Shown here: piece after piece, positions 1-64,000 of the stretch
Layout of the letters: every line of letters begins with the position of its first letter
Numbering within the stretch: position 1 is the stretch's first letter
Source: Aneurinibacillus sp.
Lineage (GTDB): Bacteria; Bacillota; UBA5301; DYFA01
Assembly (NCBI GenBank): GCA_020725425.1
Contig: DYFA01000061.1
Coordinates: 59,330-123,329 of the forward strand
DNA length: 64,000 nt
Direction: 5' to 3'
Translations under genes and position numbers: made by a program
Notes under the pieces: generated by a model
What the model saw: the letters and a program-made list of their open reading frames with translations, nothing else
Database searches by the model: none
What the model was told of the DNA's origin: nothing

Positions 1-1
1 C

Positions 2-160
2 CGGCTCAAGCACCTGGGCTGGATGAAGCCCGCCGACCGGCTCGCCAAGTTCGACCGGTACAAAAGGCTGGATCCACAGGGGGCGTACGGGGTCCCGGAG
101 CAGTACCTGTCGATTCTGGATCCCAAGCCGAACCTCGTCCCCTGGCGGGAGAAGGAGTGA
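2..160 (+). CDS. C-terminal end of an uncharacterised protein (truncated by window start)
   Basis: Open frame from window edge ending ...YLSILDPKPNLVPWREKE* at 160. Confidence 0.5.
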   Translation, partial: RLKHLGWMKPADRLAKFDRYKRLDPQGAYGVPEQYLSILDPKPNLVPWREKE

Positions 161-430
161 CTCAGGCCGGGGGTCCTGCCGGCTGGATTGGCGGCCGCGG
201 CCGACGGCTTGACCCCGGTGGCCTCCCAGCCAACCCCCCTGGCCAGAGAAACTCGCCGGTCCCACTGCCGATTTCCAGGAGGCTCCCCTTCTCCGGGGCG
301 AAGTGGGCACCATCGTCTTTGAGCTGAACACCGGGATGCTGCAGCAGGACTGGGAGCCGTTCCGGATTCCCGTGGAGCTTTCGGCCCTCGAGGGCTGGAC
401 CGGACAGAATCGGATGCTCGTCCTGACTCC

Positions 431-1000
431 CTAGCCCTGGGCATTGAACCGGATGTCCAGGGTGGTAGGCTCGCCGGGCCTCGCCGAAATGAACCCTACC
501 CGGGCAAACCTCGAGAGGTTGGGCCCGACGAAGGTGTAGCCCTCACGCGGCCCAATGGGCACGCCAGCGTCCGACGGGAAGACCGTCCAGCTCAGGCCGT
601 CGGGACTCGTCTCCAGCCGCACCCCAGCCAAAGCCGTCCCAGTGTTGATCGGCGTAAAGGTGTAGCTGCCGTACTGCCCTACTGGGCGTACCGCAGTGGA
701 GTTCCAGGTGTCTCCCGTCATTACCGATTCCGAGTCATACACGAAGACCCGCAGGATGGAGACGGTGCCGGTGGGACCGGGCGGACCCGGGGGTCCAGGG
801 GGGCCGGCCGGACCCGGGGGGCCGGGAGGACCAGGAGGGCCGGGGGCGCCGGTCGAGATCAGAGTGCCGGTGAACCCGCAGGGAAACAGGCTGTAGAAGA
901 AGAAGTAATCAGAGGGAGTCGGATCCTCAACCGTGAGGACCATCTGCCGGAAGCGCTTCCACAGCTCTCGCCAATATTCAAAGGGCATGCAAGCCGCCAT
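431..1000 (-). CDS. Collagen-like Gly-X-Y repeat protein
   Basis: ATG at 1000; contains GAPGPPGPPGPPGPAGPPGPPGPPGPTG flanked by non-collagenous N- and C-terminal domains. Confidence 0.75.
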   Translation of the reverse strand: MAACMPFEYWRELWKRFRQMVLTVEDPTPSDYFFFYSLFPCGFTGTLISTGAPGPPGPPGPPGPAGPPGPPGPPGPTGTVSILRVFVYDSESVMTGDTWNSTAVRPVGQYGSYTFTPINTGTALAGVRLETSPDGLSWTVFPSDAGVPIGPREGYTFVGPNLSRFARVGFISARPGEPTTLDIRFNAQG

Positions 1001-1142
1001 GGCGGTTCCTCCCCGGTCACCGCGGCTTGAGGTTCTCCTACAACCTATGGGAGGTTCGAGCGAACCGCACCGGGACATAACTCCCCGGACCGGCGAATCC
1101 CCATGGAGCCAGTCCGGCACCCCTGCCGGGCGCACCAGCAAT

Positions 1143-1168
1143 GGAGCCTGGCCGAAGGGCCAGGCTCC
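1143..1168 (-). terminator. Strong hairpin downstream of the CAP-domain gene
   Basis: GGAGCCTGGCC-GAAG-GGCCAGGCTCC perfect 11-bp stem; no clear T-run. Confidence 0.35.
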
Positions 1169-1206
1169 GAAGCCATGGATACCCGGGGTGAGGGTGGTTG
1201 GCGAGG

Positions 1207-1815
1207 CTAGCGGCCGATGAATTCCTGCGCCGCCATGATCCCGCCGTACTTGTCCGGGACGACGCCGATCCCCACGTCGGTGAAGCCGGGATCCAGCATG
1301 TTCTGCCGGTGAGTCGGGCTCGCCAGGAGTTGCAGGTGAGCCCGGGTCACGCTGCGCGCTTCCACGATGTTCTCCCCTACCCCGTAGCGGTAGGTGATTC
1401 CGGCCTTCCGCACCATTTCCGGCGGCCAGCCGAGGGTGGGCGAGCGGTGGCTGAAGTAGTTGTTGGTAACCATGTCCTGCGCCTTCATCCTGGCCACTGC
1501 GGTCAGGCCGTCGTGGACTGCCAGAGGCTTCACGCCGTTCTGCACCCGGGCCTGGTTCAGCAGGTCGAGCAACTGCTGCTCCTGTGCGGTCAAGCCCGTC
1601 GAGGGAGCTGGCGAAGGGCTGGGGGACGGCGCAGGCGCCGGAGACGGAGTCGGTGCTGGAACCGGAGCCGGGTTGGGCGTCAAACTCCCCGGGTTGAATA
1701 GCCAGTTGGGTCTCTGGTTCCAGGACCAGGCCAGCGCTGGCCCAGCGGCCAGCGTCAGGACGAGAGCAACTGCCAGAATGAAGGTCAAGGCAAAGCAAAG
1801 CGACCTCTTCTGCAC
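1207..1815 (-). CDS. CAP/SCP domain secreted protein (YkwD-like)
   Basis: Signal peptide, Pro/Ala/Ser linker, then LLDLLNQARVQNGVKPL...NNYFSHRSPT...GENI...HRQNMLDPGFTDVGIGV typical of CAP domains. Confidence 0.9.
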   Translation of the reverse strand: MQKRSLCFALTFILAVALVLTLAAGPALAWSWNQRPNWLFNPGSLTPNPAPVPAPTPSPAPAPSPSPSPAPSTGLTAQEQQLLDLLNQARVQNGVKPLAVHDGLTAVARMKAQDMVTNNYFSHRSPTLGWPPEMVRKAGITYRYGVGENIVEARSVTRAHLQLLASPTHRQNMLDPGFTDVGIGVVPDKYGGIMAAQEFIGR

Positions 1816-2010
1816 TCGGTTTCCTCCTTATCGAATTCCTGTCACCTCACCCAACCTTATCGTAGTGCGAATCACCACCCGCTACAAAATGCAATGCTTG
1901 CCTGGTCAGGCGAATACAGGAAGGCGATGGCGGAGCCAAGATGAGACAAGTTTCCTAAAGCGTCCCTCTCCTGCCGTCCATAACCTGTACCGGAAAGGAG
2001 GTTGTACGTT

Positions 2011-2619
2011 ATGTCTGAAGCTCAAATCCAGCAGATCTTCCCGGGGCCGTGCCCGCCGGAAGGGTGCCCGCCGCCGACGGAGATCGTCTGCATCCGGACC
2101 GAGAAGGTCTACGACTTCTGCTTCCAGCAGGACACCACGACCCAGTGCGCTACCCTTCCCGCGGCTACCTGCGGTCCGCCCTTCACCTGTACGGTCACCA
2201 ACGTGACCTGCACGGCCGGCACCCCTGTGCCGACGGGTGTCGACGGCTTCTCCACCGTCTCCGTGGCGGTTACCGTCACCTACACGGTCACCGGAGTGGA
2301 CACCGTAACAGGGCTCCCCTGCACGACCGGACCTCAGACCTTCGTCTTCACCAAGACCGTCGTCCTGTGCGCGCCTACCGGGACCTTCGTCGACTGCAGC
2401 GAGACCACGGTGAGCTGCGGCGCCTGCACGTTAGTTGTCCCGCAAACGGGGCTGCCTCAAATCTGCTGCGCCTTCAACATCTGCCTCATCATCGAGTCGC
2501 TGGCTCAAGTCAAGCTCTTGGTCCCGGCCTACGGGTTCTGCACGCCGGCGCCGTGTCGGACGGGCGGTTTCCCGCCGTGCCCGCCGTCCCCGCTTTTCCC
2601 GCCGCAGTGCGAACTGTAG
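2011..2619 (+). CDS. Cys/Pro/Thr-rich hypothetical protein (possible spore-surface protein)
   Basis: SD GGAAAGGAGG at 1992-2001, ATG 2011; VCIRTEKVYDFCFQQD and many Cys. Confidence 0.7.
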   Translation: MSEAQIQQIFPGPCPPEGCPPPTEIVCIRTEKVYDFCFQQDTTTQCATLPAATCGPPFTCTVTNVTCTAGTPVPTGVDGFSTVSVAVTVTYTVTGVDTVTGLPCTTGPQTFVFTKTVVLCAPTGTFVDCSETTVSCGACTLVVPQTGLPQICCAFNICLIIESLAQVKLLVPAYGFCTPAPCRTGGFPPCPPSPLFPPQCEL

Positions 2620-2789
2620 ACTGAGCCGGCTCATGCGTCGCGCTACTGCCGGGAGGCCTGCGCTGCAGGCCTCCTCGCTTTTGGCCCCCTTCCCGGCGCG
2701 CCGCCGGTAGAAGGTCCGTCCTGGAGAGCGCTTCCTCCCGCCTCGGCGACCATGGTTACCCAGGGAAAGAGGGCCAAGAAGTCGAATTG

Positions 2790-3072
2790 ATGGGCAGGAG
2801 CAAGACATACAAGCCGTACAACCCGGATCAACTGTTTCTTCTCCCTCCGTCCTTGAAGGACTGGCTGCCTGAGGGCCACTTGGCCTACTTCGCCCAGTGC
2901 GTGGGCGTTCGCTCGTCGAGGAAGATCGCCCGCCGGATCATTGTCGGGGAGACGAACTGCCGCTAAGACGCATGGCATACAGGCTTACATCCCGCCGGAC
3001 AAGCAAAGGCACAACGAACCCCACGTTCCAGCGCCCCGGGGGCGAACGCCAAAGGGCCTTTCTGCTGCCTAA
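2790..3072 (+). pseudogene. Decayed IS1182/DUF772-type transposase remnant (two fragments)
   Basis: MGRSKTYKPYNPDQLFLLPPSLKDWLPEGHLAYF (from 2790) then, in another frame from 2965, KTHGIQAYIPPDKQRHNEPHVPAPRGRTPKG. Confidence 0.65.
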
Positions 3073-3142
3073 CATCAACCCCTCCACCAAATCGGGGCAA
3101 CTCCACCTGAGGGCTTGCAGGACCTGACGCGAAGGTTTCAGC

Positions 3143-3172
3143 TTGACAGTCCCTTGCCCGCCGGGGTACAAT
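3143..3172 (+). promoter_or_regulatory. Sigma-A type promoter TTGACA-N18-TACAAT
   Basis: TTGACA 3143-3148, TACAAT 3167-3172. Confidence 0.6.
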
Positions 3173-3178
3173 TACACG

Positions 3179-3335
3179 AGGTTGGAAATGGTGGTTACCG
3201 GTTGTTGACCGTTCCGGTGCAAAGGCTGGGGAACCAGTCTGGTAATGACGAGAGTAAGGAAATCGTCCCCACCGAAGTACGATCTTATGCTGTGCAGAGG
3301 GAAAGGGTGTCAGCGGTCGGCTGGCACCCTTCTTT
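3179..3335 (+). ncRNA. Candidate structured noncoding transcript between a promoter and a terminator
   Basis: No convincing ORF; possible helices GGUGG/CCACC, UUACC/GGUAA, GACGA/UCGUC; ends in terminator hairpin. Confidence 0.35.
3302..3335 (+). terminator. Rho-independent terminator
   Basis: AAGGGTGTCAGC-GGTCG-GCTGGCACCCTT then CTTT (one G-U). Confidence 0.6.
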
Positions 3336-3336
3336 G

Positions 3337-3440
3337 GTGCGCCCGGCACGGGCGCACGACTGACGGGTGAAAGTCCCGTACGCCCGAGTTCGACAGTTGC
3401 TGAGCACACGAACTCGCCGAAACGCCGATCAGAAACGAGT
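3337..3440 (+). mobile_element. 5' domain I remnant of a group II intron (class C-like position after a terminator)
   Basis: GTGCGCCCGGCACGGGCGCACGACTGACGGGTGAAAGTCCCGTACGCCC...GAACTCGCCGAAACGCC; no intact RT ORF or domain V seen. Confidence 0.5.
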
Positions 3441-3657
3441 TTGGGGCCGTTTCTCCGAAAGGCCGCGTGTACCCGGCCCTCTGGAACGGCCCCGAGGTTC
3501 CGGCACGCGGCTCCACGAGGAACCCTTCTTCGTCCGCGGAGTTGTCGGTCCAGGCCAGTTCGGTTTGCCGGTGCCCCCTGCCGGGGCTGGCGCGTCATAC
3601 GCCCTCTCCCCCCGGGGCATACCAATCCCGACAGCCTGGAGTGGGAGGGGACGGCGC

Positions 3658-4635
3658 TTGGAAGCGTATCTCGGGATCGACGTGGGGTCGGTCAGCACCA
3701 ACCTGGCGCTGGTGGACGAGGATGGGCGGGTCTGCGAAACCTTGTACCTGCGGACGCAGGGGAAGCCCGTCCAGGTGGTGCAGGAGGGGCTGCGCACCCT
3801 GGGGCAGGCGGTCCCCGCTGGGGTACGGGTCGCGGGGGCGGGGTCGACGGGCAGCGCCCGTCAGCTCGTCGGGGTGGTGATCGGCGCCGACGTGGTCAAG
3901 AACGAGATCACCGCCCACGCCGTCGCCGCCCTCCACCTTGCCCCGGACGTGCGGACGGTCTTCGAGATCGGCGGGCAGGACTCGAAGATCATCATCCTCC
4001 GGGACGGTATCGTAGTGGACTTCGCCATGAACACCGTCTGCGCCGCCGGCACTGGCTCCTTCCTCGACCACCAGGCGAGCCGCCTGGGCGTCCCGATCGA
4101 GCGCTTCGGCGACCTGGCGCTGGCCGCCCGGAATCCCGTGCGAATCGCCGGCCGGTGCGGAGTCTTCGCCGAGTCGGACATGATCCACAAGCAGCAGGAG
4201 GGGCACCGCCTCGAGGACATCATCGCCGGCCTGTGCGAGGCGCTCGTCCGCAACTATCTGAATAACGTAGGAAAGGGGAAGGACATCCGTCCGCCGGTCT
4301 ACTTCCAGGGCGGGGTGGCGGCCAACGCCGGGCTGCGGTGGGCCTTCGAGAGGGCGCTGGGCTATCCGGTGACGGTCCCGGAACACCACAAGGTGATGGG
4401 GGCCATCGGGGCAGCGCTTCTGGCGCGGGAGGCGATGCTCCGGGATCGGCGGGAGACGTCCTTCCGGGGCTGGGCGGTGAGCGAGGTGGAGTGCACCACC
4501 GGAAGCTTCGAGTGCCAGGGGTGCCCCAACCGCTGCGAGGTCGTCCAGGTGTGGCTCGCGGGAGAGATCATCGCCCGGTGGGGGGACCGGTGCGGGAAAT
4601 GGAGCAACCTGCCGGTGGCCCTCCCGGCTGGGTGA
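3658..4635 (+). CDS. BadF/BadG/BcrA/BcrD-family ATPase (2-hydroxyacyl-CoA dehydratase activator-like)
   Basis: TTG start with GGGAGGGG; LGIDVGSVSTNLALVD, GQDSKIIIL, CAAGTGSFLDHQA, GGVAANAGL. Confidence 0.88.
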   Translation: MEAYLGIDVGSVSTNLALVDEDGRVCETLYLRTQGKPVQVVQEGLRTLGQAVPAGVRVAGAGSTGSARQLVGVVIGADVVKNEITAHAVAALHLAPDVRTVFEIGGQDSKIIILRDGIVVDFAMNTVCAAGTGSFLDHQASRLGVPIERFGDLALAARNPVRIAGRCGVFAESDMIHKQQEGHRLEDIIAGLCEALVRNYLNNVGKGKDIRPPVYFQGGVAANAGLRWAFERALGYPVTVPEHHKVMGAIGAALLAREAMLRDRRETSFRGWAVSEVECTTGSFECQGCPNRCEVVQVWLAGEIIARWGDRCGKWSNLPVALPAG

Positions 4636-4716
4636 TCCCCTTTCATAATGGGAAAAGGGTTTGGCTGGACCAACGCCGAAACATGCCTCGGCAACCAGGG
4701 GAGGAGAGGCGAGCGC

Positions 4717-5658
4717 ATGAAGGCGGAGATGAAGATCTTTGCGGGCACTTCTGTGCCGGAATTGGCGGAGGAGGTCGCCCGCGTCTTTGGCACCAGCCTG
4801 GGCAAGGTTAACATCAAGCGGTTCTCCTGCGGCGAGATCTACGTGCGGTTCGCTGAAACCGTGCGAGGCGACGACGTGTACGTCGTCCAGTCGGTCTGTC
4901 CGCCGGTCAATGAGAACCTCGTGGAACTGCTCCTCATGATCGACGCCCTGAAGCGCGCCTCGGCCGGGCGGATCAACGCCGTGATCCCTCACTACGGCTA
5001 TGCCCGGCAAGAGCGGAAGGAGGCCCCCCGGGAGCCCATTTCCGCCCGCATGATCGCTGACGTGCTCCAGACGGTCGGCGTCCACCGGATCATCACCATC
5101 GACCTGCATGCCCCGGCCATCCAGGGCTTCTTCGATATCCCGGTGGACCATCTGACCGCCCTGCCGCTCCTCGCCGACTACTTCCGGAAGAAGCGCATCG
5201 AGAACGGCGTAGTGGCGGCCCTGGACGCCGGGGGGATCAAGACCGCGGAGAAGCTGGCGAGCCGCTTGAACCTGCCGCTGGTGGCGATGTACAAGCGCCA
5301 TCCGGCGCACAACGTGGCCGAGGTGACCCACGTGATCGGAGACGTCGAAGGGAAGGTGCCGATCATCGTGGAGGACATGATCGACACCGGCGGGACGCTG
5401 GTCGAGGGCGTCAAGGCCCTGCTGGACCACGGTGCCCAGCCGGAAATCCACGTCGCCGCCACCCACCCCGTCTTCTCCGGGCCGATCGCCGAGCGCCTGG
5501 CCCACCCGGCGATCAAGGAGGTGGTGGTGACCAACACGATCCCCATTGCCCCGGAGAAGAGGCTGCCGAAGGTGACTGTGATCTCCATCGCGCCGCTGGT
5601 GGCGGCGGCTGTCAGCCGGGTCCACGAGGAGACTTCGGTGAGCGAGCTGTTCGTGTGA
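4717..5658 (+). CDS. prs: Ribose-phosphate pyrophosphokinase
   Basis: MKIFAGTSVPELAEEVA, RQERKEAPREPISA, IVEDMIDTGGTL PRPP-binding motif. Confidence 0.96.
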   Translation: MKAEMKIFAGTSVPELAEEVARVFGTSLGKVNIKRFSCGEIYVRFAETVRGDDVYVVQSVCPPVNENLVELLLMIDALKRASAGRINAVIPHYGYARQERKEAPREPISARMIADVLQTVGVHRIITIDLHAPAIQGFFDIPVDHLTALPLLADYFRKKRIENGVVAALDAGGIKTAEKLASRLNLPLVAMYKRHPAHNVAEVTHVIGDVEGKVPIIVEDMIDTGGTLVEGVKALLDHGAQPEIHVAATHPVFSGPIAERLAHPAIKEVVVTNTIPIAPEKRLPKVTVISIAPLVAAAVSRVHEETSVSELFV

Positions 5659-5688
5659 GCGCGGGCAACGCGCTTGTAACGAAATCTT

Positions 5689-5717
5689 AACCCGGCGGCC
5701 ACGCCGGGTTCATTTCT
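5689..5717 (+). terminator. Rho-independent terminator after prs
   Basis: AACCCGGCG-GCCA-CGCCGGGTT then CATTTCT. Confidence 0.7.
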
Positions 5718-5768
5718 TTCTGGTAGGGTTAGGGTGAAGACGGAAGAGTGGTAAAGGAGGCAGATATA

Positions 5769-6599
5769 GTGAAGAGACTGATCCTTCCCTTGGCAGTCCT
5801 AGCCCTGCTGGTTCTGTTAGCAGCATTAGTCCTCCCGCCGGGCGGCGGCGCAGTCGAACAGGCCCAGGCGGAGAGCCTCTCGGGCAAGCTGGTCCTCGCC
5901 GGTTCCACCTCCGTCCAGCCGCTGGCGGAGGAACTGGCCGAAGAGTTCAGGGCGAAGTATCCGCGGGTCCGCATTCAGGTCCAGGGTGGCGGGTCCTCCG
6001 CTGGGATCGCGGCCGCCCGGAGCGGGGCGGCCGACATCGGCACCAGCTCCCGGGAACTCAAGCCAGAGGAGAGAGGTCTCCATGAGGTCACGATCGCCCT
6101 GGACGGGATTGCCATCGTCGTGCATCCCAAGAACCCGGTGACCGGCCTTACCCTGGAGCAGGTCCGCCGCATCTACACCGGAGAGATCACCGACTGGAAG
6201 CAGGTGGGTGGACCGGCCGCGCCGATCATGGTGGTGACCCGGGAGGCGGGATCCGGGACCCGGGGCGCCTTCGAGGACCTGGTGATGGGGGGGAGGCGCA
6301 TCTCCACCAAGGCGATCGTCCAGGGATCCACCGGGGCGGTGCGGAGCAGTGTCGCCCAGGCCGCCGGAGCGATCGGGTACATCTCCCTCGGCGCCCTCGA
6401 CCGGACGGTGAAGGCGGTGCCCCTCGACGGCGTCCGCCCGACCGGGGATAACGTCAAGAACAGGACCTACAAGCTCGCCCGCCCCTTTCTCTTCCTGACC
6501 AGGGAGGCGCCGAAGGGGCTCGCCAAAGCCTTCATCGACTTCGTCCTGAGTAAGGAGGGGCAGCGGGTCGTGGCGGCCGAGTTCATCCCCGTCAAGTAG
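5769..6599 (+). CDS. pstS: Phosphate ABC transporter substrate-binding protein (PstS-like)
   Basis: SD AAAGGAGG; signal peptide; LAGSTSVQPLAEELAEEF, GGGSSAGIAAARSGAADIG, REAGSGTRGAFE. Confidence 0.9.
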   Translation: MKRLILPLAVLALLVLLAALVLPPGGGAVEQAQAESLSGKLVLAGSTSVQPLAEELAEEFRAKYPRVRIQVQGGGSSAGIAAARSGAADIGTSSRELKPEERGLHEVTIALDGIAIVVHPKNPVTGLTLEQVRRIYTGEITDWKQVGGPAAPIMVVTREAGSGTRGAFEDLVMGGRRISTKAIVQGSTGAVRSSVAQAAGAIGYISLGALDRTVKAVPLDGVRPTGDNVKNRTYKLARPFLFLTREAPKGLAKAFIDFVLSKEGQRVVAAEFIPVK

Positions 6600-6641
6600 C
6601 AGAAGCTGCCCCGAACGTGCTTGCGGGGCAGCCTCTTCCGT

Positions 6642-7289
6642 CTACCGGGAGAAGATGTGGTTTCCGATCTGGACGATGACCGGGCGGCTCCAGACGAAGG
6701 CGTTGGCGGTCTTGGCCGGAGCGAAGAAGAAGAGCGCCCCTCCGCTCGGGTCCCAGCCGCGCAACGCGTCCCGGGCGGCCGCATAGGCCGACGAGGTCGG
6801 CGGGTTCCAGAACCACCCGTTGGAGACCGGCTCGAAGGCGTCCGGCTCGAAGATCACCCCGCGGACCGAGTCGGGGAAGCGGCCCGACTGGACCCGGTTG
6901 ATTACGACGGCCGCTACCGCCACCTTTCCGGCATACGGCTCGTCGCCGGCCTCCGCCTGCACCAGGTGGGCCATAAGGTCCAGGTCGCCCGGGCGAAGGG
7001 CGATCCGCGTGCCCGGGTCTGCCGCCGGTCGAGCCGGCTGGACTCGCCGTCCAGGAGCCGGAGCCGCCGTGGGAGCGGAAGCCGCTGTGCCGCTTCCCGA
7101 GGTCTCTTTGACCGCCGGGCGCAGGAAGTCCGCCGCCGGCACCTGCAGGTCGGGAGCATCCGCCAAGCCGGGCTCAGGACCTTCGGAGTAGCCTGTCGCC
7201 AACGCCGGAGCCCCCAGAGTGGCGGCCAGGATCAAGCCGGCGAAGAAGCCGACTGTACCCCGCCACAACCGGTGTTCGGTGAAGAGCAT
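6642..7289 (-). CDS. Cell wall hydrolase, SleB/CwlJ family (Hydrolase_2)
   Basis: AAGGAGG upstream of 7289; LMAHLVQAEAGDEPYAGKVAVAAVVINRVQSGRFPDSVRGVIFEPDAFEPV. Confidence 0.88.
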   Translation of the reverse strand: MLFTEHRLWRGTVGFFAGLILAATLGAPALATGYSEGPEPGLADAPDLQVPAADFLRPAVKETSGSGTAASAPTAAPAPGRRVQPARPAADPGTRIALRPGDLDLMAHLVQAEAGDEPYAGKVAVAAVVINRVQSGRFPDSVRGVIFEPDAFEPVSNGWFWNPPTSSAYAAARDALRGWDPSGGALFFFAPAKTANAFVWSRPVIVQIGNHIFSR

Positions 7290-7606
7290 GAGCAACCTCC
7301 TTTCTCCCTCGATAGTCCGCCGGCTTCGGCAGCCGGCCTTGCCATTATACCCGGCGCGCCTTCCCGTGTCAGCCCGGATGACCCGGTTTTGGGTTGCCAG
7401 AGGCGGCCTGAGGTCAAGGGAATCGGATATGCGGCCCAGATACGCATTATCCGTCCGGGAAACGCCAGTCCGCCCGCGGGTGGGTAAGCGTGCTTCCAGA
7501 GGGGGCGGTTCCCAGTCGAGGGGGGAAGCCGGGCCCGAAAGGAATAGGTAGAGGCGGAAAGAATACAATTAGACGGGCTTGCGGGGCCAAGCGGGGGGTG
7601 CGCCGG

Positions 7607-7906
7607 ATGTTGAACGGTTGGCTCGCGCCGCGGCGGCGGGCGGCAGCTCTGGTTCTGTTGACGCTCCTCTGCGCCGTCGGGCTGGTGGGCTGGGCATATC
7701 TTTTGGCCCGGCTCTACGCTGAAGCCCCGATTGTCGCCTTCGGCCGGGTCGCGCCGCAACTGGAGCGCCTCACTGCTCTCCTCGCCGCCTACCTCGCGGC
7801 CGGCGCGCTGCTCCTCCTCCTGACCATCCGGCTGGGCTGGCTGGCCGGGCGGGAGATCGTGCGGGGCCGAAGGAAGCGGGAGGCCGAACGCCTGCTTGAG
7901 AATTGA
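7607..7906 (+). CDS. Small membrane protein, hypothetical
   Basis: Two hydrophobic helices; overlaps start of the PHP gene. Confidence 0.55.
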   Translation: MLNGWLAPRRRAAALVLLTLLCAVGLVGWAYLLARLYAEAPIVAFGRVAPQLERLTALLAAYLAAGALLLLLTIRLGWLAGREIVRGRRKREAERLLEN

Positions 7907-8792
7907 CCTTCACACCCACACGACCGCCTCCGACGGCAGCGACACCCCTGCGGGGCTAGTGCGCAAGGCGGAGCGCCTCGGGTTGTTGGCGGTGGCGATC
8001 ACTGACCACGACACGGTGGACGGGCTGGAGGAGGCGCTCGCCGCCGGGGAGGCAGCGTCGGCTGCCCAGGCTGGACAAGCGGCGGTTCCGGTGGCCGTGA
8101 TCCCGGGGATTGAGCTTACCACCGACACCGCTACCTGTGAAGTGCACGTTCTGGGGCTGTACCTGCGCCACCCGCACCCGCCGTTGCTGGCCCGGCTGGA
8201 CGCCATCCGGGAGGAGCGGATCGCCCGCGCCCGCGCCATGGTGCAGAAGCTGCAGCAACTGGGGGTGCCTCTGGAGTGGGAGACGGTCTGGGAAACCGCC
8301 TCGACCCGGGGCTTCATCGGACGGAGTCAGATCTTCCGGGCGATGAAGGAACAGCGGTTGATACCGCCGGGACGAGGCCGGGAGGCTTTTGACTACTACT
8401 TCAGCAAAGGCGGGGCGGCCTACGTCCCCCACTCCTATCTCGACCCGGAGGAGGCCATCGAGCTGATCCTGGGGGCGGGGGGCGTGCCGGTGCTGGCCCA
8501 TCCCGGCCGCCTGGTGGCCGGGACTGCGTCGGGCGACGACCTGGTCAAGGAGTTGACGGAGAAGGGGCTGATGGGCCTCGAGGTGTACTATCCGACGCAC
8601 AGCGCAGGGGAGACGGCCCACTTCCTGCAGCTGGCGGAGCGGCTTGGGCTGATTCCCACCGGAGGGACTGACTATCACGGCCGCTTCGGGGCGGCCGGAG
8701 TGGCGCTGGGCAGCTACAGCCCGCCCGCGTCCACCCTGCCCAGGCTGCGCGAGGCCGCGGCGAGCCTACGCCGCATCCATGGAGGAGAGTGA
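7896..8792 (+). CDS. PHP-domain phosphoesterase (TrpH/YciV-like)
   Basis: TTG start; RIDLHTHTTASDGSDTP, ITDHDT, GGVPVLAHPGR, GGTDYHG; carries inserted GEAASAAQAGQAAVPVA. Confidence 0.92.
   Translation: MRIDLHTHTTASDGSDTPAGLVRKAERLGLLAVAITDHDTVDGLEEALAAGEAASAAQAGQAAVPVAVIPGIELTTDTATCEVHVLGLYLRHPHPPLLARLDAIREERIARARAMVQKLQQLGVPLEWETVWETASTRGFIGRSQIFRAMKEQRLIPPGRGREAFDYYFSKGGAAYVPHSYLDPEEAIELILGAGGVPVLAHPGRLVAGTASGDDLVKELTEKGLMGLEVYYPTHSAGETAHFLQLAERLGLIPTGGTDYHGRFGAAGVALGSYSPPASTLPRLREAAASLRRIHGGE
8051..8096 (+). repeat. In-frame stem-loop coding repeat, copy A
   Basis: GGCAGC-GTCG-GCTGCC-CAGGCTGGACAAGCG; encodes (E)AASAAQAGQA. Confidence 0.6.
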
Positions 8793-9232
8793 CGACGATG
8801 GACAAGCGACTGTACCGTTCACGGGACGACCGGGTGATCGCCGGGGTCTGCGGGGGGCTGGCCGAGTACCTGAAGATTGACGCCAACCTGGTCCGCCTGG
8901 TCTGGGCGCTTTTTTCGTTCCCGGGGGCCATCGGGCTCCCCCTTTACATCCTGGCCTGGATTCTGGTCCCCGAGGCGCCGGGCCGGTGGGTGCAGTGGCA
9001 TCCGGCCGGCGACGAAACCGGCGAGGCGGCGTCAGCCGCCCAGCCAGGGCAGGCGATGGCTCCGGCGTCGGGTGAGCAACGCGGCCGGTGGGCCGGGGCG
9101 ATCCTCCTCATCCTGGGAGCACTGTTTCTTCTGGAGAACCTGCTGCCCTGGTTCCATCTCGGCCGTCTCTGGCCGGTGGCGCTGATCGTCGTGGGCGTGG
9201 CGCTCCTGGTGCGGGGCCGGCGGCCGGAATAG
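8789..9232 (+). CDS. PspC-domain membrane protein
   Basis: LYRSRDDRVIAGVCGGLAEYLKIDANLVRLVWALFSF... plus C-terminal TM pair; GTG overlaps previous stop. Confidence 0.85.
   Translation: MTTMDKRLYRSRDDRVIAGVCGGLAEYLKIDANLVRLVWALFSFPGAIGLPLYILAWILVPEAPGRWVQWHPAGDETGEAASAAQPGQAMAPASGEQRGRWAGAILLILGALFLLENLLPWFHLGRLWPVALIVVGVALLVRGRRPE
9025..9070 (+). repeat. In-frame stem-loop coding repeat, copy B
   Basis: GGCGGC-GTCA-GCCGCC-CAGCCAGGGCAGGCG; encodes (E)AASAAQPGQA. Confidence 0.6.
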
Positions 9233-9244
9233 GAGGGGGAGGCG

Positions 9245-9722
9245 GTGGGGCGCCGGGAGGGCGGCAGCCGGGGACGTCTCGGCGGGGCTGTGCTCATCCT
9301 GCTCGGAGTGATCCTTCTCCTGGCCAACCTGGGCTACCTGACTGTAGAGACCTGGGAGGCCCTGGCCCGCTTCTGGCCGGTTCTTTTGATGCTGGCCGGC
9401 CTCGACCTGCTCATCCGGGGAAATCGCCTCGGCTGGGTGGCGCCGGCGCTGGTTCTTTTGCTCGGGGCGGTGCTCCTCCTCAGCACGCTGGGGCCGACCC
9501 GGCGGGAGTGGGAGCTGCCGGGGCCCTGGCCGTCCAGGCGGGTCGGGGCGCTCCTCCGGGTGCGCTCCCTGGACCGGCGGGACCTGCTCTACCGCCCGGC
9601 GTGCCTCTGGACCTCGAACTCGAGGGCGGCGGGGGCCGGCTCGACCTCGAGGGACGGCGGCGGCCCAGATCGAGGTGGAGGTCGTGGGGGCTATCGGGCG
9701 GTTATCGGTGGAGGTACGCTAA
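9245..9722 (+). pseudogene. LiaF-like/DUF5668 membrane protein with apparent double frameshift
   Basis: TM region intact in one frame; VPLDLELEGGGGRLDLEG in second frame; GTAAAQIEVEVVGAIGRLSVEVR* in third frame. Confidence 0.55.
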
Positions 9723-9756
9723 CTGGCGAGCGGTGCAACGGAAAGGGGTGTCGCTC

Positions 9757-10353
9757 ATGCGGGCTACGGAGCGGTGGCTCTTCGCGGTGTTGGGTATCTT
9801 CTCGGTCTATGCCCTGATCAGCGGGCAGTTCGCCTGGCGGGAGATGCGTCACGTGCGCACCGAACTGCGGCGGCTGGGAGAGGAAGTGGCAGTGCTGAAA
9901 GAACGGCAGGTCGCCCTGGGTGAGGAGTTCGAGGGGCTGGGGACTCCAGTCACGCTGTACTTCCTCAAGGAGACGCCGACCGCCCTCCAACTGGGGACCG
10001 AGAAGCGGCGCCTCTTCGGGGCGGACCTGCCTCATCTCGCCCTGGCGGAGCTCATCCGCGGGCCGGCGCCGGGCAGCAGCTTGCGGCCGGTCCTACCCCG
10101 GGACACCACCCTGAACTCGGTCAAGATCAGGGGTGGAGTGGCCTACGCCGACTTCGGGGCCGGGGTGACGCGGCTCAACGTGGGGAGCGAGGGCGAGGCC
10201 ATGGTGGTCGCCGCCATCGTCAACACGCTGACCCAGTTTCCCGGGGTGAACCGGGTCCAGATCCTGGTGAACGGGGCCCGGGTGGAGTCGCTCGCCGGCC
10301 ATGTGGACGTCTCCGCGCCGCTCTCTCGCAATGAAACCGTAGTGGCCCGCTAG
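9757..10353 (+). CDS. GerMN-domain (spore germination GerM-like) protein
   Basis: N-terminal TM/coiled coil then VTLYFLKETPTAL...LALAELIRGPAPGSSLRPVLPRDTTLNSVKIRGGVAYADF. Confidence 0.88.
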   Translation: MRATERWLFAVLGIFSVYALISGQFAWREMRHVRTELRRLGEEVAVLKERQVALGEEFEGLGTPVTLYFLKETPTALQLGTEKRRLFGADLPHLALAELIRGPAPGSSLRPVLPRDTTLNSVKIRGGVAYADFGAGVTRLNVGSEGEAMVVAAIVNTLTQFPGVNRVQILVNGARVESLAGHVDVSAPLSRNETVVAR

Positions 10354-10585
10354 AGGCGGCCTGCCGAGGCGGCAAGACGCAGCGCCCCGCCGGGCGCCAA
10401 AGTTTGGCGAGGCAGGAATCACCAGCCCTCCGCCGAAATTTATTGGCGACGCAGGAAGTAGCGGAGCAGGACTCCTTGGTCAGGGTTGTGTGCAGGACAG
10501 CGGGTGGGGGTGATAGAGGCTCACCGCGGGACGCAGCCCGTCCAACCGTCCTCAAATCGATGCGGGAGAAAGGGGATCAACCTGA

Positions 10586-11599
10586 ATGAAGCGGACCGTC
10601 TTGTTCCTCCTGGTCTGCGCTTTGGTTCTCAGCCTGATCGGCGCGGTCGGCGCGGCTCCCAAGTACAAGGTGGCGATGGTCACCGACATCGGCGGGCTCG
10701 GCGACCAGTCCTTCAACGACGCGGCCTATCGCGGCCTGCAGCGGGCGGCCAAGGAGCTCGGGGTCGAGATCAAGGTCGTCGAGTCCAAGAAGATGGACGA
10801 CTATGAGACCAACCTCTCCAACCTGGCCGACCAGAAGTTTGACGAGATCTGGGCGATCGGCTTCCTTATGACCGACGCCTTGAAGAACGTGGCCAAGCGT
10901 TACCCGAACACCAAGTTCGGCATTATCGACTCCGTGGTGGACGCCCCCAACGTCATGTCGGTCGTCTTCAAGGAAGAGGAGGGTTCCTTCCTCCAGGGCG
11001 TCCTGGCCGGCAAGATGACCAAGTCCAACATCATCGGGTACATCGGCGGCATGGAGTTCCCCTTGATCATCAAATTCGAGTCGGGGTTTATCGCCGGCGT
11101 GAGGTCGGTCAACCCGAAGGCGCGGGTGCTGGTCGGCTACACCGGCAAGTTCGACGACCCCGGCAAGGGCAAGGAGCTGGCCATGACCCAGTTCAGCCAG
11201 GGCGCGGACATCATCTACCACGCCTCGGGCGCCTGCGGCATTGGCGTGATCGAGGCAGCCAAGGAGAAGAAGCTCCTCGCCATCGGCGTTGACTCCGACC
11301 AGTCCCACCTCGCCCCCGCGGCCGTGCTCTCCTCGATGCTCAAACGGGTGGACACCGGCGTCTTCATGGGCGCCAAGGCGCTCGTCGAGGGCAACTGGAA
11401 GAGCGGCACGGTGGTCCTCGGCCTGAAGGAGGACGGCGTGGGCACCGGCTTCGGCATCGACCGTTTCCCCAAAGACGGCGTGAAAGTCCCCGCGGATGTC
11501 CGGAAGCTTCATGACAAGGCAGTCGACCTGATCAAGTCCGGCAAGCTGGTCGTTCCGTCCACCCGGGAGGAGGTCGCGAAGTTCAAGTTCACGCTCTAG
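10586..11599 (+). CDS. BMP family ABC transporter substrate-binding protein (nucleoside type)
   Basis: YKVAMVTDIGGLGDQSFNDAAYRGLQRA...IYHASGACGIGVIEAAKEK...GVDSDQS. Confidence 0.93.
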   Translation: MKRTVLFLLVCALVLSLIGAVGAAPKYKVAMVTDIGGLGDQSFNDAAYRGLQRAAKELGVEIKVVESKKMDDYETNLSNLADQKFDEIWAIGFLMTDALKNVAKRYPNTKFGIIDSVVDAPNVMSVVFKEEEGSFLQGVLAGKMTKSNIIGYIGGMEFPLIIKFESGFIAGVRSVNPKARVLVGYTGKFDDPGKGKELAMTQFSQGADIIYHASGACGIGVIEAAKEKKLLAIGVDSDQSHLAPAAVLSSMLKRVDTGVFMGAKALVEGNWKSGTVVLGLKEDGVGTGFGIDRFPKDGVKVPADVRKLHDKAVDLIKSGKLVVPSTREEVAKFKFTL

Positions 11600-11689
11600 C
11601 GATGGCAGGGCGATAGGTTCGTGCTGCTAGGTGCGAGGGTCGTTCGGACCTTCGCACCTAGCTGTGTCGACGGCTCTGGAGGTGAGCCC

Positions 11690-13246
11690 GTGGAACCGAT
11701 TGTGCGGCTGGTCGGCATCACCAAGCGCTTTCCCGGCGTCCTGGCAAACGACGGGATCGACCTGGAGATCACCCCGGGGACAATCCACGCGCTGCTCGGG
11801 GAGAACGGGGCGGGCAAGACCACCCTGATGAACATCCTCTACGGCCTGTACCAGCCAGACTCCGGAGAGGTCTTCATCCGCGGGCAGAAGGTGCGGGTCA
11901 CCGACCCCAACGTGGCCATCCGGCGCGGCATCGGAATGGTCCACCAGCACTTCATGCTCATCCCGCCCTTCACCGTGGCGGAGAACATCGTCCTCGGGAG
12001 CGAACCGCGGCGGGGAGTGAGCCTCGACCTGAAACGGGCGGTGGCGGCGGTCGAGGAGCTGTCCGCCCGGTACGGGCTTAAGGTGGATCCCCTGGCCCGG
12101 GTGGAGAGCATCTCCGTCGGGATGCAGCAACGGGTGGAGATTCTGAAGGCTCTGTACCGGGGGGCGGAGGTGCTGATCCTGGATGAACCGACGGCGGTGC
12201 TCACGCCGCAGGAAGTCCGGGAGCTGAAGGTGATCCTCGACTCCCTGGCGGCCCAGGGCAAGGCGATCATCTTCATCACCCACAAGCTCAAGGAAATCAT
12301 GGCGATGGCCCAGGTGGTGACGGTCATCCGGCGCGGCCGGGTGGTCAAGACGCTGCCCACTTCCGAGACCACCCCGGCCGAGCTGGCCAGTCTGATGGTG
12401 GGGCGGGAGGTGATCCTCGAGGTGGAGAAGGGACCGTCCCGGCCGGGGGAGGAGGTCCTCCGCCTCGAGAACGTCACCGCCAACAACAACCGGCGCCTGC
12501 CGGCGCTGCGGGGAGTCGACCTGACGGTCCGCCGGGGCGAGATCCTCGGGATCGCCGGGGTCGACGGCAACGGGCAGAGCGAGCTGGTCGAGGTCCTGAC
12601 GGGATTGCGCCCGGCGACCGGGGGGCGGGTCTTCCTGAAAGGCAAGGAGGTCACTCGGACCAGGACCCGCCAGCGGATCCGGGCCGGCCTGGGGCATATC
12701 CCGGAAGACCGGCACAAGCGGGGCCTCATCCTCGACTTCTCCGTGGCGGAGAACCTGATCCTGGCCACCTACGACCGGCGGCCCTTCGCTTCGGGGATCA
12801 ACCTGAACCAGGGCGAGGTGCGCAAGCACGCGGAGCGGCTGGTCAGGGAGTTCGACGTCCGGACCCCCTCCACCGAGACGGCCGCCCGCTCGCTCTCCGG
12901 CGGCAACCAGCAGAAGGTCATCGTGGCCCGGGAGATCGACCGCGACCCGGACGTGTTGATCGCCGCTCAACCCACCCGGGGCCTGGATGTCGGAGCGATC
13001 GAGTTCGTGCACGAGCGGTTGGTGGCGGAGCGCGACCGGGGGAAGGCGGTGCTCCTGGTCTCGTTCGAGCTGGACGAGATCCTGTCCCTCTCGGACCGCA
13101 TCGCGGTGATGTACGAAGGCCGGGTGGTCGCGGTCCTGCCGGCCGGGGAAGCCAGCGAGGACATCCTGGGTTTGCTCATGAGCGGGGCGGCGCGCTCCGC
13201 CGACGAGGCCCGGGCCGCCGTGGAAGGAGGCAACCGTGTTGGCTGA
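11690..13246 (+). CDS. ABC transporter ATP-binding protein, two ATPase domains (nucleoside/sugar type)
   Basis: GTG start; GENGAGKTTLMNILYGLY, VGMQQRVEILKALYRGAEVLILDEPTAVLTPQE, SGGNQQKVIVAREIDRDPDVLIAAQPTRGLD. Confidence 0.93.
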   Translation: MEPIVRLVGITKRFPGVLANDGIDLEITPGTIHALLGENGAGKTTLMNILYGLYQPDSGEVFIRGQKVRVTDPNVAIRRGIGMVHQHFMLIPPFTVAENIVLGSEPRRGVSLDLKRAVAAVEELSARYGLKVDPLARVESISVGMQQRVEILKALYRGAEVLILDEPTAVLTPQEVRELKVILDSLAAQGKAIIFITHKLKEIMAMAQVVTVIRRGRVVKTLPTSETTPAELASLMVGREVILEVEKGPSRPGEEVLRLENVTANNNRRLPALRGVDLTVRRGEILGIAGVDGNGQSELVEVLTGLRPATGGRVFLKGKEVTRTRTRQRIRAGLGHIPEDRHKRGLILDFSVAENLILATYDRRPFASGINLNQGEVRKHAERLVREFDVRTPSTETAARSLSGGNQQKVIVAREIDRDPDVLIAAQPTRGLDVGAIEFVHERLVAERDRGKAVLLVSFELDEILSLSDRIAVMYEGRVVAVLPAGEASEDILGLLMSGAARSADEARAAVEGGNRVG

Positions 13247-14336
13247 GAGAGAACGCGCTTTCCGTCCTTTCCGCCTCGAGGGTCTGGAAAGGCTGTGGAT
13301 CGCCTTCGCGGCGGTGATGCTGGCACTCTTCCTGGGGGCCGGCTTCATCCTCTGGGCCGGCAAGTCGCCGCTCGTCGGCTATCAAGCGCTCTGGCAAGGA
13401 TCCTTCGGGAGCTTGCAGAACTTCGCCGAACTAACGGTCTCCATGACGCCGCTGGTCTTCACTGGTCTCTCCATTGCGGTGGCCTACCGGGCCGGCCTCT
13501 TCAACATCGGCGCCGAAGGCCAGTTCATCGTCGGGCAGATCGCCGGCGCCTGGGCCGGGGCGGCGTCGGTCTTCACCGGCTGGCCCATGTGGGCGCATCT
13601 GCCGGTGACGCTGCTTGCGGGTTTCCTGGCGGGAGGGCTCTGGGCAGCCGTCCCGGGCCTGCTCAAGGCCTACCGGGGCGTCCACGAGGTCATCAACACC
13701 ATCATGATGAACTGGATCGCTCTGTACTTCACCCACTGGCTGGTGATGGGCCCGCTGCGGGCGGATCCCATCGTTCCCCGGACCAAGGACATCCTCCCCT
13801 CGGCCATGCTGTGGCGGTTCCTGCTCCCCAGCCGGGCCAATCTGGGCATCGTCGTGGCGCTCCTGGTGGCGCTGGCGGTCTGGTACCTCATGTGGAAGAC
13901 CACCGTGGGCTACGGCATCCGGGCGGTGGGTTACAACCCCTCGGCCGCCGAGTACGCGGGTATCCCGGTGGCCAGGCACCTGCTTTTGGCGATGATCATC
14001 TCGGGGGGGTTGGCAGGGCTCGGCGGGGCGGTCTGGGTCTCCGGAGTGCAGCTCAAGTTTCTCGACATCTTCACCTTCACCGGCTACGGCTTCGACGGGA
14101 TCGCGGTCGCCCTCCTCGGGAACAACCATCCCCTCGGTGTCGTGGGAGGAGCGTTCCTCTTCGGCATCTTCGCCCGGGGCGCTCAGCTGATGCAATCCGT
14201 GGCCGACATCCCCAAGGAGATCATCAGCGTCGTGACGGCGGTGGTCATCATCCTGGTGGCGGCGGACCAGATCATCCGCGGCCTCGGCCGTCGGCGGTCC
14301 TCCCGCCGGGCGAAGGAGGTGGCCGCCCATGTCTGA
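13236..14336 (+). CDS. ABC transporter permease (nucleoside type)
   Basis: Operon context; FNIGAEGQFIVGQ, TIMMNWIALY, GYDGIAVALLG-type motifs. Confidence 0.9.
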   Translation: MLAERERAFRPFRLEGLERLWIAFAAVMLALFLGAGFILWAGKSPLVGYQALWQGSFGSLQNFAELTVSMTPLVFTGLSIAVAYRAGLFNIGAEGQFIVGQIAGAWAGAASVFTGWPMWAHLPVTLLAGFLAGGLWAAVPGLLKAYRGVHEVINTIMMNWIALYFTHWLVMGPLRADPIVPRTKDILPSAMLWRFLLPSRANLGIVVALLVALAVWYLMWKTTVGYGIRAVGYNPSAAEYAGIPVARHLLLAMIISGGLAGLGGAVWVSGVQLKFLDIFTFTGYGFDGIAVALLGNNHPLGVVGGAFLFGIFARGAQLMQSVADIPKEIISVVTAVVIILVAADQIIRGLGRRRSSRRAKEVAAHV

Positions 14337-15318
14337 TTTCTGGAGTTCGCTCACCCTCCTCTTCCAGGTCGGGCTTTTCGTCTCGGCCCTTCGGGCGGCG
14401 ACGCCCCTGATCTTTGCCGCCCTCGGCGGGGTTTTCTCCGAGCGGTCCGGCGTGGTGAACATCGCCCTGGATGGCATCATGCTCGTCGGAGCCTTCATGG
14501 CGGTGATGGGCTCCTACTTCTTGAAGGACCCCTGGCTGGGCCTCCTGATCGCCCTGGTCTCCGGGGCGCTCTTCGCCCTGCTCTTCGGGGTGATCGTGAT
14601 CCGCTACCGTGCCGACCAGGTCGTCACCGGCGTGGCCTTCAACATGCTGGCTCTGGGCTTGACCGGCTTCCTCCTGCGGCTGATCTTCCACCACGCCGGC
14701 CAGTCGCCGATGGTGGCCAAGCTGCCGGACTGGGTCATCCCCTTCAACCGGTTTCCGGGGCTCTCCCGTTTCCCGGCGCTGCAGAGCTTCGTCGACCGGT
14801 GGATCCAGCCAGTCCTCGGGCAGCACACCCCGCCCGTGTACCTCGCGATCGCCGCGGCTTTCCTGGCGCACTACGTCCTTTTCCGGACCCCCTTCGGCCT
14901 GCGGTTGCGGGCGGTCGGAGAGCACCCGCGGGCGGCGGACACCGTCGGGGTCAACGTGTACGCGATGCGCTACCTCGCCGTGGGCCTCTCGGGGGCTCTG
15001 GCCGGCCTAGGCGGTGCTACCCTGTCACTGGGTCTGCTCTCCTCGTTCATCGAGAACATGACCTCGGGGCGGGGCTTCATCGCTCTGGCAGCGATGATCT
15101 TCGGCAAGTGGACGCCGCTCGGGGCGCTCGGGGCCTGTCTGCTCTTCGGGTTCTTCGACGCGCTGCAGATGCTCGGCCAGACGCTCGGGTTCCGGGTGCC
15201 GCGGGAGTTCTTCCTGATGTTGCCCTACCTCTTGACTATGGCGGTCCTGGCCGGAGTCATCGGCCGGGCCACTCCGCCGGCGGCGGACGGGAAGCCCTAC
15301 GACAAGAGCCACGCATAG
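14329..15318 (+). CDS. ABC transporter permease (nucleoside type)
   Basis: FAALGGVFSERSGVVNIALDGIMLVGAF, RYRADQVVTGVAFNMLALG. Confidence 0.9.
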   Translation: MSDFWSSLTLLFQVGLFVSALRAATPLIFAALGGVFSERSGVVNIALDGIMLVGAFMAVMGSYFLKDPWLGLLIALVSGALFALLFGVIVIRYRADQVVTGVAFNMLALGLTGFLLRLIFHHAGQSPMVAKLPDWVIPFNRFPGLSRFPALQSFVDRWIQPVLGQHTPPVYLAIAAAFLAHYVLFRTPFGLRLRAVGEHPRAADTVGVNVYAMRYLAVGLSGALAGLGGATLSLGLLSSFIENMTSGRGFIALAAMIFGKWTPLGALGACLLFGFFDALQMLGQTLGFRVPREFFLMLPYLLTMAVLAGVIGRATPPAADGKPYDKSHA

Positions 15319-15376
15319 GCGTGAAAAGGAGATTGCCTCCCGCGCACCGAAGTTAACCAGTCCGGGGGAGAAACGC

Positions 15377-17281
15377 ATGGGGACGGCAGCGGTTGCGCGG
15401 TGGTGGGACAGACTACTGGCTCTGGGACGTTCGCCCGAAGCGCTGATGGCGACCGCCCAGCGGCTCGCGTCCCGCGGCCGCCTGCAGGAGGCGATCCGCC
15501 TCGCCCGGAGCGCCACGCGCCGCGAGCCCCGCAACGCCAAGCTCCAAAGCGACCTGGGGGACCTCCTGTACCGGAGCGGGCAGAAACTCCTCGCCGCAGA
15601 GGCTTATGCCGCCGCCATCACGGTTGACCCGTCGTACGCTCCGGCCTATCGCGCCTACATCGCTGTTCGCCAGGAAGAGCACGAACTGGAGCAGGCCCGC
15701 AAGTTCCTGTCGTCCGTCGTGGCCCAGGCAGGGGATGACCCCACCCCCCTGAACTACGTGGGCGTGGTGGATTACCTCTTGGGCCGGACGGAGGAGGCGG
15801 TGGCGGTCTGGCAGTCCATCGTCCAGAACCATCCGCGCTATGGCGTGGCCCACTCCAACCTCGGGGTGGCCTACCAGCACCAGGGGAAGTTCGATCAGGC
15901 CTTGCTCGAGTATAAGCTCGCCATCGAGTTGGACCCGCGCGGGGCGATCGGCGCTTACAACAACATCGCCGAGATCTATATGAACCGAGGTGAGCTGGAG
16001 GAGGCCATCCAGTACTTCATCCTGGCGGTGGAGCTCGATCCCGACTCGGCGGCGGTGCCCCTGGCCAACCTCGGCGCCTGCTATGCCGGGCTGGGGCGGC
16101 GGGAGGAAGCAATCCGGGCCTACGAGGAGAGCCTCAAGAAAACCCCCGGGATGACCAACCAGGACATCCGGATGGAGGTCCTGACCGCCCTGGCCAAGCT
16201 GTACCTCGAAATTCACCGGGTGGCGGAGGCGCGGGCCGCCTGCGAGGCGGCGTTGCAGCGGTCACCTCGGAGCGTGGACGCCCTGGCCACCCTCGGCCAG
16301 ATCCAGTTCCAGGAGGGGCAGTACGAGGCGGCGGTGGAGACTTTCCGGAAAGCGCTGGCGGTCAACCCCATGACCCTGCGCAACCTGATGGTGCACCGTC
16401 TGATGGCTCTGGCCTACTACAAGATGGGCCACTTCGACAAGGCGGCGGCGGAGTACAGGCGGGCCAACGCCTGGCACCCCGACCGCATCTTCGGCACCAA
16501 ACAGTTGGCCGGCGGGGGTGCCGTCAGTCCCGAGCAGATGGTAGCCACCTGCCAGGCGAAGCTGGCGGAACGGCCCGACGACCCGGAACTCCACAAAGAG
16601 GCGGCGGAAGCGCTGTTCCAGATGGGTTGCCTGGAAGAGGCCATCGAGGAGTATCGGGCGGCGCTGGAGAGACTCCCCGAAGACCTGGAACTCCTCTGCC
16701 GGCTCGGGACAGTCTACTACGCCGACGACCAGTACCTTCCAGCAGTCGCCTGCTTCTCCCGGGCCGCGGAGCGCAACCCGATGTACGCCCCCGCCCACCT
16801 AGGGCTGGGCTTGATGCACCTGCTCCGAGGCTCGGTCGACGCGGCCATCAACAAATTCGCCTGGGCGATCACTCTCGATCCCCAGTCGGCGGAGGCGTAC
16901 AACTTCCTGGGGAACGCCTACCGGCAGAAAGGGGAGCTGGAACGGGCGGCGGAGGCCTACCTCCAGGCGATCGCCCTGCAACCCTCGTATGCCCAGGCCC
17001 AGAACAACCTCGGGCTAACCTATCTGGAGCTGGGCCGGCCGAAAGAGGCGATCGAACAGTTCCGCCGGGCGCTTGAGACCTTCCCCGATTACGTGCCGGC
17101 CCTCTGCAACCTCGGGCGGGCGCATCTGGCCCTGGGGAACACCGAGGCGGCGCGCTCCGCCTGGAACCAGGCGCTGGCCATCAACCCCCACAACCCGGTG
17201 GCTCAGAGTCTTCTGGCCGAGGTGTCGGCAGGGGAACCGGCAGCCGCTGCGGCGGAGGAAGGGGATGGCCATGGACGGTAG
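15377..17281 (+). CDS. TPR repeat protein
   Basis: Many TPR units, e.g. AHSNLGVAYQHQGKFDQALLEYKLAIELDP. Confidence 0.9.
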   Translation: MGTAAVARWWDRLLALGRSPEALMATAQRLASRGRLQEAIRLARSATRREPRNAKLQSDLGDLLYRSGQKLLAAEAYAAAITVDPSYAPAYRAYIAVRQEEHELEQARKFLSSVVAQAGDDPTPLNYVGVVDYLLGRTEEAVAVWQSIVQNHPRYGVAHSNLGVAYQHQGKFDQALLEYKLAIELDPRGAIGAYNNIAEIYMNRGELEEAIQYFILAVELDPDSAAVPLANLGACYAGLGRREEAIRAYEESLKKTPGMTNQDIRMEVLTALAKLYLEIHRVAEARAACEAALQRSPRSVDALATLGQIQFQEGQYEAAVETFRKALAVNPMTLRNLMVHRLMALAYYKMGHFDKAAAEYRRANAWHPDRIFGTKQLAGGGAVSPEQMVATCQAKLAERPDDPELHKEAAEALFQMGCLEEAIEEYRAALERLPEDLELLCRLGTVYYADDQYLPAVACFSRAAERNPMYAPAHLGLGLMHLLRGSVDAAINKFAWAITLDPQSAEAYNFLGNAYRQKGELERAAEAYLQAIALQPSYAQAQNNLGLTYLELGRPKEAIEQFRRALETFPDYVPALCNLGRAHLALGNTEAARSAWNQALAINPHNPVAQSLLAEVSAGEPAAAAAEEGDGHGR

Positions 17282-18674
17282 GCGCAAGGGCTCGGCCCTC
17301 GCCACGCGGCTCTACCTCGTGTTGTTCTACGCGGCGCTGGCCCTGATCGCCTGGAAGGGGCCGAACTTCGAGAATTCCCTGCTGTTCATCGCCGTCATAC
17401 CGATTGTAGTGGCGGCCCTGGCCGGCGGGGTGCGGCAGGCGCTCCTCCAGGCGGCGGTGGCGACCGCCCTGGCGTGGTTTATGGGGGCCATCCGCCCCTT
17501 CCGGGTGTGGGTCAACGTGGCGGTGGTCCAGACTGCGCTCTTCTGGGCCACCGCCGTGGTCACGGGGGTGGCGCAGGGGCGTTACCAGGCCGATTTGCGG
17601 CGGCGGGTCGTCCAGACGGAGGAGGCGAGGGAGCAGGTCAAAGCGCTGCAGGCCAAGGTGGACCAGCTTAACACCGAGCTCAACAAGAGCATCTTCGACA
17701 TCCTGGCGATCTACGAGTTCACCACGGTCCTCGGCAGCACCCTCCACCTGAACGAGATCTTCAACATGATGGTCGACACCATCATGCGCGTCGTGCGGTA
17801 TGACGCTTGTTACCTGGCGCTGGTCAACGAGACGGGGCATTTCGAGATCAAAGTGGCCCGGGCGTTCACCCCCGAACAGCTCGAACAGTTCGCTCAGACC
17901 CGCATCGGGGAAGGGATCAGCGGCCGGGTGCTGCAGAGCGCTCAGCCGCTGATCGTGCCGGACCTCGGGAGCCAGGGGTGGAGCGACGCCTACCGGGGAA
18001 CCCCATACCGGTCCATGCTCTCCCTGCCGCTGGTCATTCAAGGAGGGGCGATCGGAGTTCTCAACCTGTTCAAGAAGGAAGTCAACGCCTTCACCCAGGA
18101 CGACCTGCGGGTGCTGTTCATCGTCGCCAACCAGTGCGCCTTCGCGGTCCAGAACGGAAAGCTGTATGAGGAGATGGCGCGGCTGGCCATCACGGACGGG
18201 CTCACCGGCCTGTATAACCACCGCTACTTCTGCTCCTGCATCGAAGAGGCGGTGGACCGGGCGAACCGGACCGGGCGGCCGGCGTCGATGATCATGGTGG
18301 ACGCCGACGAGTTCAAGGCCGTCAACGACAGGTACGGACACCAGCGAGGCGACGTCGTGTTGCAGCAGATGGCCCAGCTCATCCAGCAGAGTGTGCGGGA
18401 GAGCGACCTGGTCGCCCGGTACGGAGGAGAGGAGTTCGCGGTCGTCCTGCCGGATACCGGCCCCCGGGAAGCGATGGCGGTGGCCCGCCGCATTCACCAG
18501 GCGGTGGCGGAGCACGATTTCGACGGTCTCCGCCTGACGGTCAGCGTCGGGGTGGCGACCTACCCCTCGCCGCGGATCCGCAACAAGGATGAGTTGATCA
18601 GCATGGCGGACGAGTTCGCCTACCAGGCCAAGGAGCTGGGGCGGAACCGGATTTGCAGCGAGGGGGCGCGGTGA
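17265..18674 (+). CDS. GAF-GGDEF diguanylate cyclase with membrane N-terminus
   Basis: DGLTGLYNHRYF, DADEFKAVNDRYGHQRGDVVL, RESDLVARYGGEEF (I-site RxxD five residues before GGEEF). Confidence 0.92.
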   Translation: MAMDGRRKGSALATRLYLVLFYAALALIAWKGPNFENSLLFIAVIPIVVAALAGGVRQALLQAAVATALAWFMGAIRPFRVWVNVAVVQTALFWATAVVTGVAQGRYQADLRRRVVQTEEAREQVKALQAKVDQLNTELNKSIFDILAIYEFTTVLGSTLHLNEIFNMMVDTIMRVVRYDACYLALVNETGHFEIKVARAFTPEQLEQFAQTRIGEGISGRVLQSAQPLIVPDLGSQGWSDAYRGTPYRSMLSLPLVIQGGAIGVLNLFKKEVNAFTQDDLRVLFIVANQCAFAVQNGKLYEEMARLAITDGLTGLYNHRYFCSCIEEAVDRANRTGRPASMIMVDADEFKAVNDRYGHQRGDVVLQQMAQLIQQSVRESDLVARYGGEEFAVVLPDTGPREAMAVARRIHQAVAEHDFDGLRLTVSVGVATYPSPRIRNKDELISMADEFAYQAKELGRNRICSEGAR

Positions 18675-19654
18675 TGGCCGCCTTCTCCGGGTTGCAGGGC
18701 CAGGCCTTGCCGCTATTCCTCGGCCGGGGGACCGCCGCGCTGTTAACTGCCGCCCCCCCCGCTCCTGCCGGAGCGGCGCACGCCGCTCAGCCCGGGGAAG
18801 CGTCGACGGAGGGCCTGGACGATCTGGCCCGGCGCCTCTGGGAGGAACTGCTCCACCGGCTCGACAGCGGGGAGACCCGTCTGTACGAGGAAGACCTGGC
18901 CGCCTCGTTGTCCATCGCCTCAACTGCCCTGAGTCCGGCGTTCCAGGCGCTGCGGCTAGCCGGGTTGGTGGACTGGGAAGGGCCCTATCTCTATCTTCAT
19001 CCCCGGTGCTCCCCGGTCCCGGCTCCGGACTCGTCGCCGGAGGTCGCCGCCGAGGACTTGGCCGAGGTGTACCAGGCCATCCAGGAGGTGACCGGGAAAA
19101 CGTTCAGTTCGGCACAGGAAGACCGGATACGGGAGTGGCTGGCCGTCCTGGGCCTTCAGGATGTCCTGGACGAGATCAAGCTTTGCCGGCAGAGAGGGCC
19201 TTGCCGGCTCAATCAGGTCACCTTTGCCCTGGACAGGGCGTGCAACCGCCGTAGGCGCATCAGCCCCTTCGGCCCGCTTGACGGCCACGGCGTCCTCCCC
19301 GCCCCCGCGGGAGGAGCGTCAGCTCTCCAGCCAGGCCAGGCGACGGCTCCGGCGGCTTCGCCGACCGCCAACGCCGGGGCGTACGAGCCGGTCTCTCCGG
19401 AGATAATCGAGACCTGGGTGGCGGCTCACCCGGACCTGTACGCCGGCTCCCCGCCAGGCCCTCCCCCTGCGCCTCCGCACGAAAGCCGGCCGGCGTCCTG
19501 GGCCAGCGCCTATGAGCCGGTGCCGCCGGAGGTGGTCCGCCGGTGGGCGGAGGCTTTTGCGGCCGAATACGAAGAGTTCCGCCGGGAATACCGCCGCTTG
19601 GCTGAACGCGCCAAGGGCAAGCCGTCCCGGCGGCGCTCTCCCCGTCTGCCTTAA
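18674..19654 (+). CDS. DnaD-like primosome-associated protein (putative)
   Basis: Upstream of dnaB-like gene; VYQAIQEVTGKTFSSAQEDRIREWLAVLGLQDVLDEIKLCRQRG region; two copies of the coding repeat. Confidence 0.5.
   Translation: MAAFSGLQGQALPLFLGRGTAALLTAAPPAPAGAAHAAQPGEASTEGLDDLARRLWEELLHRLDSGETRLYEEDLAASLSIASTALSPAFQALRLAGLVDWEGPYLYLHPRCSPVPAPDSSPEVAAEDLAEVYQAIQEVTGKTFSSAQEDRIREWLAVLGLQDVLDEIKLCRQRGPCRLNQVTFALDRACNRRRRISPFGPLDGHGVLPAPAGGASALQPGQATAPAASPTANAGAYEPVSPEIIETWVAAHPDLYAGSPPGPPPAPPHESRPASWASAYEPVPPEVVRRWAEAFAAEYEEFRREYRRLAERAKGKPSRRRSPRLP
18771..18806 (+). repeat. In-frame stem-loop coding repeat, copy C
   Basis: GAGCGGC-GCAC-GCCGCTC-AGCCCGGGGAAGCG; encodes AAHAAQPGEA. Confidence 0.55.
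19311..19356 (+). repeat. In-frame stem-loop coding repeat, copy D
   Basis: GGAGC-GTCA-GCTCT-CCAGCCAGGCCAGGCG; encodes GASALQPGQATAPA. Confidence 0.55.
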
Positions 19655-19667
19655 GGAGGTTTGAGGC

Positions 19668-21080
19668 GTGGCTCAGCGTCCCCTGGAAGCAGCCCGAGAT
19701 TCCGGTTTGGCGAGCGTTCCGTGCGACCTGGAGGGGGAACGCCGCATCCTCGGCATTCTGATCCGTCACCCCAAGAGCATCGACGCCTGCATCGACCGGT
19801 TGCGTGACCACCACTTCTACGACGCCGCCCACCGGCTCATCTTCCGCGTCATCCAGCGGCTCTACCGCGAGAGCGGGCGCATCTCCTACACTCAGATCTA
19901 TAACGTGCTGAGCCGGGAGAACCTCCTCCCCAACCCGAAGGAGGTGCTCCTCTCCCTCACGGAGTCTTTCCTCTCCCGAGCAGAGCTCGCGCCGAGCATC
20001 GAGTCGGTGATCGACGCCTACGCCCGCCGCCGGCTGCTGGAGGCGGCTCAGACTCTAGAGGAACTGGTCTACCGGGCCGGCGACTCCCCCACGGCCACCC
20101 TCCAGGCCCGGGCGCAGGAGCTGATCTTGGCGGCCACCCGGATGGAGGAAGGCTCCGACGATGTCAAGCCGCTGAGCCAGGTGCTGCTCCGGGTTCATGC
20201 GCGCCTGGAAGAGCGCAAGGAAGGCAAGATCGATTCCTACGGCCTGCCAGTAATGTACCAGCCGATCGACGGCATCACCGCGGGCTTCAAGAAGAAGGAC
20301 CTGATCATCCTGGCCGGCCGGCCCTCGATGGGCAAGACCAGCCTGGCCCTGAACATGGCGGTCAACGTGGCCCGGCGCCACAAGCCGGTCCTGATCTTTT
20401 CCCTGGAAATGGACGACGAGCAGATCGGAGACCGGCTGGTGTTAGGGGAATGCTTCCGGCTCCGCCGGCCCAACGGGGAGTATGAGATCACGGCGCAGGA
20501 CTACGCCGTTCCAGTCAAGCTCGATGACGAGAAGTTCGACAAGATCGGCTCCATCTTCAACGACCTGTACTCCCTCCCCGTGTACCTTGTGGACAAGCGG
20601 GGCCTCTCGGTCTCGGACATCAAGGCCAAGGCCCGCAAGGTGGCCGCTGAGCTGGCCAGCCAGGGTCAGACTCTGGCCCTGATCATCATCGACTACCTCC
20701 AGTTGATTCAGCCGCCGGTCGAGACCAACAAGAACTGGGCTCTGGTGGTGGGAGAGATCGTGCGGGAGATCCGCGATCTCGCCGGCGAGCTGGACCTGCC
20801 GATCATTCTCCTCTCCCAACTCAACCGGAGCGTCGAGCAGCGCCCCGACCGACGGCCTCAGCTTTCCGACCTGCGGGACTCGGGGAACATCGAGGAGTTC
20901 GCTGACGTGGTCATGTTCATCTACCGCCGGGAGTACTACTTCCGTGACGAGCCGGAGTCGAGGGGGAAGGCCGAGGTGATCGTGGCCAAGAACCGGAAAG
21001 GCCCGACTGCCACGGCGACCCTGAGCTTCATTCCCGAGTTCACCCGGTTCGTCGATCTGGCCAAAGAGGAGCAGGGCTGA
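19668..21080 (+). CDS. dnaB: Replicative DNA helicase (DnaB family)
   Basis: GTG start; DLIILAGRPSMGKTSLALNMA, LIIIDYLQLIQPP, LSQLNRSVEQRPDRRPQLSDLRDSGNIEEFADVVMFIYR. Confidence 0.93.
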   Translation: MAQRPLEAARDSGLASVPCDLEGERRILGILIRHPKSIDACIDRLRDHHFYDAAHRLIFRVIQRLYRESGRISYTQIYNVLSRENLLPNPKEVLLSLTESFLSRAELAPSIESVIDAYARRRLLEAAQTLEELVYRAGDSPTATLQARAQELILAATRMEEGSDDVKPLSQVLLRVHARLEERKEGKIDSYGLPVMYQPIDGITAGFKKKDLIILAGRPSMGKTSLALNMAVNVARRHKPVLIFSLEMDDEQIGDRLVLGECFRLRRPNGEYEITAQDYAVPVKLDDEKFDKIGSIFNDLYSLPVYLVDKRGLSVSDIKAKARKVAAELASQGQTLALIIIDYLQLIQPPVETNKNWALVVGEIVREIRDLAGELDLPIILLSQLNRSVEQRPDRRPQLSDLRDSGNIEEFADVVMFIYRREYYFRDEPESRGKAEVIVAKNRKGPTATATLSFIPEFTRFVDLAKEEQG

Positions 21081-21307
21081 TGTCGTACTGCGACCGGGAC
21101 GGCCGGATACGGATCCTCTTCGCCGACGCCTACGACACCCTGGCCCGGCAGGGGATTATCACCGCCGGGCAGGCGGAGGCGGTGAAGGAGCTGGTGGACC
21201 GGCTCGAGGAGTTCACACCGGCTGAGCTGGAGTGCCGCCTGGCCGAGGTGTTCCCGGCGGGCCCGGCGGGGGATCCAGAGGACGGGAGCGCAGGCCAGGC
21301 GCCATGA
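21080..21307 (+). CDS. Hypothetical protein
   Basis: Start overlaps dnaB stop; end overlaps radical SAM start. Confidence 0.5.
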   Translation: MSYCDRDGRIRILFADAYDTLARQGIITAGQAEAVKELVDRLEEFTPAELECRLAEVFPAGPAGDPEDGSAGQAP

Positions 21308-21903
21308 TCGCCTACCGCTTCAAAGACGCCTTGTACCTGAATATAACCAACCGCTGCACGAACGACTGCACCTTCTGTCTCCGCCGCCACCGGGAGGGCA
21401 TCGCCGGCCAGCGGCTGTGGCTTGAGGCGGAGCCGGAGGCGGGGGCGGTCCTGGCGGAGATCGGCGACCCGGCGCCCTACCGGGAGGTTGTGTTCTGCGG
21501 GTTCGGCGAGCCGCTTCTCCGCCTGGACGTGGTCAAGGAGGTGGCCGCCGCCCTCCGGCGGACATACCCGGGGCTGCGGCTGCGGGTGGACACGAATGGC
21601 CTGGCCAACCTGGTTTATGGCCGCAACATCGTTCCCGAGCTGGTGGGTCTGATCGACGCCGTGTCCATCAGCCTGAACGCCCCCACCGCCGGGGAGTACG
21701 AGCGGTTGTGCCGGCCCAGCCTGCCGGGGGCCTTTGAGGCTGTCCTGGACTTCACCCGGGAGGCGGTGCGGGCGGTTCCTGAAGTCACCCTCACCGCGGT
21801 GGCCCTGCCCGGCCTGGACCTGGAGGCCTGCCGCCGCCTCGCCGAGAGCCTGGGCGCCCGGTTTCGGGTACGCCCGTTCATCCGGGACGAAGAAGGAGTG
21901 TAG
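21304..21903 (+). CDS. Radical SAM protein (TatD-linked type)
   Basis: LYLNITNRCTNDCTFCLRR CxxxCxxC motif; FCGFGEPLLRLD; VDTNGLANL. Confidence 0.88.
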   Translation: MIAYRFKDALYLNITNRCTNDCTFCLRRHREGIAGQRLWLEAEPEAGAVLAEIGDPAPYREVVFCGFGEPLLRLDVVKEVAAALRRTYPGLRLRVDTNGLANLVYGRNIVPELVGLIDAVSISLNAPTAGEYERLCRPSLPGAFEAVLDFTREAVRAVPEVTLTAVALPGLDLEACRRLAESLGARFRVRPFIRDEEGV

Positions 21904-21907
21904 AACG

Positions 21908-22120
21908 ATGACGAAGGCGACGCGGGACGACCGGGAGGAACTGGAGAGACTGCTCGAGGGGAAGGTGGTTGCCGCCGCCGACCTCCGAAAGGGGACGGTG
22001 CGGCTGACCTTCACTGACGGGACGCGCTTCGAGCGGGCGAAGACGTTCGAAGGTGAGATCGTCGCCACGCTGTTCGCGGCGGACGGAGGGACGATCGCCA
22101 CCGCCCGCATTTGGCCTTGA
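21908..22120 (+). CDS. Hypothetical small protein
   Basis: ATG 21908; translationally linked to previous gene. Confidence 0.5.
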   Translation: MTKATRDDREELERLLEGKVVAAADLRKGTVRLTFTDGTRFERAKTFEGEIVATLFAADGGTIATARIWP

Positions 22121-22276
22121 GGCGGCCTCTTCAGCGGGCACGAGCGGTGAGCGGGGAACCCGTCCGGCAGACGCAGGAAATCCAGGCCGAGGGAAGGATG
22201 CAATTCTTCCGCCACATCCGGTATACTAATACACGCCAGAAAAGTTGTCCCAATTTCGTCCCAAGGAGTTGATGGG

Positions 22277-23347
22277 ATGGTCCGGACCATTCCGGAAGCC
22301 GGGGGACCAGGGGGGCGGGCGGCGGCGCGGCCTGCGGCCCGTACCCGGCGGTCTTCGGCTCCGAAGTGGCAGGCCAGGTTGGTAGCCTTCCTTGCGGTTC
22401 TGATACTTCTCTCAGCCAGTTTGGCCTGGGCCTTGACGCGTAAGGAAATCCAGCTGGTGGTGGACGGGCAGACCCGCCGCGTCGTCACCCATCGCCGGCT
22501 GGTGCGGGCTCTCTTGAGAGCCCACGGTATCCGTCTGGGCCCCGCGGACGAAGTCGTGCCTGGTCCAGCCAGCCCGTTGAAGCGCAGGATGCGCGTGGCC
22601 GTGTACCGCGCCGTGCCGATCACGGTGCAGGTCGACGGGCGCACCTTTGAGTTGCTTACGCCCAAGCAGACGGTCCGCGAGGCCCTGGTCGCGGCCGGCG
22701 TGGCCCTGGGGGAACACGACCGGGTTGAACCGTCCGCCACGGCCCCGGTGGCCTCCGGCCTGACTGTGGTGGTTCACCGCGTTGAGATCAAGGACGTCCA
22801 GCAACAGGTGGAGATCCCCTTCACCGTCCTCCGGAGACAGGACCCTGAACTGGAAAAGGGCCTCGAACGGGTGATCCGGGCGGGGGTCAAGGGGCTCAAG
22901 GAGCGCACTATCCGCGTGACCACGGAGGACGGGAAAGTAATCGCCAAGGCGCTCGTCGCGGAAAAGGTCCTTCGGGAACCCCAGCCGCAGCTTGTAGCGG
23001 TCGGCACGAAGAAGGTCGTGCGGACGCTGCGCACCTCCCGCGGCGAGTACCGTTACACCGAGCGGCGGGTCATGGTCGCCACGGCCTACGATCCCAGCCC
23101 CCGCTCCATCGGCCCCAAGGCGACCGGTTACACCTACCTCGGACTCAAGGCTCAATACGGAATCGTGGCGGTCGACCCGCGGGTTATTCCCCTCCGCAGC
23201 CGGCTCTACATCCCGGGCTACGGGGAGGCGCTGGCGGCGGACATCGGTGGGGCCATCAAGGGCAACCGCATTGACCTCTGTTTTGACACTTATGAGGAAG
23301 CAATCCGCTTTGGCCGGCGAAAGGTCGAGGTCTACGTCCTCGAGTAG
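22277..23347 (+). CDS. yabE: DUF348/G5/3D-domain protein (YabE / Rpf-like)
   Basis: VVDGQTRRVVTHRRLVRALLRAHGI repeats; C-terminal 3D domain VATAYDPSP...YGIVAVDPRVIPLRSRLYIPGYGEALAADIGGAIKGNRIDLCF. Confidence 0.92.
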   Translation: MVRTIPEAGGPGGRAAARPAARTRRSSAPKWQARLVAFLAVLILLSASLAWALTRKEIQLVVDGQTRRVVTHRRLVRALLRAHGIRLGPADEVVPGPASPLKRRMRVAVYRAVPITVQVDGRTFELLTPKQTVREALVAAGVALGEHDRVEPSATAPVASGLTVVVHRVEIKDVQQQVEIPFTVLRRQDPELEKGLERVIRAGVKGLKERTIRVTTEDGKVIAKALVAEKVLREPQPQLVAVGTKKVVRTLRTSRGEYRYTERRVMVATAYDPSPRSIGPKATGYTYLGLKAQYGIVAVDPRVIPLRSRLYIPGYGEALAADIGGAIKGNRIDLCFDTYEEAIRFGRRKVEVYVLE

Positions 23348-23384
23348 GACAGGCGGGGAGCGCCCGGGCGGGGGGATCCCCAAG

Positions 23385-24245
23385 TTGACCCGCCCACGCG
23401 CGGTGGCGCAGCTCCTGGCGCAGTTCGGCCTGCAGCCGCGCAAGCGGTTCGGCCAGAACTTCCTGATCGATGAGCACATCCTGAACAAGATCGTGCGGGC
23501 CGCAAGCCTCTCTCCCTCCGACGTGGTGCTCGAGGTGGGGGCGGGCCTCGGCACGCTCACGGCGGCCCTGGCGGCCCGGGCCGGGCGGGTGGTGGCGGTC
23601 GAACTCGACCGGGATCTCTTCTCCGTCCTGCGTTTCACCGTCGGCCGCCTGCCCAACGTCCGTCTGGTCCGGGGGGATATCCTGGACCTGCGGCTGGCCG
23701 AGCTTCTCCCGGACGACGCCCCTTCCTACAAGGCCGTGGCTAACCTGCCCTACTACATCACCAGCCCTGTCCTGCTCAAGTTCCTGACCGCCACCCGTCC
23801 CTGGGAGCGGCTCGTCTTCATGGTGCAGCGGGAAGTCGCCGACCGGCTGACGGCCAGGCCGGGGACCAAGGCCTACGGCTCGCTCACCGTGATTCTCCAG
23901 TTCTCCGCCGAGGCCACCGTCGTGGCCCGGGTGCCGCGAACCGCCTTCTATCCGGCCCCCGAGGTGGATTCCACCGTGGTGGCGCTCACCCCCCGGCCGA
24001 GCCCTCTGCCGCCCGGCCCGGAGCGCGACGTCTTCTTCCGTGTCGTCCGAGCCGCCTTCGGGCAGCGCCGGAAGACCCTGGCCAACGCCCTGGTGGGCGG
24101 CGGTTTTCCCGGTTCGGCGGTGAAGGCGGCGTTGGCGGAGGCCGGGCTGGATGGCGGCCGCCGGGGGGAAACCCTCAGCTTGGATGAGTTTGTGACGCTG
24201 TCCCGCTGTCTCTCCGTCCAAATCTTGTCGCCCGCCGGAGTTTGA
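23385..24245 (+). CDS. rsmA: 16S rRNA (adenine1518/1519-N6)-dimethyltransferase
   Basis: KRFGQNFLIDEHIL, VLEVGAGLGTLT, NLPYYITSPVL. Confidence 0.95.
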   Translation: MTRPRAVAQLLAQFGLQPRKRFGQNFLIDEHILNKIVRAASLSPSDVVLEVGAGLGTLTAALAARAGRVVAVELDRDLFSVLRFTVGRLPNVRLVRGDILDLRLAELLPDDAPSYKAVANLPYYITSPVLLKFLTATRPWERLVFMVQREVADRLTARPGTKAYGSLTVILQFSAEATVVARVPRTAFYPAPEVDSTVVALTPRPSPLPPGPERDVFFRVVRAAFGQRRKTLANALVGGGFPGSAVKAALAEAGLDGGRRGETLSLDEFVTLSRCLSVQILSPAGV

Positions 24246-24270
24246 GAGTGCCTGGCAAATCCGTTATAAT
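24242..24270 (+). promoter_or_regulatory. Promoter TTGAGA-N17-TATAAT
   Basis: Upstream of YkuK-like gene. Confidence 0.5.
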
Positions 24271-24318
24271 GGTTCGTGGAATTTGTTCTACCTCGGCGGA
24301 GAGAAAGAGGGACGGGGT

Positions 24319-24798
24319 TTGACGAAGGCGGAGTTCATGAGCCCGACCAGGGGGAGGCTCACTTTCGAGCAGCTTTTCCAGGATCTCATCGGCTACGTGT
24401 GCCAAGACCCGGAGGCACACTACCGCCTCATCATCGGCACCGACTCCCAGGCGCGCGAGGAGACGACCTTCGTGACCGCCATCATCATCCACCGGGCCGG
24501 GAAGGGCGCCCGCTATTACTACTCGCGGGAGCAGTCCCGCAGCGTCCGCAGCTTCCGGCAGCGCATTTTCTACGAGACGGCGAAAAGCCTGGAAGTCGCC
24601 GGTCGGCTGGCGGCGAAGCTCTCGGAGAATGGCCAATCGGACCTGGACATCGAGATCCACCTCGATGTAGGGGAAAACGGGCCGAGCCGGGACCTCATCC
24701 GCGAGGTGGTCGGCATGGTCACCGGCAGCGGCTTCGAGGCTCTCATCAAGCCGAATTCCTACGGAGCGTCCAAGGTCGCGGACAAATACACCAAGTAG
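24319..24798 (+). CDS. Ribonuclease H-like YkuK family protein (DUF458)
   Basis: IIGTDSQAREETTFVTAIIIHR...IEIHLDVGENGPSRDLIREVVGMVTGSGFEALIKPNSYGASKVADKYTK. Confidence 0.88.
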   Translation: MTKAEFMSPTRGRLTFEQLFQDLIGYVCQDPEAHYRLIIGTDSQAREETTFVTAIIIHRAGKGARYYYSREQSRSVRSFRQRIFYETAKSLEVAGRLAAKLSENGQSDLDIEIHLDVGENGPSRDLIREVVGMVTGSGFEALIKPNSYGASKVADKYTK

Positions 24799-24852
24799 GG
24801 CCACTTTCCCCGCCTCCTCATAGAATGGGGGTTAGGGAAGGAGGCGCTGGCC

Positions 24853-25773
24853 ATGGCCGGAGAACTGCACCTCGTCGTCAACGGGCGGAGAGCCCTGGCG
24901 CGAGTGGCGCCCCGGCTGGCCGGCGATACGGTCATGGTTCCGGCCCGGGCCGCGGTCGAGAGCTGCGGGGGGACCGTCGAGTACCTCCCCGGCCCTCCCG
25001 CCCGGGTCGTGATTATGCTTGGCGGTTCCCGGAGCGAGGCGGTCGTGGGGGAAAACCAAGCCACCGCTGGGACCCGGCTGGTGCCTCTGCCGGCCCCGCC
25101 GGTTATAGTGGAGGACACGATGCTGGTGCCGGCGGAGGTCCTGCGGCCGCTGGGGATCGAGGTGGAAGTAGCTGAGCCGGCCCGGGCCTGCCTTTGCGGC
25201 TGCCGTGACTCCCGCCTGAGGGGGCGGCGCATCTTCCTCGATCCGGGCCACGGAGGCAGCGATCCGGGGGCCATCGGACCCGGCGGCACCCGGGAGGCCG
25301 CCGTCACGCTGGACGTGGCGCAGCAGACCGCCCGCCTGCTCGGGATGGCCGGCGCTGTCACCTCGCTCAGCCGCACCAGCGACCGGAAGGTCTCCCTGGA
25401 GAGGCGGCTAGCCGCTGCCGAGACCCGACGGACGGAGGTTTTCCTCTCGATCCACGCCAACTCGTTCACCGACCAGCGGGCCCGCGGGACGGAGACCTAC
25501 TATTACGAGACGTGGGAGAGCCAGAAGCTGGCCTCGGCGGTCCAGCAGGAGTTGGTGGAGGAACTGGGCTTGGCCGACCGCGGGGTGAAGGAGGCCTCGT
25601 ACTACGTCCTCCGCCATGCCCGCATGCCGGCTTGCCTGACCGAACTGGCGTTTCTTTCCAGCCCTGACGAAGAGGCGCTCCTGGCCGATGCCTGGTTCAG
25701 GCTGAGAGCGGCCCTGGCCCTTTTCCGGGGTATCAGGACCTTCATGGACAGCGCTGCGGCGCGCCTCGCCTGA
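24853..25773 (+). CDS. N-acetylmuramoyl-L-alanine amidase with Cu-amine-oxidase-like N-terminal domain
   Basis: IFLDPGHGGSDPGAIGPGGTREA, FLSIHANSF, amidase_3 features. Confidence 0.92.
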   Translation: MAGELHLVVNGRRALARVAPRLAGDTVMVPARAAVESCGGTVEYLPGPPARVVIMLGGSRSEAVVGENQATAGTRLVPLPAPPVIVEDTMLVPAEVLRPLGIEVEVAEPARACLCGCRDSRLRGRRIFLDPGHGGSDPGAIGPGGTREAAVTLDVAQQTARLLGMAGAVTSLSRTSDRKVSLERRLAAAETRRTEVFLSIHANSFTDQRARGTETYYYETWESQKLASAVQQELVEELGLADRGVKEASYYVLRHARMPACLTELAFLSSPDEEALLADAWFRLRAALALFRGIRTFMDSAAARLA

Positions 25774-25783
25774 GCTCCGTTTC

Positions 25784-25812
25784 TTGACCCTGTGGACAAC
25801 CTAAGGTATACT
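25784..25812 (+). promoter_or_regulatory. Promoter TTGACC-N17-TATACT
   Basis: Upstream of veg. Confidence 0.6.
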
Positions 25813-25851
25813 GGGACCCGGGGAAGGCGACCATACAAAGAGGTGATATGG

Positions 25852-26124
25852 TTGCCCAAAGGGTTGGCACGAACCAACGTGCTTGACCTGATTCGCGAGG
25901 ACCTGGATTCGTACGTGGGGAAGCAGGTTATCGTGCGGGCCAATCGCGGCCGCCGTAAAGTCGACGAGGTCGAAGGAATCCTCGAGCATACTTACCCCAG
26001 GCTGTTTGTCGTCACACCGCTGGATCGAACCCCCTTCAAGCGGCACTCCTACACCTACTGTGACGTGCTGACCTCCAGCGTCGAAGTGATGCACAACGGC
26101 GCGCGGATCGGCTACACCAAGTGA
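25852..26124 (+). CDS. veg: Veg family protein
   Basis: LARTNVLDLIREDLDSYVGKQVIVRANRGRRKVDEVEGILEHTYPRLFVV. Confidence 0.88.
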   Translation: MPKGLARTNVLDLIREDLDSYVGKQVIVRANRGRRKVDEVEGILEHTYPRLFVVTPLDRTPFKRHSYTYCDVLTSSVEVMHNGARIGYTK

Positions 26125-26207
26125 CGATGACAGGAGACGGACTTCCGTTCCAAGCACGGCGCCTTCCCCTTTCCGGGAGTTCGACGGCGGCCCGCCGCTG
26201 GAATAGG

Positions 26208-26346
26208 GGAAGATCGCTAAGAGGTTCAGGGTCTGGCAGGTGGGATCGCCCACCTGCAACGAGAGTTGCCGTCCTGAAGGACGCAAGTCGGGTTGCTGGC
26301 CTACTCGGAGGCGAGCCAGAGCCTGATGATACGTTAGCGATCTTCC
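26208..26346. ncRNA. Strongly structured ~139-nt element bounded by a 13-bp perfect inverted repeat (structured RNA or MITE-like)
   Basis: GGAAGATCGCTAA...TTAGCGATCTTCC; internal TCAGGGTCTG/CAGAGCCTGA, GCAGGTGGG-ATCG-CCCACCTGC, GCAAC-GAGA-GTTGC, CGTCC-TGAA-GGACG. Confidence 0.5.
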
Positions 26347-26371
26347 GCTTTGTAGAATATCCCCCTTGCCC

Positions 26372-26430
26372 CCAAAATAAACGCAGGCCGGCTGGCTCTC
26401 CGCTCTGGAAAATTCAACCGGCCCGCGTTG
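26372..26430 (-). terminator. Terminator after atpF
   Basis: Minus strand AACGCGGGCCGG...CCGGCCTGCGTT followed by TATTTT. Confidence 0.6.
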
Positions 26431-26451
26431 AATTTGTCGTCGCTGGCACCT

Positions 26452-26973
26452 TCAGGACTTGATGTTCATCGCCGAGTCGAGCTGGTCCACGCAGGACCGC
26501 ACGATGCGCTCGTTGTCCTCCACTGTGATGACCCGGTCCAACAGTTTGCTGGTGGCGAAGACCGTCAGGTTGGCGATCTCGCTCCGGATGTCCATCAAGA
26601 CCTTTTCTTTCTCTTTCTGAATATCGGCCCGGGCCCGCTGGAAGATCTTCAACGCCTCCTGCTCCGCCTGTTCGACCATCTCGCGCTTGAGCTCTTCGCC
26701 CTGCTTGGTGGCCTGAGCCAGCAGGTTGTCCGCATCCTGCTTGGCGTTGGCCATCATCCGCTGGTACTCGGCGAGCAGGTTCTCGGCCTCTTTCTTGGTT
26801 GCCGCGGCCTGCGCCAGCGAGTTTTCGATGAACGACTCACGCCGGGCCAGGATGTCCGATACCGGCTTGAACAAGACTTTATAGAGCAGGTAGACCACGA
26901 TGCCTACGTTTACGGCTTGAAAGATAAAGGTGGGAATGTGGAACGGAGAGATGCCACCGCCTTCAGCCGACAT
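26452..26973 (-). CDS. atpF: F0 ATP synthase subunit b
   Basis: TM then long coiled coil; VLFKPVSDILARRESFIENSLAQAAATKKEAENLL. Confidence 0.92.
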   Translation of the reverse strand: MSAEGGGISPFHIPTFIFQAVNVGIVVYLLYKVLFKPVSDILARRESFIENSLAQAAATKKEAENLLAEYQRMMANAKQDADNLLAQATKQGEELKREMVEQAEQEALKIFQRARADIQKEKEKVLMDIRSEIANLTVFATSKLLDRVITVEDNERIVRSCVDQLDSAMNIKS

Positions 26974-27061
26974 TTCCGTGCCCCCCTCCTGCCGGAAAAT
27001 CCCTGAGCGCCGTGCGCCGGAAGGGTTGCCGGGGGATCCCCCGGCAACCCGGAGCGCCCCT

Positions 27062-27292
27062 CTACTTGATCTTGGTCCACATCAGGATGGCCATAACAAA
27101 GGTAAACAGAGTCAGAGCTTCCATCATGGCCAGGGCCAGAAGGAGCGTCGTGCGGATATCGCCGGCCACCTCCGGCTGGCGCGACATCCCCTCCATAGCC
27201 TTCCCGGTCGCAAAAGCCTGACCTATGGCTGAAGAAATCGCCACTAGGGCGAGGGTGATGCCGACCGGCAGCAGAGTAAGTGCCAGATTCAT
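27062..27292 (-). CDS. atpE: F0 ATP synthase subunit c
   Basis: [40 protein letters not shown]. Confidence 0.95.
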
Positions 27293-27327
27293 TCATTTCT
27301 CCCCCCTTTCCAAAGCAACAGCGAGAA

Positions 27328-28026
27328 CTAGTGCCCCTTGAGGATTCCTGTGAGGTAGCTGGTGGTGAGCAAGGTGAAGACGAATGCTTGCACCAGACCC
27401 ATGAGCGCGCCGAGAATCATGACCGGTGTCGGGAGGAAGAGCGGCGCCAGGATGAAAAGCACCGTGACTACCATCTTTTCCCCGAACATGTTTCCGAACA
27501 ACCGGATGGCCAGGGTGAAGGGTCTCATCAGCTCCTCGATCAGGGTCAACGGGGCCATGATCGGCGAGGGTGAGGTGTAATGGTGGATGTAGTGCTTGAG
27601 CCCCTTTTTCTTGGCCCCGATAACGTGCACCGTCAGGATGGCGAAGGCCCCCAGGCCGAACGTGGTCGAGAAGTCGGTGACCGGCGGGAGCATGTTAGGA
27701 ATGAGCCAGGACAGGTTGAGCGTCATCACCGCAATGAACATGCCGCCGATGAACCAGAGGTACTTGCGGCCCTCCCGGCCGAACGCCGGTTCGAGCAGGC
27801 CGTAGATAAACTCGACGAGCATCTCGAGCACGGACTGGAGCTTGCTCGGCTTGTTTTCCGAGAGCCGGCGGGTGGCGAGGTAACACAGGATCACCACGAT
27901 CCCCCAGATGATCCAGGTGTTGGCCACAGTCGAGGTGAGCCACGGAAGGCCGAACACGGGTTTCCGGTCGAAGTGCGAAAGGATGTTCGCCAGCTCGTGC
28001 ATTTTTTCCGGAGTCATGAAATTCAT
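27328..28026 (-). CDS. atpB: F0 ATP synthase subunit a
   Basis: LTLIEELMRPFTLAIRLFGNMFGEKMVV. Confidence 0.95.
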   Translation of the reverse strand: MNFMTPEKMHELANILSHFDRKPVFGLPWLTSTVANTWIIWGIVVILCYLATRRLSENKPSKLQSVLEMLVEFIYGLLEPAFGREGRKYLWFIGGMFIAVMTLNLSWLIPNMLPPVTDFSTTFGLGAFAILTVHVIGAKKKGLKHYIHHYTSPSPIMAPLTLIEELMRPFTLAIRLFGNMFGEKMVVTVLFILAPLFLPTPVMILGALMGLVQAFVFTLLTTSYLTGILKGH

Positions 28027-28035
28027 GCCCTGCCC

Positions 28036-28380
28036 TCACTCCTTTTTCTTGCCGGGGTTCTGGCCCCGGCGAACCCGGGCTTTCTTAAAGTAGAGGCGCC
28101 GCAGGTTCATCGCCCGCTGGTATACGGGGGAGACTTCCTCGTGTTCGACGAAGTCCGTCTCCTTCATACTGGTCAAAGTCTCGTAGAGACTCTTGAAAGC
28201 CACGACCGTCCCGAGCACAATCCCTGACACCAAGAAGAGGGGCGTCGTCTTGTACCGGTGATCGAGCCAGTTGCCCAGCCAAGCTCCTCCGCCTACGGCA
28301 AAGACCAGCGTGAAGCCAAAAGACAGAGCGACGTTGCCATACTTTGCGAATAGGTAGAGGTCGTTCTGCTTCCGGGCCAC
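28036..28380 (-). CDS. AtpZ/AtpI-type F0 accessory membrane protein
   Basis: GTG start; GNVALSFGFTLVFAVGGGAWLGNWLDHRYKTTPLFLVSGIVLG. Confidence 0.8.
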   Translation of the reverse strand: MARKQNDLYLFAKYGNVALSFGFTLVFAVGGGAWLGNWLDHRYKTTPLFLVSGIVLGTVVAFKSLYETLTSMKETDFVEHEEVSPVYQRAMNLRRLYFKKARVRRGQNPGKKKE

Positions 28381-28617
28381 GTTGCACCTTCCTCCGGACA
28401 GGCCCGCCGAGTCGGTTTCCGTTTTAGAGCTAGAAGTAGTGATGTTATATTCGTCCTGGGCCGGCCAACTCCTCCCGAATCGCGTTGCCGGTCTGCGATT
28501 ATTTTTCATAAATTCCGCCAAAAACGGGCTGGAGTCCGGGTTACGGCGGATAGCGCCTCTCCTTGACGGGGCAGGGTAATTCTGCTAATCTGGTCGTGTT
28601 CAAAAGGGGTGGTGGCG

Positions 28618-29913
28618 ATGCCGGCGGTCGTGGTGGTAGGCACGCAGTGGGGCGACGAGGGCAAGGGCAAGGTGACCGACCTCCTGGCCTCCGAGGCGGA
28701 GCTGGTCGTCCGGTACGCCGGCGGCAGCAACGCCGGACACACCGTGATCATCGACGGACAGTTGTTCAAGCTCCACCTCATCCCCTCGGGCATCCTCTCT
28801 CCGGGGACGACCTGCCTGATCGGGAACGGCGTGGTGCTCGACCCGGCCTGGCTGCTCCGGGAGGCGGAGGAGCTGCAGAGCCGCGGGGTGAGCCTGGAAG
28901 GGCTGCGGATCAGCGAGCGGGCCCAGGTGGTCATGCCCTGGCACACGCTTCTGGACGAGCTGGAGGAGAGAGAGAGGCGGCCCGAGGACCGGATCGGCAC
29001 CACTGGCCGGGGTATCGGACCGTGCTACGTGGACAAGGTGGCCCGCCTGGGTATCCGGGTCGCGGATCTGGTGGATCCGGAGGCGCTGGCGGACCGGCTG
29101 GACGCCGTCCTCCCCGCGAAGAACCGGCTGTTGCAGAAGGTTTATGACCATCCCGGCTTCGACCGGGAAGCAGTGCTGGCGGAGTACCGGGGATACGCCG
29201 AACGGATCCGGCCCTACGTCGTCGACGGGGCGGCGCTGGTCCGCCGGGCGCTGGACGAGGGGCGGCGGGTTCTGTTCGAGGGCGCCCAGGGGGCGCTGCT
29301 CGACCTGGATCATGGGACTTACCCCTTCGTCACCTCCTCGTCCACTGTGGCCGGGGGGGCGTGTACCGGCGCCGGCGTGGGGCCGGGGAGTATCGACCGG
29401 GTGGTGGGGGTGGCCAAGGCGTACACCAGCCGGGTCGGGCGGGGGCCTTTCCCGACGGAGCTGCCGGACGAGACGGGCGACCTCATCCGGGAGAAGGGGC
29501 ACGAGTACGGGACGACCACGGGCCGGCCGCGGCGGGTCGGCTGGTTCGACGCCGTCATTGTGCGCCACGCCGTCCGGGTGAACGGAGTCGACCTGCTCGC
29601 CGTGATGTCCCTGGACGTGCTGGCGGGGCTGTCGACGGTGCGCCTGTGCACTGCCTACCGGTACCGGGGACGCCAGCTTCCCGACTTCCCGGCCGACCTG
29701 CGGGTCTTGAGCGAGTGCGAGCCGGTCTACGAGGAGTTGCCGGGCTGGGAGGGGGAGCTCTCGGGCTGCCAGAGCCTGGGCGAGCTGCCGGAGAATGCCC
29801 GCCGCTACCTGAACCGTCTGAGCGAGCTGACCGGCGCCCCGTTGGGCCTGGTCTCCCTCGGGCGGGAGCGCCACGAGACCATCGCGCTGACGCCGATCTA
29901 CACCCGGCGGTAG
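28618..29913 (+). CDS. purA: Adenylosuccinate synthetase
   Basis: VVVGTQWGDEGKGKVTDLLA, NAGHTV, GTTGRGIGPCYVDKVAR. Confidence 0.96.
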   Translation: MPAVVVVGTQWGDEGKGKVTDLLASEAELVVRYAGGSNAGHTVIIDGQLFKLHLIPSGILSPGTTCLIGNGVVLDPAWLLREAEELQSRGVSLEGLRISERAQVVMPWHTLLDELEERERRPEDRIGTTGRGIGPCYVDKVARLGIRVADLVDPEALADRLDAVLPAKNRLLQKVYDHPGFDREAVLAEYRGYAERIRPYVVDGAALVRRALDEGRRVLFEGAQGALLDLDHGTYPFVTSSSTVAGGACTGAGVGPGSIDRVVGVAKAYTSRVGRGPFPTELPDETGDLIREKGHEYGTTTGRPRRVGWFDAVIVRHAVRVNGVDLLAVMSLDVLAGLSTVRLCTAYRYRGRQLPDFPADLRVLSECEPVYEELPGWEGELSGCQSLGELPENARRYLNRLSELTGAPLGLVSLGRERHETIALTPIYTRR

Positions 29914-29975
29914 GGCGGCGGGCACACTCTGTTGACAACGGAAAGCCCGCCAAGGTACAATTAAGTGGTCCTGAT

Positions 29976-30051
29976 GAGCCATTAGCTCAGTTGGTAGAGC
30001 ACCGGACTTTTAATCCGGGTGTCCCGAGTTCGAGTCTCGGATGGCTCACCA
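29976..30051 (+). tRNA. tRNA-Lys(TTT)
   Basis: Cloverleaf with anticodon loop CTTTTAA; encoded CCA; promoter TTGACA-N18-TACAAT upstream (29932-29961). Confidence 0.95.
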
Positions 30052-30060
30052 TTCTTATCT

Positions 30061-30136
30061 GCCCCCATCGTCTAGAGGCCTAGGACACCGGCCCTTCAAG
30101 CCGGCGGCACGGGTTCGAATCCCGTTGGGGGTACCA
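30061..30136 (+). tRNA. tRNA-Glu(TTC)
   Basis: Anticodon loop CCTTCAA; encoded CCA. Confidence 0.94.
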
Positions 30137-30234
30137 CTTTGCCCAGAGCGGCGACACCCGACCCGCGCCATCCGCCAAGGGGAGCCTGCGTGTTGACATC
30201 GCATACCGCCAGTGGTACAATTGACAATGCTCTC

Positions 30235-30311
30235 GGTCGCATAGCTCAGTTGGTTAGAGCGCTACGCTCACATCGTAGAGGTCCTTGGTTCGAATCCAAG
30301 TGCGACCACCA
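30235..30311 (+). tRNA. tRNA-Val(CAC)
   Basis: Anticodon stem-loop CTACG-CTCACAT-CGTAG; encoded CCA; promoter TTGACA-N17-TACAAT (30193-30221). Confidence 0.95.
30266..30311 (+). repeat. attL core (3' end of tRNA-Val)
   Basis: GCTCACATCGTAGAGGTCCTTGGTTCGAATCCAAGTGCGACCACCA identical to 37743-37788. Confidence 0.9.
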
Positions 30312-30323
30312 CCGAAAAAGCCC

Positions 30324-30358
30324 TCCCGGAGCCGGTTTCAAGGCCCCGGGATTTTTCG
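30324..30358 (+). terminator. Element-borne terminator downstream of tRNA-Val
   Basis: TCCCGG...CCGGGA followed by TTTTTCG. Confidence 0.55.
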
Positions 30359-31630
30359 TGTCTTGGCGCTTTTGGCCCCTACTGTAGCCAAACTGTAGCC
30401 AATCTCCGTAAGCTCCGCGGTGAACTGGTCCATGGCCCGGGCCGCCTTCTCGTCCTGGCCGGGCATCAGGTGGCCGTACAGGTCTAGCGTGATGCGGATG
30501 TTCTCGTGGCCCAGGCGCCGGGAGACGGACATCACGTCAACCCCCTGAGCGAGGAGCAGGGCGGCGTGAGTATGCCGGAAGGTGTGCAACTTGACCCCGG
30601 CGAGAAGCTTTTCGGCGGCGGCCTGGGCGTCCGTCCGGGTGGCGCCCGCCTTCTCATACTCTTCAGCCGCCAGCCGGCGGGCGTTTCGTATGACCCGGCC
30701 GAGGTCCCGGCCGTCTACGTTCGTGCGGCGCAGCATCCCCCCTTTCTCGTTGGTGAAGACGAGCCCGGTATTCTCCCAGGCGGCGCCGGCCCGCAACCGT
30801 TCCTCTGCCTGGCGGCGGCGCTGGCGGTGTAGGGCTTCGAGGGCGGCCTGCGGGAGCGCGATGGTGCGCTGGGCGGCCTTGGTTTTGACGGGACCGATGA
30901 AGACTTGGCCGTTCTCTTCGTGCAGGGCCTGGCGGATCGTGATGGCGCCCTTCGAGAGGTCCACCGCATCCCAGGGAAGCCCCAGCCATTCTCCCGGCCT
31001 GCACCCGGTATTGAGGGCGAGAATGAAGCCGTCCTCCAGCCGCTCACCCCGCGCGCCCTCCAGGAACCAGCGGACCTCCTCCGGCGTCATGAAGCGGGCT
31101 TCATGGCGGCCGGGCGAGCGCTTCGCCGCAAGCTTCGCTGGGTTGCGGGGGATGAGCCCTTTCGCGACGGCGTCTTCGAGCGCTGAGCGCAGGATCGAAG
31201 CCACGTCGAAGACGGTGCGGGGCGCCAGGCCCTGCTCGTCGAGCTTCGCGTACAGGGCGTTGATGCGCCGGTAATCCAGGTCCCGGAGGCGCAGGCTCCC
31301 CAAGAACGGGATGACGTGTTTTTCAAGGTTGAACCGGTATCGCAGGAAGGTGCCGGAGCGCACCTGGCCCTTCTTTGTCAGGAGCCAGTCTGTAAGGTGC
31401 TCCTGGACGGTGATTCTCTCGGGCTTCACGGGCAGGCCCTGAAGCGCGTCCTGCTGGAGCTTCAGGAGCTTCTCCTGCGCTTCTTTCTTCGTTCGGCCGT
31501 AGACCGTCACCCGCTGGCGCTTCCCGTCCGGGCCGTACCCCATGCTGAGCGAGCCGGTCCACACGCCGTCGGCCCGCTGGAAGACGGCTCCTTCCCCACG
31601 GCCGCGGCGCTTCTTTGACTCCTTAGCCAT
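30338..31630 (-). CDS. Tyrosine recombinase/phage integrase
   Basis: HTFRHTHAALLLAQGVDVMSVSRRLGHENIRITLDLYGHL. Confidence 0.95.
   Translation of the reverse strand: MAKESKKRRGRGEGAVFQRADGVWTGSLSMGYGPDGKRQRVTVYGRTKKEAQEKLLKLQQDALQGLPVKPERITVQEHLTDWLLTKKGQVRSGTFLRYRFNLEKHVIPFLGSLRLRDLDYRRINALYAKLDEQGLAPRTVFDVASILRSALEDAVAKGLIPRNPAKLAAKRSPGRHEARFMTPEEVRWFLEGARGERLEDGFILALNTGCRPGEWLGLPWDAVDLSKGAITIRQALHEENGQVFIGPVKTKAAQRTIALPQAALEALHRQRRRQAEERLRAGAAWENTGLVFTNEKGGMLRRTNVDGRDLGRVIRNARRLAAEEYEKAGATRTDAQAAAEKLLAGVKLHTFRHTHAALLLAQGVDVMSVSRRLGHENIRITLDLYGHLMPGQDEKAARAMDQFTAELTEIGYSLATVGAKSAKTRKIPGP
30381..30402 (+). repeat. Tandem ACTGTAGCCAA x2, putative integrase arm-type sites (left)
   Basis: Same 22-mer at 37604-37625. 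Confidence 0.6.
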
Positions 31631-32216
31631 TCGCGCCTCTCTCCTTTCCCAACTGCTTTTGCACGTTCTGCGCCATAGCTGCCGTCCAGTACCAGTCGGG
31701 CGATTCGGGCAGCCAACCCTGCTTCACTGCGTCCTGATAGCGGCCGTAGGCTTCCGGGGAACGCCATGGAGCGAAGGCGAGGTAGCCGTCAAGATCACGG
31801 CAGTCGCGCCCCGTCTCGCGGCGGGCGCGGTAGTCCGCGGCCAGGACGACGGCGGCAACCGGATCGAGATCGGGCCAGCCGGCGCGCAGCCACGCGATCC
31901 ATCGGGCGTGCTCCTGTGTCAACTCCCATTGCCAGGAACGCCCCTTGCTCCGCGCGGCGCACTCTGCCATGGTCGCCAGGATCCGCGCGTCGTCTTCGGG
32001 ATCGTTCTCCGGGCCGGGCCGCCACGGCCCCGACGCGTCAGGCGGGAGAAGTTCCCGCACCACGGAGCGGATGGTCCGCTCGCTGGGCGCCTTGTCTGGA
32101 AACCGGTGATCCACCTCCCGCCAAATCTCGGCGGCGTTCGTGTATCCGCCTTCCCGAACCATGCGGTGAATCTCTCGATAGACTTCCGGATCGATGCGCC
32201 GCTGTCGTTTTGCCAT
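31623..32216 (-). CDS. Hypothetical element protein, possible DNA-binding regulator
   Basis: MAKRQRRIDPEVYREIHRMVREGGYTNAAEIWREVDHRF...; overlaps integrase start, divergent from xis-like gene. Confidence 0.6.
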   Translation of the reverse strand: MAKRQRRIDPEVYREIHRMVREGGYTNAAEIWREVDHRFPDKAPSERTIRSVVRELLPPDASGPWRPGPENDPEDDARILATMAECAARSKGRSWQWELTQEHARWIAWLRAGWPDLDPVAAVVLAADYRARRETGRDCRDLDGYLAFAPWRSPEAYGRYQDAVKQGWLPESPDWYWTAAMAQNVQKQLGKERGANG

Positions 32217-32345
32217 CGGTGCCCTCCTTGTTGCCGAAGATTGCCGGAATGTTGCCGATTGATGTATTTACCTACCACTTGGCTTCCGCTATCATTATAC
32301 CGGCGAACGGGAACGGACGCAATCATTTCTGGAGGTGGATACACC

Positions 32346-32549
32346 TTGAAGCGAGAGGAACTGGTCGGAGACGGCCTACTCGGGGTGGAGGAGGCGGCTG
32401 ATTTCTTGGGTGTGCGCCGGTCGCTGCTATATGTCCTGATGGGCCGCCGGGAGCTCCCGTGGACCAAGATCGGTCGCCGGCGGCTGATTCCCCGCCGGGC
32501 GCTGGTGGAACTGGCGGCCCGGGAGCTTCGGGGCGGGGACCACGAGTAA
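32346..32549 (+). CDS. Excisionase-family HTH DNA-binding protein
   Basis: LLGVEEAADFLGVRRSLLYVLMGRRELPWTKIGRRRLIPRRALVEL. Confidence 0.82.
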   Translation: MKREELVGDGLLGVEEAADFLGVRRSLLYVLMGRRELPWTKIGRRRLIPRRALVELAARELRGGDHE

Positions 32550-32611
32550 TCTGCCCCTTCGGGGAAACGGAGCGGCCCGGGTCGCCAGCCCGGGCCAGGA
32601 GGGTGAGAAAC

Positions 32612-32917
32612 ATGACTTCCACCTGTAGCTTATCACAGATCCGACTCACAAGAGCCTACCGATTGCCCCGGTGGCTCGATTCGAACGCCGATGCGCTCCG
32701 GGCGACGAATGACGACCTCTCGGATTTCGACGACCTCGAGCTGGCCAACGAGGCGTTCCGGGTGCGCCAGGCCCTCGCCAATCTTGGCCCTGGGGCACCA
32801 CAGCTCGTCTTCATCGGCCGAAGGCGACTCCCGGCCCGGGACTGGCTTCTGCTGCGACTCGCCGCGATTCGGCGGGAGCGGCAAGCCCGATGGAGGGAGG
32901 CGGCGGCGGCGTGGTAG
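32612..32917 (+). CDS. Hypothetical element protein
   Basis: ATG 32612 with upstream AGGAGGG; overlaps next gene. Confidence 0.55.
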   Translation: MTSTCSLSQIRLTRAYRLPRWLDSNADALRATNDDLSDFDDLELANEAFRVRQALANLGPGAPQLVFIGRRRLPARDWLLLRLAAIRRERQARWREAAAAW

Positions 32918-34551
32918 ACCGTGCCCTTTTGGTCGAGGCAGGCATTGTCCCTCCCCCGCCACCGAGGCGACAAAAGGAGACGCCGGCCCCGGCAGAAGAG
33001 GCCGCCCCAGAGGAGCAGGGTGATGAACCCAGGCCCCTCCTGGTGCGGCTGGCGGACGTGGAACCCCAGGCCGTAAGCTGGCTCTGGGAACCGTACATCC
33101 CCAAGGGCAAGCCGACCATCTTGGAAGGCGACCCCGCGGTGGGTAAAACCTGGCTGGCGCTGACCCTGGCCGCCATTGTAAGCCGAGGCGACCCGTTCCC
33201 CGGCCCTGACGGCGTGCCGAGGGAGCGGCGGAAGCCCGCCAGCGTGGTCTACTTATCCGCCGAAGACGGCTTGGCCGACACCCTGCGGCCCCGGCTGGAC
33301 GCGGCGGGGGCAGACGTGAGCCGAGTGTGGGCTCTCACCGGGCAGATGGCCGAGGGCGAGGAGAAGTCTATCACCCTGGCGGATCTCGGAGTCCTGGAGG
33401 CGGCGCTGGCGTCCGTGCGCCCCGCCCTGGTGATTGTGGATCCGATTCAAGCCTACCTGGGCGGCGGGGTGGACATGCACCGGGCAAATGAGGTACGCCC
33501 CGTCCTGGCTGGCCTTGCAACCCTGGCGGAGAAATACGGCGCAGCGGCGCTCCTCATCCGGCACTTGGGCAAGGCGCCGCAGGACAGGGCCATCTACCGG
33601 GGGCTGGGCTCTATTGACTTCGCCGCGGCGGCTCGAAGCATCCTCCTCGCCGGCAAAGACCCTAACGACGAATCCCGGCGAGTATTGGCCCACGTCAAAA
33701 GCTCCCTGGCCCCTCTCGGCCCGTCTATAGCCTACACGCTAGGCCCCGACGGCTTCACCTGGTGCGGCGTGTCGGACGTGACCGCCGAGGCGCTGTTGGT
33801 CTCGCCCAGAAGCGAAGAGGAGAAGACCGCAATCGAGGAAGCAGGTGACTTCCTGCGCGAGGCCCTGGCCGATGGCCCGCGTCCCACCAGGGAGATTTTC
33901 GCCGAAGCCCGGAAGCTGGGCGTCACGGAGAAAACCCTTTACCGAGCGAAGGCCCGCCTGGGCGTCGAGGCCCGCAAAGATGGCGACCTAAACAAAAAGG
34001 GGCAGCGGGCATGGCGGTGGCACCTGTGCGAAGAGCCCGATGAGCAAGATAGCCAAGGCCCGCCTGAAGAAGGGAGGACCCTAAGCGTACTTGGGTTGAC
34101 CACCTTGACCACCTTGCCTCAAAGCCAGTCCCAGAACGGCTTTCAAGGCACGGAGCAAGATGGCCACATGACCATCTTCCCTAACGCCCCTCAAACCAGC
34201 TCCCAGAGCGGCTTGGAAGGAAGATGGCCAAGATGGCCAAGTGAAATACGCTTAGAGGGACCGGGCCGCGAAGAGGCCGCCGCCACCCAAGGTGCTCATG
34301 ATGATCGTCTTGACGAATCCCCCCTAAGAACACCCAATGAGCATCTTGGCTCCCTGCCTCCAAAGCCCGATGAAGAGGTGAACCCCATGACAGAATTGAC
34401 TAGATTGACACAATTCACCCCAAGAAGTGATTCTGTCAATAGTGTCAATTCTGTCACGCCCTCCTTGGCTCCCGGGCCGGGGAAGGTCGCCGCCTTGGAA
34501 GGCATTCCGGACCTCCAAGAGGACGACAACCTCGAGGGGGTGGACTTCTGA
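32890..34551 (+). CDS. RepA-like AAA ATPase (replication protein)
   Basis: GKPTILEGDPAVGKTWLALTLAA; VVYLSAEDGLADTLRPRLDAAGAD; LVIVDPIQAYL; repetitive C-terminus. Confidence 0.85.
   Translation: MEGGGGGVVDRALLVEAGIVPPPPPRRQKETPAPAEEAAPEEQGDEPRPLLVRLADVEPQAVSWLWEPYIPKGKPTILEGDPAVGKTWLALTLAAIVSRGDPFPGPDGVPRERRKPASVVYLSAEDGLADTLRPRLDAAGADVSRVWALTGQMAEGEEKSITLADLGVLEAALASVRPALVIVDPIQAYLGGGVDMHRANEVRPVLAGLATLAEKYGAAALLIRHLGKAPQDRAIYRGLGSIDFAAAARSILLAGKDPNDESRRVLAHVKSSLAPLGPSIAYTLGPDGFTWCGVSDVTAEALLVSPRSEEEKTAIEEAGDFLREALADGPRPTREIFAEARKLGVTEKTLYRAKARLGVEARKDGDLNKKGQRAWRWHLCEEPDEQDSQGPPEEGRTLSVLGLTTLTTLPQSQSQNGFQGTEQDGHMTIFPNAPQTSSQSGLEGRWPRWPSEIRLEGPGREEAAATQGAHDDRLDESPLRTPNEHLGSLPPKPDEEVNPMTELTRLTQFTPRSDSVNSVNSVTPSLAPGPGKVAALEGIPDLQEDDNLEGVDF
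34388..34456. repeat. Iteron-like inverted repeat within the RepA-like gene
   Basis: TGACAGAATTGACTAGATTGACACAATTC / GATTCTGTCAATAGTGTCAATTCTGTCA. Confidence 0.6.
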
Positions 34552-34928
34552 TGGACGCGCCCACTCTCTTCCGGAAGCTCCGTGAAGCCGGCTGCGAACT
34601 TCGGGCCGAGGGAGAGCGGCTGAAAGTGCGCGCCCCCAAGGGGTTCCTGACGCCCGACCTGCGGGCGCTGATTGAGCAGCACAAGCCCGAACTGCTGCGG
34701 CTGCTTAGCCCGGCCCGGGGGGCCCGCCCGGTCAGTCTGCCGGCGTCCCTTTGGTGGGACGGGATGTGCCTTGCGTGTGGCGCTGGCCAGTGGTGGCTGT
34801 CCATCTACGGCGCGCTGATCTGCGCCACCTGCCACCGGCCGGCGGCTACCTGGCTGGTGGAGCGGCTGGTCGGCCAGGACGAAGCGGCCCGCCTGGCCCT
34901 GGCCCGGGAGGAGGCGAATCGCCGATGA
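34551..34928 (+). CDS. TubC N-terminal docking-like domain protein
   Basis: CELRAEGERLKVRAPKGFLTPDLRALIEQHKPELLRLL; CxxC...CxxC. Confidence 0.65.
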   Translation: MDAPTLFRKLREAGCELRAEGERLKVRAPKGFLTPDLRALIEQHKPELLRLLSPARGARPVSLPASLWWDGMCLACGAGQWWLSIYGALICATCHRPAATWLVERLVGQDEAARLALAREEANRR

Positions 34929-35128
34929 AGATCATCGAGGTGAAACTGCGCCGTTGCACGTTGGCCTTGACCGAAGCCGAACTTCTGAGCCTCTTGGCCG
35001 CCGACATGACCCTGTGGCGGCGGGCGCTGGAACGCGGCAAGGCGCTTCGGCGAAGCCGGGCGAAGGAAGCTCGGCTGGGGTGGGCCCCCGGGGCTTCGGC
35101 GCAACCAGGAAGGGAGGGTAGGCCATGA
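34925..35128 (+). CDS. Hypothetical small protein
   Basis: Overlapping start/stop. Confidence 0.5.
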   Translation: MKIIEVKLRRCTLALTEAELLSLLAADMTLWRRALERGKALRRSRAKEARLGWAPGASAQPGREGRP

Positions 35129-35217
35129 AGGCGTTGTTGGTCGCCTGCCGGGTTATGACAGCCATAGGCGCCGTGGTGGCAGTGGTGGTCATGGTGGCCG
35201 CGGTGTGGGCGCGGTGA
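35125..35217 (+). CDS. 30-aa single-TM peptide
   Basis: MKALLVACRVMTAIGAVVAVVVMVAAVWAR*, ATGA-type overlap with previous gene. Confidence 0.4.
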   Translation: MKALLVACRVMTAIGAVVAVVVMVAAVWAR

Positions 35218-35348
35218 CGAAAAGCCCTTGCGTAAGCCCAGCTAGGGGGAGGGGGGCCGCGTTTTCCAGCGTTCCGGCTCTGGGGACCGGCCGGCCAGGC
35301 TTCTTCAGGCGGGCGAGGGTAAAGCATAATTAAAAGTTATGGGAGGGG

Positions 35349-35672
35349 ATGGAAACGCCTATGAATGCCGGTCCCAAACCACCGAAGGGGCTGTCTTCGG
35401 AGGCCCGGCGCTGGTGGAAGCGGGTGGTGTCGGAGTTCGCAGTGGACGACACTTCCGGGCTGATGCTCTTGCAACAGGCGCTGGAGGCTTTCGACCGGGT
35501 TCGGCAGGCCCAGGCCGTGTTGAAGACGGAGGGGCTGATCGTGACAAACCCTGCGACCGGCGCCCGGCACGTGCACCCGGCGGCGAAGATCGAGCAGGAC
35601 GCCCGCATGGCGCTGCTGCGCTACTGGAGAGCGCTTGGACTGGACATCGAGCCCCCAGGAGGGAGGAAGTAG
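35349..35672 (+). CDS. Phage terminase small subunit, P27 family
   Basis: GPKPPKGLSSEARRWWKRVVSEF...LLQQALEAFDRVRQAQAVLKTEGLIVTNPATGARHVHPAAKIEQDARMALLRYWRALGL. Confidence 0.87.
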   Translation: METPMNAGPKPPKGLSSEARRWWKRVVSEFAVDDTSGLMLLQQALEAFDRVRQAQAVLKTEGLIVTNPATGARHVHPAAKIEQDARMALLRYWRALGLDIEPPGGRK

Positions 35673-35674
35673 CC

Positions 35675-36130
35675 ATGGCGACCGTGAGGCGCCGGCGCCG
35701 GGTGAAGCGCCGGGATGAACTGACAGACGGCGAATTCTGGGACCTGATGCTAGATCGCAAGTGGCGGGAAGGGAGCTCCTTCGAATCCCCCTTCCTGCGA
35801 AAAGCGGCCTGGCTGGCGCACCGGGAGGAGTTGCTGGAAGGGCATGTCGGAGAGGGAGTCCGGCCCGGCGCCTGGTGGGAGTACGACGCGCCGGGGCAGC
35901 CCCTGATCCTCACTGACGGGCGGGAGGAAGGCCATCTTGCGGCCCTGGTGAGATTGGGGGAAGCCACCCCGGGGGAAGTCCGCCAATTCCTGCGTGAGCA
36001 TGCGCTGAGGTTCGGAAGTCCCCAGGAGCGCGAGGATCTCTTCCGGTTTCATCCAGACGAAAAGGTGCGGTATGAGCATGAGAAGCGGCTCATCGAAGCC
36101 TTGGAAAAGAAAGGGAGAATGCAGAAATGA
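35675..36130 (+). CDS. Hypothetical element protein
   Basis: ATG 35675 with GGAGGGAGG upstream. Confidence 0.6.
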   Translation: MATVRRRRRVKRRDELTDGEFWDLMLDRKWREGSSFESPFLRKAAWLAHREELLEGHVGEGVRPGAWWEYDAPGQPLILTDGREEGHLAALVRLGEATPGEVRQFLREHALRFGSPQEREDLFRFHPDEKVRYEHEKRLIEALEKKGRMQK

Positions 36131-36229
36131 GCGATCCGACCTACGCCAGGCTTTGCGCGCGCGCCGGCGAGTTTTGATAAGGGGGGGTGCAGCGCCGCCC
36201 CCGAGGCAGGAGGAAAGGAGGAGCACGTC

Positions 36230-36493
36230 ATGCCTGACTCGACAGCCCGCAAGAAGGGCTACCCGGGAGCCCCTTACTGGGAGCGGGAGGCGCCCGCTGA
36301 GGTCTGGACCGACCGCCTAGCCCTGGCCTACTACCCCACGGCCGGCAAGCTCCAGGTGGCAGCCGCTTTCCGGGACCGGACCACGGGTGAGAAGCGGCGG
36401 GGCAAGACCGTGACCCTGGACCAGGAGGATCTGGCTCTCCACCCTGAGGCCCGGGAACTTCTGGCCCGCGTCTTGGAGGAGTGGGGAGGGTGA
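36230..36493 (+). CDS. Hypothetical element protein
   Basis: AGGAAAGGAGG SD upstream of ATG 36230. Confidence 0.55.
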   Translation: MPDSTARKKGYPGAPYWEREAPAEVWTDRLALAYYPTAGKLQVAAAFRDRTTGEKRRGKTVTLDQEDLALHPEARELLARVLEEWGG

Positions 36494-36565
36494 CATGCCC
36501 CGAGGCCCGGGCATGAAGGACTGGAGCGGGGCGCGTGGAAAAACGAAGGAACGGAGGTTTTTAAC

Positions 36566-36781
36566 GTGAGCGAGCGAGTCTACGGCATGTATGCGCTGGA
36601 CAGGGAGACCTTGCAGCGCGTGTTCTGGCTTTTGGACTGGGCGGAGGCCAACGTAGGCCTGGAGAAGGAGCCTCTCCTGCGGGACTTGCAGGCCAGGTTA
36701 GCCAAGACGTTCTTGCGGGTGGGCGATGCCGAACCCCTGCCGGAAGTCCTGACCGTGGCGGGTGATGGCGGTGCCGTTTAG
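36566..36781 (+). CDS. Hypothetical element protein
   Basis: SD ACGGAGG upstream; GTG start. Confidence 0.5.
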   Translation: MSERVYGMYALDRETLQRVFWLLDWAEANVGLEKEPLLRDLQARLAKTFLRVGDAEPLPEVLTVAGDGGAV

Positions 36782-37091
36782 GGATCCTGAGAAAAGGCGG
36801 GAGTATCACCGTGAATACTCCCGGCTGCGGCGGGTTTGTCAAACCCCGGGCCAAACCCCGCTCCCCTCCGAGTTCAGACTGCAGACGGCCCGGGACGTCA
36901 TCACACTCCTGGCCGAGCAGGTCGAGGCGGTGCGGCGGGACACAGAGGCGGGAACGCTGGAAAAGGCCAGGTGCATAGGGTACCTTGCCGCCGTAGCCCT
37001 GAAGGCCGTGGAGGCGGCGAACCTTGAGGCCCGGATAGAGGCCCTGGAGCGGGCAATCCAGGAGAAGGGGAGTGTTGCGAGGTGGGCCTGA
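36765..37091 (+). CDS. Hypothetical element protein
   Basis: FRDPEKRREYHREYSRLRR; overlaps neighbours. Confidence 0.5.
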   Translation: MAVPFRDPEKRREYHREYSRLRRVCQTPGQTPLPSEFRLQTARDVITLLAEQVEAVRRDTEAGTLEKARCIGYLAAVALKAVEAANLEARIEALERAIQEKGSVARWA

Positions 37092-37318
37092 AAGACCGCC
37101 TGAGGCGGCTTGAGAAGAACGCGCAATGCCTGCGGCAAGACCGCTGCCTCGGGTGCGGCGGAAGGCACGCGAGGACGTTGGTTGACTTCCTGCTGTGGGC
37201 CGAAGGAAAAGGCGACGAGCCGGCTTGCACTTGCCAAAAGTGCGGCTGCGGCGGGTTTGTCCGCAAATTGCACTCTGTTGGCACCGGAAACTCAAGGTTG
37301 GGAAATTTCCCAACCTGA
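37082..37318 (+). CDS. Hypothetical Cys-rich (zinc-ribbon-like) element protein
   Basis: CLGCGG...CTCQKCGCGGF; GTG start. Confidence 0.45.
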   Translation: MGLKDRLRRLEKNAQCLRQDRCLGCGGRHARTLVDFLLWAEGKGDEPACTCQKCGCGGFVRKLHSVGTGNSRLGNFPT

Positions 37319-37351
37319 AATGTTTGTCCGCAAATTGCACTCTGTTGGCAC
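37255..37351. repeat. 30-bp direct repeats flanking a 22-bp perfect palindrome
   Basis: GTTTGTCCGCAAATTGCACTCTGTTGGCAC at 37255-37284 and 37322-37351; AGGTTGGGAAATTTCCCAACCT 37295-37316. Confidence 0.8.
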
Positions 37352-37603
37352 TGCGCCCGAGCCACGCCCCGACCGCTGCGAGACCCAGAATTGGTTCCTG
37401 TGAGGCGATAAGGCGAGCGGGAGGAGAAATATATACGCCCAGACCAATGACCCAGGGCCCCCTGGCATACCGGGTGGGTGGTGTTATACCCCCGCCCCGG
37501 ATACCCCCGAGGCACCTTCGCGCGCTCGTGGTCGCTGATTATCCCTCGCCGCAGCGGCCCCTCACGCCAGGGAGCTTCCCATCGGCTTTCCGGAGGTTGA
37601 GTC

Positions 37604-37625
37604 ACTGTAGCCAAACTGTAGCCAA
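37604..37625 (+). repeat. Tandem ACTGTAGCCAA x2, putative integrase arm-type sites (right)
   Basis: Same 22-mer as 30381-30402. Confidence 0.6.
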
Positions 37626-37742
37626 ACGGGCGGAAAACGGCGGAAAATGGGGTACATACACGGAAGCATGCTATGGACCAAAACCCGCACCAGGAGCCAG
37701 TTATGAATGAAGGCGGACGGTGGCGGAAAGCACCGAGATGCA

Positions 37743-37788
37743 GCTCACATCGTAGAGGTCCTTGGTTCGAATCCAAGTGCGACCACCA
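37743..37788 (+). repeat. attR core
   Basis: 46-bp duplicate of tRNA-Val 3' end. Confidence 0.9.
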
Positions 37789-37800
37789 TCCGCAATCCCA

Positions 37801-37824
37801 CCCGCCTGCACAGGCGGGCTTTTC
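37801..37824 (+). terminator. Probable original tRNA-Val terminator
   Basis: CCCGCCTG-CA-CAGGCGGG-CTTTTCT. Confidence 0.7.
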
Positions 37825-37949
37825 TCGTTTGCAGGAGATTCCCGGCCTTCGTCAAACTACGAATGGAATACCTGGTAAATGATATACCTGGTATCGGTTC
37901 GGTGCCCACGAATCGGGGCAGAACGTCCACGTGCGACGGAGGTATCGTC

Positions 37950-38276
37950 ATGGCTCTGGAGACGCTGCGCCTCCTGCGCGAGGCCGAGGATGCCGCCCTC
38001 CGTACTGTCGAGGAAGCGCGGCGGCAGGCGGCGGAGACAGTCCAGCAGGCACAAAGAGAAGCGACCCGACTGGTTCAGGAGGCTCGGGAGCGCGCCCAGG
38101 CCGAGGCCCGGCAGATGCTCCAGGCCGCCGAGGCCGAGCGCGTCAGGCGGCGGAACGAGGCCGCGGCCGAAGCCGAGCAGGAAGCAGCAGCCCTCCGCCG
38201 CCGGGCCGAGAACCGGTTGGCGGACGCAGCAGCACTGGTCGTAGAGAGGATTGTGCACCGCGATGGCCGTCGTTGA
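37950..38276 (+). CDS. A/V-type ATPase subunit H/G
   Basis: First gene of operon; Ala/Glu-rich coiled coil EEARRQAAETVQQAQREATRLVQEARE. Confidence 0.75.
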   Translation: MALETLRLLREAEDAALRTVEEARRQAAETVQQAQREATRLVQEARERAQAEARQMLQAAEAERVRRRNEAAAEAEQEAAALRRRAENRLADAAALVVERIVHRDGRR

Positions 38277-40290
38277 AATGCGCCGGGTGACCATCCTCGG
38301 TCACCAGTCGTTGCACGAGGCGGTTCTGCGGGAGCTCCAGACGCTGGGGACGGTCCAGGTGGACGACGTTCGCCAGGCGCTGCAGCCCGAGGAGCGGGAA
38401 GCGCTGTTTCCGGAGAACGGTACAGCCGGCTCTCCGGCGGAGGATGGCCAGGTCTCCCGGGACCGCCGGGCTGACGCCCACCTCGACACTCAGACGGCGC
38501 AGGTACAGCGCGCCCTTGACCTGCTCGACCGGTTCTTCCGGCCGAAGAAGGGCGTGATCGAGACCTTCGCCGGGATTCGCTTTCCCTTGTCGGAAAAGGA
38601 ATACCGTGAAAGAGCCCAGGCCACCCAGAGGATCGCCGAACTGGTGGCCCGGGCGAGGGACCTTGACGAGCGGCTGACCAGCCTGCAGGCCAGGGAAGCG
38701 GAGCTTAAGAGCCGCCTGGGGTTGCTCCGGCCGTGGAGCGACTTGGATGTGCCGCGCGAGGAGCTCCGCGACACCCGCCTGTTCCGCATCGTCACCGGGC
38801 AGGTGAGCGCCGGGGCGAGCGAGAGCCTCGGCGAGGAGCTGGCCGCGGCTTCACCGGCGGCCGGATACGAGGTGGTGGGCCAGAACCGGGAGGCCCTGCT
38901 GGTTGTTCTCTACTACCCCAAAGCGGACGAGGAGAGGGTTCTGTCGGTCGCCCGCAGTCACGACTGGACGGCGGTGACGCTGCCGGAGTTCGCGGGGACG
39001 GTGACCGACGAGATCGCGAGGGTGGAGAGCGCCCTCGACGAAATCGTCCCGGAGAGGCAGCGGCTCATCGCCGCAGTGGAGCAACTGCTCTCGGAACGGC
39101 TGACCCTCTATGCCCGCTACGAGCACCTGCGCAACGAACAGGTCAAGGAGGAGGCGAAGGAACGGCTCGGCTACACGGAGCGGCTCTTCCTATTGCGCGG
39201 CTGGACACGCCGGCGGGACGTGGCCCGGCTCCGCCAGGCCATGGAGCGCCTTTCCCCCGCGGTGGTGGTCGAGGACGAGGCTCCGGCGCCGGGTGAGGCC
39301 TACCCGGTCGACTTGGAGAATCCGCCGCTCGTCCGGCCGTTCGAAGTCGTGACGAGGGTGGCCGGGCTTCCTGCAGCCGGGGCACTCGATCCAAGCCCCT
39401 ACCTGGCGCCGTTCTTCTTCATCTTCTTCGGCTTGATGCTCGGAGACGCCGGATACGGCATTCTCCTCATGGTCGGCGGGTTGTGGCTGGTCAAGCGGGC
39501 CCGGGCCGTGGGGCTCGGCCGCCAGTTGATGTACCTCCTCTCCTTGTGCGGCGTTTCCACCTTCCTGGCCGGGATGCTGACCGGCTCCTGGTTCGGCAAC
39601 CTCTTCGGCATCCCGCCGCTCTGGTTCGACCCGCTGAAGAACCCGGTGAAGATGCTGGTGCTGTCGGTGGCCCTCGGGGTGGTGCAGATCTTCACGGCCC
39701 TGGGGATCAAGGCGTATGACAACATCCGCAAGGGGAACGCCTTGGACGCCCTGTACGACCAGGGATTCTGGCTTGTCTTCCTGAGCGGCCTCATCCTCAT
39801 GCTGGTCAGCGCGGCTGGCGGGGGGCTCGCCGCGCTGGCTCAACCCGCCAGGTACCTCGCCCTCGCCGGAGCCGTGGCCCTGGTCCTGACGCAGGGGAGG
39901 AGCAAGAGGAACATCCTGGCGCGCCTCGGTGCGGGGGTGCTCTCGCTCTACGGCGTGAGCGGTTACCTTTCAGACGTGTTATCCTATTCCCGATTGCTGG
40001 CGCTAGGGCTGTCCGGCACGGTGATCGCTATGGTTCTCAACTTCGGGGCCAACCTGATCAGGGGTGTGCCGGTGATCGGCTGGCTCCTCATGGCGGTCAT
40101 CCTCGTGGCGGGCCACCTCTTCGACCTGCTCATCAGCGCGGTTGGGGCGTACGTCCACGCCAGCCGGTTGCAGTACGTCGAGTTCTTCACCAAGTTCTTT
40201 GAAGCCGGGGGCAAACCGTTCAAACCGTTGACCGAAGGCCACCGCCACCTGCTCATCGAGCCGGAAGCGGCGCCTTCGGAAAGACAGTAG
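38263..40290 (+). CDS. A/V-type ATPase subunit I
   Basis: N-terminal coiled coil; FFFIFFGLMLGDAGYGILLM; C-terminal TM domain VLSYSRLLALGLSG. Confidence 0.93.
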   Translation: MAVVEMRRVTILGHQSLHEAVLRELQTLGTVQVDDVRQALQPEEREALFPENGTAGSPAEDGQVSRDRRADAHLDTQTAQVQRALDLLDRFFRPKKGVIETFAGIRFPLSEKEYRERAQATQRIAELVARARDLDERLTSLQAREAELKSRLGLLRPWSDLDVPREELRDTRLFRIVTGQVSAGASESLGEELAAASPAAGYEVVGQNREALLVVLYYPKADEERVLSVARSHDWTAVTLPEFAGTVTDEIARVESALDEIVPERQRLIAAVEQLLSERLTLYARYEHLRNEQVKEEAKERLGYTERLFLLRGWTRRRDVARLRQAMERLSPAVVVEDEAPAPGEAYPVDLENPPLVRPFEVVTRVAGLPAAGALDPSPYLAPFFFIFFGLMLGDAGYGILLMVGGLWLVKRARAVGLGRQLMYLLSLCGVSTFLAGMLTGSWFGNLFGIPPLWFDPLKNPVKMLVLSVALGVVQIFTALGIKAYDNIRKGNALDALYDQGFWLVFLSGLILMLVSAAGGGLAALAQPARYLALAGAVALVLTQGRSKRNILARLGAGVLSLYGVSGYLSDVLSYSRLLALGLSGTVIAMVLNFGANLIRGVPVIGWLLMAVILVAGHLFDLLISAVGAYVHASRLQYVEFFTKFFEAGGKPFKPLTEGHRHLLIEPEAAPSERQ

Positions 40291-40305
40291 AGGAGGTTTT
40301 GGTGA

Positions 40306-40788
<483 letters not shown>

Positions 40789-40789
40789 G

Positions 40790-41398
40790 GTGGGCGAGAT
40801 GTCCAACCTGGACAGGTTGCGAGAGACGCTGGCCGGAGAGGCGGCCGGCCAGGCGGCGGAGATCCGGGCCGAGGCGGAGCGCCGGGCGGCTGAGATTCGC
40901 GCCGAGGCCGGGGTGCAGGCGGAACGCCTGCGGGCCGAGGCGGTGAGGGCGGCGCAGCGGGAGATCGAGTTGCGCCAGCGGCAGTCGGCCGCCGAGGAGC
41001 GGCTCCTCCGGCGGCAGGCGCTCCTTGAGGCCAAAGCGGAACTGGTCGGGCGGGCGATGACGATTGCCCTCGAGAAGCTGGCGGACCTGCCCGAAGAGCA
41101 GTACCGCGCCCTCCTTTCCCGGCTGATCGAGGAGAATGCGCCGGACGGACAGGTGACGGTGGTGCTGAACCGCCGGGACCAGGCCCGCCTGGGAGAAGGT
41201 TTTGTCAAGCAGGTGGCCGGGAACCTGGCGGCCCGGGGGCGCCGGGTGGAACTGGTCCTGTCGCCTGCGGCGGAGGAGCTGGCCGGGGGAGTCAAGCTGG
41301 TCGGACGGGACTTCGAGGTCGACTGCTCACTCGAACGCCTGCTGGAGTTGGCGGCCGAGGCGGTCGAACCCGAGGTGGCCAAGGTGCTCTTTGGCTAG
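40790..41398 (+). CDS. A/V-type ATPase subunit E
   Basis: Operon position; coiled coil N-terminus, C-terminal VSPAAEELAGGVKLVGRDFEVDCSLERLL-type motif. Confidence 0.85.
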   Translation: MGEMSNLDRLRETLAGEAAGQAAEIRAEAERRAAEIRAEAGVQAERLRAEAVRAAQREIELRQRQSAAEERLLRRQALLEAKAELVGRAMTIALEKLADLPEEQYRALLSRLIEENAPDGQVTVVLNRRDQARLGEGFVKQVAGNLAARGRRVELVLSPAAEELAGGVKLVGRDFEVDCSLERLLELAAEAVEPEVAKVLFG

Positions 41399-41411
41399 CG
41401 GGAGGTGTGCC

Positions 41412-42557
41412 GTGACCCTGGCGGATATGCGCTTTGCTCACGCGGTGGCCCGGATCCGGGTGCTGGAGCAGCGGCTGCTGGACCGGGGGCGCCTGGAGCG
41501 GTTGCTGGAGGCGGCCGACGCCGGTGAAGTCCTTCACCTTCTGGCAGAGACGGAGTACGGGGCGGCAGCGGCGGCCGTCAAAGGGGGCCAGGACTACGAG
41601 CACGCCCTGGCCGCCGAGCTACAGCGCGTCTACGCCCTGGTCAAGTCGTTCTCGCCCGAACCCAGGCTCCTCGAGGCCTGGGCGGCCCGCCACACCTTCC
41701 ACAACCTGAAGGCGGTGTTGAAGGCGGCGCTGCGGGGCGAGGCGGCGGAGGAGGGGACCCTCTCCCCGCTGGGGGCGATGGACCGGGGGCGGCTGGAGGC
41801 GGTGGCCGCCGAGGCGGTGGGTGAAGGGGCCGCCCGGCCCGGCCAAGCGGCCGCCCCGGTGGCGGTTTCCCTGCCAACGGTTCCCGCCGGGCCGCCGCAG
41901 GTGCGGGTGGGAGGAACGGTCGGCGAACGGGTGGCCGGCCCGGAGGTCGAGGGGTACGTAACCCGGGCGGCGAAGACGGCGGTGGCGGCGTACCGGTCCT
42001 TCGGGGGTCCCGAGGAGATCGACCAGGCAGTGGACCGCGCCTATCAGGAGTACCTGCTCGCCCTGGCCCGCGTCCCGGGGGCGGAGTTCCTGCGGGGCTG
42101 GGTGGAGCGGTGGACCGACCTGGCCAACCTCCGCACGTTCCTCCGTTTCGCCCTGGCGGGACGCGACGCCGGCACCCTGCTCCGGGCGCTTCTGCCGGGT
42201 GGAGCAGTCCCGGTGGAGCGGCTGGTGGAGGCGTATGAGAGCGCCCCGGCTCCCCGGGCGAGACTTGAGGCCCTGCAGGTTCTGGCGGCGCGGACGCCGT
42301 ACGGCGGGCTGGTCAGCGAGGGTATATCCCGGTTTGAAGCTGAGGGGCTGCTTCACGGCTTCGAACGGCTGATGGACCTGTACCTCCTCGACTACCTGCG
42401 CCGGGCCAAGCGCGAGACCTTCGGCCTGGCCCCCGTGTGGGCGTACCTGATGGCGAAAGAGCAGGAGGTGCGTCTGTTGCGCCTGATCCTGGTGGGAAAG
42501 AGCGCCGGTCTGTCCCCGGAACGGCTGAGGGAGCGCATGTCCGATGTCTACGCCTAG
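41412..42557 (+). CDS. A/V-type ATPase subunit C
   Basis: Operon position; RIRVLEQRLLDRGRLERLLEAADAGEVLHLLAETEYG; TFHNLKAVLKAALRG. Confidence 0.88.
   Translation: MTLADMRFAHAVARIRVLEQRLLDRGRLERLLEAADAGEVLHLLAETEYGAAAAAVKGGQDYEHALAAELQRVYALVKSFSPEPRLLEAWAARHTFHNLKAVLKAALRGEAAEEGTLSPLGAMDRGRLEAVAAEAVGEGAARPGQAAAPVAVSLPTVPAGPPQVRVGGTVGERVAGPEVEGYVTRAAKTAVAAYRSFGGPEEIDQAVDRAYQEYLLALARVPGAEFLRGWVERWTDLANLRTFLRFALAGRDAGTLLRALLPGGAVPVERLVEAYESAPAPRARLEALQVLAARTPYGGLVSEGISRFEAEGLLHGFERLMDLYLLDYLRRAKRETFGLAPVWAYLMAKEQEVRLLRLILVGKSAGLSPERLRERMSDVYA
41827..41869 (+). repeat. In-frame stem-loop coding repeat, copy E
   Basis: GGGCCG-CC-CGGCCC-GGCCAAGCGGCCGCCCCGGTGG; encodes GAARPGQAAAPVA. Confidence 0.5.
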
Positions 42558-42873
42558 AATTGCGGTCCTGGGCGACCGGGCGTCGGTCCTGGGATTCAAG
42601 GTCCTGGGGTTCGACGCCGTGGTGGCGGAGGGTCCCGAGGCTGCCCGGGCGGCGCTGGCGCGCCTCGTGCAGCAGGGCTATGCCGTGATTTACGTTGTGG
42701 AAGCGACCGCCGCCGGGATGCTCGACGCCATCGCCGAGTACGCCGACCGGTCTCTGCCAGCCATCGTGCTAATCCCGGGGAGCCGGGGCAGCCTCGGCCT
42801 CGGTCTCGCCAAGATGAAGCGGGCCGTGGAAAAGGCGGTCGGAGCGGACATTCTGTTCGGGAAAGAGGGATGA
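42544..42873 (+). CDS. A/V-type ATPase subunit F
   Basis: [36 protein letters not shown]...[10 protein letters not shown]. Confidence 0.88.
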
Positions 42874-44645
42874 GCGTGGGCGGAAGGATCGTCAAGGTCT
42901 CGGGCCCGCTGGTGGTGGCCGAGGGGCTCCCTGAAGCCCGGATGTACGACGTGGTCCGGGTCAGCGAGGCCGGGTTGATCGGCGAGATCATCGAGGTGCG
43001 CGGGGACCGGGTCAGCATCCAGGTGTATGAAGAGACCGCCGGCCTGGGACCCGGAGAGCCCGTGGTCACCACGGGCGAGCCGCTCTCGGTGGAGCTGGCT
43101 CCGGGCCTCGTCGAGTCGATCTTTGACGGGATCCAGCGCCCGCTGAACGTGATCCGGGAACGGCACGGCGACCGTATCCAGCGGGGGGTGGACGCCACGC
43201 CTCTCGACCGGACGCGGCGCTGGCTGTTCGCGCCCCGGGTCAAGGCCGGCGACCAGGTGGTTCCGGGGGACATCCTCGGAACCGTGCAGGAGACGAAGAT
43301 CGTCGAGCACCGCATCCTGGTGCCGCCGGGAGTCTCGGGCAGGGTGGTCGAGGCTGCGGCCGGCGAGTTCACCATCACCGACCCGGTCGCCGTGGTGGAG
43401 CGGGCTGACGGCTCCCGGGTCGAGGTGGCGATGCTCCAGCGGTGGCCGGTGCGGAAAGGCCGCCCGGTGGCGGAGAAGCTGGCTCCGACCGAGCCGTTGC
43501 TCACCGGGCAGCGGATCATCGACACCTTCTTCCCGGTGGCCAAGGGCGGCACGGCCTGCGTCCCCGGCCCCTTCGGCTCGGGCAAGACGGTCGTCCAGCA
43601 CCAGCTGGCCAAGTGGCCCGACGCCGACCTCATCGTCTACGTGGGCTGCGGCGAGCGGGGCAACGAGATGACCGACGTCCTGATGGAGTTCCCCGAACTC
43701 CGGGACCCCAAGTCGGGCGAGCCGCTGATGAAACGGACGGTCCTTATCGCCAACACTTCCGACATGCCGGTGGCGGCCCGGGAGGCCTCCATCTACACGG
43801 GCATCACGATCGCCGAGTACTTCCGGGACATGGGGTACTCGGTGGCGCTGATGGCCGACTCCACCTCCCGCTGGGCGGAGGCGCTGCGGGAGATGTCCGG
43901 AAGGCTGGAGGAGATGCCAGGCGAGGAGGGGTACCCGGCCTACCTCGGGTCGCGCCTCGCCGAGTTCTACGAGCGGGCCGGGAAGGCGAAGGTCCTGGGG
44001 AGCGACGGACGCCTCGGGGCACTCACCGTCGTGGGCGCGGTCTCGCCGCCCGGCGGCGACCTCTCGGAGCCGGTCACCCAGAACACGCTGCGGGTGGTGA
44101 AGGTCTTCTGGGGCCTCGACGCCAACCTGGCGTACCGGCGCCACTTCCCCGCCATCAACTGGCTCATCAGCTACTCGCTCTACGTGGACCAGGTCGACGC
44201 CTTCCTTCGGGAGCAGTACGGCGAGGAGGCGGTCGGGTTGCGGCAGGAGGCCATGGCGCTCCTGCAGGAGGAGGCATCGCTGGAAGAGATTGTGCGTCTG
44301 GTCGGAGTCGACGCCCTCTCGGCGGCGGACCGGCTGACTCTGGAGGCGGCGCGGAGCGTCCGGGAAGACTTCCTCCACCAGAACGCCTTCCACGAGGTCG
44401 ACACCTACACGTCGCTCGAAAAGCAGATCCGGCTGCTCGGCGCGGTGCTGGCCTGGTACCGGGAGGCCAAGGAGGCCCTGGCGGCTGGAGCCGCTCTGGA
44501 GAAGCTGTTGAAGCTGCCGGTCCGGGAGGCTATCGCCCGGGCCAGGTACCTGCCGGAGCACGACGCTGAGGCCTTCGCCCGGTTGCGGGCGGAGATCGCC
44601 TCCCAGGTGGCAGCGGTCAGGGAGGAGGGCGAGGTGGTTGCTTAA
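42870..44645 (+). CDS. A/V-type ATPase catalytic subunit A
   Basis: [33 protein letters not shown]. Confidence 0.96.
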
Positions 44646-46032
44646 GGAGTACCGGACGGTCCGGGAAGTCGCCGGACCCTTGATGCTGGTCGAAGGGGTC
44701 GAGGGGGCCAAGTACGGGGAACTCGTCGAGATTGAAGCCCGGGAGGGCGACCAGCGGCGCGGGCGGGTGCTGGAAGTCAGTGGTGACCACGCCCTGGTGC
44801 AGCTCTTCGAGGGGTCGGCCGGGATCAACCTGGGCCAGGCCAAGGTGCGGTTTCTGGGTCGCGGGATCGAGCTGGCGGTGGCCCCCGACATCCTCGGCGG
44901 CGTGTACGACGGGCTGGGGCGGCCGCGGGGCAACACGCCGCGCCTTGTGGCGGAGCGGCGGATGGACATCAACGGCCTGCCGATCAACCCCTGGGCCCGG
45001 GACTACCCGAACGAGTTCATCCAGACCGGGATCTCGACCATCGACGGCTTGAACACCCTGGTGCGCGGGCAGAAGCTCCCGGTCTTCTCCGGCGCCGGCC
45101 TGCCCCATGCCCAGATCGCGGCGCAGATCGCCCGCCAGGCGAAGGTCCTCGGGGCGGAGGAAAAATTCGCCGTGGTCTTCGGGGCGATGGGGATCACCTT
45201 CGAGGAAGCCAACTTCTTCATGGAGGACTTCCGGGCGACGGGGGCGCTGGAGCGTTCAGTGCTCTTCATCAACCTGGCCAACGACCCGGCGATCGAGCGG
45301 ATCGCTACCCCCCGGATGGCCCTGACCTGCGCCGAGTACCTGGCTTACGACCTCGACATGCACGTTCTGGTCATCCTGAGCGACATGACGAACTACTGCG
45401 AGGCGCTCCGGGAGGTCTCGGCGGCCCGCAGAGAGGTCCCCGGCCGGCGGGGCTACCCCGGCTACCTCTACACCGACCTGGCCACCATCTACGAGCGAGC
45501 CGGCCGGATCAAGGAGCGGAAGGGGTCGATCACCCTGATCCCCATCCTCACCATGCCGGAAGACGACCTGACCCACCCGATCCCCGACCTGACCGGATAC
45601 ATCACCGAAGGGCAGATCATCCTCAGCCGGGAGCTGCACCGCAAGGGCATCTATCCGCCGGTCAACGTCCTGCCCTCCCTCTCCCGACTGAAAGACAAAG
45701 GGATCGGCCCGGGCAAGACCCGGGAGGACCACGCCGACACCATGAATCAGCTCTACGCCGCCTACGCCCGGGGCAAGGAGGCCAAGGAGCTGGCGGTCAT
45801 CCTCGGCGAGGCGGCCCTGAGCGAGACCGACAAGCTCTTCGCCAAGTTCGCCGACGCCTTCGAGGACCGGTACGTCCGGCAGGGGCCGCGGGAGGACCGC
45901 TCGATCGACCAGACCCTGGACCTGGGCTGGGAACTCCTGGCGATGCTCCCGCGGGCCGAACTGAAGCGCATCCGGGACGAGTTCCTGGCCAAGTACCTGC
46001 CAACCCCGGCGGACTCGACAGCCGCCCAGTAA
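44638..46032 (+). CDS. A/V-type ATPase subunit B
   Basis: [41 protein letters not shown]. Confidence 0.96.
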
Positions 46033-46054
46033 CGCGACGCAAGGAGAGTCTCGC

Positions 46055-46696
46055 ATGGAACTGCGGGTCAATCCCAACCGCATGCAGCTTCTACGGCTCC
46101 GGGTGCGCCTCAAGACGGCGCGCCGGGGCCACAAGATGCTGAAGGACAAGCGGGACGAGTTGATGCGGCGCTTTCTCGATCTGGTGCGGCAGAACAAGGA
46201 GTTGCGCCAGGTGGTGGAGGAGCGGCTGGGCCGGGCGGCCGGCCAGCTTCTGATGGCGACAGCCAGCGCCTCGCCCGCGGTCATCGAGGAGGCGCTGGCC
46301 TTCCCGAAACAAAAGCTCGACCTGAGGGTGAAGAAAGACAACATCATGGGCGTGCGCGTGGCCCGGTTCGACTTCTCGTGGGGTGGCGCCGGGGGGGAGG
46401 CCGACCTTTACCCTTACGGCCCGGCCCACACCCCGGCGGATCTGGACGCGGCCATCAAGACCCTGAGCGAGACCCTCCCTGACCTCTTGCGGCTGGCGGA
46501 GATCGAGAAGGCGGCGGAGCTTCTCGCCGTCGAGGTGGAGAAGACCCGCCGCCGGGTGAACGCCCTGGAATACGTCCTGATCCCGAAACTCGAGGAGACG
46601 ATCAAGTACATCACGATGAAGCTGGACGAGGCCGAACGGGGGAACCTGACCCGCCTGATGAAGATCAAGCAGATGGTGCATGAGGCTGAGGCGTAG
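46055..46696 (+). CDS. A/V-type ATPase subunit D
   Basis: VNPNRMQLLRLRVRLKTARRGHKMLKDKRDELMRRF; C-terminal VNALEYVLIPKLEETIKYI. Confidence 0.95.
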   Translation: MELRVNPNRMQLLRLRVRLKTARRGHKMLKDKRDELMRRFLDLVRQNKELRQVVEERLGRAAGQLLMATASASPAVIEEALAFPKQKLDLRVKKDNIMGVRVARFDFSWGGAGGEADLYPYGPAHTPADLDAAIKTLSETLPDLLRLAEIEKAAELLAVEVEKTRRRVNALEYVLIPKLEETIKYITMKLDEAERGNLTRLMKIKQMVHEAEA

Positions 46697-46709
46697 GGAA
46701 AGCCGAGGC

Positions 46710-47480
46710 TTACAGCCCGAGTTGCCGGGCGTTGTACTGGAGGACGTCGATCAGGGTCCTGGTCCCGTCCTTCCCGGGGAAGTTGATCAGCAGGGCGTGA
46801 GGGATTCCGGCCTCCACCGCGATGCTGGCGCCCTGGGAGTTGTGCCAGTTGTCGACCACCAGCTCGGGGCGCCTCTGCAGCAGCTCCGCCAGCTTGGCCG
46901 GAGTCAACTCCTCTCCCCCGCCGAAGGTCCCGACCACTCTCAGGCCCAACCACTCGGCGTACCGCACCAGGAACTTGTGGACCACGGCCCTCCGGCCGGC
47001 CAGGCCCTTGGCCTTCGCCTGAGCGAGGATGTCAGCCGCCGCTGCATCCAGGGCCTTCTCCCACTGCTCTTCTCGGGCCTCGGTTCCGAGCACCGCCGCT
47101 ACCTTTCTCGCTTGCTCCTTCAGGGTCTCGGGCACGTTGTCGGTGACGACCTGGATCAGCCTGGAGTCCGGGATGGCCGCCGCCTTCTGCAGCTTTCGCA
47201 CGAAGGGTTCGTAGCCTGCCCAGAAGAGGTAATCCGCCTCCAGAGCCTGCTTGATGTCGCCCGGCTGGAAGTCGTACTCGGGCGGGTGCCTCAGGTCGAC
47301 CGGCGCCAGCACGGCCACCCTCGGAGCGCCGGCCGCCTCGACAATCGCGGCTACCCAGGACGTGGAGGCGACGACGGTGGGAACCCCGGCCCCCAGAGCG
47401 CCGGAGGCCGCACCGGCCAGCAAACAGAGAGCCATTGCCGTCAAGAAGACGGCCACCAGAGGCTGGAAGATCCTTTTCAT
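46710..47480 (-). CDS. Metal (Zn/Mn-type) ABC transporter substrate-binding protein
   Basis: ZnuA/TroA-like fold signature; signal peptide; operon with permease and ATPase. Confidence 0.82.
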   Translation of the reverse strand: MKRIFQPLVAVFLTAMALCLLAGAASGALGAGVPTVVASTSWVAAIVEAAGAPRVAVLAPVDLRHPPEYDFQPGDIKQALEADYLFWAGYEPFVRKLQKAAAIPDSRLIQVVTDNVPETLKEQARKVAAVLGTEAREEQWEKALDAAAADILAQAKAKGLAGRRAVVHKFLVRYAEWLGLRVVGTFGGGEELTPAKLAELLQRRPELVVDNWHNSQGASIAVEAGIPHALLINFPGKDGTRTLIDVLQYNARQLGL

Positions 47481-47520
47481 TCCACTCCACCTGCTTTCTA
47501 TTGTCTTCTATCCTCCTCTT

Positions 47521-48363
47521 CTAGGCGCTGGTCCGCGCCGCAGAAGATGACCGAAGCCTCCAGATGGACCGCACCCCCTGGCTGGCGGCTAAGACGAGCA
47601 CCCCCGCCATGGCCACGCTGGCGCTGATCGGGAGGTCCCACTGGAGCGAGGCCACGATCCCCAGCGTGCTCGAGATCAGTCCGAAGAAAGAGGACAGGAC
47701 CAGGGCGTGTTTGAGGTTCCTCGCCAGAGGCAGCGCGGCCATGGCGGGCAGCATGAGCAGGGCGTCCACCATGAGCGCCCCGACCAGCTTCAGGCAGGCT
47801 CCGATGGCCAGCCCGAGCAGGGCCAGCACCGCGTAACGGAAGGCAGACGCCCGGACTCCCAGGGCCGCCGCCAGTTCCTGGTCGAAAAGCATCAGGTTCA
47901 GTTCCCAGTACCACAACCCCAGCACCGCCAGGACTCCCGCTCCGAACAGCGAGAGCACCGCCAGGTCCCGCGGCGTGAGCGTCAGAATGCTCCCGGTGAA
48001 GATGGAGAAGGCCTCCATCGCCGGAACGTCGGCCTTATACAGGAGCAGGAAGGCGGCGGCCAGACTCCCGGTCATGAAGAGGGAGCTGGTCTGTCCCACG
48101 TCCAGCTTCACCCAGTCCGCAACCGGCCCGAAGAGGAGGGAGCCGCCGGCGATGAACGTCATCCCGGCCAGGAAGGGGTCGACCCCGCCCGCCAGGCCCG
48201 CCGCCGCTCCCAAAAGCCCCAGGTGCATGAGGGTGAAACGGAGACCGGCCAGGTTCAGCGCCAGCGCCGCCACCCCCACGGGCGACAGGGCGAGGGAGGC
48301 CACGATCAGGCCGGTGGCGGCTCTCAGCATGAAGGGCAGGAGCAGGAGTGAGAGGCCTGTCAT
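47521..48363 (-). CDS. Metal ABC transporter permease (ABC-3 family)
   Basis: FDQELAAALGVRASAFRYAVLALLGLAIGACLKLVGALMVDALLMLPAMAA. Confidence 0.87.
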   Translation of the reverse strand: MTGLSLLLLPFMLRAATGLIVASLALSPVGVAALALNLAGLRFTLMHLGLLGAAAGLAGGVDPFLAGMTFIAGGSLLFGPVADWVKLDVGQTSSLFMTGSLAAAFLLLYKADVPAMEAFSIFTGSILTLTPRDLAVLSLFGAGVLAVLGLWYWELNLMLFDQELAAALGVRASAFRYAVLALLGLAIGACLKLVGALMVDALLMLPAMAALPLARNLKHALVLSSFFGLISSTLGIVASLQWDLPISASVAMAGVLVLAASQGVRSIWRLRSSSAARTSA

Positions 48364-49043
48364 GGCTCGGTGACGATGCGGCCGGCCTTGAGGGTCACTA
48401 TCCGGCTGCAGCTTTCCGCCAGCAGTTGATGGTCGTGACTGATCACTAGGAAGGTTATGCCCCTGACCCGATTGAGCGCCCCCGCCAGGGCCAGGAACGC
48501 CGCCTGCGATTCTCGGTCCAGAAAGGTTGTCGGTTCGTCCATCAGCACGAGCCTCGGCTCTCTCACCACGGCCCGGCCGAGAGCCACCCTCTGCCGGAGT
48601 CCGCCGGAAAGGTCGCGGAGGTCGGTGTTCCGGTAGGCGGTGAGGCCCAGCCGCTCCAGCACCTCTTCCACCGCCTGTCGGTCGGCGAGGGACGGCCGCC
48701 GCCACCCCGCGAACCCCTTGCCCCATCTCCCCACCAGCACGGAGTCGAAGACCGACATCGGGAGGCGGCCGGAACCGCTCCCCTGCGGAACGTAGCCAAC
48801 CTGGCGTCGGGCCGCGCGGAGGGACGCCGGGCGACTGCTTGACCCCCCCAACACCTCGACCAGGCCCCGGGCCGGCTTCAGGAAGCCGAGGATCAGGCGG
48901 AGGAGCGTGGTCTTGCCCGCTCCGTTGGGGCCGGCCACGCCAAGGAACTCCCCCTCGGCGACCTCCAGGTTGGCGCCGTCGAACACGGGCCTGCCGGGGT
49001 AGCCGGCCGCCACCTCGACGAGCCGGACGCACGGCTTACCCAT
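48360..49043 (-). CDS. Metal ABC transporter ATP-binding protein
   Basis: GPNGAGKTTLLRLILGFLKP, LSGGLRQRVALGRAVVREPRLVLMDEPTTFLD. Confidence 0.93.
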   Translation of the reverse strand: MGKPCVRLVEVAAGYPGRPVFDGANLEVAEGEFLGVAGPNGAGKTTLLRLILGFLKPARGLVEVLGGSSSRPASLRAARRQVGYVPQGSGSGRLPMSVFDSVLVGRWGKGFAGWRRPSLADRQAVEEVLERLGLTAYRNTDLRDLSGGLRQRVALGRAVVREPRLVLMDEPTTFLDRESQAAFLALAGALNRVRGITFLVISHDHQLLAESCSRIVTLKAGRIVTEP

Positions 49044-49656
49044 GGTTCTTGACCCCCGCGACCAGGTAGAAGTTCTCCGTCTCCCAGGCTTCCGTAACCT
49101 CGAACCCGGCGGCCCGGACTAGGTCGGCCACCTCCGCCGCCGGCTCGAGGAGGTCGTTCCGGATGGCCGTACAGGGAGAGCTCGAGTGGATACGGTTGAC
49201 GAAGGCCCGGCCGCCGAAGTGGCAAATCGCCAGCCGGGCGCCCGGGGCGGCCACCCGGTGGAGCTCCTCCAGGGTGCCGCGCCGGTCCTCGAAGTGGGGA
49301 TAAACGCCGTTGCAGACGATCGCGTCGACGGTCGCGTCGGGCAGCGGAAGCCGGCGGGCGTCAGTCCGGAGAAAGGTCACCGCGGCGAGGCGAGAGTGCT
49401 TGGCGGCGGACCTTTTCAGCATCTCCCGGGAGAGGTCGCAGGCGATGATCTCCGCGGGGCCAAACCCGGCCAAGTGGGGGATCAGCGACCCCGTCCCGCT
49501 GCCCACATCCAGCACCCGGTCGCCCTCCCTGATCCGCAGGACGGAGAGCAGCCGGTGGAGGAGATCCGGCGCGGGCGGCGCCGCCAGGGAGTCCCAGGCG
49601 CTCGCAAGCTCGTCGAAGAAGCGTTCTTTCAACCGGAGTGCCATCCCGCCGGCCAT
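49036..49656 (-). CDS. Class I SAM-dependent methyltransferase
   Basis: VLDVGSGTGSLIPHLAGF...DATVDAIVCNGVYPHFEDRRGTLEELHRVAAPGARLAI. Confidence 0.87.
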   Translation of the reverse strand: MAGGMALRLKERFFDELASAWDSLAAPPAPDLLHRLLSVLRIREGDRVLDVGSGTGSLIPHLAGFGPAEIIACDLSREMLKRSAAKHSRLAAVTFLRTDARRLPLPDATVDAIVCNGVYPHFEDRRGTLEELHRVAAPGARLAICHFGGRAFVNRIHSSSPCTAIRNDLLEPAAEVADLVRAAGFEVTEAWETENFYLVAGVKNHG

Positions 49657-49680
49657 CGGTGCTTCCCTCCGCTTCCGCTC

Positions 49681-49721
49681 CGTGCTACCGGGAACGCCTT
49701 TCAACCCCATCCTGTAGCACG
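49681..49721 (-). promoter_or_regulatory. Inverted repeat in the leader of the methyltransferase-metal ABC operon
   Basis: CGTGCTAC ... GTAGCACG 8-bp arms 25 nt apart. Confidence 0.35.
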
Positions 49722-49876
49722 AATTCTCTGGTAGTGCCACTATGTTTCGGCGGGCTCCGCCTTTTTCCTTCCTCCGAGCAGAGTCCCCGCCGCTCATTTT
49801 CCAGCAGAATCCTCGCCTCCGGCCGCCCCGATGGTCTCACACTATCAGCGGAGCGCGACGGAAGGAGGGTCTCCTC

Positions 49877-50491
49877 TTGACCAGGAACACGCCATTCACG
49901 AAGGACTGGTTGCTGCTCGGGATGGCCACCGGCATGGCGGCTTCCGCAGCCAAATCGCTGGTCAATTACGCCCTGGACAGGACCCGCGTGCCCACCATCC
50001 AGCACGGCACCCTGGCCGGCAACATCGTGATGGGGAAGCGGGAAAGGCTGGGGGGACTTCTTCCCGGCGGGGCGCCGCGCACCTCGGGCGAGCGGGCGGC
50101 CGGCTACCTGGCGGACACAATCGCCGGGGCAGCCTGCGGCGTGGCGCTCTCATACGTCTATGCCAAGACCCCGCCCGGCAACGAGACGATCAAGGGAATA
50201 CTCGGCGGAGCGGTCATGGGAACTGTAACGCTGGCGCTGGGCAACCAACTGAGAGTCAAGGGCTTCCGCAACCTATCCCCGGGACAGGTAACCTCGATGC
50301 TGGCGACCAGCGCCCTTTTCGGGGGCCTGGAGGGGTGGGTCATCGGCCGGTACGGGGCCAAGCTCGCGCCACAATCCCATCCGCTGCCGGTGAAGAACGT
50401 GACGGACCGGGAGTGTGAACAGGGCCGTCTGGCTCCGGCAGGGCGGGCGGCCAGACCGCTCGATGCGGGGCTGTCCCCGACGCTGTACTGA
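49877..50491 (+). CDS. Hypothetical membrane-associated protein
   Basis: TTG start after GGAAGGAGGG; Gly/Ala-rich helices. Confidence 0.6.
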   Translation: MTRNTPFTKDWLLLGMATGMAASAAKSLVNYALDRTRVPTIQHGTLAGNIVMGKRERLGGLLPGGAPRTSGERAAGYLADTIAGAACGVALSYVYAKTPPGNETIKGILGGAVMGTVTLALGNQLRVKGFRNLSPGQVTSMLATSALFGGLEGWVIGRYGAKLAPQSHPLPVKNVTDRECEQGRLAPAGRAARPLDAGLSPTLY

Positions 50492-50497
50492 ACCGGG

Positions 50498-50872
50498 GTG
50501 GGGTTCGTGACGCCTGACGCGGTCGCCTACGTTCGGCTTGGCGTCTTCATGTTCTGGACGGTCCTCTTCACGCTGGCCGCCCTGGTGATGGCGCGGCTGC
50601 TCCGGCGGAACCGGCCCAACCCGGTGAAGCTCTCGACCTACGAGTCGGGCCTGGTGACCCGGGGGGAAACGTGGGTGCGGTTCAAGACCAGCTACTACCT
50701 GTACGCCCTGGCGTTCGTCATCTTCGACCTGGAGACCCTCTTCCTCTATCCCTGGGCCGTGGCATTCCGCCGGCTCGGGGGCTTCGCCGCCTGGGAGGCG
50801 CTGCTCTTTGTCGTGACCCTGTTGCTCGGGTTGGGCTACGCGTGGCGGGAGGGGGCGCTGGAGTGGAAATAG
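50498..50872 (+). CDS. nuoA: NADH-quinone oxidoreductase subunit A
   Basis: [40 protein letters not shown]. Confidence 0.94.
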
Positions 50873-51363
50873 GGCAGCCGCCACCGCAGGGCGAAGGGGT
50901 GGCCCGGAACGTCCGCTTCACTACCCTGGACAACCTGGTGAAGTGGGCCCGCTCGTCCTCCCTCTGGCCGCTCACCTTCGGTCCGGCCTGCTGCGCCATC
51001 GAGATGATGGGGGCCAGCATGGCCAAGTCGGACCTCGACCGGCTGGGGGTCTTCTTCCGCCCTTCGCCGCGCCAGGCCGACGTGATGATCGTTGCGGGGA
51101 CGATCACCCAGAAGATGGTTCCGGTCATGAAACGCCTGTACGAGCAGATGGCCGAACCGAAGTACGTGATCGCCATGGGGAGCTGCGCCATCGGGGGCGG
51201 CCCCTTCGCCGAATCGTACTCCGTCTTGCGCGGGGTCGACGAGGTCCTTCCGGTGGACGTTTACGTTCCCGGCTGCCCTCCGCGCCCGGAGGGGCTCATC
51301 TACGGCATCATGAAGCTCCAGGAGGCCATCCGCCGGGGTGAGACCAGGGGGGAGAAGGGATGA
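50863..51363 (+). CDS. nuoB: NADH-quinone oxidoreductase subunit B
   Basis: [11 protein letters not shown]...[11 protein letters not shown]...[16 protein letters not shown]. Confidence 0.95.
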
Positions 51364-52934
51364 CCCCGGCGGCCACCCGTGACGCGGGCGCCAAACGCGA
51401 GGCCCTGGCGGGCGCCTTTCCCGGGCTGGCGGCAGCGGAGGAACACGGCGTGCTCGTGGTGGACGCACCGCCCGGGCAGGCGCAGGACGTGCTCGGTTAT
51501 CTGAAGGAGGCGTGGGGTCTCAACCAGCTCACCGATCTGACCGCGGTGGATTACCCGGAGAGGCGGAGCTTCGCCGTGGTGTACCGCCTCAGCCGGGTGC
51601 CGGAATACGACACCGCGGTGGTCAAGGTCTCTCTGCCCCGGGCGCATCCGGAACTCCCGAGCGCCGCCGGGCGGTGGGCCAACGCCGACTGGCTGGAACG
51701 GGAAGTCTTCGACCTCTTCGGCGTGAACTTCCCCGGCCACCCCCACCTGCGCCGCATCCTCACCTGGGAGGGGTTCCCGGGGCACCCTCTGCGGAAGGAC
51801 TGGGAGGTCGCCGCGGAGCTGTCCGAGGGGATCGAGGAACGAGAGGAGGAGCTGACGATCAACGTCGGCCCCCAACACCCCTCGACTCACGGCGTCTTCC
51901 GCTTCAAGGTGCGCCTGGACGGCGAGACCATCGTCGAACTGGACCCCGTCATCGGGTACGTCCACCGGGGGATGGAGAAGCTCCTGGAGTCCCGGGCCTG
52001 GCACCAGATCATCCCGTACACCGACCGGTTCGACTATCTCGCCTCCATGTTCAACAACCAGGCCTACGTGATGGCGGTCGAGCGGCTGGCCGGGATCGAG
52101 GTTCCCGAACGGGCCGAATACCTCCGGGTCATCGCCTGCGAGCTGAACCGGATCGCCTCGCATCTCGTGGCGATCGGCGCCTACGGCCTGGACGTCGGAG
52201 CGCTCACCCCGATCCTGTACACCTTCCGGGAGCGGGAAAAGATCTACGACCTGATGGAGATGCTCTGCGGGGCGCGGATGCTCTACTCCTACTTCCGCAT
52301 CGGGGGCCTGGGGTACGACGTGCCCGAGGCGTTCTGGGACCGTCTCCCGGCTTTCCTCGCCGAGATGCCGCGGCGGATCGACGAGTACGAGGAGTTGCTC
52401 ACAGGGAACGAGATCTTCCTCGCCCGCACCCGGGGAGTGGGCGTCCTGACCGGCGGCCACGCCATCGACCACGGCGTCACCGGGCCGAACCTGCGGGCCA
52501 GCGGGGTGCCGTACGACTTGCGCCGGGCCGACCCGTACTCCCTCTACTCCGCCTTCGACTTCGAGGTGGTCACCGGCGAGCGGGGCGACTCCTACGAGCG
52601 GTACCTGGTGCGGGTGCGGGAGATGCGGGAGAGCCTGAAGATCCTGGAACAGGCCGCCCGGGCGTGCCCGCGGGAAGGCCCGGTGCTGGCCAAGGTGCCG
52701 AAAATCCTGAAACCGCCGCCCGGGGAGGTCTACGCCCATGTGGAGTCACCCCGGGGCGAGGTCGGCTGCTACCTCGTGTCGGACGGGCGCCCCCAGCCCT
52801 ACCGTTTCCGCTGGCGCTCGCCCTCCTTCAACCACCTCTCGGTCCTGCGGGAACTGGTCAAGGGAGCCAAGGTCGCCGACCTGATCGCCGTCTTCGGCTC
52901 GATCGACGTCATCGGGGCGGAGGTGGACCGCTGA
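51360..52934 (+). CDS. nuoCD: NADH-quinone oxidoreductase fused subunits C/D
   Basis: NuoC domain [21 protein letters not shown] fused to Nuo[18 protein letters not shown]. Confidence 0.94.
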
Positions 52935-53917
52935 TGCCGGCGGGATGGCCCCGGGTCATCCTCTACGCCTCCCTCGCCAGCCTGGTGGTGCTGGGCCTGG
53001 TTTCGGGGATCGTGCTCTTTTTGGTCTACCTCGAACGGCGGGTCCTCGGGCGGCTGCAGGCCCGCATCGGCCCGAACCGGGTCGGACCCTGGGGTCTCCT
53101 GCAAACCACCGCCGACGCCCTGAAGCTCCTCACCAAGGAGGACATCGTCCCGGCCGAGGCGGATCGGATTCTCTTCGTCCTGGCGCCGCTGGTGGTCTTT
53201 TTCGGCGCGGCGATGGCCTTCGCCGTCGTCCCGGCCGGCCCGCGACTCGTTCTGGTGGACCTGGGGGTGGGGGTCCTGTTCGTCGTCGGGATGGGGTCCC
53301 TCGCCATGCTCGGCTACCTCATGGCCGGCTGGGCCTCACACAGCAAGTACTCGCTCCTCGGCGGGATGCGGGCTGTGGCGCAACTGGTCAGCTACGAGCT
53401 GCCGCTGACCCTGGCCCTGCTCGGGGTAGTGATCCTGTCGGGCTCCCTCGCCGCCACCCGGATCGTCGAGGTCCAGCGCCACGGGTGGTTCATCCTGCTC
53501 CAGCCCCTCGGCTTCTTCATCTACTTTACGGCCGGCCTGGCGGAGATCAACCGCTCCCCCTTCGACCTGCCGGAGGGCGAGTCGGAGCTGGTCGGCGGCT
53601 ATCACACCGAGTACTCCGGCATGCGCTGGGCCCTTTTCTTCCTGGCGGAGTATGCCGGGGTCTTCTCGCTCTCCGCCCTGGCGGCCACCCTCTACCTGGG
53701 CGGGTGGCTCGGCCCGTGGTTGCCGGGGCCGGTCTGGCTCCTGCTCAAAACCTTCGCTCTGGTGTTCGCCATCATTTGGCTCCGGGGAACGTGGCTGCGC
53801 CCCCGCCTCGACCAGTTGCTGAGCTTTTCCTGGAAGTTCCTCCTGCCACTCTCCCTGGTGAATCTGGCCTTCACCGCGGCGGAGGTCTACTTCCTGCGCT
53901 GGTTGGGGGTGGCGTGA
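52934..53917 (+). CDS. nuoH: NADH-quinone oxidoreductase subunit H
   Basis: ERRVLGRLQARIGPNRVGPWGLLQTTADALKLLTKEDI; FDLPEGESELVGGYHTEYSGM. Confidence 0.95.
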   Translation: MPAGWPRVILYASLASLVVLGLVSGIVLFLVYLERRVLGRLQARIGPNRVGPWGLLQTTADALKLLTKEDIVPAEADRILFVLAPLVVFFGAAMAFAVVPAGPRLVLVDLGVGVLFVVGMGSLAMLGYLMAGWASHSKYSLLGGMRAVAQLVSYELPLTLALLGVVILSGSLAATRIVEVQRHGWFILLQPLGFFIYFTAGLAEINRSPFDLPEGESELVGGYHTEYSGMRWALFFLAEYAGVFSLSALAATLYLGGWLGPWLPGPVWLLLKTFALVFAIIWLRGTWLRPRLDQLLSFSWKFLLPLSLVNLAFTAAEVYFLRWLGVA

Positions 53918-53943
53918 TCTGAGGATCTCAGAGGCGGTGGAGG

Positions 53944-54342
53944 ATGTCTAAAGGCAAGGGGCTGGTGAAAGGGCTCCGGCGGACCCTGCAGACTTTTTTC
54001 GCCAAGCCGGTCACCGTGGAGTACCCGAGGGTGAAGCCGGCGGTTGACCCGCGCTACCGGGGCGCCTTCGCCTTCGATCCGGAGAAGTGCATCGCCTGCG
54101 AACTCTGTGCCCGGGCCTGCCCGAACAGAGTCATCCGCCTTAAGTGGGAGAAGGGCGAAGGCAGCGGGGCCGGCAAGCGCCGGGTCACCGAGTACCGGAT
54201 GGAACCGGGGCTGTGCCTGTTCTGCGGGCTGTGCGCCGAAGCCTGCCCCACCAAGGCGCTGGCCATGACGCCCCGGTATGAGCTGGCGACGCGGCGGCGG
54301 GAGGAAGCCGGCCTGGTAGCGTTCGGCCGGCAGGAGAGATGA
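53944..54342 (+). CDS. nuoI: NADH-quinone oxidoreductase subunit I
   Basis: Two 4Fe-4S motifs CIACELCARACPNR and CLFCGLCAEACPTKAL. Confidence 0.93.
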   Translation: MSKGKGLVKGLRRTLQTFFAKPVTVEYPRVKPAVDPRYRGAFAFDPEKCIACELCARACPNRVIRLKWEKGEGSGAGKRRVTEYRMEPGLCLFCGLCAEACPTKALAMTPRYELATRRREEAGLVAFGRQER

Positions 54343-54824
54343 CGGCGGTCTTCTGGTTCCTGGCGGGGGTGACAGTCCTGGCGGCGGCGGGCGTGATGGC
54401 CCTGCCCAACGTCTTTCACGCCTCGCTCTGCTTCGCCTTGTCCTTCTTCGCCCTGGCGGGGGTCTACCTCACCCTCGGCGCCGAGTTCCTGGCGGCGATC
54501 CAAATCCTTATCTACACCGGGGCCATCGCCGTGATCATCGCCTTTGCCGTGATGCTCACCCCGCCCGCCATCGGCCATTCGAACCTCTCGAACCGCCAGC
54601 GCCTGTGGGCCGGCGCCGTCGCCTTGCTCGCCCTGGGTCTTCTGGCAGGGGGCCTCGTCCCGGTCCGCTGGCCGGAGCCCGGCCCGCTTCGGGCGACGAG
54701 CGCGGCCAGCCTGGGGGAGCTCATGCTGACCCGCTACGTGGTGCCCTTCGAGGTGGCCGGCTTCATCCTCCTGGTGGCCCTGATCGCCGCCATCACCGTC
54801 GCGAAGGGGGCGTTGAAGCCGTGA
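54339..54824 (+). CDS. nuoJ: NADH-quinone oxidoreductase subunit J
   Basis: ALSFFALAGVYLTLGAEFLAAIQILIYTGAIAVIIAFAVML. Confidence 0.93.
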   Translation: MTAVFWFLAGVTVLAAAGVMALPNVFHASLCFALSFFALAGVYLTLGAEFLAAIQILIYTGAIAVIIAFAVMLTPPAIGHSNLSNRQRLWAGAVALLALGLLAGGLVPVRWPEPGPLRATSAASLGELMLTRYVVPFEVAGFILLVALIAAITVAKGALKP

Positions 54825-55129
54825 GCCCGCCGCTTCACCACTACCTCATCCTGGCGGCTGTCCTCTTCTGCCTGGGCCTCTACGGCGTACTGGCGAAGCG
54901 GAACGCCATCGTGGCGCTGATGTCGGTGGAGCTGATGCTCGCCGGAGTCAACCTCAACCTGGTGGCCTTCGACCGCTACCTCGGCTCCCGCTACCTGGGG
55001 CAGGTCTTCGCCCTGTTCACAGTGAGCGTGGCGGCGGCCGAGGCGGCGGTCGGCCTGGCGCTGGTCATCGCTCTGGCCCGGCGCCGGAACTCGGTGGACC
55101 TGTCGGAGTTCACGGACCTTTCAGGGTAG
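54821..55129 (+). CDS. nuoK: NADH-quinone oxidoreductase subunit K
   Basis: GLYGVLAKRNAIVALMSVELMLAGVNLNLVAF. Confidence 0.94.
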   Translation: MSPPLHHYLILAAVLFCLGLYGVLAKRNAIVALMSVELMLAGVNLNLVAFDRYLGSRYLGQVFALFTVSVAAAEAAVGLALVIALARRRNSVDLSEFTDLSG

Positions 55130-55138
55130 GAGGGCGGC

Positions 55139-57124
55139 ATGGGCGGCATCCCGGCACAACTCGGGAGAGAGTTCTGGCAGGCTCTGGCGTGGCCTTTGGG
55201 CGCGGCCGCCCCTGCTCCCGCCGCGCCTGCCCTGCTCGTGGTTCTCCCGGCCCTCGCCTTTGTCCTGGCGGGACTGAGCCTCCGCCGCCGCCCTGGTCTG
55301 GCGGCAGGGCTGGCGATCGCCGTGACAGCCTGGTCCCTCGTGGCTTCCGCCCGGCTCTTCCTGACCGTCCGGCTGCTTAATGGGGAACTGGTGGCCTCCT
55401 ACACCTGGGTGGCGGCTGGGGGGGTGCGCCTGGAGGCCGGGTTCGCCGTCAACCCGCTGACTGCGGCGATGCTTCTGGTGGTAGCGGCGGTGAGCCTGCT
55501 GGTGCAGGTCTACTCGACGGCCTACCTGGCGGGCGACCCGGGGTACAGCCGCTACTTCGCCTACCTCTCGTTCTTTACCGCAGCCATGTTCGGCCTGGTC
55601 CTCTCCCCCAACCTCTTCCAACTGTACGTGTTCTACGAGTTGGTCGGGCTCGCCTCGTTCCTGCTCATCGGCTTCTGGCACGAGGAACCGGGCCCGGTGG
55701 CGGCTGCCCGGAAAGCCTTCGTCACGACCCGCCTCGGCGACTTCGGCCTGCTGCTCGGGATTCTGCTCCTCTACTGGCATGCCCGGACCCTGGACTTCAC
55801 CCGGCTGGCTTGGCTGGCGCCCGAGCTCGACCCGGCCGTTCTCCGCCTGGTTGCCCTGCTCATCTTCGCCGGGGCGGCGGGCAAGTCGGCCCAGTTTCCG
55901 CTCCACGTCTGGCTCCCGGACGCCATGGCCGGTCCCACTCCGGTCTCCGCCCTCATCCACGCGGCCACGATGGTGGCGGCCGGAGTGTTCCTGGTGGCCC
56001 GGGCCTTCCCCCTCTTCGCCCCGGCGGTCGCCGGCCGCCTGCCGCTTCTGGTCGTCGCCGCCGCCGGGGCGGTGACCTCCTTCCTCGGGGCCACGGCTGC
56101 CACGGCCCAGGACGACGTCAAGCGGGTGCTGGCCTACTCCACCGTCTCCCAGCTCGGCCTCATGATGCTGGGACTGGGGGCCCAGAGCTCCACCGCCGCC
56201 GTCTTCCACCTGATCACTCACGCCTTCTTCAAGTCCCTGCTCTTCCTGGGGGCGGGAGCGGCCATCCGCCGCTGCCACCACGAGCAGGATATCTGGCGGA
56301 TGGGCGGCCTGGCCCGCCCCATGCCTCTCACCGCCCTGGCCTTCGCGGTCGGGGGGCTCTCCCTGGCGGGGGTCCCGCCGCTCTCCGGCTTCTACAGCAA
56401 GGACGCCATCCTCCTGGCCGTCCTGGAACAGGCCCGGGGCTCCCGGCCGCACGCGGCGTTCCTGACCGTGGGCCTCGCCGTCTCCGCCTTGACCGCCTTT
56501 TATCTGGCCCGCCTCTTCTTCCTGATCTTCACCGGCGCCCCTCAGGAGGAAGGCCCTGTTTCCCCAGGCCGAGCCCACCGGCCGGGCCCCGCCCCTCGAG
56601 AAGCGGCGGCCGCCCCGCCGGCGATGACCGTCCCCCTGCTCCTGCTCGCCGTGCCGGCTGCCGTCCTGGGATACTTCGGCCAACGTTTGCTGCCGGTGAA
56701 GGAGCACCTGAACCAGACCCTCGCCGGAGGAACGACTGCCCTGGCTCTGGCGGGGATCGGAGCCGCCTGGCTGCTCTACGGGCGCCGCCGTCCAGCCCGC
56801 GACCCGCTCGTCGCTGCGCTGGGCCCCGTCCACCGCCTCCTCCGCTCCGGCTACTACCTGGACGACCTTTACACCCGCCTCGGGAACTACCTGGTCCGGG
56901 GGTTGGCGGCGACCCTCCACCGGTTCGACCGCACCGCGGTGGACGGGCTCGTCAACGGGGTGGCCGGGGTCGTCCTCCTCTCCGGCCGGACCCTCCGGCG
57001 GGTGCAGGGCGGATGGGTGCAACGGTACCTGCTCTACCTGGTAGCCGCCGTCTTCCTGGCCCTGGCGGCCTGGCTCTGGCACGGCCTCGAACTTTACCCT
57101 GCAGGAGGGATGGGCCGATGGTGA
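55139..57124 (+). CDS. nuoL: NADH-quinone oxidoreductase subunit L
   Basis: NLFQLYVFYELVGLASFLLIGFW; FPLHVWLPDAMAGPTPVSALIHAATMVAAGVFL. Confidence 0.95.
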   Translation: MGGIPAQLGREFWQALAWPLGAAAPAPAAPALLVVLPALAFVLAGLSLRRRPGLAAGLAIAVTAWSLVASARLFLTVRLLNGELVASYTWVAAGGVRLEAGFAVNPLTAAMLLVVAAVSLLVQVYSTAYLAGDPGYSRYFAYLSFFTAAMFGLVLSPNLFQLYVFYELVGLASFLLIGFWHEEPGPVAAARKAFVTTRLGDFGLLLGILLLYWHARTLDFTRLAWLAPELDPAVLRLVALLIFAGAAGKSAQFPLHVWLPDAMAGPTPVSALIHAATMVAAGVFLVARAFPLFAPAVAGRLPLLVVAAAGAVTSFLGATAATAQDDVKRVLAYSTVSQLGLMMLGLGAQSSTAAVFHLITHAFFKSLLFLGAGAAIRRCHHEQDIWRMGGLARPMPLTALAFAVGGLSLAGVPPLSGFYSKDAILLAVLEQARGSRPHAAFLTVGLAVSALTAFYLARLFFLIFTGAPQEEGPVSPGRAHRPGPAPREAAAAPPAMTVPLLLLAVPAAVLGYFGQRLLPVKEHLNQTLAGGTTALALAGIGAAWLLYGRRRPARDPLVAALGPVHRLLRSGYYLDDLYTRLGNYLVRGLAATLHRFDRTAVDGLVNGVAGVVLLSGRTLRRVQGGWVQRYLLYLVAAVFLALAAWLWHGLELYPAGGMGRW

Positions 57125-58575
57125 CGGCGATGGTCTTCGCTCCTCTGGCCGCCGCCTCTCTGCTGCTCCTCCTTCCGGCCAACCGGCGCCTGGCGATCAG
57201 GGTCGTGGCGGCCCTCGCCTCCGGGCTCTCCCTGGCACTCGCCGTGTACCTCTGTTTCGCCTACGACCAGCGCCTGGGGGGCGTCCAGTTCCTCACCCGC
57301 CTCCGCTGGATACCCGTCCTCGGCGCCTTCTACCTGGTCGGCGCCGACGGGATATCCCTCGCCATGGTGCTGCTCACCGCCCTGGTCCTCTTCGCCGGGG
57401 TCTTCGCTTCCTGGCGGATGGAGGAGCGGGACAAGGAATTCTTCGTGCTCCTTCTGGTCCTTGTAACCGGCGTCTTCGGGGTCTTCGTCTCCTTCGACCT
57501 CCTCCTCTTCCTCAGCTTCTACGAGCTGGCCGTTATTCCGATGTACCTCTTGATCGCCGTCTGGGGCTCCACGCGCAAGGAGTACGCCGCCTACAAGCTC
57601 ACGCTCTACCTGCTCGCCGGGTCGGTCCTGCTCATCCTCGGCGTCATCCTGGTCTACTTCTCGACCGGGATGCTCACCTTCGACTTCCTCGCCATCTCGG
57701 GTCTGCGCTTCGACCCCGCCTTGCAACGGCGCCTCTTCCCCTTTCTCTTCCTGGGCTTTGCGGTGCTGGTGCCGATGTGGCCCTTCCACACCTGGTCGCC
57801 GGACGGCCACGCGGCGGCCCCGACTGCCGTCTCCATGCTCCATGCCGGCGTCCTGATGAAGCTCGGGGCGTACGGCGTCATCCGCGTGGCTCTTACCCTC
57901 TTCCCGACGGCCGCCCGGGCCTGGTCGCCGCTCATCGCCGCCCTCTGCACCGTGAACATCCTCTACGGCGCCTACGTGGCCCTCGCCCAGAAGGACCTGA
58001 AGTACGTCATCGGCTATTCCTCGGTGAGCCACATGGGCTACGTCCTGCTCGGGATCGCCTCGTTCACTGCCGCCGGCCTGACCGGCGCCGTCTTCCAGAT
58101 GTTCTCCCACGGCGTCATGACGGGGCTCTTCTTCGCTCTGGTCGGCCACGTCTACGCCCAGGCGCACACCCGCGAGATCGCGGCCCTGGGGGGCTTGGCG
58201 AAGGCCATGCCGGTCGCCGCCACCACCTTTGCCATCGCCGCCCTGGCCTCTCTCGGTCTGCCGGGCCTCTCTTCCTTCGTCGCCGAGGTGCTGGTCTTCT
58301 TCGGGGCCTTCCGCCGCTTCCCGGCTCTGGCCGTCCTCGGTATAGCCGCCATCGTGGTCACGGCCTCCTACATTCTGCGCACAACCCAGCAGGTCTTTTT
58401 CGGCCCCCCTCAGGAGCGCTACGCCGGGGCGAAGGACGCTCGGACGGTGGACCTCGTGGGGCTCTTCCTGCTTCTCGGGGTGCTGGTCGGCTTCGGCCTT
58501 CTGCCCCAGCCGCTGGTAGGGCTGATCAGCACAGGCGTGCAGCCGCTCGTCACCCGCATGGGGGGGATGCCTTGA
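57118..58575 (+). CDS. nuoM: NADH-quinone oxidoreductase subunit M
   Basis: LSFYELAVIPMYLLIAVWG; PMWPFHTWSPDGHAAAPTAVSMLHAGVLMKLGAYG. Confidence 0.95.
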   Translation: MVTAMVFAPLAAASLLLLLPANRRLAIRVVAALASGLSLALAVYLCFAYDQRLGGVQFLTRLRWIPVLGAFYLVGADGISLAMVLLTALVLFAGVFASWRMEERDKEFFVLLLVLVTGVFGVFVSFDLLLFLSFYELAVIPMYLLIAVWGSTRKEYAAYKLTLYLLAGSVLLILGVILVYFSTGMLTFDFLAISGLRFDPALQRRLFPFLFLGFAVLVPMWPFHTWSPDGHAAAPTAVSMLHAGVLMKLGAYGVIRVALTLFPTAARAWSPLIAALCTVNILYGAYVALAQKDLKYVIGYSSVSHMGYVLLGIASFTAAGLTGAVFQMFSHGVMTGLFFALVGHVYAQAHTREIAALGGLAKAMPVAATTFAIAALASLGLPGLSSFVAEVLVFFGAFRRFPALAVLGIAAIVVTASYILRTTQQVFFGPPQERYAGAKDARTVDLVGLFLLLGVLVGFGLLPQPLVGLISTGVQPLVTRMGGMP

Positions 58576-60044
58576 TGCACACCCGGTACCTCGCCCCCGA
58601 ACTGATCCTGGCGGTCACGGCCCTGCTGCTCCTGCTCCTGAAGGTGACAGGAAGGCGCCTCCCCGGACTCACCGCCTTCGCCTCCCTCTCTCTCCTCCTG
58701 GCCGGCTGGGCGCTCTGGCCGCTCCACGAGGAGAACCTCTCTTTCCTAGGCGGGACGTTTCTCCTGGACCCCCTGGCGTTCTACTTCAAGGCGCTCTTCC
58801 TCGGGACGGCGCTGCTCGCGTTCTGGGGGGCGGCCGGGTGGGTGCGGCGGAACCCCGAGACAGCCCCCGACTTCCACGCCCTCCTGCTTCTGGAGACGGC
58901 GGCCCTCATGCTGATGGTCTCGGCCGGGGAACTGATCTCCCTCTACCTGGCGCTCGAGGCCTCCGTCGTCACCTTCTTCACCCTGGCCGGCCTGCAACCG
59001 GAGCGGCCCGGCTCGCTCGAGGCGACACTGAAGTACGTGCTTTCGGCAGGTGTCTCGGCGGCCTTCCTCCTGTATGGAATGAGCTTCCTCTACGGCTTCA
59101 CCGGCACCACCAACCTGGAGGAGATCGGGGTGAGGCTCGGCGCCACCGCCTGGTCGCCGCTTCTCCTGCTCGCCGGCCTTTTTCTCTTGACCGGGTTCGG
59201 GTTCAAGCTGGCGATAGTGCCGTTCCACTTCTGGTCGCCGGATGTGTACGAGGCGGCGCCGACGCCGGTCGTGGCCTATCTCGCCGTCGCCTCGAAGGCC
59301 GCCGGGTTCGCCGTCGCCCTGCGGGTCTTCACCGTCGCCCTCGGCGCCCTGGCCGCGGGCTGGTCTTTCGTCTTTGCGGTGGTGGCGGCGGCGACGATCG
59401 TCTTCGGAAACTTGGCGGCGATTCCCCAGACCGATCTAAAGCGGCTTCTGGCCTATTCGAGCATCTCCCAGGCGGGATACCTGCTTCTGGGCCTTGCCGC
59501 CATGAGCCGGCCCGGCCTCTCCTCGGCCCTGTTTTACGCCGCCCTGTACACCCTCTCCAACCTCACCGCCTTCTTCGTAGTGGCGGCCTGGGAGGAGGCC
59601 TCCGGCCGGACCGACCTGGCCGGCTTCGGGGGACTGGCCCGCCGGGCGCCGTTCCTCGCCGCCGCCCTGCTCATCGCCCTCCTGTCCCTCGGAGGCATCC
59701 CCCCGCTCGCCGGGTTCATCGGCAAGCTGACTCTCTTCATGGCGGTGGTCGACGCGGGGCAGGTGTGGCTGGCGCTGATCGGCGCCGCGCTGAGTGTCGT
59801 CTCCGTCTACTACTACCTCAACGTGGCGCGGGTGATGTATGTAGAGCCGCCTGCCGCCCTGGCCGCCCCCGGCAGCCCCGCTCCGGCTCCGGCAGAACAA
59901 ACCAGTCCAGCCATCCTGGCCGGGGTTGCTCCCACCACCCTCCTGGCAATCGCCCTCTCCCTCCTGGGCACGCTACTCTTGGGCGTCTATCCGACGTGGC
60001 TCCTGCGGGCGGCCGACTGGGCAGCCCGCCTCTTCTGGGGATGA
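58575..60044 (+). CDS. nuoN: NADH-quinone oxidoreductase subunit N
   Basis: GFGFKLAIVPFHFWSPDVYEAAPTPVVAYLAVASKAAGFAV. Confidence 0.94.
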   Translation: MHTRYLAPELILAVTALLLLLLKVTGRRLPGLTAFASLSLLLAGWALWPLHEENLSFLGGTFLLDPLAFYFKALFLGTALLAFWGAAGWVRRNPETAPDFHALLLLETAALMLMVSAGELISLYLALEASVVTFFTLAGLQPERPGSLEATLKYVLSAGVSAAFLLYGMSFLYGFTGTTNLEEIGVRLGATAWSPLLLLAGLFLLTGFGFKLAIVPFHFWSPDVYEAAPTPVVAYLAVASKAAGFAVALRVFTVALGALAAGWSFVFAVVAAATIVFGNLAAIPQTDLKRLLAYSSISQAGYLLLGLAAMSRPGLSSALFYAALYTLSNLTAFFVVAAWEEASGRTDLAGFGGLARRAPFLAAALLIALLSLGGIPPLAGFIGKLTLFMAVVDAGQVWLALIGAALSVVSVYYYLNVARVMYVEPPAALAAPGSPAPAPAEQTSPAILAGVAPTTLLAIALSLLGTLLLGVYPTWLLRAADWAARLFWG

Positions 60045-60066
60045 GTTCCGGTCAAGGAGGTTGCAC

Positions 60067-60558
60067 GTGCGGGACGAACTGCGGACCGTGATCTCTCTGG
60101 CGCTCTCCCGGGACGGCTTCCGACAGATCCTGCGGGGCTCGCTCTTCCACGCCGAGGCGCTGTTCACCCAGGCGCTCTCGCTGGACGAGGACAACGCCTA
60201 CGCCCGGCTGGGGCTGGCCGAGGTGACCGCCTGCCGGGAGCAACTGGCGGCCGCCCTGCCGAAGTACCGGGAGGCCATCGAGCGGGCGCGCCCCGAAGAC
60301 CGGACGCAGTTTCTCGAAGCGTTCGTGGCGGCGCTGGTCCGGGCAGCCGTCAAGGCCCGGGACGAGGGGCGAAACAGCCGGGCTGAGCGCTACTTCCGCG
60401 AGGCGCTCCTCTTGACCTCCAACGACACCCTCCGCCTGGCCTGCCATGAGGCGTTGGCCGCCATCTGCGCCGACTCAGGCAGGAAGGAGGCGGCGGCCTG
60501 GCACTTCTCCCAGGCCCTCTCCGGTCTAGATCCTCTCGAACCCGAGCTTGATCCTTAG
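60067..60558 (+). CDS. TPR-like protein
   Basis: AEALFTQALSLDEDNAYARLGLAEVTACREQLAAALPKYREAIERA. Confidence 0.65.
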   Translation: MRDELRTVISLALSRDGFRQILRGSLFHAEALFTQALSLDEDNAYARLGLAEVTACREQLAAALPKYREAIERARPEDRTQFLEAFVAALVRAAVKARDEGRNSRAERYFREALLLTSNDTLRLACHEALAAICADSGRKEAAAWHFSQALSGLDPLEPELDP

Positions 60559-60657
60559 CTCCTCCTGGTCCCCCCTATCATTGCCGGAGCCCGGGGGTTC
60601 CGCAGCGTCGCGGTATTTTTGTCAGGCCGTTGCCTTTCCAGGAGGAAAGATGAAGGT

Positions 60658-60698
60658 TTTGTCGAAGAATTGGCAAAACAGGAGCTCTACTTGTCGAT
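60658..60698 (+). promoter_or_regulatory. Candidate Spo0A (0A) boxes
   Basis: TTTGTCGAA at 60658-60666 and TTGTCGAT at 60691-60698. Confidence 0.4.
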
Positions 60699-60739
60699 AG
60701 AACGCGTATACTGGCTGTGACGGGGGGTGGTCGGTGAGC

Positions 60740-60916
60740 ATGCCGAGAAGATGCCTAATCTGTGGCAAGCCCGAACCCGCTGAACCCTTGGAGCCGGGGG
60801 AGGAGAGGCCCCGCGGGCGCGGCAAGCGCAACAAGCGCCCTTACGTCTGTGAGATCTGCAAAGCCAGAGTCCAGTACGAAGCTAAAGAAGGACAAAAGCT
60901 GCCGAAACCGATGTAA
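60740..60916 (+). CDS. Small zinc-ribbon protein (DUF2197-like)
   Basis: MPRRCLICGKPEP...RPYVCEICKARVQYEAKEGQK. Confidence 0.75.
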   Translation: MPRRCLICGKPEPAEPLEPGEERPRGRGKRNKRPYVCEICKARVQYEAKEGQKLPKPM

Positions 60917-60946
60917 CTCTTTTTGAAGTGAATCCACTGCAAGCAG

Positions 60947-60972
60947 CCTGCTAGAGCGCTAGCAGGTTTTTT
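60947..60972 (+). terminator. Rho-independent terminator
   Basis: CCTGCTAG-AGCG-CTAGCAGG-TTTTTT. Confidence 0.85.
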
Positions 60973-61019
60973 CAGCCGCATTCGTGAACGCCTTCACAAG
61001 CTGCGAGGAGGGGGTTGCT

Positions 61020-61376
61020 GTGGGGAATGCTCAGGAAAAGGCCGAGCGGGGCGCGCCTCTTGGCCACCCGGTGGCCCGAGTGGTGACCGCGGGGGACATC
61101 AGTTCCCAGCTGCGCCAAGAGGCCGCCGCCAAGATCCGGAAACTGGTCGGTGACGCCGTGGAAGTGGTGTTTGAAGTCGACCCGGCCATCATCGGCGGAA
61201 TGGTGGTCCACCTGCCCGACCGGGTGATCGACCTGAGCCTGGCCGGCCGGTTCCGGAGTTACGGCCGGGCGGTTCAGGAGATCATCGGGAGCCATCTTCA
61301 AGCTCTGGAAGGCTGGGCCAGAGCCGAGGGGTCTCCGGCGCTCAGCGTTGCGGGGCTGGCGGCAGGAAAGGAGTAG
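61020..61376 (+). CDS. Orphan F1-delta (AtpH/OSCP) C-terminal-domain-like protein, copy 1
   Basis: VTAGDISSQLRQEAAAKIRKLVGDAVEVVFEVDPAIIGGMVVHLPDRVIDLSLAGRF. Confidence 0.65.
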   Translation: MGNAQEKAERGAPLGHPVARVVTAGDISSQLRQEAAAKIRKLVGDAVEVVFEVDPAIIGGMVVHLPDRVIDLSLAGRFRSYGRAVQEIIGSHLQALEGWARAEGSPALSVAGLAAGKE

Positions 61377-61382
61377 AGCGGC

Positions 61383-61892
61383 ATGGAGAACTGGCGGCGT
61401 CACATTGCCAAAGCCGAGGGCGTCACCGCAACCGTTCCGGAGTTGGCGGAGATGCGCCCGCTTTACCGGTCGGACCTGCGGGTGACGGTCCGCAGCGTCG
61501 AGCCGCTCTCTCCGGAGATCGTCAAGGCGATCGCCGACAAAGTGCGGCGGGCTTATCAGCGGGAGGTCCTGATCGAAGTCGAGCTCGATCCCTCCCTGCT
61601 CGGCGGGCTGGTGGTCATGATCGGCCACCGGGTCATCGACATGAGCCTGGCGACCCACCTGCGACGGATGTCCGCCCAGATCGCGCAACGCCTCGAGGAC
61701 GTGGTCAAGGAACTCGATCAGACCTGGGAGAGGCGCCTGAACACCCGGATGGAGGAGTTCGTGGCGGACATGCGCCGGCGGGTGCTTGAGCTCCCGGCGA
61801 GCGAGCCCGCCCCGTCGGCTGCCCGCGAGGTCGGCCTGAGCGCCGTTCCCGAGTCCGCCGAGGTCCTGGCGGCGGCTCCGGCCGAGACCTGA
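61383..61892 (+). CDS. Orphan F1-delta (AtpH/OSCP) C-terminal-domain-like protein, copy 2
   Basis: VRSVEPLSPEIVKAIADKVRRAYQREVLIEVELDPSLLGGLVVMIGHRVIDMSLATHLRRM. Confidence 0.68.
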   Translation: MENWRRHIAKAEGVTATVPELAEMRPLYRSDLRVTVRSVEPLSPEIVKAIADKVRRAYQREVLIEVELDPSLLGGLVVMIGHRVIDMSLATHLRRMSAQIAQRLEDVVKELDQTWERRLNTRMEEFVADMRRRVLELPASEPAPSAAREVGLSAVPESAEVLAAAPAET

Positions 61893-61926
61893 GCGCCGCG
61901 GCGTCACGCGACGGCGGGCCCGGCGG

Positions 61927-61955
61927 TTGACGGCCCCTCCCGGCGGTAGTATAAT
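61927..61955 (+). promoter_or_regulatory. tRNA-Thr promoter TTGACG-N17-TATAAT
   Basis: Directly upstream of tRNA-Thr. Confidence 0.65.
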
Positions 61956-61995
61956 TAGGACTCGACAGCGCGGCGGTCTGCGTCTTTCCGCCTTG

Positions 61996-62071
61996 GCCGA
62001 TGTAGCTCAGCCGGTAGAGCAGCGCACTCGTAATGCGCAGGTCGTCGGTTCGAGTCCGACCATCGGCTCCA
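61996..62071 (+). tRNA. tRNA-Thr(CGT)
   Basis: Anticodon stem-loop CGCA-CTCGTAA-TGCG; encoded CCA. Confidence 0.95.
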
Positions 62072-62121
62072 GGTTTAGCAGGGGTTTCGGGAGCAGTGAG
62101 AGCACCCGGAACCCTTTTCTG

Positions 62122-62766
62122 TTATCGCAGCTCGAACTGGACCCGCACGACCTTCCCGATGATCTTCACCTGGCGCCGGGGGACCACAGCCGGGCGGAGC
62201 ATGGGATTCTCGGGCTGGAGCAGCCACTTGCCGTTGGTCCGGTGGAGCCGTCTCAGAATGGCCTCGTCGTCGTTCCCTACGAGCACTACGGCGATGTCTC
62301 CGTCCTCCACCTCCGGCTGCTTCCGGACGAGCACCAGGTCTCCGCCGTGGATGCGGGCGCCGGTCATGGCGTCACCCTTGACCCGCAGGAAGAAGTACTC
62401 TCCGTCCTGGACGTCCTCAGCGGGGACGGAAACGTGGCCTTCCACGCTATCGGCGGCAGGAACCGGCTCGCCGGCCCGGATCGCTCCGACCACGGGAAGG
62501 CGGAGCATCTCGTTCGGCGCGCCTGGAGAAGGGTAGCTGACGGGGGATTCGGCCGTCTGCCACGGGTCGCTCCGGCCGAGCAGGTAATCGAGGCTGACCC
62601 CGAAGTAATCGGCGAGCCTCTGAACCGCGGACATCTCCGGCGTCCGGTGGCCGGTTTCCCAGGAAGCCAGGGTGTTGCGCGAAATCCCCAGCGCGTCGGC
62701 CAGCTCCTTCTGCAGCAGCTGTCGCCCCTCCCGCAGTTCCTTTAGTCTTTTGCCAAGAACGGACAT
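62122..62766 (-). CDS. XRE HTH plus S24/LexA-like repressor with degenerate catalytic dyad
   Basis: LLQKELADALGISRNTLASWETGHRTPEM; VKGDAMTGARI (Ser to Ala); EAILRRL at the Lys position. Confidence 0.88.
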   Translation of the reverse strand: MSVLGKRLKELREGRQLLQKELADALGISRNTLASWETGHRTPEMSAVQRLADYFGVSLDYLLGRSDPWQTAESPVSYPSPGAPNEMLRLPVVGAIRAGEPVPAADSVEGHVSVPAEDVQDGEYFFLRVKGDAMTGARIHGGDLVLVRKQPEVEDGDIAVVLVGNDDEAILRRLHRTNGKWLLQPENPMLRPAVVPRRQVKIIGKVVRVQFELR

Positions 62767-62807
62767 GCTCCCTGCTCCTTCTCTCCCAGCCAAATTCTAT
62801 AGTACAC

Positions 62808-62889
62808 TGTTGCAGCCGGCAACATATGTTGCATGCCGTCAACAAATTCGGGATAACCCCTTGACCTGTTGCCTCATGCAACATATAAT
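62808..62889. promoter_or_regulatory. Divergent promoter/operator region
   Basis: TGTTGC-N5-GCAACA at 62808-62824 and 62867-62883, degenerate copy 62827-62844; TTGACC-N17-TATAAT 62861-62889. Confidence 0.75.
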
Positions 62890-62935
62890 GGCAGTGAAGG
62901 TTTTTCCTGGATAGCCCTCAGGAGGAGGTCGACCT

Positions 62936-63202
62936 GTGCGGAAGGCACTGATTGAGACCCGCCGACGAGCGGGCCTTTCCCAAAAGGACGTGGCGGAAGC
63001 GGTCGGCATCTCCAGGTCGTTCTACACGTTGATCGAGCGAGGGACGCGCAATCCGTCGTTGCCTGTGGCATTGCGCATAGCCAGGTTCTTCGGCGCCGAT
63101 ACCAGGCAACTGTTCTGTCAGTCGGCGGCGCGCCCGGCGCCGCCGCAACACCGGGACCCGTCGGGCGCGCCGGTGCGCAACAGCCGGGCGGAGGACCGGT
63201 GA
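62936..63202 (+). CDS. XRE-family HTH regulator
   Basis: RKALIETRRRAGLSQKDVAEAVGISRSFYTLIERGTRNPSLPVALRIARFFGAD. Confidence 0.85.
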   Translation: MRKALIETRRRAGLSQKDVAEAVGISRSFYTLIERGTRNPSLPVALRIARFFGADTRQLFCQSAARPAPPQHRDPSGAPVRNSRAEDR

Positions 63203-63209
63203 AGTCTTT

Positions 63210-63437
63210 ATGGCGGAAGACCTGAAGGAGCTTGAACAGCTCCGCCAGAAGCTCAACCTGTTGCTGGACCGCCTGGACAAACTTAACGATCCGGAAGTAG
63301 TTCAATTGGCGCAGCAACTCGACCGGCTGATCATTGAGGAGATGAGAAAGAACCTGCCGGAAGACGGAATCCAGGAGGCCCCCTCTTCCGATCGCCCGGC
63401 GCCGGAGGAGACTACTGCGGTGTTGTGGCGGGAGTAG
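63210..63437 (+). CDS. Spo0E-like regulatory phosphatase candidate
   Basis: LRQKLNLLLDRLDKLNDPEVVQLAQQLDRLIIEEM (SQxLDxLI-like). Confidence 0.6.
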   Translation: MAEDLKELEQLRQKLNLLLDRLDKLNDPEVVQLAQQLDRLIIEEMRKNLPEDGIQEAPSSDRPAPEETTAVLWRE

Positions 63438-63640
63438 TCCCTTGCCCACCCTGTGATCCCACCTCTGACTTCGTGCCAAATCCCGCGAGCCATTTCGTCC
63501 CTTTCGCGGCCACCATGTGTCCGAAAATTGACAATCGCTGTCCGAGAAGAGACAACATGCAGTATGCGGCAGGGTTCGCGGTTTGATGGGAATATTGGCA
63601 TAATTGCGAGTCCTGAAGACCGCGAAAGGAGCGAGACGGG

Positions 63641-64000
63641 ATGGATGAGCGGGGCGAAAGGCAGTCGGAGACGAGAGAGGTCTCGCGTCGAGAGTTTCTG
63701 AAGCTGGCCAGCGCCTTCGCCGTGGGGTTGGGCCTGGGCGATGCGCTGCCGCGCCTTCTGTACCTGGGCGAGGGGATGGTGGCGATCCCGGCGTCCGGCG
63801 GGTACCTCCTGGTGGACACCAAGAAGTGCGCCGGCTGTGTTTCGTGTATGCTGGCTTGTTCCCTGGTGCACGAGGGGAAGGAGAACCTGTCGCTGTCGCG
63901 GATCCAGGTTTTGCAGAACCCGTTCGGGCGGTATCCGGAGGACGTGAGCCAGGAGCAGTGTCGGCAGTGCAGCTACCCGGCGTGCGTGGAGGCGTGCCCG
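63641..64000 (+). CDS. TAT-signal 4Fe-4S ferredoxin-type oxidoreductase subunit (truncated by window end)
   Basis: SRREFLKLASAFAVGLGLG; CAGCVSCMLACSLVHEG...CRQCSYPACVEACP. Confidence 0.85.
   Translation, partial: MDERGERQSETREVSRREFLKLASAFAVGLGLGDALPRLLYLGEGMVAIPASGGYLLVDTKKCAGCVSCMLACSLVHEGKENLSLSRIQVLQNPFGRYPEDVSQEQCRQCSYPACVEACP

Follow-up and report, generated by a model that had tools for sequence, protein, structure and literature searches.

The tRNA-Val(CAC) gene of the host was identified as the insertion point of a 7,477-bp island within the window, i.e., the whole 64-kb stretch of DNA that was analysed. Both ends of the island carry a perfect 46-bp duplication of the 3' end of this gene (identity 100%, spacing 7,477), in agreement with the initial annotation, which had bounded about 7.5 kb by perfect tRNA-Val direct repeats. 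Across the host genome only these two copies were present at a tolerance of up to three mismatches; a chance origin of an exact 46-bp repeat at this spacing is ruled out. Matching tandem repeats, candidates for arm-type integrase sites, lie just inside each island end, and CTGTAGCCAA, a 10-mer of ACTGTAGCCAAACTGTAGCCAA, is confined to both island ends within the whole window. These paired repeats are extra evidence for integration, and so is the comparison with an empty site: in G001, a genome from the host's class that lacks the element, the cluster purA / tRNA-Lys / tRNA-Glu / tRNA-Val is directly followed by a terminator-like hairpin, and a hairpin of this kind is found here 13 nt past the right 46-nt repeat. 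The hairpin found here probably belongs to the tRNA operon and was pushed away by the insertion. Thus one occupied and one empty state of the tRNA-Val site were observed. The features of the island are collected in Table 1.

Table 1. Features of the island and its attachment site; positions refer to the window
Feature	Position	Strand	Evidence
tRNA-Val(CAC), attachment gene, still complete after insertion	30235..30311	+	ARAGORN
attL core, 46-nt repeat (3' part of tRNA-Val)	30266..30311	+	repeat search; two genome copies
Left arm-type integrase-site candidate ACTGTAGCCAAACTGTAGCCAA	30381..30402	+	repeat analysis; putative function
int, tyrosine integrase, 430 aa	30338..31630	-	PF00589 5.6e-17; phrog_1 1.3e-68
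reg, 197-aa putative regulator with weak HTH at the N-terminus	31623..32216	-	HTH_32 E=0.2, below cut-off; divergent from xis
Divergent intergenic region, operator candidate	32217..32345	.	repeated TTGCCG motifs
Promoter-like site inside divergent intergenic region (putative)	32267-32295	rightward	
xis, excisionase/AlpA-like HTH, 67 aa	32346..32549	+	PF12728 1.9e-10; TIGR01764 over cut-off
o101	32612..32917	+	homologues beside xis-like genes in L049, L169
rep, AAA_25 RepA-like ATPase, 546 aa	32911..34551	+	PF13481 4.7e-39; relatives found
Candidate replication origin, rep 3' end	34388..34456	.	27-nt inverted repeat, TTGACA-type units
TubC_N-domain protein, CxxC pairs, 125 aa, family hallmark	34551..34928	+	PF18563 3.9e-14; ten other loci
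o67, small hallmark protein of family, 67 aa	34925..35128	+	16 loci, 13/399 genomes
o30, possible small membrane peptide	35125..35217	+	sequence only
terS, terminase small subunit of the P27 family, short form of 103 aa	35361..35672	+	TIGR01558, PF05119 over cut-off; fold model; BFVD
o151	35675..36130	+	homologue downstream of TerS in L138, E 3.4e-14
o87	36230..36493	+	conserved in L061, L157/L158, L162
o71	36566..36781	+	ORF only; no relative in other elements
o108	36765..37091	+	C-terminal half weakly like TerS-like HTH proteins, L052/L057
o78, small protein, CxxC motifs	37082..37318	+	ORF only; no relative in other elements
Pair of identical 30-nt direct repeats, 67 nt apart, flanking palindrome; candidate packaging/regulator site	37255..37351	.	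repeat analysis
Right arm-type integrase-site candidate, identical copy of ACTGTAGCCAAACTGTAGCCAA	37604..37625	+	repeat analysis; putative function
attR core, 46-nt repeat	37743..37788	+	repeat search; two genome copies
Terminator-like hairpin	37801..37818	+	sequence; G001 hairpin directly after tRNA-Val

The genes follow the divergent order of phage-inducible chromosomal islands (PICIs), with int and reg leftward and xis and rep rightward. The Phage_integrase domain of the leftward integrase, the excisionase family of the rightward HTH protein and the RepA-like ATPase, an AAA_25 Rep, were all confirmed by profile searches, as was the P27 terminase small subunit (TerS). For the putative regulator the annotated position and orientation stood, but the HTH was weak, and the assignment is made from these two characters. 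In the integrase tree satellite integrases group, yet the starred branches require at least three changes, so there is no exclusive satellite integrase clade. The AAA_25 Rep family is common to plasmids and full phages and adjoins integrases in many gut Clostridia elements. It is the sole overlap of the island with full phages (L016, L023), and a comparison of the whole-island DNA with phages yielded tRNA matches plus one short Rep match only. PADLOC gave no convincing defence gene on the element, with a weak Rep match to mad8 (E 1.3e-4). Among the small genes, o67 had no match in PHROG, Pfam or phage records, and its structure model (pLDDT 78, pTM 0.43) retrieved uninformative PDB matches; o151 and o87 were without match in viral contigs, o87 also in phage records. 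The similarity of o108 to the TerS-like HTH proteins of L052 and L057 reached phmmer E values of 7e-5 and 7e-3. Two stretches, 36131-36229 and 37319-37742, are without clear genes.

The TerS scored above the curated cut-offs of NCBIfam (TIGR01558, 48.2 bits, cut-off 45.6) and Pfam (PF05119, 36.2, cut-off 24.7). Its structure model (pLDDT 90) indicates that it folds like phage TerS: in a BFVD search all named matches at E<0.001 were TerS (best E 2.2e-05, TM up to 0.77), and in a PDB search HK97 TerS (8pop, 6z6e) took four of the five top places at non-significant E values. Searching the PDB sequences with a TerS profile retrieved nothing credible, a single-protein query against genome contigs and viral contigs no direct homologue, and phage records contained no match. 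The island protein shares the family and, by its model, the fold of HK97 and P27-family TerS, but lacks the N-terminal extension of the prophage P27 forms of 159-172 aa. This short form is common to other small elements; the closest relatives, of 111 and 106 aa, reside inside similar elements (L137, L138). The sole viral-contig match of the short-TerS alignment, L140, sits on a phage contig that also encodes TerL and portal; it was set aside.

Scans of the element ORFs against Pfam, PHROGs and NCBIfam recognised no large terminase (TerL), portal, capsid, tail or lysis gene, as the initial annotation had it, and no TerL or capsid homologue appeared among the hypothetical ORFs. The Pfam and NCBIfam scans also gave no relaxase or mobilization gene. 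The host genome had no match to PF03354 TerL, PF04860 portal or PF05065 HK97-type capsid. Neither in the element nor in the host genome were broken phage genes, remnants of TerL, portal or capsid, or own capsid genes, the criterion of capsid-forming PICIs, found. A helper prophage with P27-type terminase, which had been suggested as a search target, was not detected in the host genome. Another contig of the host (C62) holds a further integrase and an xis-like match, with no phage gene evident.

The gene o67, which lies close to Rep, served as a marker and was present at 16 loci, distributed over 13 of the 399 genomes from the phylum. Nine more elements with duplicated ends were obtained, 6.7-15.5 kb in size and mostly at tRNA genes. 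Their layout is that of the island, and as cargo they carry TerS, HK97 capsid, tape measure or nothing recognisable; o67 is present in the duplicated-end elements L162, L163, L164, L166, L167, L158, L168 and L054. L137 (8.5 kb, int-reg-xis-primase-o67-TerS-HK97 capsid) has paired ends as well as 20-nt arm repeats in a pair, and L138 has the order int-xis-Rep-TubC_N-like-o67-TerS-o151 homologue. TerL and portal were not detected in the related elements, these two included, mainly by locally built HMMs from three prophage sequences each. PF03354 TerL had no match in ten of the twelve host genomes, the island's host included, and its matches in G307 and G364 lay away from the elements. No relative was found that carried these genes as one end of a full prophage. 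Genes for TerS, TerS-like HTH, HK97 capsid or tape measure occur in L052, L054, L137, L138, L162 and L168; L158, L164 and L166 have no recognisable packaging or morphogenesis gene, so a transfer in particles may not apply to every family member.

Among known satellites, PICIs (Fillol-Salom 2018, PMC6092414) resemble the island in an integrase and regulator facing a replication module, a specific attachment site and the lack of structural and lytic genes, and some PICIs have a terS homologue. They differ in size, about 12-15 kb against 7.5 kb here; the island has the hallmark genes o67, TubC_N and o87, and its host does not belong to the groups which that paper describes. PICIs are further characterised by attachment sites that prophages never occupy, by phage-dependent induction, by packaging in particles and by interference with the helper. 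Capsid-forming PICIs (PMC11389934, PMC10803314) share an own HK97-type capsid gene with the relatives L137, L162 and L054, but the island has no capsid gene and its capsid-bearing relatives no TerL or portal. PICMIs (PMC10803314) are likewise very small, with integrase, AlpA-like and replication genes, but adjoin fis in Vibrionaceae instead of occupying tRNA-Val, and PICMI115 is without the terS homologue present here. The relative L054 of Desulforudis sp. J_13 has the tRNA integration, the int-xis-AAA_25 Rep-o67 order and arm repeats at both ends in common with the island; it differs by its 9.1 kb, by HNH and HK97 capsid genes in place of TerS and by a CRISPR-like repeat array.

Most probably, the island is a phage satellite that is integrated in the host genome and operates in the manner of a PICI. 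Judged from the gene content, it would most likely represent a little-described kind of phage parasite carried in the particles of another virus, because integration, excision and replication genes occur with terS and without other recognisable virus genes, and similar islands exist in other genera. The relatives support this reading better than does the locus by itself: elements of this layout, lacking TerL and portal, occupy different tRNA genes in a number of genera, which also favours a satellite over a broken prophage. The two observations that, by the initial annotation, would have refuted it, TerL or capsid homologues among the ORFs and a relative with these genes at one end of a full prophage, did not turn up. 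Of the earlier proposal of a PICI-like satellite, the satellite part therefore stood, but the family label 'PICI' is unsupported, since the island has about half the usual size, its hallmark genes match neither PHROGs nor phage records, and its integrase belongs to no exclusive satellite clade. Counted against the satellite reading were the missing helper phage, the occurrence of Rep in plasmids and full phages, the family members with neither packaging nor morphogenesis gene, the reliance on locally built HMMs for the lack of TerL and portal in relatives, and the weak HTH of reg.

A degenerate P27/HK97-type prophage, reduced to its ends and early genes by loss of the whole TerL-to-lysis part, appears quite improbable. 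Int and TerS are phage-type genes, and the full prophages L016 and L023 combine a related Rep with HNH-TerS-TerL, but in the island the main ORFs are all open, the copies of the att core and of the arm repeat match perfectly and TerS has the short form of the other small elements; the TerL- and portal-less elements of the same layout at different sites in several genera, as well as the absence of o67, TubC_N and o87 from the phage comparators, also disagree with decay from a phage. Still less credit is given to an integrative mobilizable element or integrated plasmid with a captured terS, moving by conjugation or with other elements: the distribution of AAA_25 Rep and the family members without packaging gene are compatible with it, the lack of relaxase and mobilization genes in the Pfam and NCBIfam scans and the packaging or morphogenesis genes of several family members speak against it. 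A decayed satellite, of the right kind and immobile in this strain, is a compatible variant of the satellite reading and unlikely. The undetected helper prophage and the two gene-poor stretches are in line with it; against decay stand the open int, xis, rep and terS genes and the perfectly duplicated att and arm sites.

For a satellite, infection by a P27/HK97-type helper phage would derepress the element, Int and Xis would excise it, and the rep-ori module would drive its replication. The short TerS would recruit the large terminase of the helper to satellite DNA, and we propose that helper-made particles would therefore be filled with satellite genomes of 7.5 kb, either singly or as concatemers. 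The chances are even that the elements form an undescribed satellite lineage of Bacillota-type hosts, having a core of int-xis-Rep/primase-TubC_N-o67, mostly at tRNA genes, and an exchangeable slot with single phage parts (TerS, HK97 capsid, HNH, tape measure or none), and hence hijack helpers at different assembly steps.

Known phage-satellite families are concentrated in few bacterial groups (PMC11389934). A widespread set of 7-15 kb elements with a common small-gene core and swappable morphogenesis genes would extend satellites to poorly studied anaerobic and environmental Bacillota, for which o67, o87 and TubC_N are marker genes to find more such elements. Members with a capsid alone or with a tape measure point to satellites that swap out a single virion part each time.

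The element is a site-specific insertion with both ends intact. Behind the tRNA-Val(CAC) gene 7,477 bp were inserted, closed by an exact 46-nt duplicate of the tRNA 3' part, a sequence with just these two copies in the draft genome of 2.38 Mb; the initial annotation, which had seen 46-bp tRNA-Val 3'-end repeats around some 7.5 kb, was thus confirmed. The tandem motif ACTGTAGCCAAACTGTAGCCAA is present just inside the left and the right end, and its 10-mer is confined to these two ends within the window. Elsewhere in the same class, one genome has an empty purA-tRNA-Lys-tRNA-Glu-tRNA-Val cluster that is directly followed 3' by a terminator-like hairpin; in the window such a hairpin lies 13 nt past the right repeat. 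Near the right end, twin identical 30-nt repeats (37255-37284 and 37322-37351) flank the palindrome TTGGGAAATTTCCCAA.

Insertion site of the element (window positions) and o67-bearing relative loci with duplicated ends
Feature or locus	Position or attachment sequence	Size	Ends or role	Phage-type genes
tRNA-Val(CAC) gene	30235-30311		attachment gene	
Right-end repeat	37743-37788	46 nt	exact copy of tRNA-Val 3' part	
L158	tRNA-Leu	8.7 kb	duplicated ends	
L162	tRNA-Trp	8.2 kb	duplicated ends	capsid
L163	tRNA-Lys	11.9 kb	duplicated ends	
L164	tRNA-Trp	6.7 kb	duplicated ends	
L166	tRNA-Pro	7.9 kb	duplicated ends	
L167	tRNA-Pro	8.3 kb	duplicated ends	
L168	88-nt repeat, tRNA-Trp-type sequence	15.5 kb	duplicated ends	HNH-TerS-tape measure

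ORF annotation reproduced the proposed gene layout. Leftward are a tyrosine integrase and the 197-aa protein, whose position agrees with a putative regulator, its HTH being weak at most. Rightward come an excisionase-family HTH gene (xis), o101 and the AAA_25 RepA-like ATPase (Rep); behind them lie a TubC_N-domain protein and o67, then a short peptide, the P27-family TerS and finally five small genes. TTGCCG repeats in the reg-xis interval are operator candidates, and as a candidate origin the 3' end of rep contains TTGACA-type units arranged as a 27-nt inverted repeat. As proposed, no TerL, portal, capsid, tail or lysis gene was recognised among the element genes, nor a relaxase. TerS exceeded the curated thresholds of two family models, TIGR01558 with 48.2 bits (cut-off 45.6) and PF05119 with 36.2 bits (cut-off 24.7). 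The AlphaFold model of the protein (pLDDT 90) had annotated terminase small subunits as top viral structural matches; the PDB list was led by HK97 TerS with a non-significant E-value. The nearest homologues of TerS, in L137 and L138, have the same short form, with 111 and 106 aa and 47% and 35% identity. Among the small genes, o108 resembles TerS-like HTH proteins in its C-terminal part (E 7e-5), which is only a hint.

The element's own TerS was the sole PF05119 match in the host genome, and a P27-type helper prophage was not visible by PF03354 (TerL), PF04860 (portal) or PF05065 (capsid) in this draft (97% complete, 72 contigs with gaps between them). On a short contig of the same genome (C62:1-7977) a second integrase, accompanied by an xis-like match, lies close to the contig end; no phage gene was evident there.

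Rep relatives are common in Bacillota and in viral contigs and present in plasmids. Since related Reps occur in phage contigs with HNH-TerS-TerL (L016, L023), Rep alone does not discriminate phage from satellite. A 9.1-kb element at tRNA-Lys of Desulforudis sp. J_13 (L054) carries int-xis-Rep-o67-HNH-HK97 capsid; its att duplication measures at least 50 nt, and its arm repeats are paired. It also holds at least seven palindromic CRISPR-like repeats (L054:12612-13415, period 65-68 nt); no cas gene was recognised in it. Peptococcaceae BRH_c4b (L052) has int-reg-xis-CHC2 primase-Rep-o67 together with a TerS-like HTH gene; a search for its att ends found none.

Of 399 genomes from the phylum, 13 gave matches to the o67 profile, at 16 loci altogether. 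Local HMMs, built from few sequences, found no TerL or portal in the o67 elements with duplicated ends; PF03354 matched in two of 12 host genomes, both times away from the elements. Genes similar to phrog_36, a phage transcriptional regulator (L163:9100-9690, L167:10587-10991), may tie two elements to phage late transcription. L137 (8.5 kb; ends of 30 nt, 87% identical, with paired 20-nt arm repeats) encodes int, a large gene at the regulator position, xis, a D5-type primase, o67, TerS and HK97 capsid. HK97-type major capsid genes lie in two 8-kb elements (L137:7577-8908, L162:7356-8618), each the sole PF05065 match of its host genome. L138 shows the order int-xis-Rep-TubC_N-like gene-o67-TerS-o151 homologue-tape measure within a 26.8-kb interval flanked by a 54-nt repeat, which may be composite. 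Tape-measure proteins near P27 TerS (L168:5028-6923, L138:11217-13634) matched PHROG tail families with E down to 3e-53; TerL, portal and capsid are missing from both elements, which are possible tail-length-changing satellites. Viral contig L140 contains two HK97-type capsid genes and a short-TerS-like gene adjoining a TerL/portal module, perhaps a satellite beside or within a prophage.

Recurrence of the layout and the tRNA-based ends is strongly supported. The integrases form no single clade in the tree. The small genes shared by the family were found neither in 25 rep-bearing viral contigs and six other phage or prophage loci nor in the phage records searched. Because the compact layout recurs at many sites with small genes absent from the phage comparators, it is not the outcome expected of independent prophage decay. 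The definition of PICIs (PMC6092414) rests on their attachment sites and gene order, the lack of structural and lytic genes, a size of 12-15 kb, genes exclusive to them, and induction and transfer that depend on a phage. The element shares the gene order and the lack of structural genes, whereas its 7,477 bp fall below that size. Such a core in these hosts was absent from the satellite families of PMC11389934 and PMC10803314, and a search of open-licence papers yielded none. The PICI-like reading is therefore retained for a new variant. That several members contain individual phage parts (TerS, capsid or tape measure) points to helper exploitation: the element would be induced and excised, and its TerS suggests a redirection of the packaging motor of a helper phage.

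Follow-up and report, generated by a model that had tools for sequence, protein, structure and literature searches.

Two tandem genes of a Bacillota genome (G000; 2.38 Mb, 97% complete) encode stand-alone members of the delta/OSCP superfamily that consist of the delta C-terminal domain (CTD) alone, preceded by the last helix of the N-terminal domain. The window, which is the whole stretch of 64,000 nucleotides that was analysed, corresponds to positions 59330-123329 of contig C52. In it, the two genes (delta1 and delta2) and the elements ahead of them are arranged as follows:

60734..60916, forward strand: small zinc-ribbon protein, DUF2197-like (CxxC...CxxC), with a weak PF09963 match below the cut-off
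60947..60972, forward strand: terminator-like hairpin CCTGCTAG-AGCG-CTAGCAGG-TTTTTT, read directly from the sequence, between the zinc-ribbon gene and delta1
61020..61376, forward strand: delta1, stand-alone delta/OSCP C-terminal-domain protein of 118 aa, GTG start
61383..61892, forward strand: delta2, stand-alone delta/OSCP C-terminal-domain protein of 169 aa, ATG start

The hairpin is absent from the terminator listing of the consensus scanner. The first-listed start of the delta1 reading frame is 60984; the GTG at 61020, with GAGGAGGGGG ahead of it, is the better start, and the ATG of delta2 is preceded by AAAGGAG. Both tandem genes thus have good ribosome-binding sites, and their codon-position composition is that of genuine genes (GC3 of 0.78 for delta1 and 0.88 for delta2). 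A genome-wide search revealed four delta-like places in G000, namely a full-length atpH on contig C50, delta1, delta2, and a third stand-alone delta-CTD on contig C15. The three stand-alone paralogues share a mutual identity of only 28-35%. The third one (L003:1411-1809; L006:8862-9260) is located 3' of a gene whose product, judged by eye, resembles a YprB-type RNase H-like nuclease; this gene itself lies 3' of an 825-aa ORF.

The Pfam OSCP model (PF00213) matched delta1 with an E-value of 1.1e-11 and 45.6 bits over model positions 104-169 of 172, and delta2 with 5.5e-18 and 66.1 bits over positions 91-171 of 172. Both scores exceed the gathering cut-off of 22.3 bits, and in neither protein was there a Pfam match to the N-terminal half of the model. 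The delta models of NCBIfam also matched over the C-terminal stretch only, and the scores against the AtpH equivalog TIGR01145 (30.9 and 41.9 bits for delta1 and delta2, respectively) were below its cut-off of 57.5. Since an N-terminal domain, a score over the equivalog cut-off and an ATP synthase operon context were each looked for and none of them was found, delta1 and delta2 are filed outside the AtpH equivalog. Profile-profile comparison of the stand-alone proteins with AtpH gave a probability of 99.8% and an E-value of 9.4e-29 at 30% identity, with an alignment spanning from the N-terminal helix to the C-terminal helix. AlphaFold2, run on a 10-sequence alignment (mean pLDDT ∼73, and 80-90 over most of the core), predicted a strand-helix-strand-strand-strand-helix core. 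When the models were compared with the PDB by Foldseek, all top matches were delta/OSCP C-terminal domains solved by cryo-EM. The likeness is confined to a core of ∼65-80 residues; with tails predicted at low confidence, TM-scores stay modest. Pfam, profile-profile, AlphaFold2 and Foldseek analyses thus agree with an earlier sequence-only reading, which had seen here two tandem stand-alone proteins like the F1 delta C-terminal domain and had proposed structure prediction as a check. That the N-terminal F1-binding domain is missing, as this reading also stated, is borne out by matches that begin at model positions 91-104 of 172, where only the last helix of that domain aligns.

The stand-alone proteins start with M-x-x-W-R in 10 out of 11 cases, and their common N-terminal helix, MExWRxxIAxEY, lines up with the helix that closes the N-terminal domain of delta. 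In delta2, this helix reads MENWRRHIAKAE, and the C-terminal helix is long. The spacing of I-A-x-x-Y ... R-G is equal in the AtpH of G000 and in paralogue C, and the stand-alone proteins therefore look like AtpH that was cut off ahead of the last helix of its N-terminal domain. The delta C-terminal pattern described earlier is indeed common to these proteins and AtpH, with the CTD core residues D-P, (A/G)-G, D-x-S and R-L retained, but the stand-alone proteins deviate from it at signature positions. Specifically, the Ala before the first CTD helix of AtpH is a Val in 9 of the 11 stand-alone proteins, and an equal number have an Asn two residues ahead of I/V-D-P. The basic residue of the hairpin, which is K or R in all 13 AtpH sequences, is basic or His in five stand-alone proteins and lost in six, while the Gly or Ala that follows the conserved Asp in AtpH has been replaced by Met or Leu in 11 out of 11. 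These changed positions are derived features of a subfamily that is under its own constraint. The pN/pS ratio between orthologues was 0.24-0.49, with synonymous sites saturated; the stand-alone family is real and under purifying selection. In a tree of 27 CTDs, the stand-alone proteins were set apart from AtpH (100/98). Because two long-branch fusion domains fell among the stand-alone proteins in this tree, we regard a single origin of the family as no more than likely.

Stand-alone delta-CTDs were found in four of the seven genomes of the class (G000, G003, G005 and G006), and none was detected in G001, G002 and G004. The genomes G003, G005 and G006 represent one other family and have two to three copies each; three paralogues are present in G000, G003 and G006. 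The cluster order in that family is delta A, zinc ribbon, MoxR AAA-VWA, delta B, delta C, SpoIIE and TilS, where delta A and MoxR AAA-VWA are absent from G005. A DnaJ-like zinc finger is also among the neighbours in these relatives. The window retains the order zinc ribbon, delta1 and delta2, and spoIIE and a TilS-like gene are located on contig C55. On the basis of gene order, paralogue B is the syntenic counterpart of delta1, and paralogue C that of delta2; the pairwise identities (∼28-36%) are indecisive for this assignment. The zinc-ribbon gene is the only neighbour conserved across all four carriers (homologues in L038, L039 and L040). No MoxR homologue was found in G000 or G005, and G004 has the cluster of zinc ribbon, MoxR, VWA and SpoIIE genes with no detectable delta-CTD. 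An obligate partnership with MoxR-VWA was therefore rejected, and only the zinc ribbon is tied to the delta-CTDs. When a profile of the family was searched against 300 Bacillota genomes, the last stand-alone member had an E-value of 6.3e-31 and the first match of AtpH length 1.2e-21, and there were no short stand-alone proteins outside the class among the matches listed. Public genomes with these genes are UBA5301, GB_MAG18_067 and AS09scLD_310.

The window also contains genes for F0, which are the following:

26452..26973, reverse strand: atpF, subunit b, over the TIGR01144 cut-off; candidate partner of the stand-alone proteins
27062..27292, reverse strand: atpE, subunit c, over the TIGR01260 cut-off
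27328..28026, reverse strand: atpB, subunit a, over the TIGR01131 cut-off

These genes are 33 kb away from delta1 and delta2, and no F-ATPase gene adjoins the pair, in agreement with the initial observation that it is not beside ATPase genes. The F1 genes of G000 form a delta-alpha-gamma-beta-epsilon operon on contig C50 that is headed by the full-length atpH and encodes an ordinary AtpA of 509 aa. The idea that the pair replaces a missing AtpH was rejected on this ground. Throughout the class (seven genomes), the a/c/b genes and the atpH-atpA genes were on separate contigs, and no cross matches between F0 and F1 genes were found in the examined flanks. The F0-only operon is therefore one half of an ordinary split F-ATPase, which is a trait of the class and does not point to a novel stator. 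With a complete F-ATPase in the genome, the suggestion that the pair and the F0-only operon make up a rearranged or novel stator system had to be abandoned. The co-occurrence that had been proposed as a check for it gave no support either, since the split is present in seven out of seven genomes, including the three that have no stand-alone delta-CTD, while the delta-CTDs are present in four out of seven; the two are thus unlinked. As an argument against itself, the sequence-only reading had further listed that such proteins, unrelated to AtpF, might be present where the genome encodes an ordinary F-ATPase in full. The first half of this argument applies, since full-length AtpH, alpha and b are present in every genome with stand-alone delta-CTDs. 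Each of the seven class genomes, including G000, has one b gene over the PF00430 cut-off; a second b subunit as a dedicated partner was rejected, as there was no further match over this cut-off in any of them. The gamma subunit of G000 (AtpG; L005:5225-6271, reverse strand; 348 aa) contains a charged low-complexity insertion of ∼60 residues. An A/V-type ATPase gene set occupies positions 38251-46696 of the window (E, A, B and D matched, the others assigned by position only), and a second such set of G000 is located on contig C18.

What might these proteins do beside a complete ATP synthase? Our tentative prediction is that delta1 and delta2, which belong to a class-restricted family of AtpH paralogues, bind AtpF and act as stalk caps or as competitors of AtpH. 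It is by the C-terminal domain of delta that the b-dimer C-termini are held, which makes AtpF the likeliest ligand. Subunit b contacts the C-terminal part of delta, and delta is needed for b2 assembly (review PMC6131620); residue-level delta-b contacts were looked for in the literature and not found. These paralogues have lost the N-terminal domain of AtpH except for its last helix; what remains is this helix together with the linker and the CTD. The free delta-CTD would dock on the C-terminus of the only subunit b of the genome, thereby competing with or supplementing AtpH. Unlike AtpH, the bound delta-CTD would be unable to seat AtpF on the F1 axis, and such stalk caps or competitors could tune F1-F0 assembly or coupling. 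Against AtpF binding stand the distance of the genes from those for ATP synthase and the zinc-ribbon/MoxR-VWA/SpoIIE neighbourhood in the relatives. Moreover, since the hairpin is altered and Met or Leu follows the conserved Asp, the ligand may differ from that of AtpH.

About as plausible as caps or competitors that bind AtpF is a repurposing of the domain, which would then serve as an adaptor for another coiled-coil or ring complex off the F-ATPase, for instance MoxR-VWA, an A/V-type ATPase stalk or a flagellar export component. A delta-derived pair with a different task was also among the proposals of the sequence-only reading. The neighbours in the relatives (zinc ribbon, MoxR AAA, VWA, DnaJ-like zinc finger and SpoIIE), among which there are no ATPase genes, are in line with this, and paralogue A travels with MoxR-VWA: G003 and G006 have both, and G005 has neither. 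An A/V-type ATPase is also present in all four carriers, and the signature changes sit in the hairpin. However, the CTD core residues are retained, and neither the cluster of G004 nor the delta-CTDs of G000 and G005 fit a role with MoxR.

Added stalks are less likely, because a full AtpH is always present. In Bacillus PS3, when delta is shortened at its N-terminus and joined to alpha, b2 is bound in the canonical way and up to three stalks can be accommodated, the H+/ATP ratio of the engineered enzyme being 5.8 (PMC12229609). The canonical b2 binding in that enzyme also favours AtpF as the ligand of the stand-alone proteins. Truncated deltas that are not linked to alpha might likewise seat extra b dimers on F1, so that the number of a subunits, and with it the H+/ATP ratio, would vary. 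Natural truncated-delta::alpha fusions in Acidaminococcus (PMC12229609), delta-CTD::AtpA fusions in other Bacillota families, and the presence of three stand-alone paralogues each in G000, G003 and G006 speak for such a multi-stalk synthase. Nevertheless we consider it improbable: the authors of the PS3 study concluded that the N-terminal domain of delta restricts the enzyme to one stalk, and every carrier has an ordinary AtpH with this domain. In addition, they chose the alpha fusion for fear that the CTD alone would not be retained on F1 (PMC12229609), and the stand-alone genes share no transcript with those for ATP synthase. Slightly more doubtful still is the specific scenario that free delta-CTDs equip the F-ATPase on demand with one or two extra b-dimer/a-subunit stators, so that their expression would shift the H+/ATP ratio. 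Finally, decaying duplicates or truncated atpH copies devoid of function are very improbable, since shortness relative to AtpH and the low mutual identity of the G000 paralogues are outweighed by open frames, strong ribosome-binding sites, purifying selection between orthologues, synteny conserved across two families and a common derived N-terminal motif; selection, synteny and profile scores likewise contradict a pseudogene or chance match.

Our literature search found no paper on free delta-CTDs. As far as these searches reach, there is no earlier description of free delta-CTDs that occur in several copies alongside a complete ATP synthase, while the delta CTD itself and its occurrence as a fusion lacking the N-terminal domain are already known. 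An ordinary delta and selected free CTDs in one lineage offer a natural test system for the capping, exchange and multiplication of stalks. If repurposing is true, the delta fold would have been taken up as an adaptor in its own right, a possibility suggested by the related FliH and V-type E; if added stators are true, this would be a natural ATP synthase with an H+/ATP ratio that is adjustable by small stand-alone delta proteins.

Compared with known systems, the stand-alone proteins are closest to AtpH/OSCP (PF00213), with a homologous CTD, preceding helix and core motif and a matching fold. They differ from it in having no more than the last helix of the F1-binding N-terminal domain, in occurring as extra copies beside a full AtpH, and in their changed hairpin and longer C-terminal helix. 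The truncated-delta::alpha fusions (engineered in PS3, PDB 9jc1; natural in Acidaminococcus fermentans, PMC12229609) share a delta CTD without the N-terminal domain. There, however, the CTD is covalently linked to alpha within the ATP synthase operon, whereas the stand-alone CTDs are unlinked and their genes lie apart from that operon; with its ordinary AtpA and full AtpH, G000 has neither such a fusion nor an operon without the delta N-terminal domain. We observed fusions of this kind at four loci in two other Bacillota families:

L083:2660-4462, reverse strand: delta-CTD::AtpA
L084:3827-5716, forward strand: delta-CTD::AtpA
L085:906-2063, forward strand: delta-CTD::AtpA
L087:3697-5532, forward strand: delta-CTD::AtpA

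In L083, L084 and L087, the delta-CTD is fused to the N-terminus of AtpA, giving proteins of ∼600-630 aa. The fusion genes follow b and precede gamma and beta, and are what nature offers as an equivalent of the multi-stalk enzyme made by engineering. In one genome (G054), two fusion loci coexist with a full AtpH encoded at another site, and the 290-aa delta of another (G050; L086:3692-4564, forward strand) apparently carries two C-terminal domains behind an N-terminal one. The ATP synthase of Chloroflexus aurantiacus (PDB 9itj/9itk) has a short delta of 157 aa, with 12 chains in six entries (a mean of two per entry); the literature search found no paper on these structures. The mycobacterial b-delta fusion (e.g. 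PDB 7jg5) contains a delta CTD of the same family, but as one 445-residue chain with b that substitutes for atpH, whereas the stand-alone proteins are additional to AtpH. The C-terminal domains of V-type subunit E and FliH are weakly similar to delta, and FliH-FliI appeared low in the Foldseek list, but these proteins have a coiled-coil stalk of their own and score far below AtpH.
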